Part shown: piece after piece, positions 1 to 64,000 of the stretch
How positions within the stretch are numbered: position 1 is the stretch's first letter
Layout of the letters: each line of letters opens with the position of its first letter
From: Nanobdellota archaeon
GTDB taxonomy: Archaea > Aenigmatarchaeota > Aenigmatarchaeia > Aenigmatarchaeales > Aenigmatarchaeaceae
DNA length: 64,000 bases
Direction: 5' to 3'
NCBI GenBank assembly: GCA_018901755.1
Contig: JAHIDZ010000020.1
Span: 1-64,000 of the forward strand
Translations under genes and position numbers: made by a program
Notes under the pieces: model-generated
The model's input: only the letters and a program-made list of their open reading frames with translations
The model's database searches: none
What the model was told of the DNA's origin: nothing

Positions 1-14
1 ATACTTTATTGTAC

Positions 15-139
15 GGGCTCATGGCTCAACCCGGTAGAGCACTCGCTTTGCAAGATCAAATCCAAAATAGCGAGGGGTTGGGGGTTCAAATCTTAATTGT
101 ATATTTTTACATTAGGTGAAATTCCCCCTGAGTCCACCA
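15..139 (+). tRNA. tRNA-Ala(TGC) with two introns (53..68 in anticodon loop, 91..122 in T-loop), CCA encoded
   Basis: Acceptor GGGCTCA/TGAGTCC, T-stem GGGGG/CCCCC, anticodon stem CTCGC/GCGAG. BHB helices TTTG/CAAA and TTCA/TGAA with 3-nt bulges at both introns. Confidence 0.9.
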
Positions 140-386
140 TAGCTAAACTAGTGGTTCTCCCGCAAGATTAATGTTAATAAATAAAGAGAGTCCTGAAGAG
201 ATGTGGGAAAGATTTAAGAAATTAGATTTGATTAAGGATGATGAATAGAAATTTAATTAAAATATTTTATACAGTTGAAAAATCAACAATATAGTAGATA
301 AATCAACATAACAGATCTATACAGATACGCTTATGTTTTTCTTGTCTAAGCCTTATGGATATATTTCATCAAATTTGAATAACCCA

Positions 387-1685
387 TTATTCTAATAACC
401 ATTTCCATAAAGGAATATACTTTATTGTTTTATTATCAACTTTCTCCTCTTTCTCATAATCTTCTGTTATAATCAGGCCTTTCCTTAACTTGAATTTTTT
501 CATTGCTTCCAGCAATCCATCTATTTCTCTTTGCTTTGTTTTCTTATCGCTTACATCCCAGCAAACCTGTATCAGTTGCTTAGGTTTTAAACCTTCTTTT
601 ACAATAAAGTCCACTTCATTTTTGTCTTTCCAATAATAAATTTCCTTATCTCTTCTTTTTAGCTCAATAAATACAATATTTTCAACTATCCTGCCAATAT
701 CTTCTGAAAATCTAAATGAAACAACATTTCTTAGACCAGTATCTATACAATAGACCTTTCTCTGATTTACAATCTGTTTTTTCATTGAATATGAGAAAAT
801 ATTCATTTCAAAAAATAAGTATGCTGTTTCTAAATATTTCATATAATTTTTAACAGTATTTACAGAAGAATCCAAAGTATCTTTTAATTTATTATAGCTT
901 ATCAAGTTTGAAATATTGGCCATTAATACAGAAGCCAGGTCTTCTATTGTTTTAGAAGATTCTATCTCAAATCTTTTTACAACGTCTTTTAGAATTATAT
1001 CCTCATAATAAGACTGCAATAGATATTTCTTTTTCTTGTAATCAAATACTTCCGGGAATCCGCCATATTCAATGTATTCTTTGAATAATTTCTTTAATGG
1101 GATTTTTTTGGAAGAAAACTTTAGTTCATTTAATGATTGGTAAGCGAGTTTCTTATATTTTAAATATTCAAAAAAACTAAATGGAAATACTTCAAATTTC
1201 AGATTTCTGCCTGTCAGTAATGTGCTTAATTCAGAGCTTAGGAGTGTTGCCGATGATCCAGATATTATAAATTTAATATTTGTTTTTGTGTCATAAATTC
1301 CCTTTATCCATCTTTCCCAGTTTGGTATATTCTGGATTTCGTCTAAAAACAGATAAAGTTTATGTTTTTTTGATACTGAGAATTCTTCCATGTATGTGTC
1401 AAGAAATATGTCAAGCTCATCTCCGTTTAATGGATAGAGTTTCTTGTTGTCAAAATTAAAATAAATAATATTTTCCTTTGGTATGTTTGATTTAATTAAA
1501 TAATCCATTAACTGATGCATTATCGTTGTTTTACCCGATCTTCTTACTCCTGTTATAGCAAGTATATGGCGTTTGTTTAAAAATTCCTTTATATTTGAAG
1601 CAATAGCCCTTTCTATGCCTGTTTCTAGTTCTAATTCCTTAAATTCATAGAACAGTCCTGTTAGTTTTTCTTTTGTTGATATCAT
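387..1685 (-). CDS. AAA ATPase with DUF4143-like C-terminal domain
   Basis: Walker A 'GVRRSGKTTIM', 'LYLFLDEIQNIPNWERWIKGIYD', C-terminal 'YYWKDKNEVDFIV'. Confidence 0.85.
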   Translation of the reverse strand: MISTKEKLTGLFYEFKELELETGIERAIASNIKEFLNKRHILAITGVRRSGKTTIMHQLMDYLIKSNIPKENIIYFNFDNKKLYPLNGDELDIFLDTYMEEFSVSKKHKLYLFLDEIQNIPNWERWIKGIYDTKTNIKFIISGSSATLLSSELSTLLTGRNLKFEVFPFSFFEYLKYKKLAYQSLNELKFSSKKIPLKKLFKEYIEYGGFPEVFDYKKKKYLLQSYYEDIILKDVVKRFEIESSKTIEDLASVLMANISNLISYNKLKDTLDSSVNTVKNYMKYLETAYLFFEMNIFSYSMKKQIVNQRKVYCIDTGLRNVVSFRFSEDIGRIVENIVFIELKRRDKEIYYWKDKNEVDFIVKEGLKPKQLIQVCWDVSDKKTKQREIDGLLEAMKKFKLRKGLIITEDYEKEEKVDNKTIKYIPLWKWLLE

Positions 1686-1812
1686 ATAAATAGCATAGTA
1701 TTTGACGTTTATAAAGCTTTCAGTCCACTGAACAATTTTAATGAATATTGTTCACTGATATGATTGATATGATTTTGATACATAAGATATATTACATGAT
1801 ATACAAAAGTTA

Positions 1813-2175
1813 TCAATTCTGAATTTGACTATAAATTCGTATCAATATTAAATTTCTTACCAAAATCTCAAGATCGGTTTTCCATTTATTTTCTGCCCAC
1901 CAACTATTTGTTATCATGAGTATTTTCTTTGGATAGCTAGTTTTTTCCCTTACTTTATCTGCATACTGGATAACATCTATTAACTCATTATATAGAGTAG
2001 GTTCTCCACCTGTTAGATTAAGATCTATTGTTTGTTGTTCAGGAAGTTGATCTATATAGTATTTAGCTTGCTCTAAGGTTAGTTTTCCTTCAGAGTCTGG
2101 TCCATAGGTTCCGATGCAATGAGAGCATTCATAATTACATTTTCTGGTTAGCAGTAGATTTACTAGGTTCAGCAT
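1813..2175 (-). pseudogene. Truncated radical SAM protein (N-terminal CxxxCxxC part only)
   Basis: 'LTRKCNYECSHCIG' and 'LNLTGGEPTLY', but only 120 aa. Confidence 0.6.
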
Positions 2176-2253
2176 AAGACTAGTTGTATAGAAAACTTTA
2201 TATTCACTACTTTGATGGGTAAGAAGAGTTATAATAGCTCTTAGAATCGAGTG

Positions 2254-2535
2254 TTATATTTCCAATTTATATTGTTCAAGAACTGGAAATGGCTTGTTTT
2301 CTACCACATGTTCTAAATTATCAAATAAACCTTTGGTAATTTTAAGAAGAGTATCACTAATATCATCTAAAGACATTTTTAATTCATTGGCAACATCTGT
2401 TAGATCGGCTTTATCTAATGTATCAAAATACTTAGTTGTGCGTAGTGTTCGCTTTAAAATGTAATTTTCTTGAATAGTAAATCGCGGAATCAATTCGTTC
2501 TCTAAATAACTCACCATATATTCTTCTGATGCCAT
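2254..2535 (-). CDS. Hypothetical protein
   Basis: 93-aa ORF. Confidence 0.45.
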   Translation of the reverse strand: MASEEYMVSYLENELIPRFTIQENYILKRTLRTTKYFDTLDKADLTDVANELKMSLDDISDTLLKITKGLFDNLEHVVENKPFPVLEQYKLEI

Positions 2536-2629
2536 GATAATAATTGATTTAATTAAAATATAAACCCATTGAATAACCTTGAATCAAACATTTAAGTTAA
2601 TTCTACAATATATTGATATGGTGAAATGA

Positions 2630-3004
2630 ATGAGCGAAATAGCATGTTGCGGGATAGATTGTGAAAAATGCGTTAAATTCAAAGATAAGTTCGCCGAAAA
2701 GACAAAAGAAATAATAAAATCAGTTGAAGAATCAAATTTAGATCATTGGCAAGAACATGAACCAAGAGAAGAAGAGTTTAATTATCAAGATTTCAAAAAA
2801 GGTCTTGTTTGGTTTGAAAAACATATGCGTTGTGTTGGCTGTCATGATGGTGGAGGATGTGGCGATTGTATTATAAAATCTTGTTGTAAAAACAAAGATA
2901 TTGATAATTGTAGTAAATGTTCATCATTTCCTTGTGATAAGGTTAGAAAATTCAAAAACGACATGGGTATAGACATTGAGAAGAATTTTAAGGTGAATGA
3001 ATGA
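2630..3004 (+). CDS. DUF3795-like Cys-rich protein
   Basis: 'ACCGIDCEKC' and multiple Cys pairs. Confidence 0.6.
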   Translation: MSEIACCGIDCEKCVKFKDKFAEKTKEIIKSVEESNLDHWQEHEPREEEFNYQDFKKGLVWFEKHMRCVGCHDGGGCGDCIIKSCCKNKDIDNCSKCSSFPCDKVRKFKNDMGIDIEKNFKVNE

Positions 3005-3612
3005 AAATAATAATCTTAACTTCAGCTGGTTTATCTAATCAAAAGATAACTGAAGAGTTCTTAAAATTAGTAAACAAGTCTCAGTCTGGCATTAAAGTAA
3101 TATTTGTTCCTACTGCTTCCAGAACAAAAGAAGAATTATTTTATGTTGATAAATCTAAAAAAGAACTTTTAGATATAGGTGTAAAAGATGAAAATATAAA
3201 GGTTTTTAATTTAGATCATAAAATTTCATATGAAGAAGTTGAAGGATTTGATGTAATTTACGTATGCGGAGGAAATACACCATATCTTTTGCAGAAAGTT
3301 AGAGAAACAGGATTTGATAACATAATAAAGCAATTTGTAGAAAATGGGAAACTTTATTTTGGAGTAAGTGTCGGAAGTATCATTGCAGGACCAAGTATAG
3401 AAATATCTATTCCGTTTGATTCAAATGACGTAAAAATGACAGATTTTACAGGTTTGAATCTAACCGATATTGTTATATCGCCACATTATAAGGAAGCCGA
3501 AAAGGAGATAATCGAAGAATTTAGAAAGAAGCTAAAATATAAAATAATTCCATTAACTGATAATCAGGCTTTACTAATCTTAAATAATGAAATTAGTTTG
3601 ATTGGCGATTAG
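3001..3612 (+). CDS. Peptidase S51 / dipeptidase E-like protein
   Basis: 'VIYVCGGNTPYLL' and 'YFGVSVGSIIAGP' nucleophile-elbow context. Confidence 0.75.
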   Translation: MKIIILTSAGLSNQKITEEFLKLVNKSQSGIKVIFVPTASRTKEELFYVDKSKKELLDIGVKDENIKVFNLDHKISYEEVEGFDVIYVCGGNTPYLLQKVRETGFDNIIKQFVENGKLYFGVSVGSIIAGPSIEISIPFDSNDVKMTDFTGLNLTDIVISPHYKEAEKEIIEEFRKKLKYKIIPLTDNQALLILNNEISLIGD

Positions 3613-3614
3613 AT

Positions 3615-4583
3615 ATGATAGTTCTAAACAATAAAAAAACACTGGTAATAGAACCAAAACCACCCTATAATTTTAATGCTACGATTTTCAAACCATCTCA
3701 CTATCCCGACCCTCTCAGTAAATATGAGGCTGGGAAATACTGGTTTCCAATGAGATTCAAGAACAAGGTATATGGAATAAAAATGGAGAGCCTTGGAACA
3801 ATAAACAAGCCAAAAATCAAGATTAGTATCTCCTATAAATCTAATTTATCAAAGAACGAAATGAAGGAAATTATTGATGAATTGGATTATAGGCTTGAGT
3901 TTAATCGTGATATTTCAGAGTTCTTTAGAAGATTCAAAAACGACAAGGTACTTTCTCCGTTCATAGAGAAATGGTATGGAATGCATGGAAGCTGTACTCA
4001 TGATTTATACGGTCTTTTAATGGTAGGAGTATTCCTACAAAATGCTACTGTTAGAAGAACAGTTCAGATGACAGAAGCTATGCTGAAGAAATATGGAACT
4101 AAGGTTATGTTTGATGGTAAAGAAGTTTATGAGTTCTGGAAACCTGAAAAAATGATAAAAGCTTCTGAAACAGATCTGAAAGCATTGAAGGTAGGATATC
4201 GAACTAAACTGTTCATAAAACTCTCTGAAACCTTTGTGAAAGAAGGTATTGACGAATCCAAATTGAGAAAGATGCCAGTAGAGGATGCTAAGAAAGAGTT
4301 GATGAAGTTATATGGAGTTGGTCCAGAAACAGCACGTATCCTGTTGCATGAAGCTTTGCATCATTATGATATCTTTGAACACGTTTCGCCTTGGCAACAG
4401 AAGATATATTCAAAACTCTTGTTCAATAAGAAACTGGTCCCTACCGAGAAAATAATAGAATATGTGAATAGTCATTGGGGCGAATGGTCTGCTCTTGCTA
4501 CAAATTACATATGGGAAGACATCTTTTGGAGAAGGAAACACGGTGAAAATATTCCCTGGTTGGAAAAGGAAATAAGATTATAA
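3615..4583 (+). CDS. HhH-GPD-type DNA glycosylase-like protein
   Basis: HhH-like 'LMKLYGVGPETARILL' with surrounding helical fold. Confidence 0.6.
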   Translation: MIVLNNKKTLVIEPKPPYNFNATIFKPSHYPDPLSKYEAGKYWFPMRFKNKVYGIKMESLGTINKPKIKISISYKSNLSKNEMKEIIDELDYRLEFNRDISEFFRRFKNDKVLSPFIEKWYGMHGSCTHDLYGLLMVGVFLQNATVRRTVQMTEAMLKKYGTKVMFDGKEVYEFWKPEKMIKASETDLKALKVGYRTKLFIKLSETFVKEGIDESKLRKMPVEDAKKELMKLYGVGPETARILLHEALHHYDIFEHVSPWQQKIYSKLLFNKKLVPTEKIIEYVNSHWGEWSALATNYIWEDIFWRRKHGENIPWLEKEIRL

Positions 4584-4608
4584 GAATTGATGATAAATAA
4601 TATTTAAG

Positions 4609-4947
4609 GTGAAAAGAATGAAAAGAACAAAAGAAGATAAGAAATTTATGATTGAACTTGATAGAAGTAACAGAGATTATGTAATGAGCATGTCAACTTT
4701 TATGTTGGCAACTTTGGTATCTACAACAGCACTTATGATATCTGTATATTCCTTTATTTATGCCCTCAATGGATGGAGCACCTATACTATTATCGTTGGA
4801 ATTATTTTTACTATTGTATTGTCTGGTTTTTGGATAAGTATAATGCCCCGTGCAAAACAAGGTATAAGAAATGCCAAAAAAATAAATGAACAGTTCGAAA
4901 AAGAATTGCTTGAATTATATCCTGAATATAAGACCAAATATCACTGA
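4609..4947 (+). CDS. Small membrane protein
   Basis: Two hydrophobic segments. Confidence 0.5.
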   Translation: MKRMKRTKEDKKFMIELDRSNRDYVMSMSTFMLATLVSTTALMISVYSFIYALNGWSTYTIIVGIIFTIVLSGFWISIMPRAKQGIRNAKKINEQFEKELLELYPEYKTKYH

Positions 4948-5074
4948 TAGTTCTTTAATTTCTAATTTCTGTGGGGGATTTAAACGTTTTTGATAAAAGA
5001 ACCCTGAGTCCACTTACCACTACCTTTTATCTAAAAACAGTATATTTATATATAAATAGGGGTAAGGTATATCT

Positions 5075-5965
5075 ATGGTAACAATCAGAAAAAGAACAAC
5101 TGGCAATCAAACATACTACTACCTAGAACACAGCATAAAGATAGATAAGAAAGTTGAAAAACGAGAAAAATATCTTGGAAAGGTTATTCCTAAAGACATA
5201 GAAAAGATTAAAAAAATGTTTCTATTTGAAATTTATAAAACAAAATGGTATAATAAATTTGATATAATAAGCAAAAACTATAAAAATGAATTTGAAAAAC
5301 TGCCAGAATCAATTAAAGAAAAACAAATTGAACAATTCATGATTAAATTCACATATAATACAAATAAGATAGAAGGAGGAACACTATCTTATCGAGACAC
5401 ATCAAATTTACTTCATGATAAAATAACTCCGTCTGGAAAGCCAATTAAAGATATTAAAGAAGCTGAAAGCCATAAAAGAGTATTTTATGAAATATTGAAA
5501 TATAAAAAAGATATTAATCTTGGAACAGTTCTCGAATGGCATAGAATGCTACTAAATGATACAAAACCAGACATTGCTGGGGGCATAAGAAATTATGAAG
5601 TTGCTGTAGGCGGATCAAAGGTAGAATTTCCTTTAGCTATCGAATTAAATGCATTGCTAAAAGATTTCTTCAAATGGTACGAAAAAAATAAGAATATATT
5701 ACATCCAGTTGAATTAGCTGCTCTAACTCATTTGAAATTTGTTTCGATTCATCCGTTCGGAGACGGAAACGGAAGAATATCAAGGCTAATAATGAATTTT
5801 GTACTTAAAAAACATAACTATCCTATGCTAGATATCACATATGTTAATAGAAATAACTATTATAATGCGCTTGAAAGATCACAAATTAACAAAGATCCAT
5901 ATCCATTTTTAAATCATATCTTCAAAAGATATCTAAAAAACTATAAAAAATATTTAAAAAACTAA
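5075..5965 (+). CDS. Fic family protein
   Basis: Fic motif 'HPFGDGNGRISRLIMNFVL', upstream 'NKIEGGTLSYRDT'. Confidence 0.9.
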   Translation: MVTIRKRTTGNQTYYYLEHSIKIDKKVEKREKYLGKVIPKDIEKIKKMFLFEIYKTKWYNKFDIISKNYKNEFEKLPESIKEKQIEQFMIKFTYNTNKIEGGTLSYRDTSNLLHDKITPSGKPIKDIKEAESHKRVFYEILKYKKDINLGTVLEWHRMLLNDTKPDIAGGIRNYEVAVGGSKVEFPLAIELNALLKDFFKWYEKNKNILHPVELAALTHLKFVSIHPFGDGNGRISRLIMNFVLKKHNYPMLDITYVNRNNYYNALERSQINKDPYPFLNHIFKRYLKNYKKYLKN

Positions 5966-6101
5966 TCATTTTCATGGGTCCACCACACCACTGAACTCTT
6001 TAGAAAAGGCTTCACCCAAAATTAATTTCTGAATATATACAACACATATAAAATGTTTGAAATAATATAATTCTTATGGTAAAGAAGAAAGAAGTGATAA
6101 A

Positions 6102-6242
6102 ATGGTAAAATGCAGATGGTGTAGAGGACCAGCAAGAAGAAATAAATTTAGAGATGTTAATGGTATTGAAAAAAGTGAAGCAAACTGTGAAGAATGTTTT
6201 AACAAATCTACAGAAGAATTGTTAGAAGAATATGGTGAATGA
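6102..6242 (+). CDS. 46-aa zinc-ribbon-like protein
   Basis: Not in ORF track. MVKCRWCRGPARRNKFRDVNGIEKSEANCEECFNKSTEELLEEYGE (two CxxC). Confidence 0.5.
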   Translation: MVKCRWCRGPARRNKFRDVNGIEKSEANCEECFNKSTEELLEEYGE

Positions 6243-6330
6243 TTAAATCCGCCTCATACTTTAGTCACATTACCCTAAATCCACCATATGATTCTATAGA
6301 TTTAAATTCCTTTCAATTCTAATTTAAAAT

Positions 6331-6687
6331 ATGAAAACAAGAGGTCGTGAAAGTATTTATCGTGATCAAATATTAGAACTAGCAAAAAACCCAGAATATA
6401 CAAATAAGACTGGGCAATATAGTGGAATTTTAATGCGAGCAAGAATAGCTAGAGAAGTTGGTTGTAGTGAAGCTACTATTGATTATTGGATAGATCCAAA
6501 TGAAAAGCCAAGAGTATTAAAATCTTCCACAGAAAAAAGAAAATTAAGAAGAAAAACAGCATCACCAGAAATGCTAACAGTTATATACAAAAATGACAAA
6601 GACCCAGAATCTATTTTTAATTTAGAATCAATGGAAAAAATAATGGACAACAAACAAGTAGATTTATTATTTCATGAATCTGCTTAA
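6331..6687 (+). CDS. Hypothetical HTH-like protein
   Basis: 'ARIAREVGCSEATIDYWID'. Confidence 0.45.
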   Translation: MKTRGRESIYRDQILELAKNPEYTNKTGQYSGILMRARIAREVGCSEATIDYWIDPNEKPRVLKSSTEKRKLRRKTASPEMLTVIYKNDKDPESIFNLESMEKIMDNKQVDLLFHESA

Positions 6688-6742
6688 TAAAAATTAAAAA
6701 ATATTCTTAACACTAATCAATTCATTTTTTAGAATAACAATC

Positions 6743-6776
6743 AGCTGAATGTAATAAGGATGTTTTGCAAATTCTA
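6743..6776 (-). repeat. 3' arm of pre-16S processing stem
   Basis: Inverted-repeat partner of 9917..9947: AGCTGAATGTAATAAGGATGTTTTGCAAA versus GCTGATGTAGTAAGGATGTGCAAAGAA. Confidence 0.75.
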
Positions 6777-6835
6777 TGTTAAAGTTAATATATTATAGGA
6801 GGTGATCCAGCCGCACCTTCCAGTACGGCTACCTT

Positions 6836-6955
6836 TTCATAAAATGCCAACAGTTAGAAAAATTAAATCCTCTCATATCACCTCCAGTCAGACACAAAGT
6901 CTGCTGCCTTTTCTTCAATCATTAAGGATCAATCGAAAATTCTGCTGGTCATTTT
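6836..6955 (-). other. 16S rRNA intron 3, about 120 nt, no ORF
   Basis: BHB: CATA/TATG helix, bulges AC|A and AA|A; inner AAATG(A)CCAGCAG / CTGTTGGCATTT. Splicing gives GTCATAAC|AAGGTAGCC. Confidence 0.88.
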
Positions 6956-7081
6956 GTTATGACTTAACCCCACTCACAGGTCTTTGGCTCGACTTTATTA
7001 AAGTAAAGCCTCACCAAAAATCTACTCGCATGGTTTGACAGGCAGTGTGTGCAAAGAACAGGGACGTATTCAGCGAACGAT

Positions 7082-7926
7082 ATCACAACAGAAAATTCAT
7101 AAATATAATTTTATTGAAGATATTACATCTTCAATTGGTTTATTTATAAATATTTTGTCATATTCTGTTTCAAGTATGTTTTTTTACTTCATTTTCTATA
7201 ATACCATCGAGAACAACTATCATTTTAATATTTGTATGATGTTGTCGCATTTTAATTGCCTTGTAAGCAAGTTCGGTTGCTTGCAGTCTCTTTCTATATT
7301 TTGATTTAAGTTCTTTCATCTCAATTATAACCTTTGGGTTATTTTGAGACGGAAATATAAAATCTACTACAAATTTTCTAGAGTTTTCTATAGTTACAAC
7401 ACCATTAAAAGTATACTGTACCCCAATTTTATCAAGTTCAATAATAAATTTCTTTTCTTGATTTGTTGGTTTTTTATTTACTGCTCCTCTAATTGATCTT
7501 TCTTTTGATGCTCTAAAACTCATTCTTTTTGCGTATTCGCCTTGAAATTTTCCTTTATTTGCAATATCAGAATATCTTTTAGTTAATGTGTCGGTATCTG
7601 CAATAATTTCTAACTTATTTATCATTTCTACTATTCGTTCTATAAGTTTTATGTTTAGTTTTTTTCTTTTTCCGTTTTCAATTGCATATATTGTACCCTG
7701 ACTCACATTAAGTAAATTAGCAAGCTTTCGTTGGTTAATGTTTAACATCAAACGAAAAACAAGCAGTTTCTGTGGATCTTCTGATAATATTTCTTCATAT
7801 TTTTTATTATTTATATATTTCAGAGTTTCAGTGCATAACTTTTCAATCTCTTTGTATTCAATAATAATCACCGATATAATAAATATATCGGTAACTACTA
7901 TTTATAGATTTAATGAACTTTCTGTC
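7082..7926 (-). other. 16S rRNA intron 2, about 845 nt, in helix 43, ORF-containing
   Basis: BHB: CATA/TGTG helix, bulges AA|G and AT|A; inner ACAGAAAGTTCATTAAA / TTTTATGAATTTTCTGT. Confidence 0.88.
7170..7871 (-). CDS. Intron-encoded protein: XRE-type HTH plus PD-(D/E)XK-like nuclease domain (putative homing endonuclease)
   Basis: 'NQRKLANLLNVSQGTIYAIENGKRKK' HTH; 'KFVVDFIFPSQNNPKVIIEMKE' D-x(n)-ExK; lies inside 16S intron 2. Confidence 0.65.
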   Translation of the reverse strand: MIIIEYKEIEKLCTETLKYINNKKYEEILSEDPQKLLVFRLMLNINQRKLANLLNVSQGTIYAIENGKRKKLNIKLIERIVEMINKLEIIADTDTLTKRYSDIANKGKFQGEYAKRMSFRASKERSIRGAVNKKPTNQEKKFIIELDKIGVQYTFNGVVTIENSRKFVVDFIFPSQNNPKVIIEMKELKSKYRKRLQATELAYKAIKMRQHHTNIKMIVVLDGIIENEVKKHT

Positions 7927-7955
7927 TTTATGACGCTCGCTTACTAGAGATTTCG

Positions 7956-7986
<31 letters not shown>

Positions 7987-8397
7987 TGAACTGAGGCTAG
8001 GTTTAGGCGATTAGCTTCTCCTTTCGGAGTTGCATCGCATTGTCCTAGTCATTGTAGACCGCGTGTAGCCCAAGGTATCCGGGCCATACGGACCTATCGT
8101 TGCCCACTCCTTCCTCTGCTTTATCAGCAGCGGTCCCAACATAGTGCTCACATTTTTGATTTCGGATTACTCCAAAGATAAAATGTGGTAGCAAATGATG
8201 GCGTGGGTCTCGCTCGTTAACCGACTTAACGGCACGCCTCAAGGTACGAGCTGACGATGGCCATGCAACACCTCTCAGCGTGTCTGGTAAGACCTTTAGC
8301 CTGACCTTCATTCTGCTGTCAACCTTGGTAAGATTTTCGGCGTCGAATCCGATTAAACCGCAGTCTCCACCTCTTGTGTGTTCCCCCGCCAATTCCC

Positions 8398-8997
8398 TTA
8401 AGTTCGTTGTAATAGAAGCTCCAATAAATGTAATTTATCTGGATGCTCAAATGGTATGAGCCTCCTAAATATTAAAAGATTATTTATTTTAGAAATATAA
8501 AACCTGTTTGTTTCTGATTTTTTATCGGCAATAAAAATTTTGCTACATTCTATTTTGTTATTTATTAGCCAATTACGAATAAATTTCAAGGATTCTTTAT
8601 TCTTTTGACTAAATCCAAGAGATTTGTCTTTTATACTTATATCACCCTCAGCATCAAAAAATCCAGCAATATAATTTTTTATGATATCTTTATTTGCATG
8701 CTTGATTATTTTTGGTGTAGACCAATATTTTTGCGGTGATATAAAATCAAACTCATTAATTAACATATTATGCACCAGCTTTGATGAAAATCTAATACGA
8801 TGATGTTTTTGTTTATATTTTAACAACCATCCAGGTTTTCCAAACAATTTATTTAAACGTTTAGAAATGGATTCTTTCAACCATCGTTTATCTTCCTCAT
8901 ACCAAACTGCGATATAATTGCGGCTTGATTTTTCATAGAAGACGCTGCCATCTCTCAAAGCACCAACAAGATATGCCAAATCAGGTTTTATTTTCAT
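8398..8997 (-). CDS. LAGLIDADG homing endonuclease in 16S intron 1
   Basis: 'LAYLVGALRDGSV' and 'KNYIAGFFDAEGDISI'. Likely start MKIKPDL; the longer ORF to 9066 runs into the 16S exon. Confidence 0.88.
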   Translation of the reverse strand: MKIKPDLAYLVGALRDGSVFYEKSSRNYIAVWYEEDKRWLKESISKRLNKLFGKPGWLLKYKQKHHRIRFSSKLVHNMLINEFDFISPQKYWSTPKIIKHANKDIIKNYIAGFFDAEGDISIKDKSLGFSQKNKESLKFIRNWLINNKIECSKIFIADKKSETNRFYISKINNLLIFRRLIPFEHPDKLHLLELLLQRT

Positions 8998-9024
8998 ATA
9001 AATGATTAATGGAACTTCTACTAT
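8404..9024 (-). other. 16S rRNA intron 1, about 621 nt, near the known 908 site
   Basis: BHB: GTTG/CAAC helix, bulges AA|A and GA|A; inner TAGTAGAAGTTCC / GGAGCTTCTATTA. Splicing gives GGTTGAA|ACTTAAGG. Confidence 0.9.
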
Positions 9025-9916
9025 TTCAACCTTGCGGCCGTACTCCCCAGGTGGTCCGCTTAACACCTACGCTCCGTCACCACAAACTCACGTAGAGTTC
9101 GTGACGACAAGCGGACAACGTTTACAGCGTGGACTACACGGGTATCTAATCCGTTTTGCTCCCCACGCTTTCGTCCCTCACTGTCAGACTCGTTCCAGGT
9201 GGGCGCCTTCGCCACCGGTGGTCCTCCGTGGATTAAAGGATTTAACCCCTACTCACAGAATACCCCCACCCCCTCCCGATCTCAAGTTTAGCAGTTTTCC
9301 CAGCATGCCTGACAGTTTGCTGCCAGATTTCACCAGGAACTTGATAAACCAGCTACGGACGCTTTAGACCCAATAATCGTGATCACCATTTGTGGCGCAG
9401 GTATTACCGCGGCGGCTGGCACCTGTCTTGCCCACCACTTATTCCTCTAGCTTTTTGGACTAAAGAAAAGATTATGCTGTGCATAATCACTCAGGGTTCC
9501 CTTCTCACACGCTAATGAATTGGAAAGTTTTCGCGCCTGCTGCGTCCCGTAGGACCTGCCTTCATGTCTCAGAAGGCATCTCGAGGCTCCCACTTTCATG
9601 GCCCCTACGCGTTATAAGTTTGTGAGTAGTTTAAACTCACAACAGCTTGATACGCCGCAGCCCCATTCTTAGACGCCGAAGCTTTTATTGTTGATACATT
9701 CCAGTATTCGACAACTATGGAGTATTAGCCTCACTTTCGCAAGATTATCCTCCATCTAAGATTAGGTTAGCTACGTGTTACTGAGCAGTTCGGCGAGGTC
9801 TTTCACCTCTCGCCTCGCATGGCTTAATCGAACCCTGATAACAGTGATCTCCGGCAGGATCAACCGGAATTAAATTGTGCGGGATTGCACTTTATTATTA
9901 TGTCATTTTTAACACA

Positions 9917-9947
9917 GAAGTTCTTTGCACATCCTTACTACATCAGC
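9917..9947 (-). repeat. 5' arm of pre-16S processing stem
   Basis: See 6743..6776. Confidence 0.75.
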
Positions 9948-10074
9948 CAAAAATGTTAACTATTGACGTCACTTTATAACTGTAAGCAGAAATAAGTTTT
10001 TCATACCTAGCACTCGGTGCCGAATCTAACTTAAACGCCGCCACAGCGTAAATATATAGAAGTTATTAACCTTT

Positions 10075-11313
10075 TTAAAGCTTACGCTTTTTCTCAACTT
10101 TTTCAGTTTTCAAATTTTTTTCTTCTTCTTTTATTTCGGGCTTATAAAAAACTTTAATTGCAATTGCAGAATAAATAACTGTAGATAATATCACTATGAA
10201 AACTATATCTGAAATTAAATATCCTTGTTCCATTCCATATTGAATTGGCAATTGTGCTAAAACTGCTGCAGCCAAACCTTTTGGTGTCATTATCTTTACA
10301 ATATTCATTTCCATTTCACTTATCTTCGTTCCAAACATACTAATTTTTACAGCTAAAATTCTTATAAGTATTGCAACAACTGAAATAGCAATTCCATATA
10401 TTGCATATATCGGATTAAAACTACTTATCAAACCAAGATAAACAAAGAAGAATGATCTTACAAAAAATGTTATTTCGTTATTAAATGTTTTTATAATTGG
10501 CCCGATGCTAATTTCTTTTTTTAGTTTTAATCCTTTTGTTATTATTGTTCCATTTCCTAACATTATACCAAAGAATAACATTGCAATAGCACCTGAACCA
10601 GATATTGTTTCAACAAACGAATAAAGTAAAAATAGTGTAGCAAGTGTTAACATATAATCAAATGGTTTACCTTTAAGAAAATCTAACACAAATAACCATA
10701 TCAAACCAGCAACAGCGCCAGCTACTAAACCTATTGAAAATGATGCAGTTATTGTATGCAATATATCATTTGTTACAGTTGATGTAATTGTCTGAATTAA
10801 TGCCATCGATATTACTATACAGAGAGGGTCTGAAATAATTGATTCTAATTCTAATAATGTTTTTACTTCTTCCTTAATTTTTAAACTAGCTACAAGTGAT
10901 ATGACACCAGCTGAAGATGTTCCTCCTAATATTGCACCTAAAAGAAATCCGGTTAATAAATCAAATTTGAATAGAAGCATGGCTATTCCGCCAATAATAG
11001 TAATAGATAAAAATAGTCCCATTACTGATAATAATGTTGCTCTTGGCACACCACGTATGATAGTAAATATATTCATATTAAGTCCCGCGTCAAATAATAT
11101 GAATAGAATAGCAATAGCCGACAGTAGTGGTGATACCGCTATAAACAATGCTCTATCTAAAAGACCAAAAACTGGACCAACTAACAAACCAAATATTAAT
11201 AACCAAACAATATCAGGTATTTTAGTTTTATCAAAAATTATATTTCCTATATATCCTAAAAATATTGTAGCTCCAAAAAGTGCAAGAGCGCCCAATGCTA
11301 ACTGAATGTCCAT
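10075..11313 (-). CDS. CPA-family cation/proton antiporter
   Basis: Multi-TM, 'ILFDAGLNMN', 'GGTSSAGVISLVA'. Confidence 0.85.
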   Translation of the reverse strand: MDIQLALGALALFGATIFLGYIGNIIFDKTKIPDIVWLLIFGLLVGPVFGLLDRALFIAVSPLLSAIAILFILFDAGLNMNIFTIIRGVPRATLLSVMGLFLSITIIGGIAMLLFKFDLLTGFLLGAILGGTSSAGVISLVASLKIKEEVKTLLELESIISDPLCIVISMALIQTITSTVTNDILHTITASFSIGLVAGAVAGLIWLFVLDFLKGKPFDYMLTLATLFLLYSFVETISGSGAIAMLFFGIMLGNGTIITKGLKLKKEISIGPIIKTFNNEITFFVRSFFFVYLGLISSFNPIYAIYGIAISVVAILIRILAVKISMFGTKISEMEMNIVKIMTPKGLAAAVLAQLPIQYGMEQGYLISDIVFIVILSTVIYSAIAIKVFYKPEIKEEEKNLKTEKVEKKRKL

Positions 11314-11405
11314 AATTCTATATCGTTATTTATAATATAAATAAGATGTATCTGTATTACAAATCTTTATATTGAAAAACTCTTATTATTAGTTAAGGTA
11401 TTTAT

Positions 11406-12350
11406 ATGATATTTCAGATAACAACTTTACTAATTTCATTATTGTTTTTAGTAAAATCAAGCAATTTGACTATAAAATATTCCATAAAACTTTCTCATCT
11501 ACTAGGAATAAGCAGACTAGCTATAGGGTTTCTATTCATATCATTGGTTACAACACTACCAGAAATAACCATTGGTATTATGGCTAGTGCTAGTGGAAAT
11601 GGACTACTTAGTGTTGGAAATCTTCTTGGTTCTGGTATAGTGAATATATCTCTAGTATTCGGTGTTATATTATTACTAGCGAACATATCGATACGAAAAG
11701 AAGATTATAAAGAAATAGTTAGATCTATTTCAGTTGTATCTATCATTGTTCTGTTTTTATTATTTCTAGGAGAATTAGACATTATATTTGGTTTAGTTTG
11801 CATAATAGTATTCGTACTCTTTTTCCACAGTGTATACAAAAGTAACTATCATCTTAAAACTAAAACTAAAAGATATACTGGATTAAAAACCGTTGAAACA
11901 GTTAAAACACTTTTCTTTGCTTTCTTTTCTATAATGATTGTTGTTATTAGTGCAAAGTTCTTAACAGATTCTGCTGTAGCAATTTCTCAAATTCTTAACG
12001 TGCCTGAAGCATTGATAGGAGCAAGTATTATCGCGATTGGAACATCGGTACCAGAACTATCAATAGCAATTGTTGCCATCCGAAAAAAGAATTATTCAAT
12101 GGCAATTGGAGATGTCATGGGAGCAACAGCTATAGACATGACACTTGTTATGGGCATTACCTCATTATTTGGAACGGTACTAATGGGCCCAGTAGCTAAC
12201 TTTTTAATAGCATTCTTACTGTTTTCCGGTATGGCTCTCCTATTTTTAACAGCAAAAATAAAATGTAGAAGAATCGATGGAATTATACTTATTTCAATTT
12301 TCATTCTATTTTTAATTGGACTAATTAACTATCAATTATTCTTTATATAA
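11406..12350 (+). CDS. CaCA-family sodium/calcium exchanger
   Basis: Repeated 'SLVTTLPEITIG..GNLLGSGIVNI' and 'AIGTSVPELSIAI..GDVMGATAIDM'. Confidence 0.88.
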   Translation: MIFQITTLLISLLFLVKSSNLTIKYSIKLSHLLGISRLAIGFLFISLVTTLPEITIGIMASASGNGLLSVGNLLGSGIVNISLVFGVILLLANISIRKEDYKEIVRSISVVSIIVLFLLFLGELDIIFGLVCIIVFVLFFHSVYKSNYHLKTKTKRYTGLKTVETVKTLFFAFFSIMIVVISAKFLTDSAVAISQILNVPEALIGASIIAIGTSVPELSIAIVAIRKKNYSMAIGDVMGATAIDMTLVMGITSLFGTVLMGPVANFLIAFLLFSGMALLFLTAKIKCRRIDGIILISIFILFLIGLINYQLFFI

Positions 12351-12370
12351 TGGATTTCTGAATAATTATT

Positions 12371-14224
12371 ATGGCGCAATTGAAGAAAGATATTGGATTT
12401 AAAACATTATTACTTCTTACAATAAATGCAATACTCGGAACAGGCATATTCTTTCTCCCCGCGCTTGGTGCATTACATTCAGGACCGGCCTCAATATTGT
12501 CTTGGATAATAATGTCAATTGTTGCAATCTTTATTTCATTTTATTTTGCAGAACTTGTAAGTATGTTCCCTAAAGCTGGTGGAACATATGAGTTTGTAAA
12601 ACAATCATTCGGTGAAGTGCCTTCTTTTCTAATTGGTTGGATTTCATGGGTTATTGCTAATATAACTACCGCAATGTTAATCGTGGGTGCTGTTTATTAT
12701 CTTTTACCTGGCGCATCATTCCTAGTTAGTTTATTAGTATCAGTTTTCTTCATATTGCTTTTCAATTTTATAAATTACCGTGGAATAAAACAAAGTTCAA
12801 AAATGGTAATGTTATTTGGTATATCTACCATATCCGTAGTTTTGTTGTTATCAATATCTGGTTTATTTTTTATTAAAACTTCCAACTATACTCCATTTTT
12901 TGTATTTCCAGCATCTACAATATTTCTTACTATATTTTTTATAGCTGAAACATATTTTGGATGGGAAACTACAACTTTCCTAGCCGAAGAAGTAAAGGAT
13001 GCTAAAAGAATACTTCCAAAAACACTTATTGTAGCAACAGTAATCATATCAATATTAGCAATCTTATTAACAGTTGTTTCACTTGGTGTTATAAATTGGA
13101 GCACATTTAGTTTAGAAAAAGCACCACTTGTCTCTTTGGCTGCCGTTATATTTGGAAATGATATTGCAAAAATTCTATCTGTTATTATATTTATTCCAAT
13201 CATCGGAACAGCTGCCGGATGGATAGTATCTTCACCTAGACTTTTGTTTGCAATGGCAAGAGATAATGTCTTTATATCTGATGTGAAAAAAATACATCCT
13301 AAATATGGAACACCACATATTGCAATACTACTTCAAACAATAATGACAATATTACTAACACTAGTTGCATTTGGGAATTATACTTACCTACTGTCATTAT
13401 TACTCCCACTCGTTCTAATAATGTATTCAGTAGTTCTTGCATCAGTTATCAAATTAAGAATAACAAAACCTAAATTAAAAAGATATTTCAGAGCACCATT
13501 TGGAATAATAGGACCAGCATCTCTAATTGTATTTTTCATATATTTATCAATTCTATGGTTGCAGGAATCAAATATAATTGATATATTCCTATTTGCCATA
13601 GGTTTAATATTATTGGGTATACCTGCATACATTATAATTAAGTTGCAAACAGATCGTAAATTTATAGAAAAATTCTTCGATAGAATAGGACCAATATATA
13701 ATTTTTATGTATTAAAATTACTAATACGATCGAAACATAGAAACGAAGCAATAGAACATGCAAATATAGATTTTAATGATATTGTATTAGATTATGGTTG
13801 CGCAAGCGGTGCACTAACAAAAAAATTATCTAGTATAGCCAAGCATGTAATTGCTGCTGATATATCTCAAGGTCAATTGAAAAGAGCAATTAAAAAATTA
13901 AAATATAATACACCAAATATTACATACATTAAAACTTCTCGGGCGGCACCTTTCAAAAGAAATATGTTCGATAAAATTATTTCTATAATAGCATTAAGCT
14001 ATTTCATAAATCCGAGAAAAGAATTAAGAAAGCTCTATATCTGTTTAAACCCAGGTGGAATAGCAAGCTTTCTCACAATTATTGCTCCGACAATAACAAC
14101 ACATCCATTCTTAAAACATGATAATGAAATAAAAACTGTTTTCAAGGAAGCAGGCTTCAGAGATATTATCGTTGAAAGAAAAGGAAGATTTGTAAAATAC
14201 ATTTATATAACAGCGAAGAAATAA
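12371..14224 (+). CDS. APC amino-acid permease fused to a C-terminal SAM-dependent methyltransferase domain
   Basis: 'LLTINAILGTGIFFLPA' permease start; C-terminal 'DIVLDYGCASGALTKKLSS...IAADIS'. Confidence 0.85.
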   Translation: MAQLKKDIGFKTLLLLTINAILGTGIFFLPALGALHSGPASILSWIIMSIVAIFISFYFAELVSMFPKAGGTYEFVKQSFGEVPSFLIGWISWVIANITTAMLIVGAVYYLLPGASFLVSLLVSVFFILLFNFINYRGIKQSSKMVMLFGISTISVVLLLSISGLFFIKTSNYTPFFVFPASTIFLTIFFIAETYFGWETTTFLAEEVKDAKRILPKTLIVATVIISILAILLTVVSLGVINWSTFSLEKAPLVSLAAVIFGNDIAKILSVIIFIPIIGTAAGWIVSSPRLLFAMARDNVFISDVKKIHPKYGTPHIAILLQTIMTILLTLVAFGNYTYLLSLLLPLVLIMYSVVLASVIKLRITKPKLKRYFRAPFGIIGPASLIVFFIYLSILWLQESNIIDIFLFAIGLILLGIPAYIIIKLQTDRKFIEKFFDRIGPIYNFYVLKLLIRSKHRNEAIEHANIDFNDIVLDYGCASGALTKKLSSIAKHVIAADISQGQLKRAIKKLKYNTPNITYIKTSRAAPFKRNMFDKIISIIALSYFINPRKELRKLYICLNPGGIASFLTIIAPTITTHPFLKHDNEIKTVFKEAGFRDIIVERKGRFVKYIYITAKK

Positions 14225-14231
14225 TTAGTTT

Positions 14232-14693
14232 ATGCTAGTAAAGAACATAATGACTAAAAAAGTTATATCTGTTAAAGAAATGGATAGCCTAGAAGATGTT
14301 CTTAAAAAATTCTCAAAAAATAACATAACAGGAGTTCCTGTTGTAGACGCAAATGGTAAATTGAAAGGAACTGTAACAGAATCAGATGTGCTTAAAACAA
14401 TAGATATATGTCTACCTAAAATTAGATTTGATAACCAATCATCATTTTCTTTAATCCTTGAATTTGTAAAAAAGCCAAATATCGAACTATTAAAACAAGG
14501 AAAACATTGTAAAAAAATTAAAGTAAAAGAATTTATGAACAAAGATGTTGTAACCATTGCTCCTAATGAAGATATTACAAAAGCGGCTCAGCTTATGAAT
14601 AGAATTGATATCAATAGATTAATTGTTGTAGATAATGGAAAAGTTGTCGGTATTATAGCAAGAGCCGATATCATACGATCTCTGGCGAAATAA
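14232..14693 (+). CDS. Tandem CBS-domain protein
   Basis: 'IMTKKVISVKEMDSLEDVLKKFSKNNITGVPVVDANGKLKGTVTESDVL' and a second copy. Confidence 0.9.
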   Translation: MLVKNIMTKKVISVKEMDSLEDVLKKFSKNNITGVPVVDANGKLKGTVTESDVLKTIDICLPKIRFDNQSSFSLILEFVKKPNIELLKQGKHCKKIKVKEFMNKDVVTIAPNEDITKAAQLMNRIDINRLIVVDNGKVVGIIARADIIRSLAK

Positions 14694-14694
14694 A

Positions 14695-15339
14695 TTATTT
14701 ATTCAATTTAACTATATATGAAATGTCTAATTTCTTTAACTCTATTATATTCAGCTTTGCTTTATTGAATATCTCTCTTAATTGTTTTTCAGTAAATTGC
14801 TCAGAAATACCAACATCATACTTACTCTCATAATGCACTGTGGTTCCTTCTATTTTCTTTATTGGGAAATTAACTTTTTTATAGAGTTTCATTCTTTCCT
14901 CAAATGCATTCTCAGAGAAAACACTTATTATTATAGTTCCATTATCTTTCATAACTCTTTTCATTTCATCAAGAATCTTAAATTTATCATCTCCAAAGTT
15001 AGCGAACGTAGTCATACATATTACATAATCAAATGATTTATCTTCAAAAGGAAGACCTTTAGCTTCAGCGAATATTATCTTAACTTGTGAATATTTTGAA
15101 AATTCTTTGTTAACTATTTCAATAGATTCTTTATCATGTTCTATACCAGTAAGATTTTTCGTTACAGAAAGTATATCCTTTAAACTTCTCCCATCACCAC
15201 ACCCAATTTCTAAAACAGTTGCATCTTTTGTTATATTTGAACGCAAATATTCTCCTTCTTCTTTAAACCATTTTATATAAGAATCCGGTAAAGTATTCAA
15301 CACATCTTTCCACATTTCAATATCATATTCTTTTGACAT
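14695..15339 (-). CDS. SAM-dependent methyltransferase
   Basis: 'ATVLEIGCGDGRSLKDI'. Confidence 0.85.
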   Translation of the reverse strand: MSKEYDIEMWKDVLNTLPDSYIKWFKEEGEYLRSNITKDATVLEIGCGDGRSLKDILSVTKNLTGIEHDKESIEIVNKEFSKYSQVKIIFAEAKGLPFEDKSFDYVICMTTFANFGDDKFKILDEMKRVMKDNGTIIISVFSENAFEERMKLYKKVNFPIKKIEGTTVHYESKYDVGISEQFTEKQLREIFNKAKLNIIELKKLDISYIVKLNK

Positions 15340-15355
15340 ATGATGATCACAATAA

Positions 15356-15431
15356 TGGGGCCGCGAACGAGATTCGAACTCGTGTCAAAAGCTCCACAGG
15401 CTTTCATCCTAACCACTGGACGATCGCGGCC
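15356..15431 (-). tRNA. tRNA-His(GTG), intronless
   Basis: Acceptor GCCGCGA/TCGCGGC, G-1, anticodon loop CTGTGGA, T-arm ACGAGTTCGAATCTCGT, CCA encoded. Confidence 0.95.
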
Positions 15432-15468
15432 ATAACTAAGAATTAATTGTTCTTTGAATTTTAAAAGC

Positions 15469-16065
15469 TTACGATATGACCAAACATATGTTCTGACTAT
15501 CATTTTCAGTCAATTTTTGTTCTACTTTAAAACCAGCTTTCTTTACAAGTTTTAGAAGTTCTTCTTCATCAAAAAGATAATAATATCTTGCATAAGTTGT
15601 TCCTTTGTATGTCCATGGTTCCATTATCTCTTTTCCTTTAGCTAAGTTTTCTTTAGTATTTTTATTCCAAACCGCTAAAAAACATTTCCCATTTAGAACA
15701 CGTCTAACTTCTTTCAGTGAAGCCAGATGTTCCTTTGGATGTATGTGCTGAAGGGCCTTCGAGTATATAATATAGGAGAAAAAACGATCTGAAAATGGTA
15801 TTTTTCGTGCATCCGCAACTTGCAAATTAACAATCATTCGATTCTTCGTGCAAAACATTCTAGCTTCATCTATCATTTTCTCTGAGAAATCTATACCATA
15901 TAATTCAGAATTCTTGAATATCGTTAAATTAACACAATTACCGCAGCCAAGATCAAGTATTTTTCCTTCCCAATTACTAACTTTCATTATCTCTATTGGA
16001 TGTGGTCTCTGATGTTTATTAGACCAATCTTCAGATATCTCATCATAAACTTCATGTAATTGCAT
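15469..16065 (-). CDS. SAM-dependent methyltransferase, Trm9/ALKBH8-like
   Basis: 'MQLHEVYDEISEDWSNKHQRPHP' and 'KILDLGCGNCVN'. Confidence 0.75.
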   Translation of the reverse strand: MQLHEVYDEISEDWSNKHQRPHPIEIMKVSNWEGKILDLGCGNCVNLTIFKNSELYGIDFSEKMIDEARMFCTKNRMIVNLQVADARKIPFSDRFFSYIIYSKALQHIHPKEHLASLKEVRRVLNGKCFLAVWNKNTKENLAKGKEIMEPWTYKGTTYARYYYLFDEEELLKLVKKAGFKVEQKLTENDSQNICLVIS

Positions 16066-16070
16066 AATTA

Positions 16071-16673
16071 TTATTTCTGTTCTTTAGAACTGCGTTTCGG
16101 TTCTTCAGAATTACGATATATGATTCCATTAAATAATCTTAACAAAATCTCTAATACATATACAAATAATAAATATCTCAAAACAAGAGGAAATAGAAGC
16201 GGAAAAGTAGAGATTCTTTCTATTACGAGCTCCATCGAAAAATAGGTAGGATCAACTATGAATATACCCAAAAGTACAAATGGTATTAGTTTTGCCAGAT
16301 CCTTAGAAAGATCTTCATTATAATATGCGGCCATTCTTACAGCTGATACAATAGTTATAGACGCTAACAACACATTCTCAATAGACATATTTTTTGCTAA
16401 AAGAAACAAAAAAACTGAAAGTAATAAAAACCATAAAAATGATACCAGCGGGAACAATATCAGATATTTTATAACATATCCACCAATTCCCTTCTTTTCG
16501 AATATTTCTTTCTTAGCCAAATTCCGATAAAAGTGCCATATTACTATTGCATAAAGAACCATACCAATTGAATATGCTAAAAGTGTTATTAGTTGACTTT
16601 CATAACCTAAAAATATCATAGATAAAAACTGATTTATGCTTGCAATAATTCCCGATGGATCAACCATAAACAA
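16071..16673 (-). CDS. Membrane protein
   Basis: Several TM segments. Confidence 0.55.
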   Translation of the reverse strand: MFMVDPSGIIASINQFLSMIFLGYESQLITLLAYSIGMVLYAIVIWHFYRNLAKKEIFEKKGIGGYVIKYLILFPLVSFLWFLLLSVFLFLLAKNMSIENVLLASITIVSAVRMAAYYNEDLSKDLAKLIPFVLLGIFIVDPTYFSMELVIERISTFPLLFPLVLRYLLFVYVLEILLRLFNGIIYRNSEEPKRSSKEQK

Positions 16674-16718
16674 TCATATCAGTCTTGGTTTATATATTTT
16701 GCTGAAACATAAAGAATC

Positions 16719-18104
16719 ATGAAGAAGGTTGTACGTTCATTATCAGGGATAGTTCCATTGTCCGTGATGCTCAAACCATATCCGTGCAAACATGGCAAAT
16801 GCATATACTGCCCAGCTCAAGAAAATGTTCCAGAGAGCTATACTAAAACATCGCCCGTCGTTTTACGAGCAGTAGCTTGTGACTACGACCCTGAACGACA
16901 GGTGAAAGCAAGATTAAAGATATTCGGACTCATGGGGCATCCTACAGATAAAATTGAACTTATTATAATGGGTGGAACTTTTTCTAACTATCCTCTAGAT
17001 TATCAAAAAGAATTCATTAAAAAATGTTTTGACGGAGCAAACGGAATTGTTTCTAAAGACCTAGAAGAAGCACAGAGAACCAATGAAACTGCTAAAAATA
17101 GAATCGTTGCACTGTGCTTAGAGACAAGACCAGATTTCATAAACAAAGATACAATAAATCAAATGCTTGAATACGGATGCACACGAGTTGAAATCGGTGT
17201 ACAGACACTAGATGATGATATTCATAAAATAATTAACCGTGGACATACTATAGAAGATGCGATACACGCGACACAGTTACTAAAAGATGCTGGATTTAAA
17301 GTATATTTTCATATGATGATCGGTCTTCCTGGGTCGACTCCTGAAAAAGATATAGAAATGTTTAAAACATTATTTAGTGATGAACGATTCCAACCTGATG
17401 GCATAAAGATTTATCCCACTTTTGTTATCAAAGGAACAAAGCTAGAAGAGATGTATAGAAAAGGCAATTACAAACCATATTCAGCTGAACAGATTGTAGA
17501 TATTATTGTCGAGATTAAAAAGACAATTCCAAAGCATATCAGGATAATGAGAATTATGAGGGACATCCCAGCTGAGTATATTGCGTCCGAATGCGTTTAT
17601 TCTCACCTAAGAGATGAAATTCAAGCAAAATTAAAGGAAATAAATGTCAAATGCAGATGCATTCGTTGCAGGGAAATTGGATATTTCCTTAACAAAGGCG
17701 GAGAAGTTGACATAAATAATATTAAATTAAATCGAATAAATTATGACGCATCTGGTGGCAAAGAGATATTTCTGAGCTATGAAGATGTTAAGAATGATAC
17801 GATTGTTAGTTTATTGAGATTGAGAATTCTGCACGAATCTTTCAGAAAAGAAATTACAAATAAAACTACTATAATAAGAGAAGTCCATACTTACGGCCGG
17901 CTGACTCCGATAAACAATTTACCTGATAAAAACCAATTGCAACACCGAGGATTCGGAAAGATGTTAATTAAAGAAGCCGAACGAATCTCCAGAGAGGAAT
18001 TCGGTTGCAACAAAATGATTGTTATAAGCGGAGTTGGAGTTAGAGAATATTTCTATAAATTAGGATACAAATTAGACGGACCTTATGTTTCTAAGAAACT
18101 TTAA
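16719..18104 (+). CDS. elp3: Elp3 (radical SAM + GNAT; tRNA U34 modification)
   Basis: 'CKHGKCIYCPAQENVPESYT', C-terminal 'QHRGFGKMLIKEAE'. Confidence 0.92.
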   Translation: MKKVVRSLSGIVPLSVMLKPYPCKHGKCIYCPAQENVPESYTKTSPVVLRAVACDYDPERQVKARLKIFGLMGHPTDKIELIIMGGTFSNYPLDYQKEFIKKCFDGANGIVSKDLEEAQRTNETAKNRIVALCLETRPDFINKDTINQMLEYGCTRVEIGVQTLDDDIHKIINRGHTIEDAIHATQLLKDAGFKVYFHMMIGLPGSTPEKDIEMFKTLFSDERFQPDGIKIYPTFVIKGTKLEEMYRKGNYKPYSAEQIVDIIVEIKKTIPKHIRIMRIMRDIPAEYIASECVYSHLRDEIQAKLKEINVKCRCIRCREIGYFLNKGGEVDINNIKLNRINYDASGGKEIFLSYEDVKNDTIVSLLRLRILHESFRKEITNKTTIIREVHTYGRLTPINNLPDKNQLQHRGFGKMLIKEAERISREEFGCNKMIVISGVGVREYFYKLGYKLDGPYVSKKL

Positions 18105-18457
18105 CCAATATATGCATTCGGTCTCTGTACCTGAACAGGTGATGGATTTGACGTCTTGTCTGGTTTCATTTTTTTAAGATATTCTTTATATTTCTTCCAC
18201 ATTTCTTTTCCTTTATTTCCTTTTAGAATTTTAACTATTTCATGTTTTGGAAGTGATAATTTGTCAGATTTCGGAGAATAATCTACTATAGCTATATCAT
18301 TGTTCTTAACGGTCTTTCCAAGCTTTGAAGAAATATCAAATGTAAGAATATTTTCGTCCCACATCTCCAATGTAATTTGTATAGATGTATTAACAGATTT
18401 AATAGATTTATCTCCCGATGAAAACACTTCAATAACTTTTCCTGGATGGAATATCAT
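18101..18457 (-). CDS. Conserved archaeal hypothetical protein downstream of L21e
   Basis: 118-aa ORF overlapping L21e stop. Confidence 0.5.
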   Translation of the reverse strand: MIFHPGKVIEVFSSGDKSIKSVNTSIQITLEMWDENILTFDISSKLGKTVKNNDIAIVDYSPKSDKLSLPKHEIVKILKGNKGKEMWKKYKEYLKKMKPDKTSNPSPVQVQRPNAYIG

Positions 18458-18747
18458 TGTACCGCCTTAAGATGTTCTGAAGGTGTTATCACTGTTTTAA
18501 ATTTATTACCGTCTCTTAATTTTATTATATATGCTCTTCCTCTTTTGCCAGTAATTTCACCTGTTAAACCCTTGAATCTTCTACATGGCATTGACTCAGC
18601 TGAAGCTGATTCTATAACTATAGCAACACGTTGGCCTGTTTCGAAGTTTTTAAAATATTGATTAACAGTAACTCTTGTTGATTTTCTCAACTTTTTTCTT
18701 GTGCTTCGATGTTTACCATGCGACTTTCCATGTGTCATATTAATCAA
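18454..18747 (-). CDS. rpl21e: 50S ribosomal protein L21e
   Basis: 'SHGKHRSTRKKLRKSTRVTVNQYFKNFETGQRV'. Confidence 0.92.
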   Translation of the reverse strand: MINMTHGKSHGKHRSTRKKLRKSTRVTVNQYFKNFETGQRVAIVIESASAESMPCRRFKGLTGEITGKRGRAYIIKLRDGNKFKTVITPSEHLKAVQ

Positions 18748-18795
18748 ATCAAATTATATTTGAATGTTTATAAATGTATAAGTACTTATAAAATT

Positions 18796-19344
18796 ATGCT
18801 AATTTTTGGGCTGACCGGTCTTGCGAGTTCTGGTAAAGGTGAGGCTTCTAACTATCTTAAATCCAAAGGATTTGAAAAATTCGTTTTCTCAGACATACTT
18901 AAAATAGAAGCACAAAAACGCGGAATTTTAACTGGAAACTACGAAGAACAGAAAAACATACTTTCTAAACTAGGCGATGAACTTAGAAAAGAAACTGGTA
19001 AGATGGAAGTGTTGGCAATAATGCTTGTTGGTGAAATTAAAAAAAGAAATTTAGATAAAGTTATTGTTGATGGGTTTAGAGCGCTAGAAGAAGCTGAAAC
19101 GTTTAGAAACAATTTTTCAAATTTTAAATTAATTTTTGTAGATACGCCTGAAAAAATAAGATTCGAACGAAGGAAATTAGAAGATCCAACAATTAAATTT
19201 GAAGAGTTTTTAGAACGAGATAAAAGAGATATAGAAAAGAAAGGTCTTGGAAAAGTTATAAAAACCTGTAATATAACTATAGAAAACACTGGAAGTAAAG
19301 AAGAATTATATAAAAAATTAGATAAAATAATTAATCAAGTTTAA
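18796..19344 (+). CDS. P-loop nucleotide kinase-like protein (dephospho-CoA kinase-like)
   Basis: 'MLIFGLTGLASSGKGEASNYLKSKGF'. Confidence 0.75.
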   Translation: MLIFGLTGLASSGKGEASNYLKSKGFEKFVFSDILKIEAQKRGILTGNYEEQKNILSKLGDELRKETGKMEVLAIMLVGEIKKRNLDKVIVDGFRALEEAETFRNNFSNFKLIFVDTPEKIRFERRKLEDPTIKFEEFLERDKRDIEKKGLGKVIKTCNITIENTGSKEELYKKLDKIINQV

Positions 19345-19804
19345 ATATATTTAGATTTGGTTCTGATATCTTTTCAAAAACAACTCCTGCCTCTTTGAAT
19401 AATTCTTGAGAATCTTTAGAAGGATAATTTCCTGAACAAACAACTCTTTTTATTTTAGCATTAACAATCATCTTAGCACATAAAATACATGTATCATGTG
19501 TACAGAACAATGTACCACCGCTTATATTGACTCCGTGTAAACCGGCCTGTATTATTGTATTTTGTTCTGCATGTATTGCTCTACATATTTCGTGTTTCTC
19601 TCCAGATTTAATATTATTTTGATCTCTCAAACATCCTAATTCTAAACAGTCTTTTATTCCAGAAGCTGCTCCATTATATCCAGTAGATAAGATTCTTTTA
19701 TCTTTTACAATTATAGAACTAACATGATGTCTTTTGCAAGTCGATCTTTCAGCTACCAAAAAAGCTATCTTAATAAAATATTCATCCCAATTAGGTCTTA
19801 TCAT
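19331..19804 (-). CDS. dCMP deaminase-like
   Basis: 'HAEQNTIIQAG' and 'CTHDTCILCAKMIVNA'. Confidence 0.9.
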   Translation of the reverse strand: MIRPNWDEYFIKIAFLVAERSTCKRHHVSSIIVKDKRILSTGYNGAASGIKDCLELGCLRDQNNIKSGEKHEICRAIHAEQNTIIQAGLHGVNISGGTLFCTHDTCILCAKMIVNAKIKRVVCSGNYPSKDSQELFKEAGVVFEKISEPNLNIFKLD

Positions 19805-19835
19805 AAAATTAAAATGAGCATTAAAGCATTTAAAA

Positions 19836-20336
19836 TTATGTATATTTCATTTTTTCCAAAGATCTTAGATTCATACATTGAAGTCCTCCATTTCCAGGAA
19901 CAGCTTGTGTATATACCATAACACGACACATATCACCGTCTCTATATGTCGATATTCTCGTTTCTCCCTCTTCTATATGAAGGGTTCTAGTATCTTGATA
20001 TTCCCAGCCTTCAGACGGTATTAAACTTGTATTAAATGCATATGTGTGAACATCAGACACTATTCGTCTAATTCTCTCATTACCTTCTTTACCCTTCTCT
20101 GTAATACATACTCTTACATCTGATATCGTTCTCTCATCTTTAAGATTACCAAAACAATATGAATTTTCTTTAATGATTTTATCTGCTTTACAATTATCAG
20201 TTCCACAATTTTTTTGATCACATTTAAAAGAAATATCTAACCTTGTTTTTCTTGGTTCTGGTTTTTCAAACCATGTTGCTTCTAACAATTCTTTTAAAAG
20301 ATTGTCTACATCTTCTCGTTTTCTCTCAAAACTCAT
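19836..20336 (-). CDS. Hypothetical protein
   Basis: 166-aa ORF. Confidence 0.45.
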   Translation of the reverse strand: MSFERKREDVDNLLKELLEATWFEKPEPRKTRLDISFKCDQKNCGTDNCKADKIIKENSYCFGNLKDERTISDVRVCITEKGKEGNERIRRIVSDVHTYAFNTSLIPSEGWEYQDTRTLHIEEGETRISTYRDGDMCRVMVYTQAVPGNGGLQCMNLRSLEKMKYT

Positions 20337-20418
20337 TCCAATTGACCCCCATTTGGCATAACAAAAGAATTGTATAAGGTACTATATAAAAGTGATGTGG
20401 CATTCGACAAAAAACGTT

Positions 20419-21753
20419 CTACATACCTTTAAACTTTCTAGCAAAACGAGACATCATTCCTCGTTTCATGCTCCCACCAGAAAACATTTTCATCATTTTC
20501 TTAGATTGACTATAATTCTTTAGAAGCTCTCGGACATCAGACTCTTGTGTTCCAGAACCTTTAGCTATTCTAGTTATTCTTGAAGAATCTATAATATCAG
20601 GATCTGCTCTCTCTTTCTTAGTCATTGATTCAATTATATATTTCCATTTTTTCATCTTGTCTTCTTGTTTTCCAAGATCAAGATTTTTAGGTAATTTCAT
20701 ACCACCCATACCAGGAATCATGTCCATAACTGATTTTAATGAACCCATTTTACCCATACTCTTTAATTGTTCATAAAAATCATCCATTGAGAATTTACCA
20801 GATGTAAACTTTTCAGCCATTTCTTGAGCTTTACCTGGTTCTATGGCTTCTTGAGCTTTCTCTATTAATGACTGTAAATCTCCAAATCCGATTAATCTTG
20901 ATACGAATCTTTCAGGATCAAAAACTTCTAATGCTTCCATTTTTTCTCCAACCCCAATAAATTTTATAGGAGCATCAGTTACTGCACATGCGGTTATTGC
21001 TCCACCACCTCGCGCAGTTCCATCCATTTTAGTTAAAAATATTCCAGTGATTCCAACCAACTTATTAAATTCAGTTGCCTGTTCTCCAGTAGCTTGACCC
21101 AAATCAGCTGGTATAGCAAGTATCACTTCATCTGGTTTAATCACTTCGCCAAGCTTCCTTAATTCTCTAGCAAGTTCTTCGTCAAGAGCGTCTCTACCAG
21201 AAGAATCAAATATTAATACATCATTATTTTTCAATTCCTTTAATCCGACCTCTGCTATCTTAACTGCATCTTTAATTTCTTTATCGATATAATATGGAAC
21301 ATTAAGCTGTTCTGCTATTTGTTTTAACTGATCCATAGCAGCTGGTCTGTGAACATCACATCCAATTAAAGCTGGTTTCAAACCTTTCTTCTGATAGAAT
21401 TTAGCTAACTTACCAATAGATGTTGTTTTACCAGAACCAAATAATCCTACAAATAATATTCTACCTGGCTTAAGCATAATTTCAGGTTTCTTACCTACAA
21501 ATTTAACAAGTTCTTCGTAAACAATATTTACTATATGTTCTCTAGCAGTCATTCCGCTACTTGGCTTTTCATCTAAAGCTCTTTTCTTAATAGATTCAGT
21601 TAATTTGAATACTAATTTAACATCAACATCTGTAGCTAGAAGTGTTCGTTGTATATCTCTTACTAATTCATTAACAGTATTATTATCAATGTAGCCAGCC
21701 TTAGCTATCTTTCTTAATGCGTCTTTAAGCCCAGAACTTAGTTTCTCAAGCAT
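20419..21753 (-). CDS. srp54: Signal recognition particle Ffh/SRP54
   Basis: 'FVGLFGSGKTTSIGKLAKFYQ', Met-rich M domain. Confidence 0.95.
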   Translation of the reverse strand: MLEKLSSGLKDALRKIAKAGYIDNNTVNELVRDIQRTLLATDVDVKLVFKLTESIKKRALDEKPSSGMTAREHIVNIVYEELVKFVGKKPEIMLKPGRILFVGLFGSGKTTSIGKLAKFYQKKGLKPALIGCDVHRPAAMDQLKQIAEQLNVPYYIDKEIKDAVKIAEVGLKELKNNDVLIFDSSGRDALDEELARELRKLGEVIKPDEVILAIPADLGQATGEQATEFNKLVGITGIFLTKMDGTARGGGAITACAVTDAPIKFIGVGEKMEALEVFDPERFVSRLIGFGDLQSLIEKAQEAIEPGKAQEMAEKFTSGKFSMDDFYEQLKSMGKMGSLKSVMDMIPGMGGMKLPKNLDLGKQEDKMKKWKYIIESMTKKERADPDIIDSSRITRIAKGSGTQESDVRELLKNYSQSKKMMKMFSGGSMKRGMMSRFARKFKGM

Positions 21754-21784
21754 AACTAACTTTTAGTTTGAGTCTTTAAATGTT

Positions 21785-22123
21785 TTATCTTTTAGCTATT
21801 GTGTGCCATGCATATCTTGGACATTTTGTCCCAATATCACAATCTTGACAATATTTAGGATCAAAAGAAACCTGTATAGCATGATGTTCAAATTCCACCG
21901 TTATTTTATTATCTTTATAGAAAACGAAAACATTTGGTGCTTCACAATTCATGCTATGAAGCTCGTTTTTTAGTTCTTCTGCAGTGTATATCGGTGATAA
22001 TTCATACTCGATGCCGTGTCCTTTTTTCTGACCAAGATTTTCACACATTATATTGGGATTTTTTAATATTTCTCTGATTATTGGATCTTTTGCTATTTTA
22101 GGCACCACTATTCTCTCCTCCAA
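21785..22123 (-). CDS. Hypothetical Cys-containing protein
   Basis: 'KYCQDCDIGTKCP'. Confidence 0.45.
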   Translation of the reverse strand: MEERIVVPKIAKDPIIREILKNPNIMCENLGQKKGHGIEYELSPIYTAEELKNELHSMNCEAPNVFVFYKDNKITVEFEHHAIQVSFDPKYCQDCDIGTKCPRYAWHTIAKR

Positions 22124-22368
22124 GCAAAATCTTGTACTGCATCTGTTATATCATTTGCAATTTTTGGAGCGACATTTCTATAAACCTGTCTCTTAACAGT
22201 AGTTTCAATGGTGGTAAGTGTCTTTTCAACATCAATTTCTATTTTTTGATTTAAAAATTCAGATTCTTCATATTTTGAAACATAATCATCTCTAGGTGTC
22301 TGTATCCAATCTAAAGTAATTCTCTTTCCATTTATTCTATAAAATTTTCCAAAACTCATATTTATCAC
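22108..22368 (-). CDS. Hypothetical protein
   Basis: 86-aa ORF. Confidence 0.45.
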   Translation of the reverse strand: MINMSFGKFYRINGKRITLDWIQTPRDDYVSKYEESEFLNQKIEIDVEKTLTTIETTVKRQVYRNVAPKIANDITDAVQDFAWRRE

Positions 22369-22401
22369 TGACTAATAATAGTAAATTAAACTATTTAAAT
22401 C

Positions 22402-23691
22402 TTATTCTATTAGATTTTTAATAATTTCTTCAGGATCAAATTTCTTAAGATCCTTATAGTCCTGCCCAACTCCTAAATATAGAATAGATTTCTTTATGTT
22501 GTGAACAGAAGAAAGAATAGCTCCGCCTTTTTCATAAACATCTGTCTTAGTCAGTATCAAAGCGTCAACCCCAACAGTATCATTAAAAGTAGATGTTTGT
22601 TCTACAACATCATTTCCAGTCAATGCATCAATAACAAGTATTTTCATATCTGGCATATTTACTCTACATATTTTCTTAAGTTCTTCAATTAAATTCAAAT
22701 TAGCATGACTCCTTCCGGCGGTGTCTGCTAGAACAACATCAATATCATTTGCCTTAGCGTGTTTAACTGCATCAAATATTACAGCTGCTGGGTCAGAACC
22801 ATATTTTTGTTTTATTACATTTATTCCAAGCTTCTTTCCATGTTCTTCTAACTGTTCTATAGACGCCGCACGCCATGTATCAGCTGCAGCCATTACAACA
22901 CTAAATCCTTTTTCTTTAAACAAATGCCCAACTCGAGCTATTGTAGTTGTTTTACCAGAACCATTAAATCCTAAAAATATAATCACATATGGTTTCTTTT
23001 TCTTTACAATTTCCATCAAATCAATGTTTTCAACATTAAGTATATCTTTTACAGATTTTTTCAAACTTTCTTTAACAATATCATCAATTTTCTTCCTATC
23101 GATAGATTGACCAATCAAACTACTTCGCAAATCATTAATTATTTTTTCAGCAACTTCAACCGCTACGTCAGATTGAACTAATGATATTTGTAAGTCCCAC
23201 AAAATATCTCTAATATCTTCTTCTTTCAATTCTTTTTCAGTAATTGCTTTCTTTATCTTTATTAAAAATCCTTCTTTCTTTTTCGTTTGAATCTTTTTTA
23301 TTTCTTCTTGTTTCTTCTCAATTGATGGTTCCATTTTCACAGATTTACTTTCTTGTTTCATTTCAGGTTCTAGAGTAATTTGTTCTTCAACTTTGATATC
23401 TTCATCAACAAATTCTTCAACTTGTTTACTTACTGTTATTATTGGAGTTTCTTCAACTTCTTCTATTTCAACTTTTTCTACAATCGGTTCTTCTAATTTC
23501 TTCTGTAGTTCTGCAATTTCTGCATCCAATTCTGCTAATTTCTTTTCTCTTTCTTCTTTAATATCATCCTTAATAACGTCATCAATTTTTTCAGAAATAT
23601 CTTCTATTTGAGGTTCATCCTCTTTAGTCTTAACAATATTAGAAATTTTATCAACGCTTTCTTTCAGCTTTTTCTTTAAAAAACCGAACAT
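22402..23691 (-). CDS. ftsY: FtsY, SRP receptor
   Basis: 'VIIFLGFNGSGKTTTIARVGHLFKEKG', acidic N-terminus. Confidence 0.95.
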   Translation of the reverse strand: MFGFLKKKLKESVDKISNIVKTKEDEPQIEDISEKIDDVIKDDIKEEREKKLAELDAEIAELQKKLEEPIVEKVEIEEVEETPIITVSKQVEEFVDEDIKVEEQITLEPEMKQESKSVKMEPSIEKKQEEIKKIQTKKKEGFLIKIKKAITEKELKEEDIRDILWDLQISLVQSDVAVEVAEKIINDLRSSLIGQSIDRKKIDDIVKESLKKSVKDILNVENIDLMEIVKKKKPYVIIFLGFNGSGKTTTIARVGHLFKEKGFSVVMAAADTWRAASIEQLEEHGKKLGINVIKQKYGSDPAAVIFDAVKHAKANDIDVVLADTAGRSHANLNLIEELKKICRVNMPDMKILVIDALTGNDVVEQTSTFNDTVGVDALILTKTDVYEKGGAILSSVHNIKKSILYLGVGQDYKDLKKFDPEEIIKNLIE

Positions 23692-23693
23692 AT

Positions 23694-24077
23694 TTATTCT
23701 AACTCATTTTGAATTTTTAGCAACTGTGTTTCGATTTTATTCATTTCAGACATTACTTTTTTAGATGCTTTTTCAAATTCGGTCATTTTTTCTAAAACCA
23801 TCTTAATAGCTTCATTTCTTTTCTTTTTTACAGCCATTCCTGCACCAATTGAAACTAATATTTCCTCATTATTTTCCACTTTTCCAAGAACAAAATATGA
23901 TGATCCTAATGGTATGTAAGCTTCGCCCTTATTATTACCGATTTCTTCCAATGCAAGCTTTGTTCTTTCAAACTCTTCCATTGAACTATTTATTAGTTTA
24001 AGTCTATCATCAAGCATTTTAAAATTATTCTGTAATACTTGAAACTGCATCATTTTTTCTTGTTTTTCATCTGTCAT
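23694..24077 (-). CDS. pfdA: Prefoldin alpha subunit
   Basis: Coiled coils flanking 'AYIPLGSSYFVLGKVENNEEILVSIGAGMAVKK'; between ftsY and tif6. Confidence 0.85.
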   Translation of the reverse strand: MTDEKQEKMMQFQVLQNNFKMLDDRLKLINSSMEEFERTKLALEEIGNNKGEAYIPLGSSYFVLGKVENNEEILVSIGAGMAVKKKRNEAIKMVLEKMTEFEKASKKVMSEMNKIETQLLKIQNELE

Positions 24078-25399
24078 TCAAACACCTCAATATAATTTTC
24101 TACTATTTTTTTTTTTGACGCATCTATTATAATTTTTCTAGCATTAGTTGTAGTCTTATAAATATAAGCTTTAGTATTTAAACTATTTTGATTTACTATT
24201 TTTAACATGCCCATGTCCTTAAATTGATTTAATCTTAAACATATTGTGGCATCTGAACGATTGAAATTCTCCTTAATAATTGGTGAAGACAAATAACCAT
24301 ATTTTTCTTCTATTTCACAAAATATTTTTAAAGTTTTTATTAGAGCTTCTGTTGGTAAAAATTTAGTTTTTTCGTATCTTGTATATTTTTCAATCAGTTT
24401 TCTAAGTCTTATTTTCTTATAATCTATGTCGAAATTTATCTTGCTAAAAAATATTTCTAGATTTTTCTTAGTGGTTATGCACAGTTTCCATCGATGTCTT
24501 AAATGTAATTTATTATCTTTAATAAAACTTGTCTGGTCTACTACTATATTATTAATGGAGATGCCAAAACTTTCTAATAATTTTTTATCGCCCTTAAATA
24601 TTTCTGATGAATACTTTAATAATTTGTTCTTAAGTATTTTTTTCCTAAACATTTTTGATATGCAAGTTACATTCGCAGATAAACTCAAATATATTTCATT
24701 TCGCGATATACAACCCTCGTCGTCAAATGCCTGCTTTAAAAATGCACCTCTTATAATTTCATCGGCATCCATGATAAAATGTGGTATTTCAAGATTAGTA
24801 ACTACTTTATTTCCCGATTTTAATCCGATGCAATTAACCAAAACTATACCGATTATTTTTGGAAAAAGCAGTCTCTCCTTTTTTGGATTAGCGGCTGAAT
24901 ATATATCTCCAAAAACATTAGACATAGCATTATAAACTTTTCTTCTAATCTTTTTATCTGAATTAAAATAGTATGGATTTAGCGTAGTGGCTATGCCGCC
25001 ATCATGTAATATGGAACTAATAATTATAGCGCCATCAACAGAATTAAGATTAAATGGTAACTTGGGGTTCACCAGACCTTTACCACCGCTCTTTACACCA
25101 ATTTTAAATATATTTTGTTCGGTTTCTTTTAATAAATTTTTATCTAAAGTTAAAATAATTTTTCTGAGATCTCTTAGTGATATAGCTCGAATTCCGTAAA
25201 TAAATTTTTTAACTATGGAATAAGATAAATTAGAAACTCTGCAAAACTCAGCTTTATTTTTTATCATACTAGAAATTTTCTTATGGAAATCTTTTCTGAG
25301 TTCAACATATACCTTATCTGATGGCAAATTCCAAAGATAAACAACTCCACTATCTTTAATAGAATTTTTATTCATATAAGATATTTTAGTACTATACAA
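24074..25399 (-). CDS. LAGLIDADG-type endonuclease-like protein embedded in the translation operon
   Basis: 'GAIIISSILHDGGIATT' and 'IIRGAFLKQAFDDEGCIS'; ATG start probably near 25375. Confidence 0.75.
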   Translation of the reverse strand: MYSTKISYMNKNSIKDSGVVYLWNLPSDKVYVELRKDFHKKISSMIKNKAEFCRVSNLSYSIVKKFIYGIRAISLRDLRKIILTLDKNLLKETEQNIFKIGVKSGGKGLVNPKLPFNLNSVDGAIIISSILHDGGIATTLNPYYFNSDKKIRRKVYNAMSNVFGDIYSAANPKKERLLFPKIIGIVLVNCIGLKSGNKVVTNLEIPHFIMDADEIIRGAFLKQAFDDEGCISRNEIYLSLSANVTCISKMFRKKILKNKLLKYSSEIFKGDKKLLESFGISINNIVVDQTSFIKDNKLHLRHRWKLCITTKKNLEIFFSKINFDIDYKKIRLRKLIEKYTRYEKTKFLPTEALIKTLKIFCEIEEKYGYLSSPIIKENFNRSDATICLRLNQFKDMGMLKIVNQNSLNTKAYIYKTTTNARKIIIDASKKKIVENYIEVFE

Positions 25400-26053
25400 T
25401 TATATAAAGACTTCCATCGCTCTATCTAATTCAGGACCAGTTGATTTTTCAGATACAACCATGCCTTTACTATTTACTATGATTCCAGCTTTTATAAATG
25501 GTGTACCGAAATTAATAGTTCCAACATCAGCTTTAACTTTTAATATATTTTCTATTTCTTTAATTTCGATCTCTTTACTATCTCTATGGCATAAACAACC
25601 ATTATTTGTAGCGCGCCCGGCTGAGCCAACTATGGTTTCTTTTGCTAAATGTCCAACTTGAACATCTACACCCAAACAATCAGAAATTTCTTTCTTATAT
25701 TTTCGAAGCAAATTTGATATAATACAACCATTATCATTACATAATACAAGATTGCCCAATGCTGTATGATCTGTTTCAATTACTTGAACATTTACACCGA
25801 GTAGTTCTTTCAATCGCTTAATTTCATAACCTTCCGTAGTCTTAGGAACAATAATACCATTACTATTACCAGCTGCAAATATGCCAGCAAATACTGTTTC
25901 AGATATAGAAACCGGTACAACCTTAACACCGAGCACATCACTTATCTTTTTTACTGAATTTGGCTCAAATCCAAGCAAACAATAAGATTCAGTGGCAAAG
26001 CCATATAGGCCTATATTCCGATCACCATTAAAACTAGTCTTAAGGAATTGCAT
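25400..26053 (-). CDS. eif6: Translation initiation factor aIF6
   Basis: 'IGLYGFATESYCLLG' and 'VIETDHTALGNLVLCNDNGCIIS'. Confidence 0.95.
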   Translation of the reverse strand: MQFLKTSFNGDRNIGLYGFATESYCLLGFEPNSVKKISDVLGVKVVPVSISETVFAGIFAAGNSNGIIVPKTTEGYEIKRLKELLGVNVQVIETDHTALGNLVLCNDNGCIISNLLRKYKKEISDCLGVDVQVGHLAKETIVGSAGRATNNGCLCHRDSKEIEIKEIENILKVKADVGTINFGTPFIKAGIIVNSKGMVVSEKSTGPELDRAMEVFI

Positions 26054-26129
26054 GAAGTGATTTACGAGATAGAAATATTTAAGCTTTCGCTAATGATACA
26101 TTTAACCGTAAATTAGAAAAAAATGTCAA

Positions 26130-26576
26130 TTATTCTTTTAGAGGTTCAGAAATTTCTGGTTTAGTCGGTGCTTCAGGTTTTCCAGATTCTTCTTTTATTT
26201 CTTCCTGTATTGTCTGTTTCTTTCTTTCTTTTCTCTCTTCTTTTATTTTTTCTTTCTTACCTTCCTTCTTTTTTGCTTTTTCTTTAGCCTCTTCAGCAGT
26301 AAGTGTTTTTATATCTACACCAACTAATTCTGCTAAAACAGCATTACTATCTAATTTGGCATGAATTCTTATTTTTCTCGGTGGTTTTTGTATTCCTCGT
26401 GCCCAAACAGAATTATTTATTGAAAATCCTATTTTAACATTTTCACATTTCATATGTCTCTGTAAGTAAGCTCTAATTATATCTATTGCTTTTCTAGCTC
26501 GAGCATTTCTTGCTACCGTTCTATATGCTTTCCTTAAAGGTATTGTGAAAATCTTTTCTTCTGCCATAAAAATCAT
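26130..26576 (-). CDS. rpl31e: 50S ribosomal protein L31e with long Lys/Glu tail
   Basis: 'FTIPLRKAYRTVARNARARKAIDIIRAYLQRHMK'. Confidence 0.93.
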   Translation of the reverse strand: MIFMAEEKIFTIPLRKAYRTVARNARARKAIDIIRAYLQRHMKCENVKIGFSINNSVWARGIQKPPRKIRIHAKLDSNAVLAELVGVDIKTLTAEEAKEKAKKKEGKKEKIKEERKERKKQTIQEEIKEESGKPEAPTKPEISEPLKE

Positions 26577-26740
26577 ATCTTTAATCTACTTCTTCTCCAG
26601 TGTTTGTGTTTATGCACACGTATTTTTCTTGTTCTAGCACGTTTTCCATATTTCTTAAGATCGCACCATCTAGGCGCAGCTCCTCTTTTTCTTGCTGCTA
26701 TTAATCTTAATTTTCTTCCCAAATTTTGTATTGCTCCCAT
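26573..26740 (-). CDS. rpl39e: 50S ribosomal protein L39e
   Basis: Not in ORF track. MGAIQNLGRKLRLIAARKRGAAPRWCDLKKYGKRARTRKIRVHKHKHWRRSRLKI. Confidence 0.92.
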   Translation of the reverse strand: MGAIQNLGRKLRLIAARKRGAAPRWCDLKKYGKRARTRKIRVHKHKHWRRSRLKI

Positions 26741-26742
26741 TC

Positions 26743-27006
26743 TTATTTCCTCTTTTTCTTTATTTTGGTTTTCTTCTTTTCTCCTATTAATACTTCCAAT
26801 ATTTGCTTTAATTTATTATCATCAATTTTCTCGTTTAACTGTCCTGTTTGATAGACTTGAAGTAAATACGCTTCTAGTTGTGAAGCAACTGTCTGATTCC
26901 CAAGTCTGACTCGAGATAAACGCTCAAATGCTTCACGAGTCATCATTTTCTTTAAAATCTCACTTTTAACTTCTTCCATTCTTTGCATGCTTTCTTTATC
27001 TAACAT
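26743..27006 (-). CDS. PDCD5-family DNA-binding protein
   Basis: 'PPEARERLSRV'-like 'TREAFERLSRVRLGNQTVASQLEAYLLQVYQTGQ'. Confidence 0.88.
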   Translation of the reverse strand: MLDKESMQRMEEVKSEILKKMMTREAFERLSRVRLGNQTVASQLEAYLLQVYQTGQLNEKIDDNKLKQILEVLIGEKKKTKIKKKRK

Positions 27007-27391
27007 GCCTATCTACCAAAGACTGTCCTTTACTTGTTACAATTCTTCCTTTCTTAGGTTTATCAACTTGTTTTATTAAATCAGATTGTTCAAGTTGTTG
27101 AAGCATTAATCTTATAATTTTACCGCCAGCTTTCATTGCATGTGGTGGTTTGTGTCCTCTACGTTTTCTTGCGCCATATACTGTTCTTAATCGTGATACA
27201 CCTACCGGTCCATGTAAATAAACTTGTCTTAAAACTGCTGCTGCTCTTATGTACCACCAATCTTCTTGCTGTGGTGGTCTGTATGCACATACTCCAGTCT
27301 TTATGTAAGCTGCCCATTCTGGAGGCTTTATTTTACTGTTTTTCTTAAGTGTTTCTTTAATTCCACTTATTGTTTGTGCTGGTGTTTTCAT
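26996..27391 (-). CDS. rps19e: 30S ribosomal protein S19e
   Basis: 'KPPEWAAYIKTG', 'DWWYIRAAAVLRQVYLHGPVGVSRLRTVYG'. Confidence 0.95.
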   Translation of the reverse strand: MKTPAQTISGIKETLKKNSKIKPPEWAAYIKTGVCAYRPPQQEDWWYIRAAAVLRQVYLHGPVGVSRLRTVYGARKRRGHKPPHAMKAGGKIIRLMLQQLEQSDLIKQVDKPKKGRIVTSKGQSLVDRHVR

Positions 27392-27424
27392 TTAAATCAC
27401 TTCTTTTATATCTGTTATCAAGGT

Positions 27425-27583
27425 TTAAAAGTCTTTTGGTACTTTATATTTCTTAGATAATTTGTTTATTAAATTATCATATCTGGTTGCAAAGTCTGGA
27501 AACTTCTTTTTCATCTCTCGCAATATCTGTATACGTTCTCTAGCTATTCCTTGATTTTCTTTGCGCTTATCATTATAGTTCAT
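27425..27583 (-). CDS. 52-aa RNase P component 4 (Rpp21)-like N-terminal helix ORF without zinc ribbon
   Basis: MNYNDKRKENQGIARERIQILREMKKKFPDFATRYDNLINKLSKKYKVPKDF; immediately upstream of S19e, where rnp4 often sits. Confidence 0.55.
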   Translation of the reverse strand: MNYNDKRKENQGIARERIQILREMKKKFPDFATRYDNLINKLSKKYKVPKDF

Positions 27584-27681
27584 ATTAAGAATTAGTCTAT
27601 ATATAGTTTAAAAATGGTACACTCGGGGAGCATGAGTGGTTCTCTTACGTTTAGTAAAAATAATACATTAATTTATTTTCT

Positions 27682-28386
27682 TCATTTAGAACTAACTTTT
27701 CTCTTAGTCGTTTTCATAGGAACATATCTAATAACTTCTTTTCCCATTCCATGAGTTCTAACCAAAACAAATAAAAGAATTATAACAATTAGTGCAATTC
27801 CGCCAATCAAAACATTTCCATCAGAAACACATGTTGCATAGCCAGCTGTCACACTTCCTTGTAAACTAAGTAGATACATTCCAAACAGAGCTAGTATAGA
27901 TATCGCCGTTATAATAGTTTTTTTATTTTTCTTCATATCAGAGCGCCCACCTTTTTCCCACAGTGTGTTTGCTTTTTCCTGATCACCAAGTGCTTCATAC
28001 ACACGTGCTGCAGAATAATAACTTTTATCATTTTCTAATACCCTCGCTAATCTAATAGCATCTTGATCTTTTCCGCCCATGTGATATAGTGCTGCAGCAG
28101 CTTCAAAGTTTCTATGCGTACCATTATTTTCTTGCTCAACTTTTTCAGCAACTGATAATATCCCCTTAGTATCACCAATTTCTTTAAAAATTGATGTAGC
28201 ACGATTTATGTCTCCAGAATCTAAATATCCAGTTGCAACCCTTTTCAAACCACGTTTGTTATCAGTATCTCTATATATTGCTTCTGCTTCAGTACGAAAC
28301 GCTGGAAAATTTTCATAGCTTTTTGCAGTACTAGTAGTTTTAATATTACTGATTTTTCTCTTTACTTTATCTAAATATTTTCCCAT
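27682..28386 (-). CDS. TPR-like repeat plus TM protein
   Basis: Helical repeats 'ALYHMGGKDQDAIRLARVLE', two C-terminal TM segments. Confidence 0.5.
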   Translation of the reverse strand: MGKYLDKVKRKISNIKTTSTAKSYENFPAFRTEAEAIYRDTDNKRGLKRVATGYLDSGDINRATSIFKEIGDTKGILSVAEKVEQENNGTHRNFEAAAALYHMGGKDQDAIRLARVLENDKSYYSAARVYEALGDQEKANTLWEKGGRSDMKKNKKTIITAISILALFGMYLLSLQGSVTAGYATCVSDGNVLIGGIALIVIILLFVLVRTHGMGKEVIRYVPMKTTKRKVSSK

Positions 28387-28500
28387 AAATAATATATAAC
28401 TGAATATCTATAAAAAGGTGTTTCTATTTGGCCGAAGAAACAATTTCTATAACATCAAAATTAAGAAAATATAACTCTATTCAAAACATAAAAGAATCAT

Positions 28501-28624
28501 TGGTGCATCTGGGGGGATTTGAACCCCCGTCAACAGCTATCTTCGAAGTCTTGGAAGGCCTATCGACAACTATTTTAATTATTAAAACAGTCGCTTGCGA
28601 TCCTAACCACTAGACTACAGATGC
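28501..28624 (-). tRNA. tRNA-Gly(TCC) with two introns (28560..28595 at 29/30; 28539..28551 at 37/38), CCA encoded
   Basis: Acceptor GCATCTG/CAGATGC; anticodon stem GCA|GC to GCTGT after splicing; BHB helices ATCG/CGAT and CTTC/GAAG. Confidence 0.88.
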
Positions 28625-28658
28625 ATGTATTCTGATTTCTTATTTATCTTCTAACCTT

Positions 28659-29531
28659 TTAAATATTACTAACCATTAAACTAACGGCACATCCATCGAA
28701 TAGTTCTATTATTTTGTTTATTTGTTCTCTTTTGAATATATTTATACTCCACGAATTCATCGTTCTGTCTTGGTAAATTTTGGCTTTGATATTTAAAGAA
28801 TCTAACATTATTGAAATATCTTCTAAAATTGCTCTTGTACTTTGTTTAATCGCAAATGTCATTCTTCCATCTTTTCTTACACTTAAAGAACCATCGCTGT
28901 TAAAAAATCCATATATAAATGCAATTTTATTTTCGTTGTTGGATTTAAATATTAATTTTGGCACTCTTATTCTATCTTTCTTTTTTCCTAAGGGAATATC
29001 AAAAACTCTATTAAGAAATTCTTTTAATGGAACAGAAGTAATTTCAAGCAAATAATAATTATCAATCGATTTGAATTTACAATTGATATTAAAAATATCC
29101 ATTAATATCTTTTTAGCTCGTTTTACTTCTAAATGAGATGAAGATATAAGTAAAGTGCCTTTCTTGAAAGTTATGCATCCATCACCTAAAATTAGCCCCA
29201 CCAAATAACTTAAGGGTACTGTTAATTTTATTGGCAAATTGATTGGTTTACTGTTTCTTGAAGAAAAGCCATTATTATTGCCATATATCTTATCAAAATA
29301 AGAAAAGTCTCTAATTTGGTCACAAAGACGATATAGATTTTTTATAGAAATTGGAGTATCTTTTTTCCATTTGTATATTAATGATTTATGAACGTTTAAT
29401 TTTTCAGCCAATTTACTAAAACTAATTCTTGGTTTTATCCTTAGAAGTATCTCATTAATAATATGCCCAATGCCATGAATATATATTTCTGAATTAGATT
29501 CTTTTAATTGAACCAAATAATTTTCTATCAT
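28659..29531 (-). CDS. HTH + LAGLIDADG homing endonuclease-like protein
   Basis: 'LSYLVGLILGDGCITF' and 'IAFIYGFFNSDGSLSV'; N-terminal 'KLAEKLNVHKSLIYKWKK'. Confidence 0.88.
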   Translation of the reverse strand: MIENYLVQLKESNSEIYIHGIGHIINEILLRIKPRISFSKLAEKLNVHKSLIYKWKKDTPISIKNLYRLCDQIRDFSYFDKIYGNNNGFSSRNSKPINLPIKLTVPLSYLVGLILGDGCITFKKGTLLISSSHLEVKRAKKILMDIFNINCKFKSIDNYYLLEITSVPLKEFLNRVFDIPLGKKKDRIRVPKLIFKSNNENKIAFIYGFFNSDGSLSVRKDGRMTFAIKQSTRAILEDISIMLDSLNIKAKIYQDRTMNSWSINIFKREQINKIIELFDGCAVSLMVSNI

Positions 29532-29555
29532 TTCTAACCACTAGATTACGAGTGC
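29530..29555 (-). pseudogene. Orphan tRNA 5'-half (acceptor + D-arm)
   Basis: GCACTCGTAATCTAGTGGTTAGAA, resembling tRNA-Gly GCATCTGTAGTCTAGTGGTTAGGA; no 3' half found nearby. Confidence 0.6.
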
Positions 29556-29963
29556 TTACAAACTTTTCTTTATTTCTTCTACTACTTTCTTCATATCTTC
29601 TTCTTTAAATTCTTTTGTTTTTGTATTAGGTATCGGTATTTCTCCGTGTCCATCATCATCATATCTAGGAAGAATATGGACATGCGTATGTTGTACTCCC
29701 ATGCCAGCTACAACCATTTCAACCCAATCTATTTTAAGAGAATCTCTCATTGCATTTGCAATTTTCTTAGCAGTGTGCATTATTTTAGTATATTCCTCAT
29801 CTTCATGATGCCAAAGCCATCGCTTATGATTTTTTGGTATTACCATTGAATGTCCTAGTGTTAATTGTGATCTATCCAATATAACAATTACTTCATTATC
29901 TTCATATATTTTATGACAAGGCACTTCTCCTTTCGCAATCTTACAAAATATACAATCTGTCAT
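29556..29963 (-). CDS. HIT-family hydrolase
   Basis: 'CIFCKIAKGEVPCHKIYED' and 'HTHVHILPRY'; longer ORF to 30086 overlaps tRNA-Trp. Confidence 0.92.
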   Translation of the reverse strand: MTDCIFCKIAKGEVPCHKIYEDNEVIVILDRSQLTLGHSMVIPKNHKRWLWHHEDEEYTKIMHTAKKIANAMRDSLKIDWVEMVVAGMGVQHTHVHILPRYDDDGHGEIPIPNTKTKEFKEEDMKKVVEEIKKSL

Positions 29964-29976
29964 AATATCATCATTA

Positions 29977-30165
29977 TGGTGGGGTTGGAGGGATGTGTTC
30001 GAAACAATCCCTAAACTTTGGGAAAATTTCTTTGAACCCCCATCGACGGTTTTCTCAGTCATCGAAAAACTCATTTCTCCAAACAAATTTGGAGACCGTT
30101 ATCTTAGCCAGGTTGGACCACAATTCTGGTCGTTAAATCCCCAGTGCAGCCACCCTAATGACCCC
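29977..30165 (-). tRNA. tRNA-Trp(CCA) with three introns (about 30124..30161 acceptor stem; 30052..30088 anticodon loop; about 29994..30030 T-loop), CCA encoded
   Basis: Exons GGGG+TTG TG GTCC..., ACGGT CTCCAA + A ACCGT, GGGGG TTCAAA + T CCCTC, CAACCCC ACCA. Confidence 0.8.
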
Positions 30166-30224
30166 AACTCTCTAATCTATTTATCTAATGAATAGTTTAA
30201 ATATTTGCCTAATAACTATTATAC

Positions 30225-30851
30225 ATGTTAAAAGCAGACTTTCATATACATACCGAATATTCACGATGTTCTAATCTTAAACCAAAGGACATAATTTCAC
30301 AAGCTAAAATTAAAGGTTTAGATGTCATTGGTGTAGTTGATCACGGTAACATAAAAGGTGGGTTACTTGTAAAAAAAATTGCTGGTAGAAAATTAACTGT
30401 AATACCGGGCGAAGAAATTAAAACAAATTGCGGTGATTTAATAATATTTAATTCTGATGGCAAATATTCACGAGATTTAATAGAGATATGCGAACGAGCT
30501 AAGCAATTAAATCATTTTATCTATACACCACACCCTTTCGATATAACTAGACACTCTCTAGATAAAAATTTAAAAACAATAAAAAAATATATTAACGCAG
30601 TAGAAATATTCAATTCCAGATGTTACGTGAACAAATTCAATGAAAAAGCTAAAATGTTTGCAGCAAAAAATAAATTAGTTGGTCTATGCGGATCTGATGC
30701 ACATTTCAAAAATGAAATAGGAAAATCTATTAATTATATATATTCTACCAAATTCAATTTAAATAAAATAAAAATTTCTGGAACAAATTGTAAATATAGC
30801 CCAATTCATGTTCATTTGAAATCTTCCATAGAAAGATTCTTCAAGTCTTGA
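30225..30851 (+). CDS. PHP-domain phosphoesterase
   Basis: 'ADFHIHTEYSRCS', 'GVVDHGNIKGG', 'LCGSDAHF'. Confidence 0.88.
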   Translation: MLKADFHIHTEYSRCSNLKPKDIISQAKIKGLDVIGVVDHGNIKGGLLVKKIAGRKLTVIPGEEIKTNCGDLIIFNSDGKYSRDLIEICERAKQLNHFIYTPHPFDITRHSLDKNLKTIKKYINAVEIFNSRCYVNKFNEKAKMFAAKNKLVGLCGSDAHFKNEIGKSINYIYSTKFNLNKIKISGTNCKYSPIHVHLKSSIERFFKS

Positions 30852-31927
30852 ATAGCCGATGGTTCTGTAACTTCAGTGATGTCTTTAATCTTATAATCAT
30901 TTAGATTATCAAAAGCTTTTATCATTGGTTGTGGCATACAACTCGTTATATTTTCCCTAAGTTGTTCAAATGGTTTACATACCATATCATTTATTTCCTG
31001 AGTTGCTGGATTTAACATTAAAACTAACATAAGCATTAAAGACACTATAGCAAAAAATCCGATAATATTTCCTATTTTTGCTGTTTTTGCATCTTGCTTG
31101 GCATATCGTTTCTTTACAAATTCAAACGCCCCTAGAGCGCATAGACTTATTGCTAAAAATACGATAATTGGAAGTGTAAATTTATACAATAAGAAAGAAG
31201 CTAAAAATGAACCAAATATAGCTGTTAAAAAAAGTATATTTATTTTCTTAGAAAGAGATTCTTTCAATTTAACGATATTTGTCTTCTTAGAAATATTTAA
31301 AAACTGATCTTGATTTTTCCAAAAATGGTAAGAGAACGTATAACCGAAAGATATTGCAAGTATAATAAAAAATGGATAATTTATCATAGTAGTAGTAAAT
31401 GCAAACCACCCGGTTGAAAATTTAATAATTTGAATAAATACCATATTTCCATAGGAAAAAAGAGTACCTATTTTCTTGAAAAATGTAGTATGTAAATAAC
31501 AGAGCAATATCAGAAACATTACTAGTATACCATATGAAAAACTGATATAAAATGATAATGAAATACCAATTATAAGACACAATACTAAATTCATTACAGC
31601 TGTCTCAAATGAAAATTTTCCTGTAATTAATGGTTTTATCTTTCTTCTAAATTTATCAGCTTTATCTTTATTATAATCTATCAAATCGTTAAAAAAATAT
31701 ATTGAATTATAAGCCAATACAAACCCAAACATTCCAATGAAAAAATTGAAAAATGAGAAGTTTCTATATATTAAAAAATAAAATATAACACCAATTAAAT
31801 AGAAGGCTATATTTCGTGTGAATGTTGTTTTATTATATAATATCTTCATAAAAATCTTTAATGGAGCCGCGAGAGTCTCCCGCAACTCAAGTACTGGTTC
31901 CGTAGTTTTGCCAAATTTTACTATCAC
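30812..31927 (-). CDS. UbiA-type prenyltransferase family membrane protein (start possibly internal)
   Basis: 'YFFNDLIDYNKDKADKFRRKIKPLI' with multiple TMs. Confidence 0.7.
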   Translation of the reverse strand: MIVKFGKTTEPVLELRETLAAPLKIFMKILYNKTTFTRNIAFYLIGVIFYFLIYRNFSFFNFFIGMFGFVLAYNSIYFFNDLIDYNKDKADKFRRKIKPLITGKFSFETAVMNLVLCLIIGISLSFYISFSYGILVMFLILLCYLHTTFFKKIGTLFSYGNMVFIQIIKFSTGWFAFTTTMINYPFFIILAISFGYTFSYHFWKNQDQFLNISKKTNIVKLKESLSKKINILFLTAIFGSFLASFLLYKFTLPIIVFLAISLCALGAFEFVKKRYAKQDAKTAKIGNIIGFFAIVSLMLMLVLMLNPATQEINDMVCKPFEQLRENITSCMPQPMIKAFDNLNDYKIKDITEVTEPSAIQDLKNLSMEDFK

Positions 31928-32206
31928 TAGTTATTACTACTTTTTTTACTAGTTACTACTAATTATCATCACTGATATTTATTGATATGTATTTTAAAGA
32001 TATTCTATTGATTCTTGAAAATAATATAAAATAAATATATGAATATATGCCAAATCACTTATATTCTGTCTTCTTGTTTTTTCTGAACGATTCATCTTCT
32101 GCTGAAAAAACCGGTTGGCCCCCAGAAACACCAACACTCTTACAAACTATGTTTTCACTAACCATTACACTTTGGATTGGTTTCTCTTTTCTTTTTTGTT
32201 CATCAG

Positions 32207-32827
32207 TCATATAAATATCTCCTTCCTATACAATATGTCTATAATATTAATTAATAATAGGAATACTGTGAATATAAACAGATAGATGATATTTGATAAT
32301 CCCATACTGTTTAGAAATAATAAGATAAATGGTAATAACAAAAAGGTTATTCCAATAAGTAGGCATCTACAGGATATGGTTAAAAATTTATGTCTCATTT
32401 TTGTCAATCTATCTAACATCTTTATACCTTTTGCGTAAACTTCAGAAATAGTAATTAATTCATTTTTTGAACTTTTGACATTTCTTATTTTATCTTTATC
32501 TATGTAAGGTAAATCTATACCAATTTTGTATAAATCTAAAGATAGTATTATTGAAATTATGATAAAAATAGTTCCTAAAAATAGAAAATCTGAAAAGTCA
32601 AAAACATATTTACATAATGTAAAAACTTTGGTGGAAAGAATTACAGAAATACTTAAATAGCCTAAATTTGAACAAATTGTAAAGAAGACGCCTATAAACC
32701 CCAATATAGCTATACACAGTGTTGTATTATTTGTTGCTTTTTTATATAATATTGTATCCATGTCCCAATATTTATCATAAAGTTCCTTCGTCATTTTATA
32801 TATCTGTTTAGCATCTTCGTGTTTCAT
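32207..32827 (-). CDS. Membrane protein
   Basis: Four predicted TM segments. Confidence 0.5.
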   Translation of the reverse strand: MKHEDAKQIYKMTKELYDKYWDMDTILYKKATNNTTLCIAILGFIGVFFTICSNLGYLSISVILSTKVFTLCKYVFDFSDFLFLGTIFIIISIILSLDLYKIGIDLPYIDKDKIRNVKSSKNELITISEVYAKGIKMLDRLTKMRHKFLTISCRCLLIGITFLLLPFILLFLNSMGLSNIIYLFIFTVFLLLINIIDILYRKEIFI

Positions 32828-33181
32828 TCATTCCACCAATATTTCATCTTCTTCTGTCCACGGAGGACAGCAAACAACTAATATTTCTGCGTTTTCTTTA
32901 CTTGTTTTCCATGCTTTATGATTTGTATTTGGAAATATCATTATCATATCTCCCACTTCTAAATGTTTAATTTCATCATCAAGTTCTACTATTATTGTTC
33001 CTTTCAGAACAAAATAAACTTCTGTAAGTTTCTTATGATAATGTTTTTTAGTAGGGCCTGTAATTGTAACATGTATAAAATCAAAATCTTTTGAATCTTT
33101 TTCAGTTGTTAAGTTTCTCATGGTTCCGCATGTTATCTCTTTTGGATCTGCATCTTTTACTCTTCTTATTATATGTGTCAT
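32828..33181 (-). CDS. Cupin-domain protein
   Basis: 'KHYHKKLTEVYFVLKGTIIVEL...HLEVGDMIMIFPNTNH'. Confidence 0.88.
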   Translation of the reverse strand: MTHIIRRVKDADPKEITCGTMRNLTTEKDSKDFDFIHVTITGPTKKHYHKKLTEVYFVLKGTIIVELDDEIKHLEVGDMIMIFPNTNHKAWKTSKENAEILVVCCPPWTEEDEILVE

Positions 33182-33200
33182 TTATTTCACCTTATCCGTT

Positions 33201-33827
33201 TTAAAACCTTATTGTATATTTATTTAATTCTTTATTTAATTTAACAAAGGTTTTTTTGATATATGCAGTTCTTTCCTTGCCAAGTTTCTTGCCACTTCTA
33301 GTAAAAAAGATTGAGTTGTCTTTTTCATTCTTCTTAAACCATTTGAGTGTAACATTTCCTATTTCTGTGAACCGTATCCCTTTGTTTATTCTATCAAGTG
33401 CGTGTCTAAACACGCCAACTGAACCAATTGCATCCATCTTATCTGCATCAAATAAAACATTACCTTCAAGCGTCCTTTCTCTGTTTATATCGTCTGTACT
33501 ATGTAATCTTACTATCTTACCCACCTTCTCTATTTCTCCTGGATTATAATCAGTCCTTCTTAAAAATGATTTGCAAAAAATCTCGCCTTTTCTTGCATGA
33601 AGTTCATCTCCACACTTCGCCAATGCTATATCATGAACAATTGCAGCTGGTATCATTATAGAAAGATTGGCTTTCTCTTCTTTAGATATAATAATCGTCC
33701 AAAATAGAACTCTTTCTATATGATCGATTTGATGTATGGGGTCGAATTTATTTTTCTTATAATAATCCTTAACTAGTTTAAACAGTCTTTCTTGCCGCTT
33801 CTCTGTAAATAGTTTCATTTTTACCAC
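33201..33827 (-). CDS. HD-domain phosphohydrolase
   Basis: 'HQIDHIERVLFWT', 'AAIVHDIALAK'. Confidence 0.85.
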   Translation of the reverse strand: MVKMKLFTEKRQERLFKLVKDYYKKNKFDPIHQIDHIERVLFWTIIISKEEKANLSIMIPAAIVHDIALAKCGDELHARKGEIFCKSFLRRTDYNPGEIEKVGKIVRLHSTDDINRERTLEGNVLFDADKMDAIGSVGVFRHALDRINKGIRFTEIGNVTLKWFKKNEKDNSIFFTRSGKKLGKERTAYIKKTFVKLNKELNKYTIRF

Positions 33828-34345
33828 TTTTCAAAATGCATTATTTCACTTAATTTTTTTCTGTTCGTTGGACTTGGATTTTCAGCAGGATAACCCATGA
33901 CAATAACATACGGAACAATGACTTCTTTAGGGATATTGAGCAGTTTCTTTATCTTCTCTTTATTGCACCACGCAACATAACAGGTTCCTAACCCAAGTTC
34001 TGTTGCTCTTAGAACAAGAAACGCACTTGCCAGAGACAAATTAATAAAATTCATAGCGATTTCAAGCTTTCTATTTGAGTGTTTTGAGTAGGGATTATCA
34101 TCAACACAGCATACGATAATAACAGGTGTCTTATACATCTCCTTCTGGATAAAAATATCATTTTCTTCGAATTCTAATATTTTCTTCTTATCTTTAACAA
34201 CCACAAAGTTCCATGGCTGAAGATTGTGGCTGGACGGTGCTTTCCTCGCCGCATCAATGACTTCTTTTATTAAACTGTTTGAGATAGATTTTTCTTTGAA
34301 TTTTCGGATTGATTTTCTCTCTTTGATCGCATTCTTAACATTCAT
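33821..34345 (-). CDS. Nitroreductase family
   Basis: 'ERKSIRKFKEKSISNSLIKEVIDAARKAPSSHNLQPWNF'. Confidence 0.92.
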   Translation of the reverse strand: MNVKNAIKERKSIRKFKEKSISNSLIKEVIDAARKAPSSHNLQPWNFVVVKDKKKILEFEENDIFIQKEMYKTPVIIVCCVDDNPYSKHSNRKLEIAMNFINLSLASAFLVLRATELGLGTCYVAWCNKEKIKKLLNIPKEVIVPYVIVMGYPAENPSPTNRKKLSEIMHFEKW

Positions 34346-34406
34346 TCAATCTACCTAACAATCATTTGGTGTCAATTCTTATAAATCTGCTATAATAATT
34401 AGTTAT

Positions 34407-35093
34407 ATGCCAAAGGTAAGATTTCATAACATGAATTTTAAAGATGATATAAAGGTACTGCAAAAATCATTGACACGAATCCAAAAGAACATGCCAAATT
34501 TCAAGAAAATGGCAAATATGTATTTTAAGAATCCGGATAATAAAAATCTTATTGAATTTATAGCAGAAAATAAGCAGCATTTCATTGGCATGAGAGACTC
34601 TAATTCTAAGAGAATTATTAAAAACTGGAGAAAAATAGAGAAAAGATATTTTTCAGAGGTTGAAAAGATTACATGTTATAAATGGAAATTTAAGACATAT
34701 GAATGTTATTTATCTTCAACTTTCTTTATTGGTGGGAATTATACAGTTGATGAAAAACACCTGAAACCGCACAATACTATAATGGTCTGTCCTTACACTA
34801 AGCATGTAGATCCTATTTATGTTATAGCTCATGAACTTTTCCACGCCCACACTCAAGGCGTTATCTCATGTACAAATATTAAATTAGATAAGAACTATTT
34901 GAAAATCTCAGGCCCTATGGCTGAAATTATTCTGAAGGTCGTTTTCTCCGAAATCCCAATAACAGGATTCAATAGGAATGTCTACCCACAATATGATAAA
35001 ATATGTCAAACCCTAAAGAAAAGATGGATTAAAGACAAAGATTTCAAGAAGCTGATTTTAGATACGTATGATCTTTTGGAAAAAGGTGCGTAA
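34407..35093 (+). CDS. Hypothetical protein with HExxH-like motif
   Basis: 'YVIAHELFHAHTQG'. Confidence 0.5.
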   Translation: MPKVRFHNMNFKDDIKVLQKSLTRIQKNMPNFKKMANMYFKNPDNKNLIEFIAENKQHFIGMRDSNSKRIIKNWRKIEKRYFSEVEKITCYKWKFKTYECYLSSTFFIGGNYTVDEKHLKPHNTIMVCPYTKHVDPIYVIAHELFHAHTQGVISCTNIKLDKNYLKISGPMAEIILKVVFSEIPITGFNRNVYPQYDKICQTLKKRWIKDKDFKKLILDTYDLLEKGA

Positions 35094-35131
35094 ATTCCAT
35101 TATTCTATAATATGTAAAATTTGTATTGTCT

Positions 35132-35701
35132 TTATGCCAGTCTTTCCAAATCCTTTCTAACAGCTTCAATGAACTTGGTGTCAAGATTATCGACAAGTAT
35201 TTTTGCATTTTCAACAAATTCGATGCTGTTTTTTATCACATTCTCGACATTAACAGACACTCTTGTTTCAACATCATATTGGATATTTTCTCTCCTATCT
35301 CTGATATCTTTCAACGCATCCAATAATTTCTGCTCTATCTTGACTTTTTCTATTTTTTCAAGAACATCTGACAAATTTTTATAATGATCCATTGATTTCT
35401 TATCAAGTTTTCCTGTCCTGACAAAATACTTTTCAATTATAGCGACTGTGCATGTGTGATCTTTGCTCTGCAAACCGATTCTAGTTAAGATAGACAAACA
35501 AGCCTGATACATTGAATAATAAGCTGTTATCACAGTCCATTCTTCATAATTTCCTTTTTTCAGATAATTCATAACTTCTATATTTCTTAATGCTTTTTTG
35601 TAATGCATCTCGCTAAGTTTTGCATTCTGATTGATTATGATTATTCCTCTGCCATCCCTGCCTCTTTCCAGACATTGCTTTATTGTTTCTTCTCTAACCA
35701 T
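35132..35701 (-). CDS. HEPN-domain protein
   Basis: HEPN-like helical 'YYSMYQACLSILTRIG'; adjacent to nucleotidyltransferase. Confidence 0.7.
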   Translation of the reverse strand: MVREETIKQCLERGRDGRGIIIINQNAKLSEMHYKKALRNIEVMNYLKKGNYEEWTVITAYYSMYQACLSILTRIGLQSKDHTCTVAIIEKYFVRTGKLDKKSMDHYKNLSDVLEKIEKVKIEQKLLDALKDIRDRRENIQYDVETRVSVNVENVIKNSIEFVENAKILVDNLDTKFIEAVRKDLERLA

Positions 35702-36393
35702 TTCAACACCTCTCTGATATAGAACTCTGTTCCAAATAGAATAATATGATTATTGTATATCTCATAGATTAATGTTTGCTTTTTGCTTAAACCTTCTTTA
35801 AAGTCAGTTATTGTTAAAATAAAAGGAGATATTTTCTTGCTGTGTGTTTCGCTTATTCCTCTGCAGACGCTTCTTATAGTGTAATCCCATTTTTCATATT
35901 CGGCTTTTGTTCCGGATCTAATGATAAACAGAGTATCAATATCGCTTTTTTCTGTTTGGTTTCCTTTGACAAATGAACCAAATATTGTTATTGAAATCAT
36001 AACATCGTTAAGCATGCCTGAAAATTCATTTAAAATATCTTCTGCAATGATTTTTAAGACCTGATTATTTTTCAATAGTTGCTCTTTTTTTTGATTTTCA
36101 ATCAGCTCCCCGAATTTTTCAACAGATGAACTAGCATAATTTAGATGGTATAACCCAGTCTTTCCTCTTATTTTCTTGCCTAATATTTTTTCTTCAGTCA
36201 GTTTTTCAAGGACTTTGAATGCGGAAATATACGGCAATTCGCCTGATTTTGATATCTCAGTTGAGGTAAACTCCTTCTCAGGGCTTTTGAAAAATATGTT
36301 CAGTGCCTTTAACTGATTTTTTGGTATCATTAAATCATCTATATTTTTATATAGATATCTATATTTATATATATATAAAGTTAATGACGCCAA
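35680..36393 (-). CDS. HTH + MNT-type nucleotidyltransferase
   Basis: 'ISITIFGSFVKGNQTEKSDIDTLFII'. Confidence 0.85.
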   Translation of the reverse strand: MASLTLYIYKYRYLYKNIDDLMIPKNQLKALNIFFKSPEKEFTSTEISKSGELPYISAFKVLEKLTEEKILGKKIRGKTGLYHLNYASSSVEKFGELIENQKKEQLLKNNQVLKIIAEDILNEFSGMLNDVMISITIFGSFVKGNQTEKSDIDTLFIIRSGTKAEYEKWDYTIRSVCRGISETHSKKISPFILTITDFKEGLSKKQTLIYEIYNNHIILFGTEFYIREVLKWLEKKQ

Positions 36394-36878
36394 TGACTTT
36401 GCATAATAACTTAATTTTATTCCTAAAACTAAAGATTCGTATTATCTTGACTGTGATGATGAAAAGTTTAAATGAAAAAATCATTCTATTGACTCAAATT
36501 GAGTCAATACAACCTTATCTAGCTCTTCTAAAGATAGTAACGAAGAAGAAGTTACTACTGAATATAGCAAGTGTGGCAAAATAAAAGTGTAGCAGTTGTA
36601 AATGACGATTATAATAATAAATATAATTCCACAGGAAACACAGGTAAAAAATATAAAAATTTAAAAAACGGATTACTTTTGAGATTTTCTTAGTTCTTCC
36701 TGAACTTCCCCGATTATCTTATCCCACTCCTCTATCCAATCGGAATTTATCTTTTTCATGAAAGAACATGATTAATTTATAATTTAATTCTATTGCTCAT
36801 CTTAAGAAGGGGTATATCCAATATTTGACACCTGTTTTTAGTGTCACAAAAAGTAGGGACTACATTAACATGAAAAAG

Positions 36879-36973
36879 AGCCGCGAGAGGGATTTGAACC
36901 CCCGACTTGCTGCTTTCTGTAAGGCATACACCTTATACAAGGCAGCCGCTCTACCGACCTGAGCCATCGCGGC
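36879..36973 (-). tRNA. tRNA-Thr(TGT) with a 21-nt intron (36915..36935); no encoded CCA
   Basis: GCCGCGA/TCGCGGC, GCTGC CTTGTA + A GCAGC, T-arm GGGGGTTCAAATCCCTC. Confidence 0.9.
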
Positions 36974-37053
36974 ATGAATTTACTATATTCTAATCTATTA
37001 TTTAGATATTTAAAATAATTGTATAGAGTATATTTTAAGCATTTTTACCAACA

Positions 37054-38142
37054 TTAATTATTCTCTATAAGTTTTTTATATAAATTTTCTATCTTATCTA
37101 TAGTATTTTCCATCGAATATTCTTTAACAGTCTCGTAGCCATTCTTTATAATCTTTTTTCTAAATTTACTATTCAAAACCATATCTATTTTTGATGGTAT
37201 TTCTGCATCTTTATTAAACAAAATACCATTTACATTATTTTTCACAATATCGTTAAATCCTCTAGCATTTCTAACAATAACAGGACATCCATAGGACATT
37301 GCTTCCAAGACAACTAAACCTTGCGTTTCAGACGACGATGCCGAAATAAACATATCTGCTTTCTTATACAAAATATCTCGATGTTTGTCAGAAATATAGC
37401 CAGTAAACTTAACTCTTTTAGTCAATTCTAATTTTTTAACAATGGATTTCAAACGTTCTTCATCTGGTCCTTTAGAAGTTATTATTAGATTACCTTTCTC
37501 TATTTTCTTCAAAACTTTTATTATCACATCGACTTCTTTTTCCTTACATAATCGTCCAACATGAAGAATAATAGGTATTTTATTAATATTTTGCTTTCTA
37601 TTCTTAATTTTAAAATCAACTCCAGTGGATATGACACGAATAGGCTTCTTTACACCATATATTCTAAGTTCTTTTTCAATAGATTTAGACGGTGATATAA
37701 CAATATCTGCTCTATTATGAAACCATTTGACATATTTTGCAGCAATTTTCTTTGTTATATTCTTACCATATTTAGACAAATATTGAGTGTATTCGGTTAT
37801 GTGCGTATGATAAGTGATTACAGTAGGTATATTGAATATCTTACCAACTGTTAAACCGATCATAGCAGATGTAAATGGGCCGTGTAAATGTATTACATCA
37901 GGTCTTATTTCTCTCATTCTTTTTACTATTCCTCTTCCTGGTAAAGATATCATATATTCGGGATATGGTTTAAATTTAGTAGATTTAAATCTAAAAACAT
38001 CTTTTTCTTTTTTTCCAGGTTTTGGAGCAAAAATATAGACTTTATGCCCACGAGCTTCAAGCTCTTTCTTATATGCATCTATTACAGTAACCACACCATT
38101 TACTTGCGGGTGATATGTCTCTGTAAAGAAAGCTATCTTCAT
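37054..38142 (-). CDS. Glycosyltransferase family 4
   Basis: 'MKIAFFTETYHPQVNGVVTVI', 'SSSETQGLVVLEAMSYGCPVI'. Confidence 0.92.
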   Translation of the reverse strand: MKIAFFTETYHPQVNGVVTVIDAYKKELEARGHKVYIFAPKPGKKEKDVFRFKSTKFKPYPEYMISLPGRGIVKRMREIRPDVIHLHGPFTSAMIGLTVGKIFNIPTVITYHTHITEYTQYLSKYGKNITKKIAAKYVKWFHNRADIVISPSKSIEKELRIYGVKKPIRVISTGVDFKIKNRKQNINKIPIILHVGRLCKEKEVDVIIKVLKKIEKGNLIITSKGPDEERLKSIVKKLELTKRVKFTGYISDKHRDILYKKADMFISASSSETQGLVVLEAMSYGCPVIVRNARGFNDIVKNNVNGILFNKDAEIPSKIDMVLNSKFRKKIIKNGYETVKEYSMENTIDKIENLYKKLIENN

Positions 38143-38195
38143 AAAAACAATTAGTCACATTTTACTTATAATGGTTACTGATGATATAATAAAAT

Positions 38196-38732
38196 TCATT
38201 TTCTACTCGCTTCTTTAATATATCTTGCTAATCTTTTTTCCAATTTTACCCAAGATTTTTTCTCAAGAATATAGCCAACACAATTTGCCGAGCCGCACTT
38301 ACACGCATACTTTGAATAATTTCTTGAATCCCATCCAAATCCATAATTATAAGTGATTTCCTCGCCCCGAGCAATATCTCTTACAGAATATATCCATATT
38401 TGTTTTTTTATTATTTTATATTTACAATTTGGATTACAAGAATGGTTAATATATTTCGCAGGATTATTTCTAATACTTCCACCATCCAAATCATGTTTTT
38501 TATCGATTTCAAAAATGTATGTTGCGCCTTTAGATGGGTTTCTTTTTGATAATTTAACAGTTGTATCTGCCCTTCGCGTTCCTTCTCTTTTAGTTATTAT
38601 TTCCCCAGTATATTCTATTATTCTAGTTCCAACAGGTATTTTTTTTAGAGCAAATAATCCTTTACTGTGAATTTTTGATTTCTTAAGATAAACATATTTA
38701 TTCACTTTAGAAATAGTTTTATGTGATATCAT
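38196..38732 (-). CDS. SET-domain methyltransferase with post-SET Cys cluster
   Basis: 'KYINHSCNPNC', 'GEEITYNYGF', 'CKCGSANCVGYI'. Confidence 0.88.
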   Translation of the reverse strand: MISHKTISKVNKYVYLKKSKIHSKGLFALKKIPVGTRIIEYTGEIITKREGTRRADTTVKLSKRNPSKGATYIFEIDKKHDLDGGSIRNNPAKYINHSCNPNCKYKIIKKQIWIYSVRDIARGEEITYNYGFGWDSRNYSKYACKCGSANCVGYILEKKSWVKLEKRLARYIKEASRK

Positions 38733-38743
38733 AAAATCATTTT

Positions 38744-39142
38744 TTATCCGTAAGTAACATAATCAACAGTTAGTTCTTCATTCTTCTTTATATCTCTTAA
38801 TGCAATGAAATTTCCATTCTCATCATTACGTTTCAAATTTGGTTTTTTAGAATGATTCAAATAAAATGAAAGTCCCATGGCATAAAATCCTCTTTCCGGA
38901 ATCCAACCATTTCCTTTCTTATCAAACCAGTAAAAATCATCTATTATCTTAAATATCTCTGGATCAGAACATTTAAACACATTTTTATTAACCTTAATCC
39001 ATTTCTGTTTTGGTTCAGATTTAAATGGATTTTCTCCTTTAGGAATATTTCTTATTGCAAAAAGTCCTATTCCATGTATTTTCGAAGGTTTCAATCTACA
39101 GAAAATCTCCTTTATTCGGCTTATTACTTTTTTATTATTCAT
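38744..39142 (-). CDS. SET-domain protein
   Basis: 'SKIHGIGLFAIRNIPKGE', 'YLNHSKKPNLK', 'NEELTVDYVTYG'. Confidence 0.82.
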   Translation of the reverse strand: MNNKKVISRIKEIFCRLKPSKIHGIGLFAIRNIPKGENPFKSEPKQKWIKVNKNVFKCSDPEIFKIIDDFYWFDKKGNGWIPERGFYAMGLSFYLNHSKKPNLKRNDENGNFIALRDIKKNEELTVDYVTYG

Positions 39143-39159
39143 TTGATATGCACCAGCAT

Positions 39160-40542
39160 TTAGCCGCCGTATAAATAACCTTCAGTATGAAGTTTATCAG
39201 AATCACTGTTCCATTTTAAACCAATATCAGTTCTATAAAACATATTCTGTATCATGATATTTCTTACTCTTGCATAAGTTTGTCTTCTCGCCTCTTCAAC
39301 AGTATTTCCTGAACCAGTAACTACTAAAACATAACCAGAATCGCCAGCTATTGTCCATATGTCATTCAAGAATTTTATATCTCCAAGATGCACTCCTTCA
39401 TAATTTGGTTTCTTAAATAAAATTGATAAATCTCTATAAATAAATGCTTCTTTCGGATCATCGAATGGAAACGGTGGAACAGCAACTACTACTCCTAACT
39501 GAAATCCTTTTTTTGTTTTAATTTCAAAATCTTCTCCTTTAGCCATTTTATATAATGTTTCTCCCAGATTACTCAATATTCCTTCCATTTGTATACTTAT
39601 GATTGGATAACCGAATCTACAGGTAAATTCTAATGGAAATATTCCTTTTGCATTTGCTATACAATTAATATCAACATAACCCACATAACCACTTTTTACC
39701 AAATCTTCCTTCATTTTTAATAAGGTATTATTGAATAATGTATTTGGTTTTGACCAGAATATTAGAGTTCCCATCTCTCCTGTATATGGTCCTAAATCTC
39801 CTGGAAATAATTTTTTATGTTCAAAATTAATATTTATCGGTAAAATAAAATCTTTTCCATTGAAAAATGCCCCAACTGCAACTTCAACACCCACAGCCAT
39901 TTTTTGCAATTGAAATCTTTTTATTTTCTTTGCCCAAATTTCTTTATTCTGTTCAAGTATCTGTATCAGATCTTTACCATCTTCATCTTGTCCTAAAAAC
40001 AATATTCCTTTTTGTTCTGAAGCAATAGTTCCAGATGGTTTGAAAACATATCTTCCAGGATTTGTTTTAATAAATTCTAATGCCATATCAAAACTATTAA
40101 AATCCCAATGTGGTAGAACACTCATTCCAACCCTATTCATTTCATTTTGTCCATATTCTCTATCATCTTCTAATTTATCAGTATATTTACTTCCACCAAC
40201 AACTAATTTTCCTTTCGCTCTTAACTCATCTGCTTTTTCTCCAAATCCAGTATCATCAAATACTATAACATCTGCCCAATCGATAAAATTTTCCCATTTA
40301 TCAATTTTTTCAAGTATACCATCATAAACATCTGCATCTTCTTTTCTTTCTATAAAAACTTTTACTTCATGACCTTCTTTTGTTAAATGCCAAGCAACAT
40401 CTCCGCTAAGACTTTCCCAAGAAACAAATAAGAATTTTTTAACATTTCTATCAATTTCTATTTTCTGAACTTTCTGAGAACCATTTCCATTCGTATGGTT
40501 TTCATTTTTTTGTGAAACGTTTTTATTTAACATTAGTATCAT
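39160..40542 (-). CDS. ATP-grasp, phosphoribosylamine-glycine ligase-like
   Basis: 'KLVVGGSKYTDKLEDDREYGQNEM', 'GYVGYVDINCIAN..FPLEFTCRFGYP'. Confidence 0.75.
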   Translation of the reverse strand: MILMLNKNVSQKNENHTNGNGSQKVQKIEIDRNVKKFLFVSWESLSGDVAWHLTKEGHEVKVFIERKEDADVYDGILEKIDKWENFIDWADVIVFDDTGFGEKADELRAKGKLVVGGSKYTDKLEDDREYGQNEMNRVGMSVLPHWDFNSFDMALEFIKTNPGRYVFKPSGTIASEQKGILFLGQDEDGKDLIQILEQNKEIWAKKIKRFQLQKMAVGVEVAVGAFFNGKDFILPININFEHKKLFPGDLGPYTGEMGTLIFWSKPNTLFNNTLLKMKEDLVKSGYVGYVDINCIANAKGIFPLEFTCRFGYPIISIQMEGILSNLGETLYKMAKGEDFEIKTKKGFQLGVVVAVPPFPFDDPKEAFIYRDLSILFKKPNYEGVHLGDIKFLNDIWTIAGDSGYVLVVTGSGNTVEEARRQTYARVRNIMIQNMFYRTDIGLKWNSDSDKLHTEGYLYGG

Positions 40543-40638
40543 TAATTTATTTTTTATGATGAATTATTTACAATTAATAATTGTAGCAATTGATATTTAA
40601 AATAAACTATTGTTAGAAACAAAATAATTTTTACAATA

Positions 40639-41232
40639 TTATTTACTTTCACACAGAATTCCTGTCATATGTATATCAGATATTGTTCCTATAGTCCTCA
40701 ATCCAGATTTTTCTACTTCTTTTTTTAGTTCATCTGAGGTAAATTTCTTCTCATATCCTCCTTTCATTGAAAGAAATGTTTTTACAAACCAACTATCTTT
40801 AGGTACAAAAATCACACACAACCCATTATCTTTCATAAGTTTCTTATGCACAGAAATAGCTTTTTGTCTTTTTATTTTTTGAAAATGTTCTATAACGCCA
40901 TCGCTCATTACAATATCATATTTTTTCTTGTAATTGAATAAATCCTCTTTAACATATTTAACACCGAATTTTATACCACTTTTTTTATATGTTTGATATG
41001 CTTCTTCACTATTATCAACAACGAACGCCTTAGTATTCTTCTGCAATGAAATTAAACCGAGAAGATAGCCTGATCCACCACCAAGCTCTACCATTGTTTT
41101 ATTATCTAAATTTATATTTTTCAATAATTTGATATAGGCTTTAGATCTATATCTTTCATAAAATTTCCACACAAACATTTTTAGTGAAGAATTTACAAAC
41201 CAAAAATTATTCCAATCTATTCCACTATTCAT
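40639..41232 (-). CDS. SAM-dependent methyltransferase
   Basis: 'TMVELGGGSGYLLGLISL'. Confidence 0.8.
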   Translation of the reverse strand: MNSGIDWNNFWFVNSSLKMFVWKFYERYRSKAYIKLLKNINLDNKTMVELGGGSGYLLGLISLQKNTKAFVVDNSEEAYQTYKKSGIKFGVKYVKEDLFNYKKKYDIVMSDGVIEHFQKIKRQKAISVHKKLMKDNGLCVIFVPKDSWFVKTFLSMKGGYEKKFTSDELKKEVEKSGLRTIGTISDIHMTGILCESK

Positions 41233-41265
41233 AGTTATACACAGCCTATTCGATATATAAATACT

Positions 41266-41408
41266 TGGTGTCGGTGGTGAGATTTGAACTCACGGCCTCA
41301 AGATTTCTCTCATCCCTATGGTCGATACTCATAACAGAAGTTATGAGTCTTGCGTTCTACCAGGCTGAACCACACCTTAACGACTAACCACAGGCGTGAT
41401 TAGTTGAC
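41266..41408 (-). tRNA. tRNA-Met(CAT) (or Ile2) with an acceptor-stem intron (41377..41405, after nt 3) and an anticodon-loop intron (41305..41341), CCA encoded
   Basis: Exons GTC + GGTG TG GTTC restore GTCGGTG/CACCGAC; BHB GACG/CGTT with bulges TC|A and AA|G, inner ACTAATCAC/GTGGTTAGT; CAAGA CTCATA + A TCTTG. Confidence 0.82.
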
Positions 41409-41941
41409 GTCGTAGTCACCGACATTGATTTCACTATATTAGTTTTCTCTTTGACCTTTTTAAATGACGTGCGATAGTAATAACAATTTCTATAAATAGC
41501 ATTACGCCATGGTTTAATACCTTTTTGTTTTAGATATTTAAAAATATACGGCCCTATCCATTTAACTATTGTTTGTGAGAATCCTATCGTATTTCCACTG
41601 ACATAACCATCTCCATCTAAAAACCCAGCAATAAACGCATCAGCATTGCTAGGAAAATATTTTATCTGTTTCATTGGCATTAGAAGAAAGAAATTTTTAC
41701 AGGTTGCTTTTATTTCCATCGCTCCTTTACTAATTCGAGTATGAAACCTAACATTCATTTTTGTGAGAATATTCTTAACTTTGTCAATTACTTCCATATC
41801 TTTCTTAGGATTCAAATAAAATACAGTTCTGTATGTTCTTTTGTCAATATATTTAGAACCATCGGCATAAAACAAACCTATCAACCAATCTAACTCGATC
41901 TTAGTTATAGCATTCACATTAATTTTCTTTATATAAATCAT
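41384..41941 (-). CDS. LAGLIDADG homing endonuclease whose 3' end overlaps tRNA-Met exon 1/intron 1
   Basis: 'LDWLIGLFYADGSKYI' and 'DAFIAGFLDGDGYVSG'. Confidence 0.88.
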   Translation of the reverse strand: MIYIKKINVNAITKIELDWLIGLFYADGSKYIDKRTYRTVFYLNPKKDMEVIDKVKNILTKMNVRFHTRISKGAMEIKATCKNFFLLMPMKQIKYFPSNADAFIAGFLDGDGYVSGNTIGFSQTIVKWIGPYIFKYLKQKGIKPWRNAIYRNCYYYRTSFKKVKEKTNIVKSMSVTTTSTNHACG

Positions 41942-41998
41942 GTTCGTTATTACGATAGTTTCTTTTATTTAAAGATTGTAGACACTTTGTAAAAATCA

Positions 41999-42111
41999 TG
42001 GTGGGCTCGACGGGATTTGAACCCGCGACTCTCAGCTATCATCGCATTTGCTCTATCCTTTTAAGCAAAAACTTAAAAGGCTGATACTCTGCCAGACTGA
42101 GTTACGAACCC
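41999..42111 (-). tRNA. tRNA-Lys(TTT) with a 36-nt intron (42038..42073), CCA encoded
   Basis: GGGTTCG/CGAGCCC; TCAGC CTTTTA + A GCTGA; T-arm GCGGGTTCAAATCCCGT. Confidence 0.92.
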
Positions 42112-42115
42112 TTGT

Positions 42116-42237
42116 TGGCGCCCCGGCGGGGATTTGAACCCCGGTCAATGACTTTCAGTGCGTTTTAATGCAATCTTATTATATGCATTAAAAATACTCG
42201 ACAGGCCATTATACTGACCAGACTATACTACCGGGAC
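42116..42237 (-). tRNA. tRNA-Asp(GTC) with a 45-nt intron (42154..42198), CCA encoded
   Basis: GTCCCGG/CCGGGGC; ATGGC CTGTCG + A GTCAT; T-arm CGGGGTTCAAATCCCCG. Confidence 0.92.
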
Positions 42238-42894
42238 CTAATTTAGTTTCTGTTGTACACCTTTATTAATTAATTCCTTTTTATAGTTTATTGTCATAAA
42301 TGGTAAAACATGCTTATTAATAAATATCGCATTTTTTCTAGAAATACATATATCATAATCGTACCATCTTCCATATGTTGTTCGGCCATCTCTAAAAACA
42401 GAAAATCTACAATTTTTAGATGTGGTTACTTTGCACTTCATAAATTCATTTATTAGTTTTAACAAATCTTCATTAAATTTGCCATCGCTTATTCGTATCA
42501 TATGTTGCGGGTATTTTGGCCTTTTAACACGAACATTTCCATCACCATCTATAACACCGGCTAAATGGGCACCGAAATTAGATTCGGATTGTTTTATCCA
42601 ATCTGGGATTCCTATCTTTCCAATTCCCTGTTCTTTAAATGTTTCTAATAATTTATTTACTGATGTATGAATATCGAAAAATCCATCTTTTGATTCATGA
42701 ATATTAATATCTCTTCCATAAAGTTCTTTTAAACTTCTTTGAAACTGTTTTAACATTTGAAAAGATTTCTTACCTACTTTAAGACCAATGTCTGTTCTTC
42801 TATAAACTTTATTTCTTTTAATTGTATTATACGTTGTAAGTTTTCCATCTGTTTGCAACACTCCTAAAAAATATGCTAATTTTTCTTGGTTCAT
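42238..42894 (-). CDS. LAGLIDADG homing endonuclease abutting tRNA-Asp
   Basis: 'KLAYFLGVLQTDGKLTTY' and 'GAHLAGVIDGDGNVRV'; stop codon is directly adjacent to the tRNA 5' nucleotide. Confidence 0.88.
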   Translation of the reverse strand: MNQEKLAYFLGVLQTDGKLTTYNTIKRNKVYRRTDIGLKVGKKSFQMLKQFQRSLKELYGRDINIHESKDGFFDIHTSVNKLLETFKEQGIGKIGIPDWIKQSESNFGAHLAGVIDGDGNVRVKRPKYPQHMIRISDGKFNEDLLKLINEFMKCKVTTSKNCRFSVFRDGRTTYGRWYDYDICISRKNAIFINKHVLPFMTINYKKELINKGVQQKLN

Positions 42895-42940
42895 ATCCTT
42901 ATTTTATCGCTGTCAATATTTAAATAGATTTAGAAATGGG

Positions 42941-43053
42941 TCGCCAGCGTCTTCAGGTTCCCGTCTTTTCGACAGTACAATTGAAATCGATGGAGCGATT
43001 CACTACCGAGTTCGAAATGGGATCGGGTCTTGCCACTCCTCTTTGACCGGCAA
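42941..43053 (-). rRNA. 5S rRNA (boundaries approximate)
   Basis: Minus strand '...GACCCGATCCCATTTCGAACTCGGTAGTGAA...GACGGGAACCTGAAGACGCTGGCGACCC'. Confidence 0.93.
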
Positions 43054-43212
43054 CAATTATTGTTAATGTATGAAAGTATTTAAAGGTTGCGGTGTGGTTC
43101 TGTTAATTTTTTTAGGTACTTGAGTGATTGACCGGTGAGTGGTCGCTATATGTTTCATGGCGGAAGGATCTGCTTATGTTGTATATAAAGATTGCTCTTC
43201 TAATTATTTATT

Positions 43213-43944
43213 ATGAAATATGTAAATGATTTATTTGGTGTTTTATGTAGAGAATACTTTGATACGGGCATATCGGCAGAATTAAAATTGGAACTTGATA
43301 ATGGAATAATAATGAATGATTTTCCTGTAAAATTCTATGTTGATACAAAGGAACTGCGTCCGCTTGAGAATAAATTTCTTAATAAAACAAGGGGAAGAAT
43401 ATTAGATGTTGGTTGCGGACCTGGAAGAATTGGATTAATATTGAAAGATAGAGGATTTGATGTTACTGGTATAGATTGTTCAGAACATATGGCATATGTA
43501 GCGCAAAAACGCGGTTTGGATGTGTATGAAATGGATATTAACAAGAATCTTCCTCAAGACAAATTTGATTCGTTCATATTGTATGGCAATGGTTTCGGCA
43601 TGCCAGGTTCTATCAGCAATATAAAAAGTCTTCTTCATAGATTGCATAAAATATCTAATTCAAATGCGATTATTATCGCTGAAAGCAATGATCCGAATCA
43701 CATGACAAATAAAATTGATTTAGACTATCAAGAAGCAAATCTAAAGAAAAATAGATATGTCGGATATCGTAAATGGAGAAGTATTAGCGGCGAAAAGGCT
43801 GGAGAATGGTGCACATGGGTGCAAACAGAACCAGCATTACTTAAACAGATTTCAAAGGAAACGGGTTGGAGAATTTCAGATGGACCTGAATATGAAAAGG
43901 ATTCGCAGTGGGGCGCATATTTCTTTGCATTAACAAGAAAATAA
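43213..43944 (+). CDS. SAM-dependent methyltransferase
   Basis: 'RILDVGCGPGRIGLIL'. Confidence 0.85.
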   Translation: MKYVNDLFGVLCREYFDTGISAELKLELDNGIIMNDFPVKFYVDTKELRPLENKFLNKTRGRILDVGCGPGRIGLILKDRGFDVTGIDCSEHMAYVAQKRGLDVYEMDINKNLPQDKFDSFILYGNGFGMPGSISNIKSLLHRLHKISNSNAIIIAESNDPNHMTNKIDLDYQEANLKKNRYVGYRKWRSISGEKAGEWCTWVQTEPALLKQISKETGWRISDGPEYEKDSQWGAYFFALTRK

Positions 43945-44185
43945 CAATTACTAATTATTAATCTCTTTGTCCATATCCCTATCATACTGTGTCCAATAAA
44001 TCACTTAGTTTTTTTCTCAGTATAATGCTTAGATGTTATATAAAGGTAGCGCAGTTCTAAAATTGAGAAAAGGATTAGAGAAATGAAATCATGAATTAAT
44101 ATTTCAGTTCAAACTCAAAACATATTTTTTACTGTTTATTTCAAATATAATTTTTTCTTTTTCTGCATCATTTAAATTTTTATAT

Positions 44186-44857
44186 TTACCCGCAAACTGC
44201 GATGCCATCTACTGTGTTGGATGGCCCGACGATTCTCAAGTTGTGACTACCGATTAGTCCACTGCCTATCTTGCATGTGACAGACGAATCTGCTGTAATG
44301 ATTCCAGCACAACCAATAGGAGAAACCTCGTTTCCATCAACATAAAACTTCAAATCAGAAATATTGATAGAACCAGTTCCAAAGCTTTTTACAATGATAT
44401 TGATTTCTCCATTAGGGCAAGTCACCTTAGTCATAGCAAACATAGCAATGGTTGACACGGAGTTTGCCCCAGCTGTCGGCAATGATGCACCAGATGCGAA
44501 AATAGCGACCATAACAAAACCAACAATGACATAAACTATTGCTATTATAACTCCTGTGATGAGAAGTTTTTTTGCAAAAGCTTTGTCCTTCTCTTGTAAA
44601 AGAAGATATGCCACTATTCCTCCCATGAACGTAAAGAATATGGGGAGCAAGTACCATAACTTGCAAGTACCATAACTTGCTTGGTTTTCAGTGTATTTTA
44701 CAACTGGAATAGGTTTTTCTGATATAGCAACATTTATAGCTTCGATTATGTCTCTTTCAGACCAGTTTGCTCGCAGGAGATCGTTTTTAATTCGATCTAA
44801 TGGAACTCCTTCATTTAGGTTTGTTTTTATGTAATCAACAAGCTTCTGATTCGCCAT
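44186..44857 (-). CDS. Membrane protein with N-terminal helical domain
   Basis: 'LVDYIKTNLNEGVPLDRIKNDLLRANWSERDI', TM region. Confidence 0.55.
   Translation of the reverse strand: MANQKLVDYIKTNLNEGVPLDRIKNDLLRANWSERDIIEAINVAISEKPIPVVKYTENQASYGTCKLWYLLPIFFTFMGGIVAYLLLQEKDKAFAKKLLITGVIIAIVYVIVGFVMVAIFASGASLPTAGANSVSTIAMFAMTKVTCPNGEINIIVKSFGTGSINISDLKFYVDGNEVSPIGCAGIITADSSVTCKIGSGLIGSHNLRIVGPSNTVDGIAVCG
44647..44678. repeat. Perfect 16-bp tandem duplication inside the 44186..44857 ORF
   Basis: gcaagtaccataactt x2. Confidence 0.9.
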
Positions 44858-45187
44858 ATAAATAGTTTACTATTTTTTATATATAAAGATTTATTCTTGG
44901 TTAAGTTAACAATAATCTTATTATTCTCTCGATTACTATTTTCACGGTTATTTCATAATAATTTAAAAAAATAATTATTTGGTTAACTTTAATTAAAATC
45001 AACAGTTACTGTAAACAGATTTGTATCATTGAATTGTGATTTTGTAAAGCATATGCAGAAGTATGATTTGTATCCTCTATCAACGATAAGTTTATTAACT
45101 ATGGTCGTCATATACTAATTGCCTGTTAGTTAAACAAGCATCTAAAAAATAACATTCTCAGACCGTATGAAACTCCTTAAAGGTTGC

Positions 45188-45733
45188 CTAATAGCTAATA
45201 AACTTTATTTCGCATTTGGTCATTTTTTCATAAAATATTAAATCTGAATTTTTCTTTTTAGATTCAAAAACTATCTGACCCAAACCTTCCCAGAACAAAA
45301 ACCATCCAGCTGGTTCAAATAATGTTAAAAGAAACCTATCAGCAAGATTATGGTCAGCTTTTTCAAAGAAAAAATATGCCGCGAGAAACATTACAATAAC
45401 GCCGAATATTGTAAAACCAATGCCCGTTTTAATAACTTTATTTTTTTCTTTATGCATTATAACATGATGTCTTCTGAAATGATCTAAAAGTCTTCTTTTA
45501 ATCATAATTTCGTCTTTTTTATTTCTTTTCGATTTTGGAACCATAAGTACTAATTCAAGACCACCAGAAGCTCTATCCACCGTAGCTCTTCTTACTTCTG
45601 TTAATAAATCATGGGATAGTGCTCTTTCTTTATATTCTCTTGGATCAAAGTCAGAAAAAAGATCATTATAATCATCTAGGGCCAAACTTATCCCAGACAT
45701 TTTCATAAATTTTCCTTTTTTCATATTGACCAC
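45188..45733 (-). CDS. Membrane protein
   Basis: 181-aa ORF with TM segments. Confidence 0.5.
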   Translation of the reverse strand: MVNMKKGKFMKMSGISLALDDYNDLFSDFDPREYKERALSHDLLTEVRRATVDRASGGLELVLMVPKSKRNKKDEIMIKRRLLDHFRRHHVIMHKEKNKVIKTGIGFTIFGVIVMFLAAYFFFEKADHNLADRFLLTLFEPAGWFLFWEGLGQIVFESKKKNSDLIFYEKMTKCEIKFISY

Positions 45734-45768
45734 TGTATAGAATTACAAAAGGTGATTTATAATAATGA

Positions 45769-45884
45769 TGGTCCCCGCCGTGAGATTTGAACTCACAACC
45801 TCTCGATATCTGAACGCGAACTAAACAAACACTGTTAGCCAGTATTCTACAGTCGAGCGCTCTACCAGGCTGAGCTAGGCAGGG
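45769..45884 (-). tRNA. tRNA-Tyr(GTA) with a 39-nt intron (45808..45846), CCA encoded
   Basis: CCCTGCC/GGCGGGG; CTCGA CTGTAG + A TCGAG; T-arm GTGAGTTCAAATCTCAC. Confidence 0.92.
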
Positions 45885-45923
45885 ATATTATAGAAGTTAA
45901 TGTAGAAAGTATATAAATAATAA

Positions 45924-47318
45924 TTATTTATCAATTTCTACAGCTAAACTAGACGGTTCATGTCCTTCAGAATATATGCTCACAAGATTTGAATGTCTTA
46001 CTAATGTTTTATCTCCAAACTTTGCAGCTAAACTTGCTTTCTGTAAATGTTTTCTTCCTCTAAATGGTTTTATTGATTTCATTTTATAATGTAATACTCT
46101 CTGCTCATGTGATTTTAGATCGCCTATTTTCCACACAATCTCGGTACCACCGTCTACTTTTCTTAATGTTGGTTTCATTGTTTCAAATTTAGTAACTAAT
46201 GTAAATCCATTCGGAATTACATCTTTAACAACCAAATTTGTCATATTTCTTATTTTATTCAAAACTTGTATGGATACAGTCATTTCATGCCCATATTTAA
46301 CTAAATTCTTTCCAACCACTTCTTTAGTTATTACAAGTGCTGTATAACTTCTATATATCATTATTCCAAGTATAATTATGATTAAAATTATTATGTATGT
46401 TGGCCAATAAATTTCAGAATAACCTAACTCATGTTGTTCGCCGGGAGAAAGATTTACCGTCCATATATACTGTTCGCCTTTCATTGGTTCTGGCCCGGTA
46501 TAAACAATGTACCATGCTTCTGCAACTTTAGATTTATATTCAATATCACGTTGATAATTACCATCATTAATTCCAACTATACTTACAAATCTTCCAAATG
46601 GTGTAACAAATGATTTTTCTTCCATAGATATACTATCAACTTTAGCTATCTCAAACTCTTTTGTATCTTCATATAGAACTTTATTTTCACTAGTTAATTT
46701 TCCTTCAACATTATACATAGAAGGATTGAAATCACCAAGTTCAAATGTTTCTGAAAATGTTTCTTCAGTTAAAATTTTTAATTCAGATATATCCATTGTT
46801 CTAACATCATTTTCAAAAGTAAGTGTTAGTGTAACTGGCACATCTCTAGTTCCAATATTGTAAATAGAACCTGAAACTATTACTTCGCTGGCACATTTTT
46901 CACAACTTAATTTAAAATCACTTATTATAACATCTGTAACTTGTCTAACAGTAACTAAAACTCTTTTTTCAACAAGTTCGTTTGTTGTTGTACTTTTCAT
47001 TGTTATGAAATATTCATAAGTTAAAGGAATAGCATCTTTTCCAGGATTCACTGCTATATTTACTGTAGTTGATTTTCCTGATTCTACTCTAAATAATCCA
47101 GAACTAGTATCTAAATTTAACCAAGATGAAGGTAATCCAATGATAGAAACACTAAACCAGTCTGTTGGACCACTGTTTGTTAAAGTAAGTGTCATTGATC
47201 CTTCTCTACCAGCCATGTAAGTTGTATCTGATTTAACATCAGCTGTAAAGCTGGCTGCAAATACACATTGTGCTAATATTAGAAATACAAATAAACTAGA
47301 CAACATTATTTTTTTCAT
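45924..47318 (-). CDS. Secreted/membrane NEW3-like (COG1470-type) protein
   Basis: Signal peptide, repeated Ig-like segments, C-terminal TM and DUF11-like region. Confidence 0.6.
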   Translation of the reverse strand: MKKIMLSSLFVFLILAQCVFAASFTADVKSDTTYMAGREGSMTLTLTNSGPTDWFSVSIIGLPSSWLNLDTSSGLFRVESGKSTTVNIAVNPGKDAIPLTYEYFITMKSTTTNELVEKRVLVTVRQVTDVIISDFKLSCEKCASEVIVSGSIYNIGTRDVPVTLTLTFENDVRTMDISELKILTEETFSETFELGDFNPSMYNVEGKLTSENKVLYEDTKEFEIAKVDSISMEEKSFVTPFGRFVSIVGINDGNYQRDIEYKSKVAEAWYIVYTGPEPMKGEQYIWTVNLSPGEQHELGYSEIYWPTYIIILIIIILGIMIYRSYTALVITKEVVGKNLVKYGHEMTVSIQVLNKIRNMTNLVVKDVIPNGFTLVTKFETMKPTLRKVDGGTEIVWKIGDLKSHEQRVLHYKMKSIKPFRGRKHLQKASLAAKFGDKTLVRHSNLVSIYSEGHEPSSLAVEIDK

Positions 47319-47351
47319 AAAAAAGATTAGTCGTCCCTTGCTTATATAGTT

Positions 47352-47552
47352 TTAGGTTAAAGCAATATTGTACTTTTCACAAAGATTTTCAATCCAAGAA
47401 ACATCATGACCACTGGAACTTAATTTCGGTCTCATATCGTCTAGTTTTTTTGCCAAAATATGCATATAATGAAGATTTTCTCCAGTCTCTCCATTAGATT
47501 TTTTTGGCGCATTATCTCTTTTTACCCGTGCACGAGCTAAGTCATAATGCAT
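47352..47552 (-). CDS. Hypothetical protein
   Basis: 66-aa ORF. Confidence 0.4.
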   Translation of the reverse strand: MHYDLARARVKRDNAPKKSNGETGENLHYMHILAKKLDDMRPKLSSSGHDVSWIENLCEKYNIALT

Positions 47553-47603
47553 AATAATAATTGTAAATATATGCTTATATCATTAAACCCATTCGTCAAT
47601 TGA

Positions 47604-48828
47604 CTATATGATTTTTGCCCAACCACTAAGTCTCCAACGATCTTCTATTTTTCTAGAAATAACAACTCTATCACTTTTATCAGTGCATATTGGTGTTTTT
47701 AGAACAACTTCACATTTGTTTCCTTTACTCATTTTTGCAGTTCCTATTGTTCTACCTGTTCCAACATTTAATAATAATATTTCACCTGCTATTATTTTCT
47801 TTTTATCAAAAAGATTATATTCCATTGTAAATGTGCTTAATGTATTTGGTAATTGTATGCCTGCCACAGACCCATTAAGCGAATCGGCTTTTGTCAGATA
47901 TGGGTCCAATTCAGTTAACACACCGAGTAATCCACCAGCGCCAGCTGTTTTCAAATCTTTACCAGCTTTCTGAAGACCAGTTACTTTTGTTTTAATTGGT
48001 TGCCATTTATCTTTTATTTTAATACCTGGCTTTATTTCAATTTCATCCCCAACATCCAATTTACCCTGTACTATTCCACCACCAAGTATACCACCTTTTA
48101 ATTTAGCTGGCTCTGTACCTGGTTTGTTTATATCAAATGATCTAACAACATACATTTTTACTGGTTTAGTTAAATCTCGTTCAGGTGTTGGTATAAACTC
48201 TTGTATTGCATTAAGAAGAACATCAAGATTTATTTTCTGTTTTGAAGAAACCGGGATAACTGGTGCATTTTCTGCAACTGTTCCTTTAACAAATTCTTTA
48301 ATTTGTTTATAATTTTCTAAAGCTTCTTCCTTAGTTACTAAATCTATTTTAGTTTGTACAATTATAATATTTTTTATTCCTACAATACCTAAAACCATTA
48401 GATGCTCTTGAGTCTGTGGTTGTGGACAACGTTCGTTTGCGGCGATAGTAAATATTACACCATCCATAAGACTAGCACCAGCTAAAACGGTAGCCATAAG
48501 TGTTTCATGACCAGGTGCATCTACAAACGATACCGTTCGCACAACATCACATACTTCAAAACATTTACCACATTTATCAGAAGATGAGAACACACCACAT
48601 TTTTTACATTGATATAATGTTGCGTCTGCATAACCTAATTTAATTGTAATTCCTCTCTTTAATTCTTCAGAATGTAAAGCTGGCCATTTGCCTGAAATAG
48701 ATTCAACAAGCGTGCTCTTGCCATGTAGCCGGTCTATAAAATATTTCTTATAAACAATCGACGTGACCGAGCGTTCCTATGTTGACCTCTGGTATCAGCC
48801 TACTATCAATTTCCTTTTTATCTAACAT
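47604..48828 (-). CDS. eif2g: aIF2-gamma, split: exon 1 48757..48828, intron 48726..48756, exon 2 47604..48725
   Basis: Exon 1 MLDKKEIDSRLIPEVNIGTLGHVD joins HGKSTLVESISGKWPALHSEELKRGITIKLGYADA after removing 31 nt; 'FVDAPGHETLMATVLAGA' downstream. Confidence 0.9.
48726..48756 (-). other. Candidate 31-nt BHB intron in aIF2-gamma mRNA
   Basis: TGTTTATAAGAAATATTTTATAGACCGGCTA. BHB helix GTCG/CGGC with bulges AT|T and TA|C, inner GTTTATAA/TTATAGAC. Removal restores GHVD|HGKST. Confidence 0.85.
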
Positions 48829-49021
48829 GTTAATTAATAGTTATTAACTCTTTAAATAGTTTCTAGATAACTATCGTTGATTCCGACAACTACGGAATAT
48901 TTTTAGAGTTCGGAACAATCAAAATGGCTCCAAGACCACATTTCAGACCAGCTTTCTACAAGTATGCTCCTGAGATTGCGGAGAGGATATGAAAAATTTT
49001 GGAGAAATGATTAAGCTAATC

Positions 49022-49336
49022 TCAATTGTGATTTATGCCATGTATTGTTCCTAAACACGATACAAATATACTATCTTGCCTGTGATATTCTGGTGTATCT
49101 GCCGGCAACATTCCACAAGCATATTCGATTTCAACAGAGTAACCGAACAATGTTCTACTTGATTCTGTTATACCACAACCATTGCAATTAAATCCGCATC
49201 CATCCATAACGCCTTCCCATTCTGAAGTAAATACATTTTCTACCTTTGTTTCAGCATAAGATTTTGTTATCCAAGGCGACCATGCAAATAGCAATAAGAT
49301 CATTAAAGCTATACCTATTAGATATATTTTTTTCAC
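49022..49336 (-). CDS. Small secreted Cys-containing protein
   Basis: Signal peptide; 'CGFNCNGCG'. Confidence 0.5.
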   Translation of the reverse strand: MKKIYLIGIALMILLLFAWSPWITKSYAETKVENVFTSEWEGVMDGCGFNCNGCGITESSRTLFGYSVEIEYACGMLPADTPEYHRQDSIFVSCLGTIHGINHN

Positions 49337-50733
49337 TTTTTTCGCCTCTTAAATAATATTACTGAAATTATAATTAAAATAATGATACCAGCTGAAGCAT
49401 ATATCCAAGTATTTGAAACGCCAGTAGATGGTTTATATGTAAGTTCTCCAGCAGCTGTTACATAACAGGCAGCTTCCCTACATTCAAGTATTTCTCCAGT
49501 TTCCATATCAAGTGAGCCAAACTTACATTTATTTTCTTCAAGAGAAATTGTTTCCTGACCCTGCATTAAAATAGTTCCAAGACCATACATATTATTTGTG
49601 CTCAATATAATTCTAGTTTCCTCTAAATTAGGCAGACATTCTGTTTTGAGTTTATTAAAAGCCTGGTCTTCTGGCAAAAGAGTTTCAATTTCTTTTAATT
49701 GCTGAACCTGAATTTCTGGGTTATCTACATCTATCCAAGTTCTCAATGGAAAATCATATTTGCCCACACTATAAGAAAAATCAATATAAACTTCTTCTCC
49801 GCCACCATAATTGATACTCTCCATTTTTGGTCTGTTTACAGAGATCAATTTCATATGATTATTAAAGTAAGTTTCTGAAACATATGCTAAGAAAGCATCC
49901 TTAGATAAATCAATATATTGCTCATCTCCCGGCTTTGCCAAAACCCACTTGTATTTGTTATTATTCCAGGTTCCTATACAATATCCACCGCCACCCTCTG
50001 CATCCCAAGTTCCAGGACCCCAAATAAATGGTTCGTCTTCTTCAAGGATATTATTATCAAGATATGCTTGATTAACTTTGTTAATGTATTCTTCTGTATT
50101 TGGTCCTGATGTTGGAAGAACTGCACCAGCACAATAACCGTAAGATGGTGCTGGATTTATTACAATAACAGAACCCCGATGATCTTCTCCAAATTCAGGA
50201 ACAACAAAATCAATTTTATTAGCATTGCTTGGCAAGTCTGTATAGCTTATGAAACCGGCTAATAACATTTTCTTATCAGGACACAATAAACAAATTTTAG
50301 ATTGGCATTCAGTATCTTCTGCACATTTGCTACCAACATATTTACCAAGAATAATATGCTCCGCTTCTAAATTATAACCAATGTTGTAAGTAAATAAACC
50401 ATTAATGTTCATCCAACCAGAATTCATAACACAACTACCTACACCAGGCATATCGCATTGTGATCCGATTATAATTTTTAATCCAAATTCAGATGTTTCA
50501 GATTCTTTAAACAAATTGGTTTCTTTATCATAATAACCATTAAGAGTAATATATTTTCCATCCCATTCAGATGGACTTGTTTCTAATTGTGAAAAGGTTG
50601 TATATCCATAAGAACGTCCTGGGCTGATTTGTACAGCTTGTCCTTCTGTTTCTTGTGCAAAGGCAACTGTTGAACCAAATGAAATCAATATTGTTGCCAC
50701 AATAAAGCAGATTATTAAATTCATCGCTTTCAT
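49333..50733 (-). CDS. Secreted protein with C-terminal TM anchor
   Basis: Signal peptide, C-terminal TM + RRKK. Confidence 0.6.
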   Translation of the reverse strand: MKAMNLIICFIVATILISFGSTVAFAQETEGQAVQISPGRSYGYTTFSQLETSPSEWDGKYITLNGYYDKETNLFKESETSEFGLKIIIGSQCDMPGVGSCVMNSGWMNINGLFTYNIGYNLEAEHIILGKYVGSKCAEDTECQSKICLLCPDKKMLLAGFISYTDLPSNANKIDFVVPEFGEDHRGSVIVINPAPSYGYCAGAVLPTSGPNTEEYINKVNQAYLDNNILEEDEPFIWGPGTWDAEGGGGYCIGTWNNNKYKWVLAKPGDEQYIDLSKDAFLAYVSETYFNNHMKLISVNRPKMESINYGGGEEVYIDFSYSVGKYDFPLRTWIDVDNPEIQVQQLKEIETLLPEDQAFNKLKTECLPNLEETRIILSTNNMYGLGTILMQGQETISLEENKCKFGSLDMETGEILECREAACYVTAAGELTYKPSTGVSNTWIYASAGIIILIIISVILFKRRKK

Positions 50734-50816
50734 AATTTAATTGTTATTTCTATGTTTATATAACTTGTTATTATGTTAGGCCAAAAACTAACTAAAATAA
50801 CTCTCGCTCTAAATTT

Positions 50817-51032
50817 TTATTTTCTTAACAGTGCCTTAAAAGCCTCGCATAAAGCACCGTAAAAAGATAATACTGATAATAAAATTAAATACTTATTATT
50901 GGTTTCAATATAGCCCCATAATGCAAGCAATGATAAAAGCACTAAAAAGTGCAAAAACCAGAATTGTCTTTTTGAAAGTTTGTTTATCATGATAACATAT
51001 CTCTTAAACATGGTGTTCAGTTTAAGGCCCAA
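50817..51032 (-). CDS. Small membrane protein
   Basis: 71-aa ORF with TM segments. Confidence 0.45.
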   Translation of the reverse strand: MGLKLNTMFKRYVIMINKLSKRQFWFLHFLVLLSLLALWGYIETNNKYLILLSVLSFYGALCEAFKALLRK

Positions 51033-51107
51033 ACATCACCTTGCCGAAGCAAAGCTGAATTTCGATCCGAAGATCTACATCCCGACATCTGGATTATCCT
51101 CCTGAAC
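51015..51107 (-). ncRNA. Candidate structured ncRNA of unassigned class
   Basis: Closing stem GTTCAG/CTGAAC and two C(UUCG)G hairpins (GATC-TTCG-GATC; CTTTGC-TTCG-GCAAGG) on minus strand; TTTATAAT upstream. Confidence 0.4.
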
Positions 51108-51275
51108 ACTGATAATAATTATATTTTTCTACATTATAAAGCTTGCAAATAACTGCCACTTTAAATTTATATTAAGCAACCGAGTCGCACTTCTAATCAG
51201 TGTGAGTAAACACTGAAAAACGTTCAAGTGAGAACAATGATAAATCCAGATTCATTCATACACGATACAATAGAA

Positions 51276-51710
51276 TTACTCTTTAGTCTCTGCAGGCTTT
51301 TCCTTTGGCGGTATTCCTAATATCATTGCAACATCGCCTTCTCCTTCTACAATTTTGCAGTTGACTTGCATTATATCTTCAGAAACAGTATTTCCTCGTA
51401 TATATTTTCTTTTTCTCATTCCACTAACTTTAAAGAATTTCATCTTCCCTTTAACTTTCTTCATTTTTCCTCCTCTAAAGCCAACGCCTTTGGTTAAAAG
51501 AGCTTTTATTCTAGCAGAACCATCTAAATCTTTTCTCATTGGAAATCCTTCTTTATCTGATCCACCAGTTACTTCTAAAGAAAATCCATTTAATCCAACC
51601 GTAGAACCATCAAATTTATCTCCTATTTTCATTCCAACTAAAGAAGGTATATCTTTCTCTATCTGATATGATTTTTTAGTTTTCGGTTCGCTTATTACTA
51701 TTTTAGTCAT
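51276..51710 (-). CDS. rps6e: 30S ribosomal protein S6e
   Basis: 'GLNGFSLEVTGGSDKEGFPMRKDLDG', 'RKYIRGNTVSEDIMQVNCKI'. Confidence 0.93.
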   Translation of the reverse strand: MTKIVISEPKTKKSYQIEKDIPSLVGMKIGDKFDGSTVGLNGFSLEVTGGSDKEGFPMRKDLDGSARIKALLTKGVGFRGGKMKKVKGKMKFFKVSGMRKRKYIRGNTVSEDIMQVNCKIVEGEGDVAMILGIPPKEKPAETKE

Positions 51711-51810
51711 GTTCTACACCTCAGTTTTTTGTTGCTAGGCAACCACATTTCCGAGTTTATTATAATTAAAATATAAAGTATTTAAAGGTTAATCAAACCA
51801 ATTCTATTCT

Positions 51811-52527
51811 ATGAGATTCTGGGAAATTGACTTTATGCGTGGAATAGCGATAATCTTAATGGTTATTTTCAATTGGTCCTACACACTCAAATATTTTAAT
51901 ATATTTATTCCGCAGGCAGGATGGATATTTTGGTTTCTATTTCCGAGATTCATTGCAGGTTTGTTTATTTTCATAGCTGGAATATCACTTGTTCTAAGCT
52001 ACAACCATATTGGAAATATTAAACTTTTCAATCAAAAAAACATTAAACGCGGATTGAAAATATTTGGTCTTGGATTACTAGTAACATTTGTCACATGGTT
52101 GCTGTTTCCAAACGAATTCATAATATTTGGTATATTACATCTTATCGGGCTATCAATAATTCTCGCTCTTCCATTTATGAAATTCAAAAAATTAAATTTA
52201 ATACTTGGAAGTGTTATATTTACAATCGGTTTAATTCTCCAGAACTTCACATTTGATTTTCCATGGCTATTGTGGTTAGGATTCTATCCAACAAATATGG
52301 TTACATTCGATTACTTCCCTCTACTGCCTTGGTTTGGTATCATTTTAATTGGAATATATTTTGGAAAACTTTTATACAAAAATAATAAAAGAACTTTCAA
52401 AATATCAGATCTATCAAATTACCTAAATATTAAATTCGTCAGTTTTCTAGGAAAGAATTCATTATTAATTTATCTAATGCATCAACCACTACTAATCTTA
52501 ATTTTATTTCTTCTTGGTTTCTTGTAA
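51811..52527 (+). CDS. DUF1624/heparan-alpha-glucosaminide N-acetyltransferase-like membrane protein
   Basis: 'RFWEIDFMRGIAIILMVIFNW', C-terminal 'NSLLIYLMHQP'. Confidence 0.85.
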   Translation: MRFWEIDFMRGIAIILMVIFNWSYTLKYFNIFIPQAGWIFWFLFPRFIAGLFIFIAGISLVLSYNHIGNIKLFNQKNIKRGLKIFGLGLLVTFVTWLLFPNEFIIFGILHLIGLSIILALPFMKFKKLNLILGSVIFTIGLILQNFTFDFPWLLWLGFYPTNMVTFDYFPLLPWFGIILIGIYFGKLLYKNNKRTFKISDLSNYLNIKFVSFLGKNSLLIYLMHQPLLILILFLLGFL

Positions 52528-54240
52528 CGATTTAGCTAATTCCGCTTCTGCATACATACCAAGTTCTTCAAGAATTTTAATATTATCCTTTGTTACTACC
52601 GTTGATAGTTCATCATTTTCTTTTATTTGTCGCCCCATTGTAGGACCATCAATAGATACAGCTACTCGTTCACCACGTTTAGCTTCTGTTACAGAAACAT
52701 TCTCAGACTGTAATGCTTTGACAAATCCTATTTCTTTACCGTTTTTCTGTAATTTCGCACCAGATCTTAGTAGTCCATCAATAATTTCAACTCCTACTAC
52801 TACAGGGTCGGTTGCATGGAATACCATACCTCTTAACAATTTAATTTTAGCAGGCATTGTTATTTGAGATAATTTTTCTTCTTTTATTTTTTCATATTCT
52901 TTCTTCAAAAATACATCATAATCATCAAACAGTTTGTAAATAATGTCACTTTTTATTATTTTAACGTTTCTATCTTTTGATTCCTTATCTATATCTGAAT
53001 CTAAAGAAACATTAAATGCAATAATTACTTTTCTTAAAGGATCTTTAACTGATTCCACTTCAAGAATATCTCTTCTCAATATGTTACCTACTTCAGCTCT
53101 CTTGATTGGAATATTTTTTTGTTTTAAAATATGAATTAATGCTTCAAGACTACCAAGATTATCTGCTTTAATTATAACACCATCTCCGTCTGATTCAAAT
53201 TCAATATGTTCAACAGATTCCATTAAATCTTTCTTCACAAATTCTATATCTTTCTCATCAGAAACAGCTGCTATAGGACTACCTGCTACTGCTTTTTCTA
53301 AACCAGGTGCACTTATTTTTATTCCAGCTGCGGCAGAAACATGATCTATCGGTTCAAATTGCCTTTCAACGCGCATTTCTCTTAGAGCTGGTGGTTTTAA
53401 CAATGCTTTAATCTTTGTAACTATCGGTTCCTTACCACCAATAATTAACCAGTCGCCTTTGTTTATTTCACCATCAAAAAGAATAACATCAATTGTCATT
53501 CCTAATCCTTTAACTTCTTTAACTTCTAGTATAGATCCTCGTCCGGTTCCTTCGGTTATCTCTAATTCTTTTTTCAAAAACTGCTGTGATAAACCCGTAA
53601 GAATCATAAGTAATTCAGGCACACCCTCACCAGTTATCCCAGAAACTGGAATCATAGCCACAGTCTTTTTAAAATCTTCAACCTTGTCATAGCGTTCTGC
53701 TTCAAAACCACGCTCTGATAATTGCCCGACTAATTTATAATGCAATTCATCGAAACGCTGTCTTACCCATTCTGGTTGTTTATTATACGATTCAACAAAT
53801 GTATCATCCTCATGTTTTGTCCAACCTTCAATTCTATCTAATTTAGTTTCAGCTACAAGAAAAGGTGTTTTAAATTGTTTCAAAAATTCCAATGATTCGT
53901 CTGTTTGAGGTTTGAATCCTTCATTAATATCAACAATAAGAATTGCTATATCTGCGCAGCTTCCGCCACGTTTACGCAACGATGTAAAAGCCGCGTGTCC
54001 CGGCGTATCAATAATCAACAGACCGGGTATTGTAATTTCAATATGCAACTTCTCTAACAAATTTCCAACGACTTTTTTAACAGTTTCTATCGGAATCTGC
54101 GTCGCGCCGATAGCTTGAGTTATTCCGCCTGCCTCTTTATCTACGACTAACGTCTCTCTAATCTTGTCTAGCAAAGTCGTCTTTCCATGGTCAACATGAC
54201 CGAGCACGCATACTACCGGCTGTCTTATCATACCAATCAA
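52504..54240 (-). CDS. infB: aIF5B
   Basis: 'VCVLGHVDHGKTTLLDKIRET', 'IIDTPGHAAFTSLRKRGGSCADIAIL'. Confidence 0.95.
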   Translation of the reverse strand: MIGMIRQPVVCVLGHVDHGKTTLLDKIRETLVVDKEAGGITQAIGATQIPIETVKKVVGNLLEKLHIEITIPGLLIIDTPGHAAFTSLRKRGGSCADIAILIVDINEGFKPQTDESLEFLKQFKTPFLVAETKLDRIEGWTKHEDDTFVESYNKQPEWVRQRFDELHYKLVGQLSERGFEAERYDKVEDFKKTVAMIPVSGITGEGVPELLMILTGLSQQFLKKELEITEGTGRGSILEVKEVKGLGMTIDVILFDGEINKGDWLIIGGKEPIVTKIKALLKPPALREMRVERQFEPIDHVSAAAGIKISAPGLEKAVAGSPIAAVSDEKDIEFVKKDLMESVEHIEFESDGDGVIIKADNLGSLEALIHILKQKNIPIKRAEVGNILRRDILEVESVKDPLRKVIIAFNVSLDSDIDKESKDRNVKIIKSDIIYKLFDDYDVFLKKEYEKIKEEKLSQITMPAKIKLLRGMVFHATDPVVVGVEIIDGLLRSGAKLQKNGKEIGFVKALQSENVSVTEAKRGERVAVSIDGPTMGRQIKENDELSTVVTKDNIKILEELGMYAEAELAKSLQETKKK

Positions 54241-54296
54241 TTAGTAATAGAAGTATTTAATAATTTACATATGAAATTTCTATAAATTTTTAACTA

Positions 54297-55445
54297 TTAT
54301 TCAAGCTCTACTGAGTGTACTCCGGCCTTTGAGATTTTTATTTCCACTATTTCTAAACCATGTTTTTTCCATTCCTGTTCTATTTTTTTGTTTGTATTCT
54401 GATCAAAACTTACTGCGATTGCGCAATCTCCTCCTCCTGCGCCTGAAAATTTTCCAGCAGCTCCAAATATTTGAGCAATATCTGATATTAACGCAAGTTC
54501 CTTTGTTTCAAAATTATTTCGAGATTCCAAACTCAATTGTTGTAAAGCTTTTCTATTTGCATTTAATAGTGCAACTATTTTTTCTGTTTCATTTGCCTCC
54601 ATTGCTCCAATCAGTTGCTGTGTTATTTCTTTTATATCATTAATTATTTTCCAATATTTTTCCATTTGAGTTTCTTTGAAAGAATTCAGTTTTAAAACCA
54701 ATTCCTTCGTTGATGCGCTATATCCGGTATAACAAACACTTAAATTAAAATTATTAGGTAAAACCAATTCTTCTACAGAAAAGGCTGGCCATTCACAATC
54801 CATTATTTCTGATAATTTTTTTCCAGAATTTATTTCTGATATTAACCAATTCGGATCAAATCTTTTATAAACAATTACACCTCCGAATGTTGCAGATGCT
54901 ATATCAAAGGCGCTTCCAATTTTTCCCTGAGCGAGATAATGTGCAGTTGAAGCAATTTTATAAATCAGTTCTTTTTGTTTTTTTTCTTCAATGCCTATTC
55001 CATGAAATTTAAGAAGTGCGGCAACTATTGCCGAACTCACTGCAGCGCTACTACCGAAACCAATTTTTTCTCCCTTACCAGTTTTAGCTATTGCTTGAGA
55101 AGAATCAGTTTCTATAATAAAATTTCTTATTTTCTTGCCTTTTTGAATAAGATATTGAAGCGTTATTTCTATTGCCTTTTCGCTTACGCAGATTTTAGTT
55201 TTCTCTTCTTGATTTAATGTTTTCTTCCAATTTAATTTTGTTCCGTCAAACTCTGCTTCGATATTAATCAATCCAATATCTGGTGCATTGAGTATTATTT
55301 TTTGATTTTCTTCAATACTTGCAGAACAATATCTATCAACAGCCATTACTATGCATGGACACCCTACTTCCAAAACACTCCATTCTCCAGACAACATTAA
55401 TTTCCCAGGCGCAGAAATTTTCAACAAATTATCACATATCCTCAA
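54297..55445 (-). CDS. Phosphomevalonate kinase, GHMP family
   Basis: 'KISAPGKLMLSGEWSVLE', 'KIGFGSSAAVSSAIVAALL', 'KFSGAGGGDCAIAV'. Confidence 0.82.
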   Translation of the reverse strand: MRICDNLLKISAPGKLMLSGEWSVLEVGCPCIVMAVDRYCSASIEENQKIILNAPDIGLINIEAEFDGTKLNWKKTLNQEEKTKICVSEKAIEITLQYLIQKGKKIRNFIIETDSSQAIAKTGKGEKIGFGSSAAVSSAIVAALLKFHGIGIEEKKQKELIYKIASTAHYLAQGKIGSAFDIASATFGGVIVYKRFDPNWLISEINSGKKLSEIMDCEWPAFSVEELVLPNNFNLSVCYTGYSASTKELVLKLNSFKETQMEKYWKIINDIKEITQQLIGAMEANETEKIVALLNANRKALQQLSLESRNNFETKELALISDIAQIFGAAGKFSGAGGGDCAIAVSFDQNTNKKIEQEWKKHGLEIVEIKISKAGVHSVELE

Positions 55446-55565
55446 CTTTTATTTTTTCGGTTTTCTCATCAAAAATAGCTTTTCTTGGTTTGCCTGTTCT
55501 GTAATCAATCAATGCTTCTTTTTCATCTGTTAAAATTTTTGGTCCATCTCCTACCCTACAAATCA

Positions 55566-56546
55566 TTATCTTTTGAACACCTTCAATACCTTGCAACATT
55601 TTCTGTACTCTTGCAACATTTTCTGTACTCTTGCAACATTTTCTGCTGTAGTATAGATATGTACATTCGGTCCAGCATCAAAGGTATATGCTGCGATTAT
55701 CTTTCCCTCTATACTATTCAATTCATGCACTGCATAAATTATTTCTCTAGAAATATTATTTAGATACATTATCGGTGGCCATGTATCAAGCATTACTGCA
55801 TGCATATCACTACTTTCTCTCATTGTTATCTCGCCGAATTTTTGAAAATCTTTCGCAATAACAGCTTTCTTCATTTCTTCAATTACTTTTTCAATATATT
55901 GCATTCTTGCTGGATATAAAAAACTTGTTGCAATTGTCTGTTTCATGCCTGCTCTACTGCTTATTTTCTTTTTTCCAGCATCGACAATTCCTATCACATT
56001 CCTTAATTCTGGCCAGTGCGAAGCAGGCGCAATTTGAACTGCGATTGAATCTGAACCATCATCTTTCTCACCTTTTCTCCATTCTACAAAACCACCCAAA
56101 ACACTTCTTGATGCACTACCTGAACCAATTCTTGCAAAAATAGATGTCTCGCTTCCTGAAAGATTCAAATCAGCTGCCTTTAGCGTAGCAATAGCCAATG
56201 CCGCTAAACCAGCAGCACTACTTGCAAAACCAGCTGCAGTTGGAAAACAATTAATTGAAACGATAAGAGCTTTTTCATTTATTTCTGCCCTTTTTCTTAT
56301 AATATCCAATTGTTTCATTCTTTCAGCAATTTCTTTTTCTTTTAGATCCATTTTTTTCCCATTAAGCCAAAATTCATCTTCCTTTAAATCCTGAAGAAAC
56401 ATTACTGTTGTTCTTGTTTTCAGTTGTTCGTCCATTGTGAAACTCAAACTGCTGTTCTTTGGAAGTATCAATTCATCATCTCTTTTTCCCCAATATTTTA
56501 TCACAGCAATATTTGCTGTTGCCTCACAGGTTGCAATTCCTTTCAT
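55566..56546 (-). CDS. Diphosphomevalonate decarboxylase, C-terminus frameshifted by tandem repeat
   Basis: 'TANIAVIKYWGKRDDELILPKNSSLSFTMD', 'FPTAAGFASSAAGLAALA'; alternative frame continues to 55432. Confidence 0.88.
   Translation of the reverse strand: MKGIATCEATANIAVIKYWGKRDDELILPKNSSLSFTMDEQLKTRTTVMFLQDLKEDEFWLNGKKMDLKEKEIAERMKQLDIIRKRAEINEKALIVSINCFPTAAGFASSAAGLAALAIATLKAADLNLSGSETSIFARIGSGSASRSVLGGFVEWRKGEKDDGSDSIAVQIAPASHWPELRNVIGIVDAGKKKISSRAGMKQTIATSFLYPARMQYIEKVIEEMKKAVIAKDFQKFGEITMRESSDMHAVMLDTWPPIMYLNNISREIIYAVHELNSIEGKIIAAYTFDAGPNVHIYTTAENVARVQKMLQEYRKCCKVLKVFKR
55591..55645. repeat. 20-bp tandem repeat, about 2.75 copies
   Basis: ttgcaacattttctgtactc x2 plus ttgcaacattttctg. 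Confidence 0.95.
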
Positions 56547-57542
56547 TTAATCGCCTCCAATTTTTGTTTTCTTGCAATTGAAACCGACATTTTCAAGTGA
56601 ATTTGCAACATTCTGTTGTAGCTCTTCTCCCGGTGTAAGTATTAGCATTAGTCCCCCTCTACCAGTCCCTGTTAATTTAGCACCGAATGCATTTGCTTCT
56701 AATGCTATCTTTTGCATTTTATCAAGTTCTTTACAGGAAACGGTTATTTCTTGTAATAATTCATGATTTTTATTCATCAGTTCTCCTAAGATTTTCCAGT
56801 TTCCATTTTCTAAAGCAGGAAGCGCCGAATGAAAAACATTTTTATAATTTTCAAATACTTTTTCAACCATTTCTGGATTCTTATCCTTCAATATCTTTAC
56901 ATCCTTAACAACTATCTTTGTTTCTTGCGTTATTCCAGAATTTGCTAAAACAATTTCAACTGATTGTTTTATTTTCATACGCTCTATTTTATTTAATCCA
57001 CCATGTAAATTTTTTTCAAAAGTTATAAGACCACCAAATACGGCACAGGTATTATCTATTCCAGATGGTGTACCCGAGCCTGCTTCTTCGGCAATATAAG
57101 CTGCTCCATTTATTTGTTCATCGGTCATATTCAAATCAAGTAGTTGATTCAAAGCTCTGGAAATACTTGCAGCAAGTGCAGCACTCGCCCCAATACCAGA
57201 TGCACAAACGAGATTTCCAGAAAGTGTAATCTTTATCGGATTTATTTTAGTATCTATTTTGAAATGTTTTAACAATGCATTAAGTTGTCTTTGTATTTCA
57301 TCTCTCTTTGTCTCTTTATAACCCGGAGTTTCGGGTCTATTATCAATAAATGTCAATCCTTCTGTTCCTATCTCAACAGTTGCTTTTGTATAATCTGTGA
57401 GCGCTGCTGCTATTGCTGGCAAACCATAAACAACAAAGTGTTCGCCGAATAAAATTGTTTTTCCATAACCAATTCCATTTCCATTTCCATTTCCATATGT
57501 ATCTATAGAATGTGCTTCAGACGAAACAGAACTTTCAATCAT
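56547..57542 (-). CDS. mvk: Mevalonate kinase
   Basis: 'KTILFGEHFVVYGLPAIAAAL', 'GIGASAALAASISRAL', 'GTGRGGLMLIL'. Confidence 0.9.
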   Translation of the reverse strand: MIESSVSSEAHSIDTYGNGNGNGIGYGKTILFGEHFVVYGLPAIAAALTDYTKATVEIGTEGLTFIDNRPETPGYKETKRDEIQRQLNALLKHFKIDTKINPIKITLSGNLVCASGIGASAALAASISRALNQLLDLNMTDEQINGAAYIAEEAGSGTPSGIDNTCAVFGGLITFEKNLHGGLNKIERMKIKQSVEIVLANSGITQETKIVVKDVKILKDKNPEMVEKVFENYKNVFHSALPALENGNWKILGELMNKNHELLQEITVSCKELDKMQKIALEANAFGAKLTGTGRGGLMLILTPGEELQQNVANSLENVGFNCKKTKIGGD

Positions 57543-57649
57543 AATTATTAATGGGCAATAGAACCTTAAATATATATCAGATTATTCTCCTTAAAATGAC
57601 TATTTTTAATAATTAACAAAGGCTCTGCAAATCTACTTCACCGAAGAAC

Positions 57650-57877
57650 TTAGCTTTTACGACTCATTTTCTGGAAAGAAGCATTGATTATATTTCTTAC
57701 TAATTCATTTATTTCTCTACCAGCATAATCTTCTGGAAATGCTGTAAAATGATATATTACCCCAGGAGATGCTATTCCCATATTTATAGAAACAAATATT
57801 TTTTTGTTCGTCTTTAGTAATAAAATTAATTGATAACCTACCATTTCCATATTCAGTAATTTTAAATAAATTACCAA
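57650..57877 (-). CDS. Hypothetical protein
   Basis: 75-aa ORF. Confidence 0.4.
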   Translation of the reverse strand: MVIYLKLLNMEMVGYQLILLLKTNKKIFVSINMGIASPGVIYHFTAFPEDYAGREINELVRNIINASFQKMSRKS

Positions 57878-57898
57878 GAAAATCTTTCTAAATGCATT

Positions 57899-58285
57899 CT
57901 AAACAAAATTAGTTAAATCTACTTCGCCAAAGAACTTTTGCTTAGCTGCTTTTATTGTTCCAGATACGCCAAGAACTGTTATCATTGCTCTACTGTCTCC
58001 AATTCTTTGAACTAAAGCTAAAGACATTCTTATCTGCTCAACAGACGTGTGAGAACATTTAATTATTCCTATTTGTTTTTCGTCATCATAATTTTTTTTA
58101 CCCAACCAAACACTTGCTTCAGCTACACCCAGCTCGCCTAAGAAGTTTAATAGAGAATGCCATATACTGTTGAATACATCTATAGCAAATATTTTCTTTT
58201 CTGAAACTACCTGAAATGCTATGTAACGTTTTCTACTTCTCAATGTTGGTGATAGTGGTCTTGGTCGATCATCCAATTTCAACAC
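57899..58285 (-). CDS. rnp2: RNase P component 2 (Pop5)
   Basis: 'RPLSPTLRSRKRYIAFQVVSE', Rpp30 gene directly upstream. Confidence 0.85.
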   Translation of the reverse strand: MLKLDDRPRPLSPTLRSRKRYIAFQVVSEKKIFAIDVFNSIWHSLLNFLGELGVAEASVWLGKKNYDDEKQIGIIKCSHTSVEQIRMSLALVQRIGDSRAMITVLGVSGTIKAAKQKFFGEVDLTNFV

Positions 58286-58985
58286 CCTCTGTTATTTTTG
58301 TTCCTGTTAACTTTTTTTTATTATTTTCAATTAACTGTTGTGGGACTAATGATACACATGTAAAAGAATTTTCTAACTCTAATCCAATAACATTTGCTGT
58401 TGCCACAAGTTTACGTGGATCTCTCATATCCCATATGCTTCTTGCTCCAGAACAAACTATTATAGGAACTTTAAGCTCCTTACATATTCTTGCATTCTTA
58501 ATCATATTTCCAATTGTAACTGATCTTGATCTTCTATATTTGTATAAAATTTCAGAAAAATTAATCTGTATTGCAACATTGTTTTTCCTTGCTTCGTTAA
58601 GGCATACTTCATCTAAACCATTATCAAATCTGTCTGCTTCAGGATGAGCAAGGATATCTACCTTTGGATTTTCACAAGCAGCCCTATTTATGGCGTATTT
58701 TCCACCAGCAACTATGATTATCTCAACTTCCTCTCTTATCTTATCAATTATTTTCCTTAACTCGGCTGGATCTTCTACATAGATTTTTACGCCCGTATAT
58801 ATCTCTACAGCTGTTTCTATCTTAGATATCTGCTCCTTTAAGTGCCGTAGCTTCTCTAATGACTCAAATTTATCACATATAGCTATTCCAGAATAACCCA
58901 AGTGTTCTGCGAACTTAGCTATTTCTGCTATAGTATTCTCTCCATCTGAAAGATTACTATGTATCTCCAGGTCATAAAATCTCAT
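58269..58985 (-). CDS. rnp3: RNase P component 3 (Rpp30)
   Basis: 'MRFYDLEIHSNLSDG', 'VDILAHPE', 'NVAIQINFSEIL'. Confidence 0.9.
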   Translation of the reverse strand: MRFYDLEIHSNLSDGENTIAEIAKFAEHLGYSGIAICDKFESLEKLRHLKEQISKIETAVEIYTGVKIYVEDPAELRKIIDKIREEVEIIIVAGGKYAINRAACENPKVDILAHPEADRFDNGLDEVCLNEARKNNVAIQINFSEILYKYRRSRSVTIGNMIKNARICKELKVPIIVCSGARSIWDMRDPRKLVATANVIGLELENSFTCVSLVPQQLIENNKKKLTGTKITEGVEIG

Positions 58986-59009
58986 AAATAGAATTTGATT
59001 TCAAAGGTT

Positions 59010-59393
59010 TTAAAGTTTAAGTTTTCTCGGGGCTTCCTTATCAATCTCAGTACTAAGTTTATTGATATCAGATTCCCAGTATACCTCAGATGCTTCTGTT
59101 GATTTGATTTTTCCTTCAAATTTGTTAACAATAAAATAATGTAATTTTGCTTTCTCCCCATTACTTGTAGTCCAAATATCAGAATGGATGAATTTAGGAT
59201 TCTTTATAATTATTCCTAGTTCTTCTCTCATTTCTCTTATTATACATTCTTCAAGTGTCTCATTAGAATCAAGATGCCCTCCTGGGAAACACACAATTCC
59301 TGGGCCAACCTCATCATCTGATCTTCGTTTCTCAACTAAGAATTTATCTCCCTTTAAAATTATTGCTGTTGTGATATGTACACAGTCGTTCAT
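59010..59393 (-). CDS. NUDIX hydrolase
   Basis: Nudix box 'GGHLDSNETLEECIIREMREELGI'. Confidence 0.93.
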   Translation of the reverse strand: MNDCVHITTAIILKGDKFLVEKRRSDDEVGPGIVCFPGGHLDSNETLEECIIREMREELGIIIKNPKFIHSDIWTTSNGEKAKLHYFIVNKFEGKIKSTEASEVYWESDINKLSTEIDKEAPRKLKL

Positions 59394-60142
59394 GGAATCA
59401 TCTTCTCAAATTCTTCATATTTTTTTCCATCGATATAATCAAGCGTCTCTTTTAACCATAACTCTTGCATATTATTTTTAGGTTTAAAAGAACGAATAGC
59501 TCTCTCAGGATTATCTCCATTCTTAATAACATCAAACATGTTCTTTATGATATCATCTGACCATTCTTCTCTTTTTGTTAAAGATGAAACAAAATCATTA
59601 TTCCATTTAAGTTGATAATCGACCAATTTCTGTGTATACTCTGGGTAATAGTTTTCTAAAAGTTTTTTTGATTTGGCCCTTTCGTAGTATGATAAGAATC
59701 TTTCAATTCTAGTTAAACCAGGATATCGGTCTCCAGTTTCGCATATCCATAACGGAGCTCTAAAAGCTACATATGCTCCCATATGTTCAAAAATTTTATC
59801 CGAAAGAAATAAACCTTCGCTTACTTTACTTTTCCAATCAACAGGACCGCTGTGATCATATATTGCTTGATATATTTCATCTATCTCATTTTTATCAAAC
59901 GAATTATATCCATTCAATATCTCTCGAGATTTTTCAGCGCCACCAGTCATTGCAGTTATCATAAGCGGAATAGATAATTTTTTACCAAAGAATGTAATAG
60001 TTGTATCAACATCATTTATACACAATTCGGAAAGAGTTTGATGAATCAGAGTAACGTCTTTGAAAAGCGGATTTGCTGTTTCGACATCTTTTTCCAAACA
60101 AACTTTTATATGTTCTGCTTTTCTTTTTTGAATATTAGTCAT
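59390..60142 (-). pseudogene. Chimera: N-terminal 70-75 aa of type-2 IPP isomerase (Fni) joined to unrelated HD-like C-terminal sequence
   Basis: 'RKAEHIKVCLEKDVETANPLFKDVTLIHQTLSEL...LSIPLMITAMTGGAEKSREI' then 'FDKNEIDEIYQAIYDHSGPVDW'. Confidence 0.65.
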
Positions 60143-60146
60143 AAAA

Positions 60147-60947
60147 TCACCCCGTAATTATTGTACCAACATTATTTCCTTTCATCGCATTAACAATATT
60201 TTCAGATATCAGACCGCTAATAATTTGTGATTTTACTCCAATATTCATCAATTCTGAAACTTTTGTCAACATGCCACCAGATACATCTGTGTCTAAAGAT
60301 CCTGTCAGCGCTTTTTTAACCTCTTCAAAGTTTTGTGAGTTTATTTCTGTAATATGTTTAGCATCATTAAATTTATTTGGATCTTTATCATATATTCCAT
60401 TTACATTTGTAATATGAATTATCTTTTCAGCGTTTAATTTTTTTGCAAGATATGGAGCTATTTGATCACCTGACAAAACAGCACATTTCTGTTTTTCATC
60501 ATAAGCCGGAACACCGTATAAGACGGGTATCATTCCTATGTTTACTAAATTTTCTATTGCCGTTATATCTCCTTTCACTATTCTGCCCGCATTCAATATA
60601 ATGAAAGAAGATGCCTGGCATGGAATAGCTGGTAAACCATGTTTGATTAGATGCTGTGTAGCAATACAATTTAATTCGTTCTGTAAACGTTGTACTTCTG
60701 CAAAATCAACAAGCTGTTCATCTTTAACAATTCCAAGATGTAATCCTGTTCTCTTTGCAATCGAATGACCATAAGAACCTGCGCCATGAACGAGAATCAA
60801 ACGCATTTCTTTAGGATTATATCCTTTTGCTATTTCTGCAGAAAATTTCTCAAGATTCGCATAATCAACTTTAGGTATTTCACTTTTCTTATCAGTTATA
60901 ATACTCCCGCCTAATTTTATTATTATAAGTGACTTCATAATAATCAT
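60147..60947 (-). CDS. ipk: Isopentenyl phosphate kinase
   Basis: 'IIKLGGSIITDKKS', 'LVHGAGSYGHSIAKR', 'DVSGGMLTKVSEL'. Confidence 0.92.
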   Translation of the reverse strand: MIIMKSLIIIKLGGSIITDKKSEIPKVDYANLEKFSAEIAKGYNPKEMRLILVHGAGSYGHSIAKRTGLHLGIVKDEQLVDFAEVQRLQNELNCIATQHLIKHGLPAIPCQASSFIILNAGRIVKGDITAIENLVNIGMIPVLYGVPAYDEKQKCAVLSGDQIAPYLAKKLNAEKIIHITNVNGIYDKDPNKFNDAKHITEINSQNFEEVKKALTGSLDTDVSGGMLTKVSELMNIGVKSQIISGLISENIVNAMKGNNVGTIITG

Positions 60948-62069
60948 CTATACATTTATTTTTTCTAATTTTTTACTTGTATCCTGATTTAGTTTAAAAC
61001 ACGTTGGATCCATACCGTTGGTCTTATGTGTATATCCATAAGCAAGTATTCTGCATCCACCCATGCACGAATTATATTTTTTACACTGTTCACATCCACG
61101 AGGTGGTTCTCTAAATAGTTTGAAACCGTTTTCCCAAATATCTTTCAAACTTCTTTCTCGTATGTTTCCTTCATAAAAAACAGGTAAATCCATACAAGGA
61201 CATGGTATTAAATTTCCATCTGCACTTATTGCACATATCCTTCTTCCGGCTTTACACCCTGCAAAATTAACTCTAATATATTTCGAATATCTCTTTAACC
61301 AATCGTATGATTCAAATGTAGGACCCTCAATATCTATTAACCATTTTTTATCATAAGAAATAAACTCATCAATAATTTCTTTCATTTTAACTAAATATTC
61401 TGGGATTGAAAATAATTTTTCTAAACTGCAACAACCAGTTGGTATAGGTTGAAATATACTTAATGTATCAATATTTTTATCATGACAAAATTTCATTAAT
61501 TGAGACGGCCCATCGGCATTAACTTTAGTCAATACACAACTTACAATATTATGGATATTCGTTTGATTAATAAGATTAATATTTTTAATAACTTTGTCAA
61601 ATTGTTTAGGATTTGTATTTTTTATTTTAGCATAAAGATTTCTATCAAGCGTATCTAAAGGTGTTTGTATAGACATTACACCCATTTTATCAAGTTTATT
61701 TATTTTTTCCTTATTCAAAAGGGTACAGTTCGACGCTATCTTAATTTGCAAATTATAGTTTCTCATTTCCTTCAGTAGTGTCCAAATATCTTTCCTTATG
61801 AATGGTTCTCCGCCAGATATAACAAATCTTGGCACACCATAGTCTGCTGCTTCTTTTATGAAATTTAATGCTTCCTTTGTACTAAGTTCTTTATTTTTCA
61901 TATTTCCACTTGATGAAAAACAGTAAAAACATCTGTTATTACATTTGTTTGTTATATTCCAAAATATACAACCCTTAAGCGCCACATCTTTATTTTTTGC
62001 AGTTTCATCAACATGACTCTCATTAAATTTTAATTTTAATCTAAGCATATCATTACCCACTTTTTCCAA
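60948..62069 (-). CDS. Radical SAM/SPASM protein
   Basis: 'NKCNNRCFYCFSS', C-terminal 'CEQCKKYNSCMGGCR'. Confidence 0.88.
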   Translation of the reverse strand: MEKVGNDMLRLKLKFNESHVDETAKNKDVALKGCIFWNITNKCNNRCFYCFSSSGNMKNKELSTKEALNFIKEAADYGVPRFVISGGEPFIRKDIWTLLKEMRNYNLQIKIASNCTLLNKEKINKLDKMGVMSIQTPLDTLDRNLYAKIKNTNPKQFDKVIKNINLINQTNIHNIVSCVLTKVNADGPSQLMKFCHDKNIDTLSIFQPIPTGCCSLEKLFSIPEYLVKMKEIIDEFISYDKKWLIDIEGPTFESYDWLKRYSKYIRVNFAGCKAGRRICAISADGNLIPCPCMDLPVFYEGNIRERSLKDIWENGFKLFREPPRGCEQCKKYNSCMGGCRILAYGYTHKTNGMDPTCFKLNQDTSKKLEKINV

Positions 62070-63078
62070 TCCAACATTTTTGATCTACACCGTCTCTCTG
62101 TCTTAAATAACAACCACCACGACACTGCGTAATTAATTTACAGTCTGGCTTCTTACAAGTTTTTAATAAAATATTCGATGTAAATTCTTCTGAATTTAAT
62201 ATGTTCTCGATTGGTTGTTTTCGCATATTACCAAAAATCTTTGAATCCATCGAGCAATAATGTATATCACCCAGTGCACTGGTATACATCATCTTCTCTC
62301 CAGCTGGGCATGCACCATGTTTTATGCTAGAATCCAAAAGACTAATTAGAGGATCAGCTGTCCTTATCATTATGTTGTCATCTTTGGAAAGTTTAATTAA
62401 TTCTTCATTTAAATTCTTATATTCATTGAATGAAAGAATCTCGTTCTGATTATTGATTGCCGTACCAGCGGGCAACATATCCCATATTCTATAAGAATCA
62501 GCATTTTTTCTTGCAAACTCAAATATCTCTGGTATCACTGTTCTATTACATTTCATTGCGATCGTAGCTATTATTATAGGAACGCCAACCTCTTTTAAAT
62601 TTTCAATTGCTTTGAGTAATAATGCGTATGACCCGTTGAAACCGCGAATTCTATCGTGTTCAGATGGTAAAATGTGATCTAAATTCATTTGTACTTGAGT
62701 AATTCCTGCTTCTTTTATTTTTCTAGCATTATCTTTTGTGATAAGTGATCCATTACTGCAAATATGAACAACAAATCCAATCTCGGCAGCATATCTCGCT
62801 ATTTCAAAAAAATCTTCTCGGAGCAATGGTTCGCCACCCAATAATGAAATTTGTTTAAACCCCAACTGTTTTAATTTATTAAAATATGTCTTATATTCTT
62901 CTATTGTCAACTCATTTTTTCCTTCAGTTTTTTCGCCAGCGAAACAATAAATGCAATTGAAATTACACCTTTTTGTAAATTCTATGCAAGCCCAAATAGG
63001 AGTTTTTGAAACGATGCTATGCTTCTTTGAGAAATCTCTATCCCCTTTAAATTCAAAGGTAACTCTACACATCAACAA
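62053..63078 (-). CDS. Radical SAM/SPASM protein
   Basis: 'KRCNFNCIYCFAG', C-terminal 'CKLITQCRGGCYLRQ'. Confidence 0.88.
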   Translation of the reverse strand: MLMCRVTFEFKGDRDFSKKHSIVSKTPIWACIEFTKRCNFNCIYCFAGEKTEGKNELTIEEYKTYFNKLKQLGFKQISLLGGEPLLREDFFEIARYAAEIGFVVHICSNGSLITKDNARKIKEAGITQVQMNLDHILPSEHDRIRGFNGSYALLLKAIENLKEVGVPIIIATIAMKCNRTVIPEIFEFARKNADSYRIWDMLPAGTAINNQNEILSFNEYKNLNEELIKLSKDDNIMIRTADPLISLLDSSIKHGACPAGEKMMYTSALGDIHYCSMDSKIFGNMRKQPIENILNSEEFTSNILLKTCKKPDCKLITQCRGGCYLRQRDGVDQKCWIGKSG

Positions 63079-63085
63079 TCATCAT

Positions 63086-64000
63086 TTAATTTTCTCTTTC
63101 AACGAGATAATCTGCAAATGCCTTTATCTTTTCTTTTGCTTCTGACGCTGGAAACAATTTATCTACGTCTTTCCAAGCACTCATAATCATGTTCTTTGCA
63201 TAATTTTTTGCGTAGTTGACAGAATCATATTTTTTAATAATATCAATTGCTTCTTGCTTTAAATTGAAATCCGTTGGATGCATGTTCAAAATTTCTATTA
63301 ATCTTTTTTTATCTTCTACAGAAGCATTCTGAAATGTATGAATAATCATCAGTGTTCTTTTTCCTTCTGTTATATCACTTCCAATATACTCTTTTACAAA
63401 TTGCGCAGAATCACTTGTAGCAGTTAAATTCAATATATCATCTTTAATCTGGAAGGCTACTCCTATTGTTTCAGACAGTTTACCAATTGCCTCTACCTGT
63501 TCAGTTGTTGCTCCTGACAAAGCTGCTGCTATTTTAGCAGACATTCTAGCCAATGTACCGGTTTTATATGCGCACATCTGAAGATACTGCTTCTCACTCA
63601 AATTGTCTGCATTTGCTAATCCTTTGTGCCAGGTTATATCATATGCTTGTCCAAATGATAAATTAATCATTTCTTGAGCGTATATCTCATAAACATTCAA
63701 AAGTAATTCGGGCTTGAATTTGTCTTTGTTTTTAATCAATGATAAAAGCGGCAAAAAATACATTGTATTCCCAGCATTTATAGCAATATCAACGCCAAAC
63801 ATCTTATGTGTGCACGGCTTTCCTCTTCTTAGATCACTGGAATCCTCAACATCATCTACCATAAGTGTTCCGTTATGAACAACTTCTGGTATTACAACAA
63901 ATTCTTTTACATCTTCTGGATTCTTTCCTAAAGCTTCTGCAATAAGTAAAAACAATACTGGTCTCCATCTCTTTCCTCCGCGATTTAATAAATCCCATAT
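63086..64000 (-). CDS. Polyprenyl (GGPP) synthase, truncated by window end
   Basis: Reads in frame to the edge: 'WDLLNRGGKRWRPVLFLL'; 'LMVDDVEDSSDLRRGKP'. Confidence 0.92.
   Translation of the reverse strand: MWDLLNRGGKRWRPVLFLLIAEALGKNPEDVKEFVVIPEVVHNGTLMVDDVEDSSDLRRGKPCTHKMFGVDIAINAGNTMYFLPLLSLIKNKDKFKPELLLNVYEIYAQEMINLSFGQAYDITWHKGLANADNLSEKQYLQMCAYKTGTLARMSAKIAAALSGATTEQVEAIGKLSETIGVAFQIKDDILNLTATSDSAQFVKEYIGSDITEGKRTLMIIHTFQNASVEDKKRLIEILNMHPTDFNLKQEAIDIIKKYDSVNYAKNYAKNMIMSAWKDVDKLFPASEAKEKIKAFADYLVEREN

Follow-up and report, generated by a model that had tools for sequence, protein, structure and literature searches.

A tRNA-Ala(UGC) gene with predicted introns in its anticodon loop and T-loop, and recurrent T-loop introns at position 59/60 in one class of DPANN archaea

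Anatomy of the tRNA-Ala(UGC) gene

The window analysed here is a stretch of 64,000 nucleotides, positions 1 to 64,000 of contig JAHIDZ010000020.1 (C4) of the Nanobdellota assembly GCA_018901755.1, a genome of 835 kb in 21 contigs that is 91% complete. Close to its start, at positions 15–139 of the forward strand, lies a tRNA-Ala(UGC) gene with an encoded CCA that is interrupted by a 16-nt intron at tRNA position 37/38 and a 32-nt intron at 59/60. Its layout reads GGGCTCA-TG-GCTC...GAGC-A-CTCGC-TTTGCA[16-nt intron]A-GCGAG-GGGTT-GGGGG-TTCAAA[32-nt intron]T-CCCCC-TGAGTCC-A-CCA. On this strand, exon 1 (tRNA positions 1–37) occupies 15–52, the anticodon-loop intron 53–68, exon 2 (positions 38–59) 69–90, the T-loop intron 91–122, and exon 3 (positions 60–73 plus CCA) 123–139. 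Removal of both introns in silico yields a 77-mer that forms a perfect tRNA-Ala(TGC) cloverleaf, with a G3-U70 pair, A73, and the encoded CCA; the G3-U70 pair is a typical identity feature of tRNA-Ala.

Both introns follow the archaeal bulge-helix-bulge (BHB) rule, with a 4-bp central helix, a 3-nt bulge at each junction, and an outer helix. At 37/38, the outer helix is CTCGC/GCGAG, the central helix TTTG/CAAA, and the bulges are CA·A and AT·A (the dot marks the junction), while at 59/60 the corresponding elements are GGGGG/CCCCC, TTCA/TGAA, AA·T and AT·T, together with a 5/5 inner helix. The exonic strand of the 59/60 central helix, TTCA, corresponds to tRNA positions 54–57 and lies at 85–88, with its intronic partner TGAA at 117–120, both on the forward strand. 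An intron-aware parser applied to the unspliced gene returned the anticodon TGC and introns at 37/38 (outer/central/inner helices of 5/4/3) and 59/60 (5/4/5), and 59/60 was the best BHB register for the T-loop intron. A 4/4 central helix with a 5/5 inner helix arose in 0.035% of dinucleotide shuffles of the T-loop intron, and a 4/4 central helix with an inner helix of at least 3 in 0.5% of shuffles of the anticodon-loop intron. In the minimum-energy fold from RNAfold, the central helix is open; the BHB fold is just 0.3 kcal/mol less stable. An earlier note on this DNA, made from the sequence alone, had named both introns and delimited the one in the T-loop, and it proved right to the base, with a canonical BHB at each and a cloverleaf restored by splicing in silico.

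The interrupted gene escapes standard searches. Unspliced, it received no ARAGORN call and no Rfam match at the gathering cut-off, and a permissive search of all contigs with Rfam's tRNA model gave a partial match of 14.7 bits over positions 7–64. ARAGORN called Ala(tgc) on the fully spliced sequence and also when the T-loop intron alone was removed, and it found nothing when only the anticodon intron was removed. Because removal of the T-loop intron is sufficient to restore the call, the earlier note's point that simple searches overlook this gene is proven. Genes with T-loop introns are invisible to common tRNA finders, and the tRNA sets of these archaea consequently look incomplete when they are complete. 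The gene at 15–139 is apparently the sole Ala(UGC) locus of the assembly, in which Ala(CGC) and Ala(GGC) are also present, and it should therefore be needed.

Introns at 59/60 recur across the class

The earlier note had suggested a survey of relatives for T-loop introns. We searched the order and the class with two covariance models, R1 built from Ala genes and R2 from tRNAs with 59/60 introns, and read 100 fetched stretches plus the loci returned by the searches, requiring acceptor, T-stem, and junction pairing for each 59/60 call. Among the fetched loci, we identified 101 distinct 59/60 introns, 9 to 119 nt long, in 44 genomes of the class; these counts are not a census, since R1 and R2 favor tRNAs with T-loop introns, the genomes are kin rather than independent, and the survey covered search results and fetched stretches. 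With a perfect acceptor and T-stem required, 66 of the 100 fetched loci had a T-loop 59/60 BHB, as did none of 500 shuffled loci. This stringency was adopted because earlier T-loop scans had returned chance hits and noise: a strict T-loop BHB scan lacking the acceptor-stem test was dropped since its hits were mostly chance, as was a first, noisy relaxed full-gene scan. Matching a raw pattern against the genome gave no useful signal (723 and 761 matches versus approximately 600 in the control).

The anatomy, conservation, and covariation of these introns can be read directly from the sequences. Across the 101 introns, the intronic partner of R57 changes in step with R57 (A-T 45, G-C 21, A-C 5, and G-T 4), with a Fisher p of 2.7e-10 and 0 of 10,000 permutations, values computed over related, non-independent genomes; G-A is also frequent at this pair (16). 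The C56-G pair is kept in 99 of the 101. In a 13-sequence alignment, 97% of the structure cells pair, versus 73% in shuffles. Similar introns also occur in different tRNAs of one genome: in G012, the 59/60 introns of Ala and Val match almost completely for over 40 bases, and similar 59/60 pairs occur in G082, G092, and G059. At the small end of the range, G013 and G015 have 10-nt T-loop inserts at 59/60 with a 3–4-bp central helix and no inner helix (L093, L100, L114, L140, L141, and L150), which are possibly minimal introns.

Outside the class, all matches of the same model in three Woesearchaeota/Nanoarchaeota genomes were of intronless length, and it gave only 3 matches of 108–109 bases among the approximately 135 matches listed for 60 Thermoproteia genomes; two of those Thermoproteia loci were scanned and are tRNA-Met genes with 59/60 introns. 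A heimdallarchaeote (Asgard; G119, loci L246 and L254) has two tRNA-Ala genes with 59/60 T-loop introns. To judge from these sequences, 59/60 is in use in several phyla and looks especially frequent in this class.

The position is listed among the non-canonical sites of archaeal tRNA introns in a published review (PMC4090602). Published 59/60 introns follow the BHB rule at the same position as the Ala intron and are often accompanied by an intron at 37/38, while those described here belong to another lineage, recur in many isotypes of one DPANN class, and include inserts down to 9–11 nt. Multiple-intron tRNAs and intron transposition are described in Thermoproteales (Sugahara 2008 and Fujishima 2010, as cited in PMC4033280). 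The likeness lies in several introns per tRNA and in the near-identical introns that relatives of our genome carry in different tRNAs, and the difference in that the Ala intron itself shows no sign of transposition. Asgard tRNAs are intron-rich, often with non-canonical positions and several introns per gene (PMC11291895); they resemble the Ala gene in these respects and differ in phylum. None of the publications searched deals with tRNA introns of Aenigmatarchaeota, although this argues only weakly that such work does not exist. The kind of T-loop intron is already known; this Ala case is real, and its class-wide recurrence and polymorphic integration site, described below, are worth following.

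A 25.5-kb element at the 3' end of the tRNA gene

The end of contig C2 and the starts of contigs C1 and C4 (the window) consist of the same 141 bases, which span the tRNA-Ala gene. A 16-bp attachment core, CCCTGAGTCCACCATA, lies at window positions 126–141 of the forward strand, and C1 contains two copies as direct repeats, attL and attR, at C1:126–141 and C1:25629–25644. Moreover, C1 25629–25754 is identical to window 126–251, comprising the core followed by window sequence from 142 on. The repeated core and the window sequence at the far end indicate that C1 holds a 25.5-kb element that has integrated at this tRNA's 3' end, and that the window is the empty site. The element encodes a tyrosine integrase at C1:198–1451, on the tRNA's strand (compared with Pfam and PADLOC; PF00589, E = 4e-20), and an SNF2 helicase and a type IIG-like methyltransferase are among its cargo. 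The integrase and the 16-bp direct repeats make it a candidate tRNA-integrated element of the pNOB8 type. Occupied and empty sites were both assembled, suggesting that the element is present in part of the population and that the two states coexist.

It follows that an intron-bearing tRNA gene can still be an integration target, and the polymorphic element at this gene provides a natural test of an old proposal, that tRNA introns block the integration of elements (Randau and Soll, as cited in PMC3293823). Applied to the present case, the hypothesis holds that the Ala T-loop intron was selected for shielding its gene. In line with this, the intron adjoins the core, which lies wholly 3' of it (the intron ends at 122 and the core starts at 126, three bases past the last junction), and at 16 bp the core falls short of the 44 bp that PMC3293823 quotes for the SSV1 site. 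However, both an occupied and an empty site are present in the assembly, so the gene is a working target in spite of its intron, which restricts the placement of the core at most. We consider selection for shielding unlikely.

The locus also invites comparison with a tRNA-Thr of Caldiarchaeum that is disrupted by a mobile element (PMC3293823). Both cases combine an intron-bearing tRNA, an adjoining recombinase gene, and population heterogeneity. The Caldiarchaeum intron is proposed to have arrived with the element, whereas here the intron lies outside the core and is present at the empty site as well.

The T-loop intron of tRNA-Trp lies one base away

A tRNA-Trp(CCA) gene, probably with three introns, occupies 29977–30165 of the reverse strand, and ARAGORN called Trp(cca) on its spliced sequence. 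On that strand, a 37-nt T-loop intron lies at 29995–30031, a 37-nt anticodon intron (37/38; BHB 5/3/4) at 30052–30088, and a probable 38-nt acceptor-stem intron at 30124–30161, whose position would be 4/5 (or 5/6) and whose motif is weaker (central 4/4, outer 2, inner 1). The earlier note had assigned the Ala and Trp T-loop introns to the same 59/60 position, which is incorrect for Trp: at 58/59, this intron forms a 4/4/5 BHB with the central helix GTTC/GAAC, versus 5/1/1 at 59/60, where one of the four central pairs is made. The comparison of the two T-loop introns that the note had proposed revealed no likeness beyond the shuffle level (233 of 500 shuffles scored as high).

These results bear on whether the Ala and Trp T-loop introns could go back to a single mobile intron or be targeted by the same enzyme. 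Both do lie in a T-loop, and relatives contain near-identical 59/60 introns in different tRNAs; against this, the Ala and Trp positions are one base apart and their sequences no closer than shuffles. We regard such a common origin or enzyme as very improbable, and an intron transposed between Ala and Trp was rejected as a candidate on the same two grounds. Since the Trp position is off by one and sequence likeness is lacking, the common targeting mechanism that the earlier note had proposed is unsupported for the Ala–Trp pair, while its broader idea gains support from the recurrence of 59/60 in the class and from the similar introns across tRNAs in G012, G082, G092, and G059.

The genome also contains a second Trp(CCA)-like tRNA at C11:10790–10860, which is intronless, has the odd T-loop TGCAATT, and perhaps derives from a mobile element.

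Conservation of tRNA-Ala(UGC) in relatives

The same Ala gene is present in G005, a genome from another genus of the same family, with one exon difference and both introns, at 37/38 and in the T-loop; its upstream flank appears similar by eye to that in the window. The T-loop intron of G005, 31 nt long, is homologous to the 32-nt intron described here, and all six of its six inner-helix positions pair despite three substitutions. The Ala(UGC) gene of G012, from another family of the same order, has at 59/60 an intron of 54 nt that is unrelated in sequence. The Ala(UGC) genes of G001, G007, G010, and G036 have no T-loop intron, and as G001 is placed in the same genus, with quite different Ala(UGC) exons, inheritance of the intron is patchy.

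The idea that the insert is a decay mutation or a contig-edge assembly artefact and the gene a pseudogene, to which its position at an assembly branch point common to C1, C2, and C4 and the silence of standard tools might lend weight, is very improbable and largely refuted already by G005, because that independent genome has the same two introns and the integrated element accounts for the common contig ends, and furthermore the gene is identical on three contigs, perfect in its exons and BHB geometry, and apparently the only Ala(UGC) locus of the assembly. Our preferred reading, to which we assign a probability of roughly 93% from sequence evidence, is that 15–139 is a functional tRNA-Ala(UGC) gene of an uncultured Aenigmatarchaeota archaeon with two independent archaeal BHB introns, predicted to be spliced, of which the one at 59/60 is of a portable kind.

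A model for portable introns at 59/60

How these introns are cut and ligated, and by what route they spread, we infer from gene content and intron sequence. EndA and RtcB are both encoded in the genome. In the proposed scheme, EndA would recognize each BHB in the precursor and cleave every bulge after the second of its three bases, and RtcB, the ligase, would then join the Ala exons. At 59/60, the T-stem serves as the outer helix and T54 T55 C56 R57 as one strand of the central helix. Because nearly all tRNAs share this exonic half, T54–R57, one 59/60 intron could fit any tRNA; an intron placed there would need an ending of about YGAANN and nothing more to fit almost any of them. Introns at 37/38 differ in this respect, since their central helix involves anticodon bases. 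Such portability predicts that introns recur at one site and pass easily from one tRNA to another, and occasional copying of introns between tRNA genes may add to it. Portability combined with occasional copying best explains the recurrence of 59/60 introns across the class, and this recurrence at one site supplies a rule, simple and open to testing, that would tell which sites in tRNAs can accept introns.

The EndA gene lies at L063:1992–2528 (contig C17 of G000), and the nearest named relatives of its product are Candidatus Aenigmatarchaeota MAGs, at 84% identity. A structural model of this EndA matches the M. jannaschii enzyme (1a79) with TM scores of 0.88/0.92. The Tyr and His of the catalytic triad are present, with Ala at the position of the catalytic Lys (K156 of M. 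jannaschii), and every Aenigmatarchaeota EndA sequence that we read has Ala, Ser, or Thr at this position. The main (alpha) subunit retains Tyr and His, between which lies a conserved insertion rich in Lys (KKGPK); we speculate that this loop might supply the charge of the absent lysine. Some relatives have a second, adjacent EndA subunit that likewise lacks the catalytic Lys. A more inclusive picture, which we offer as tentative and think somewhat doubtful as a whole, is that portable introns can settle quite generally at 59/60 in Aenigmatarchaeota, because the invariant T-loop gives half of each BHB. Such introns would spread between tRNAs, live alongside elements integrating immediately 3' of them, and be excised by an endonuclease that works despite lacking the canonical catalytic lysine.

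Other interrupted RNA genes of the genome

Further tRNA genes of this genome are interrupted, many by introns at 37/38 and four by introns of 29–31 nt at 30/31. The latter four, Arg TCG, Arg TCT, Ser GGA, and Leu TAG (loci C7:19180–19283, C21:2704–2809, C11:84395–84509, and C20:108822–108938), have introns of similar BHB shape, which possibly constitute one family. The 16S rRNA gene, at window positions 7879–9870 of the reverse strand, carries an insertion with an open reading frame (8398–9066) whose product, inspected by eye, resembles a LAGLIDADG homing endonuclease. A further piece resembling a 16S 3' end is located at window positions 6795–7000.
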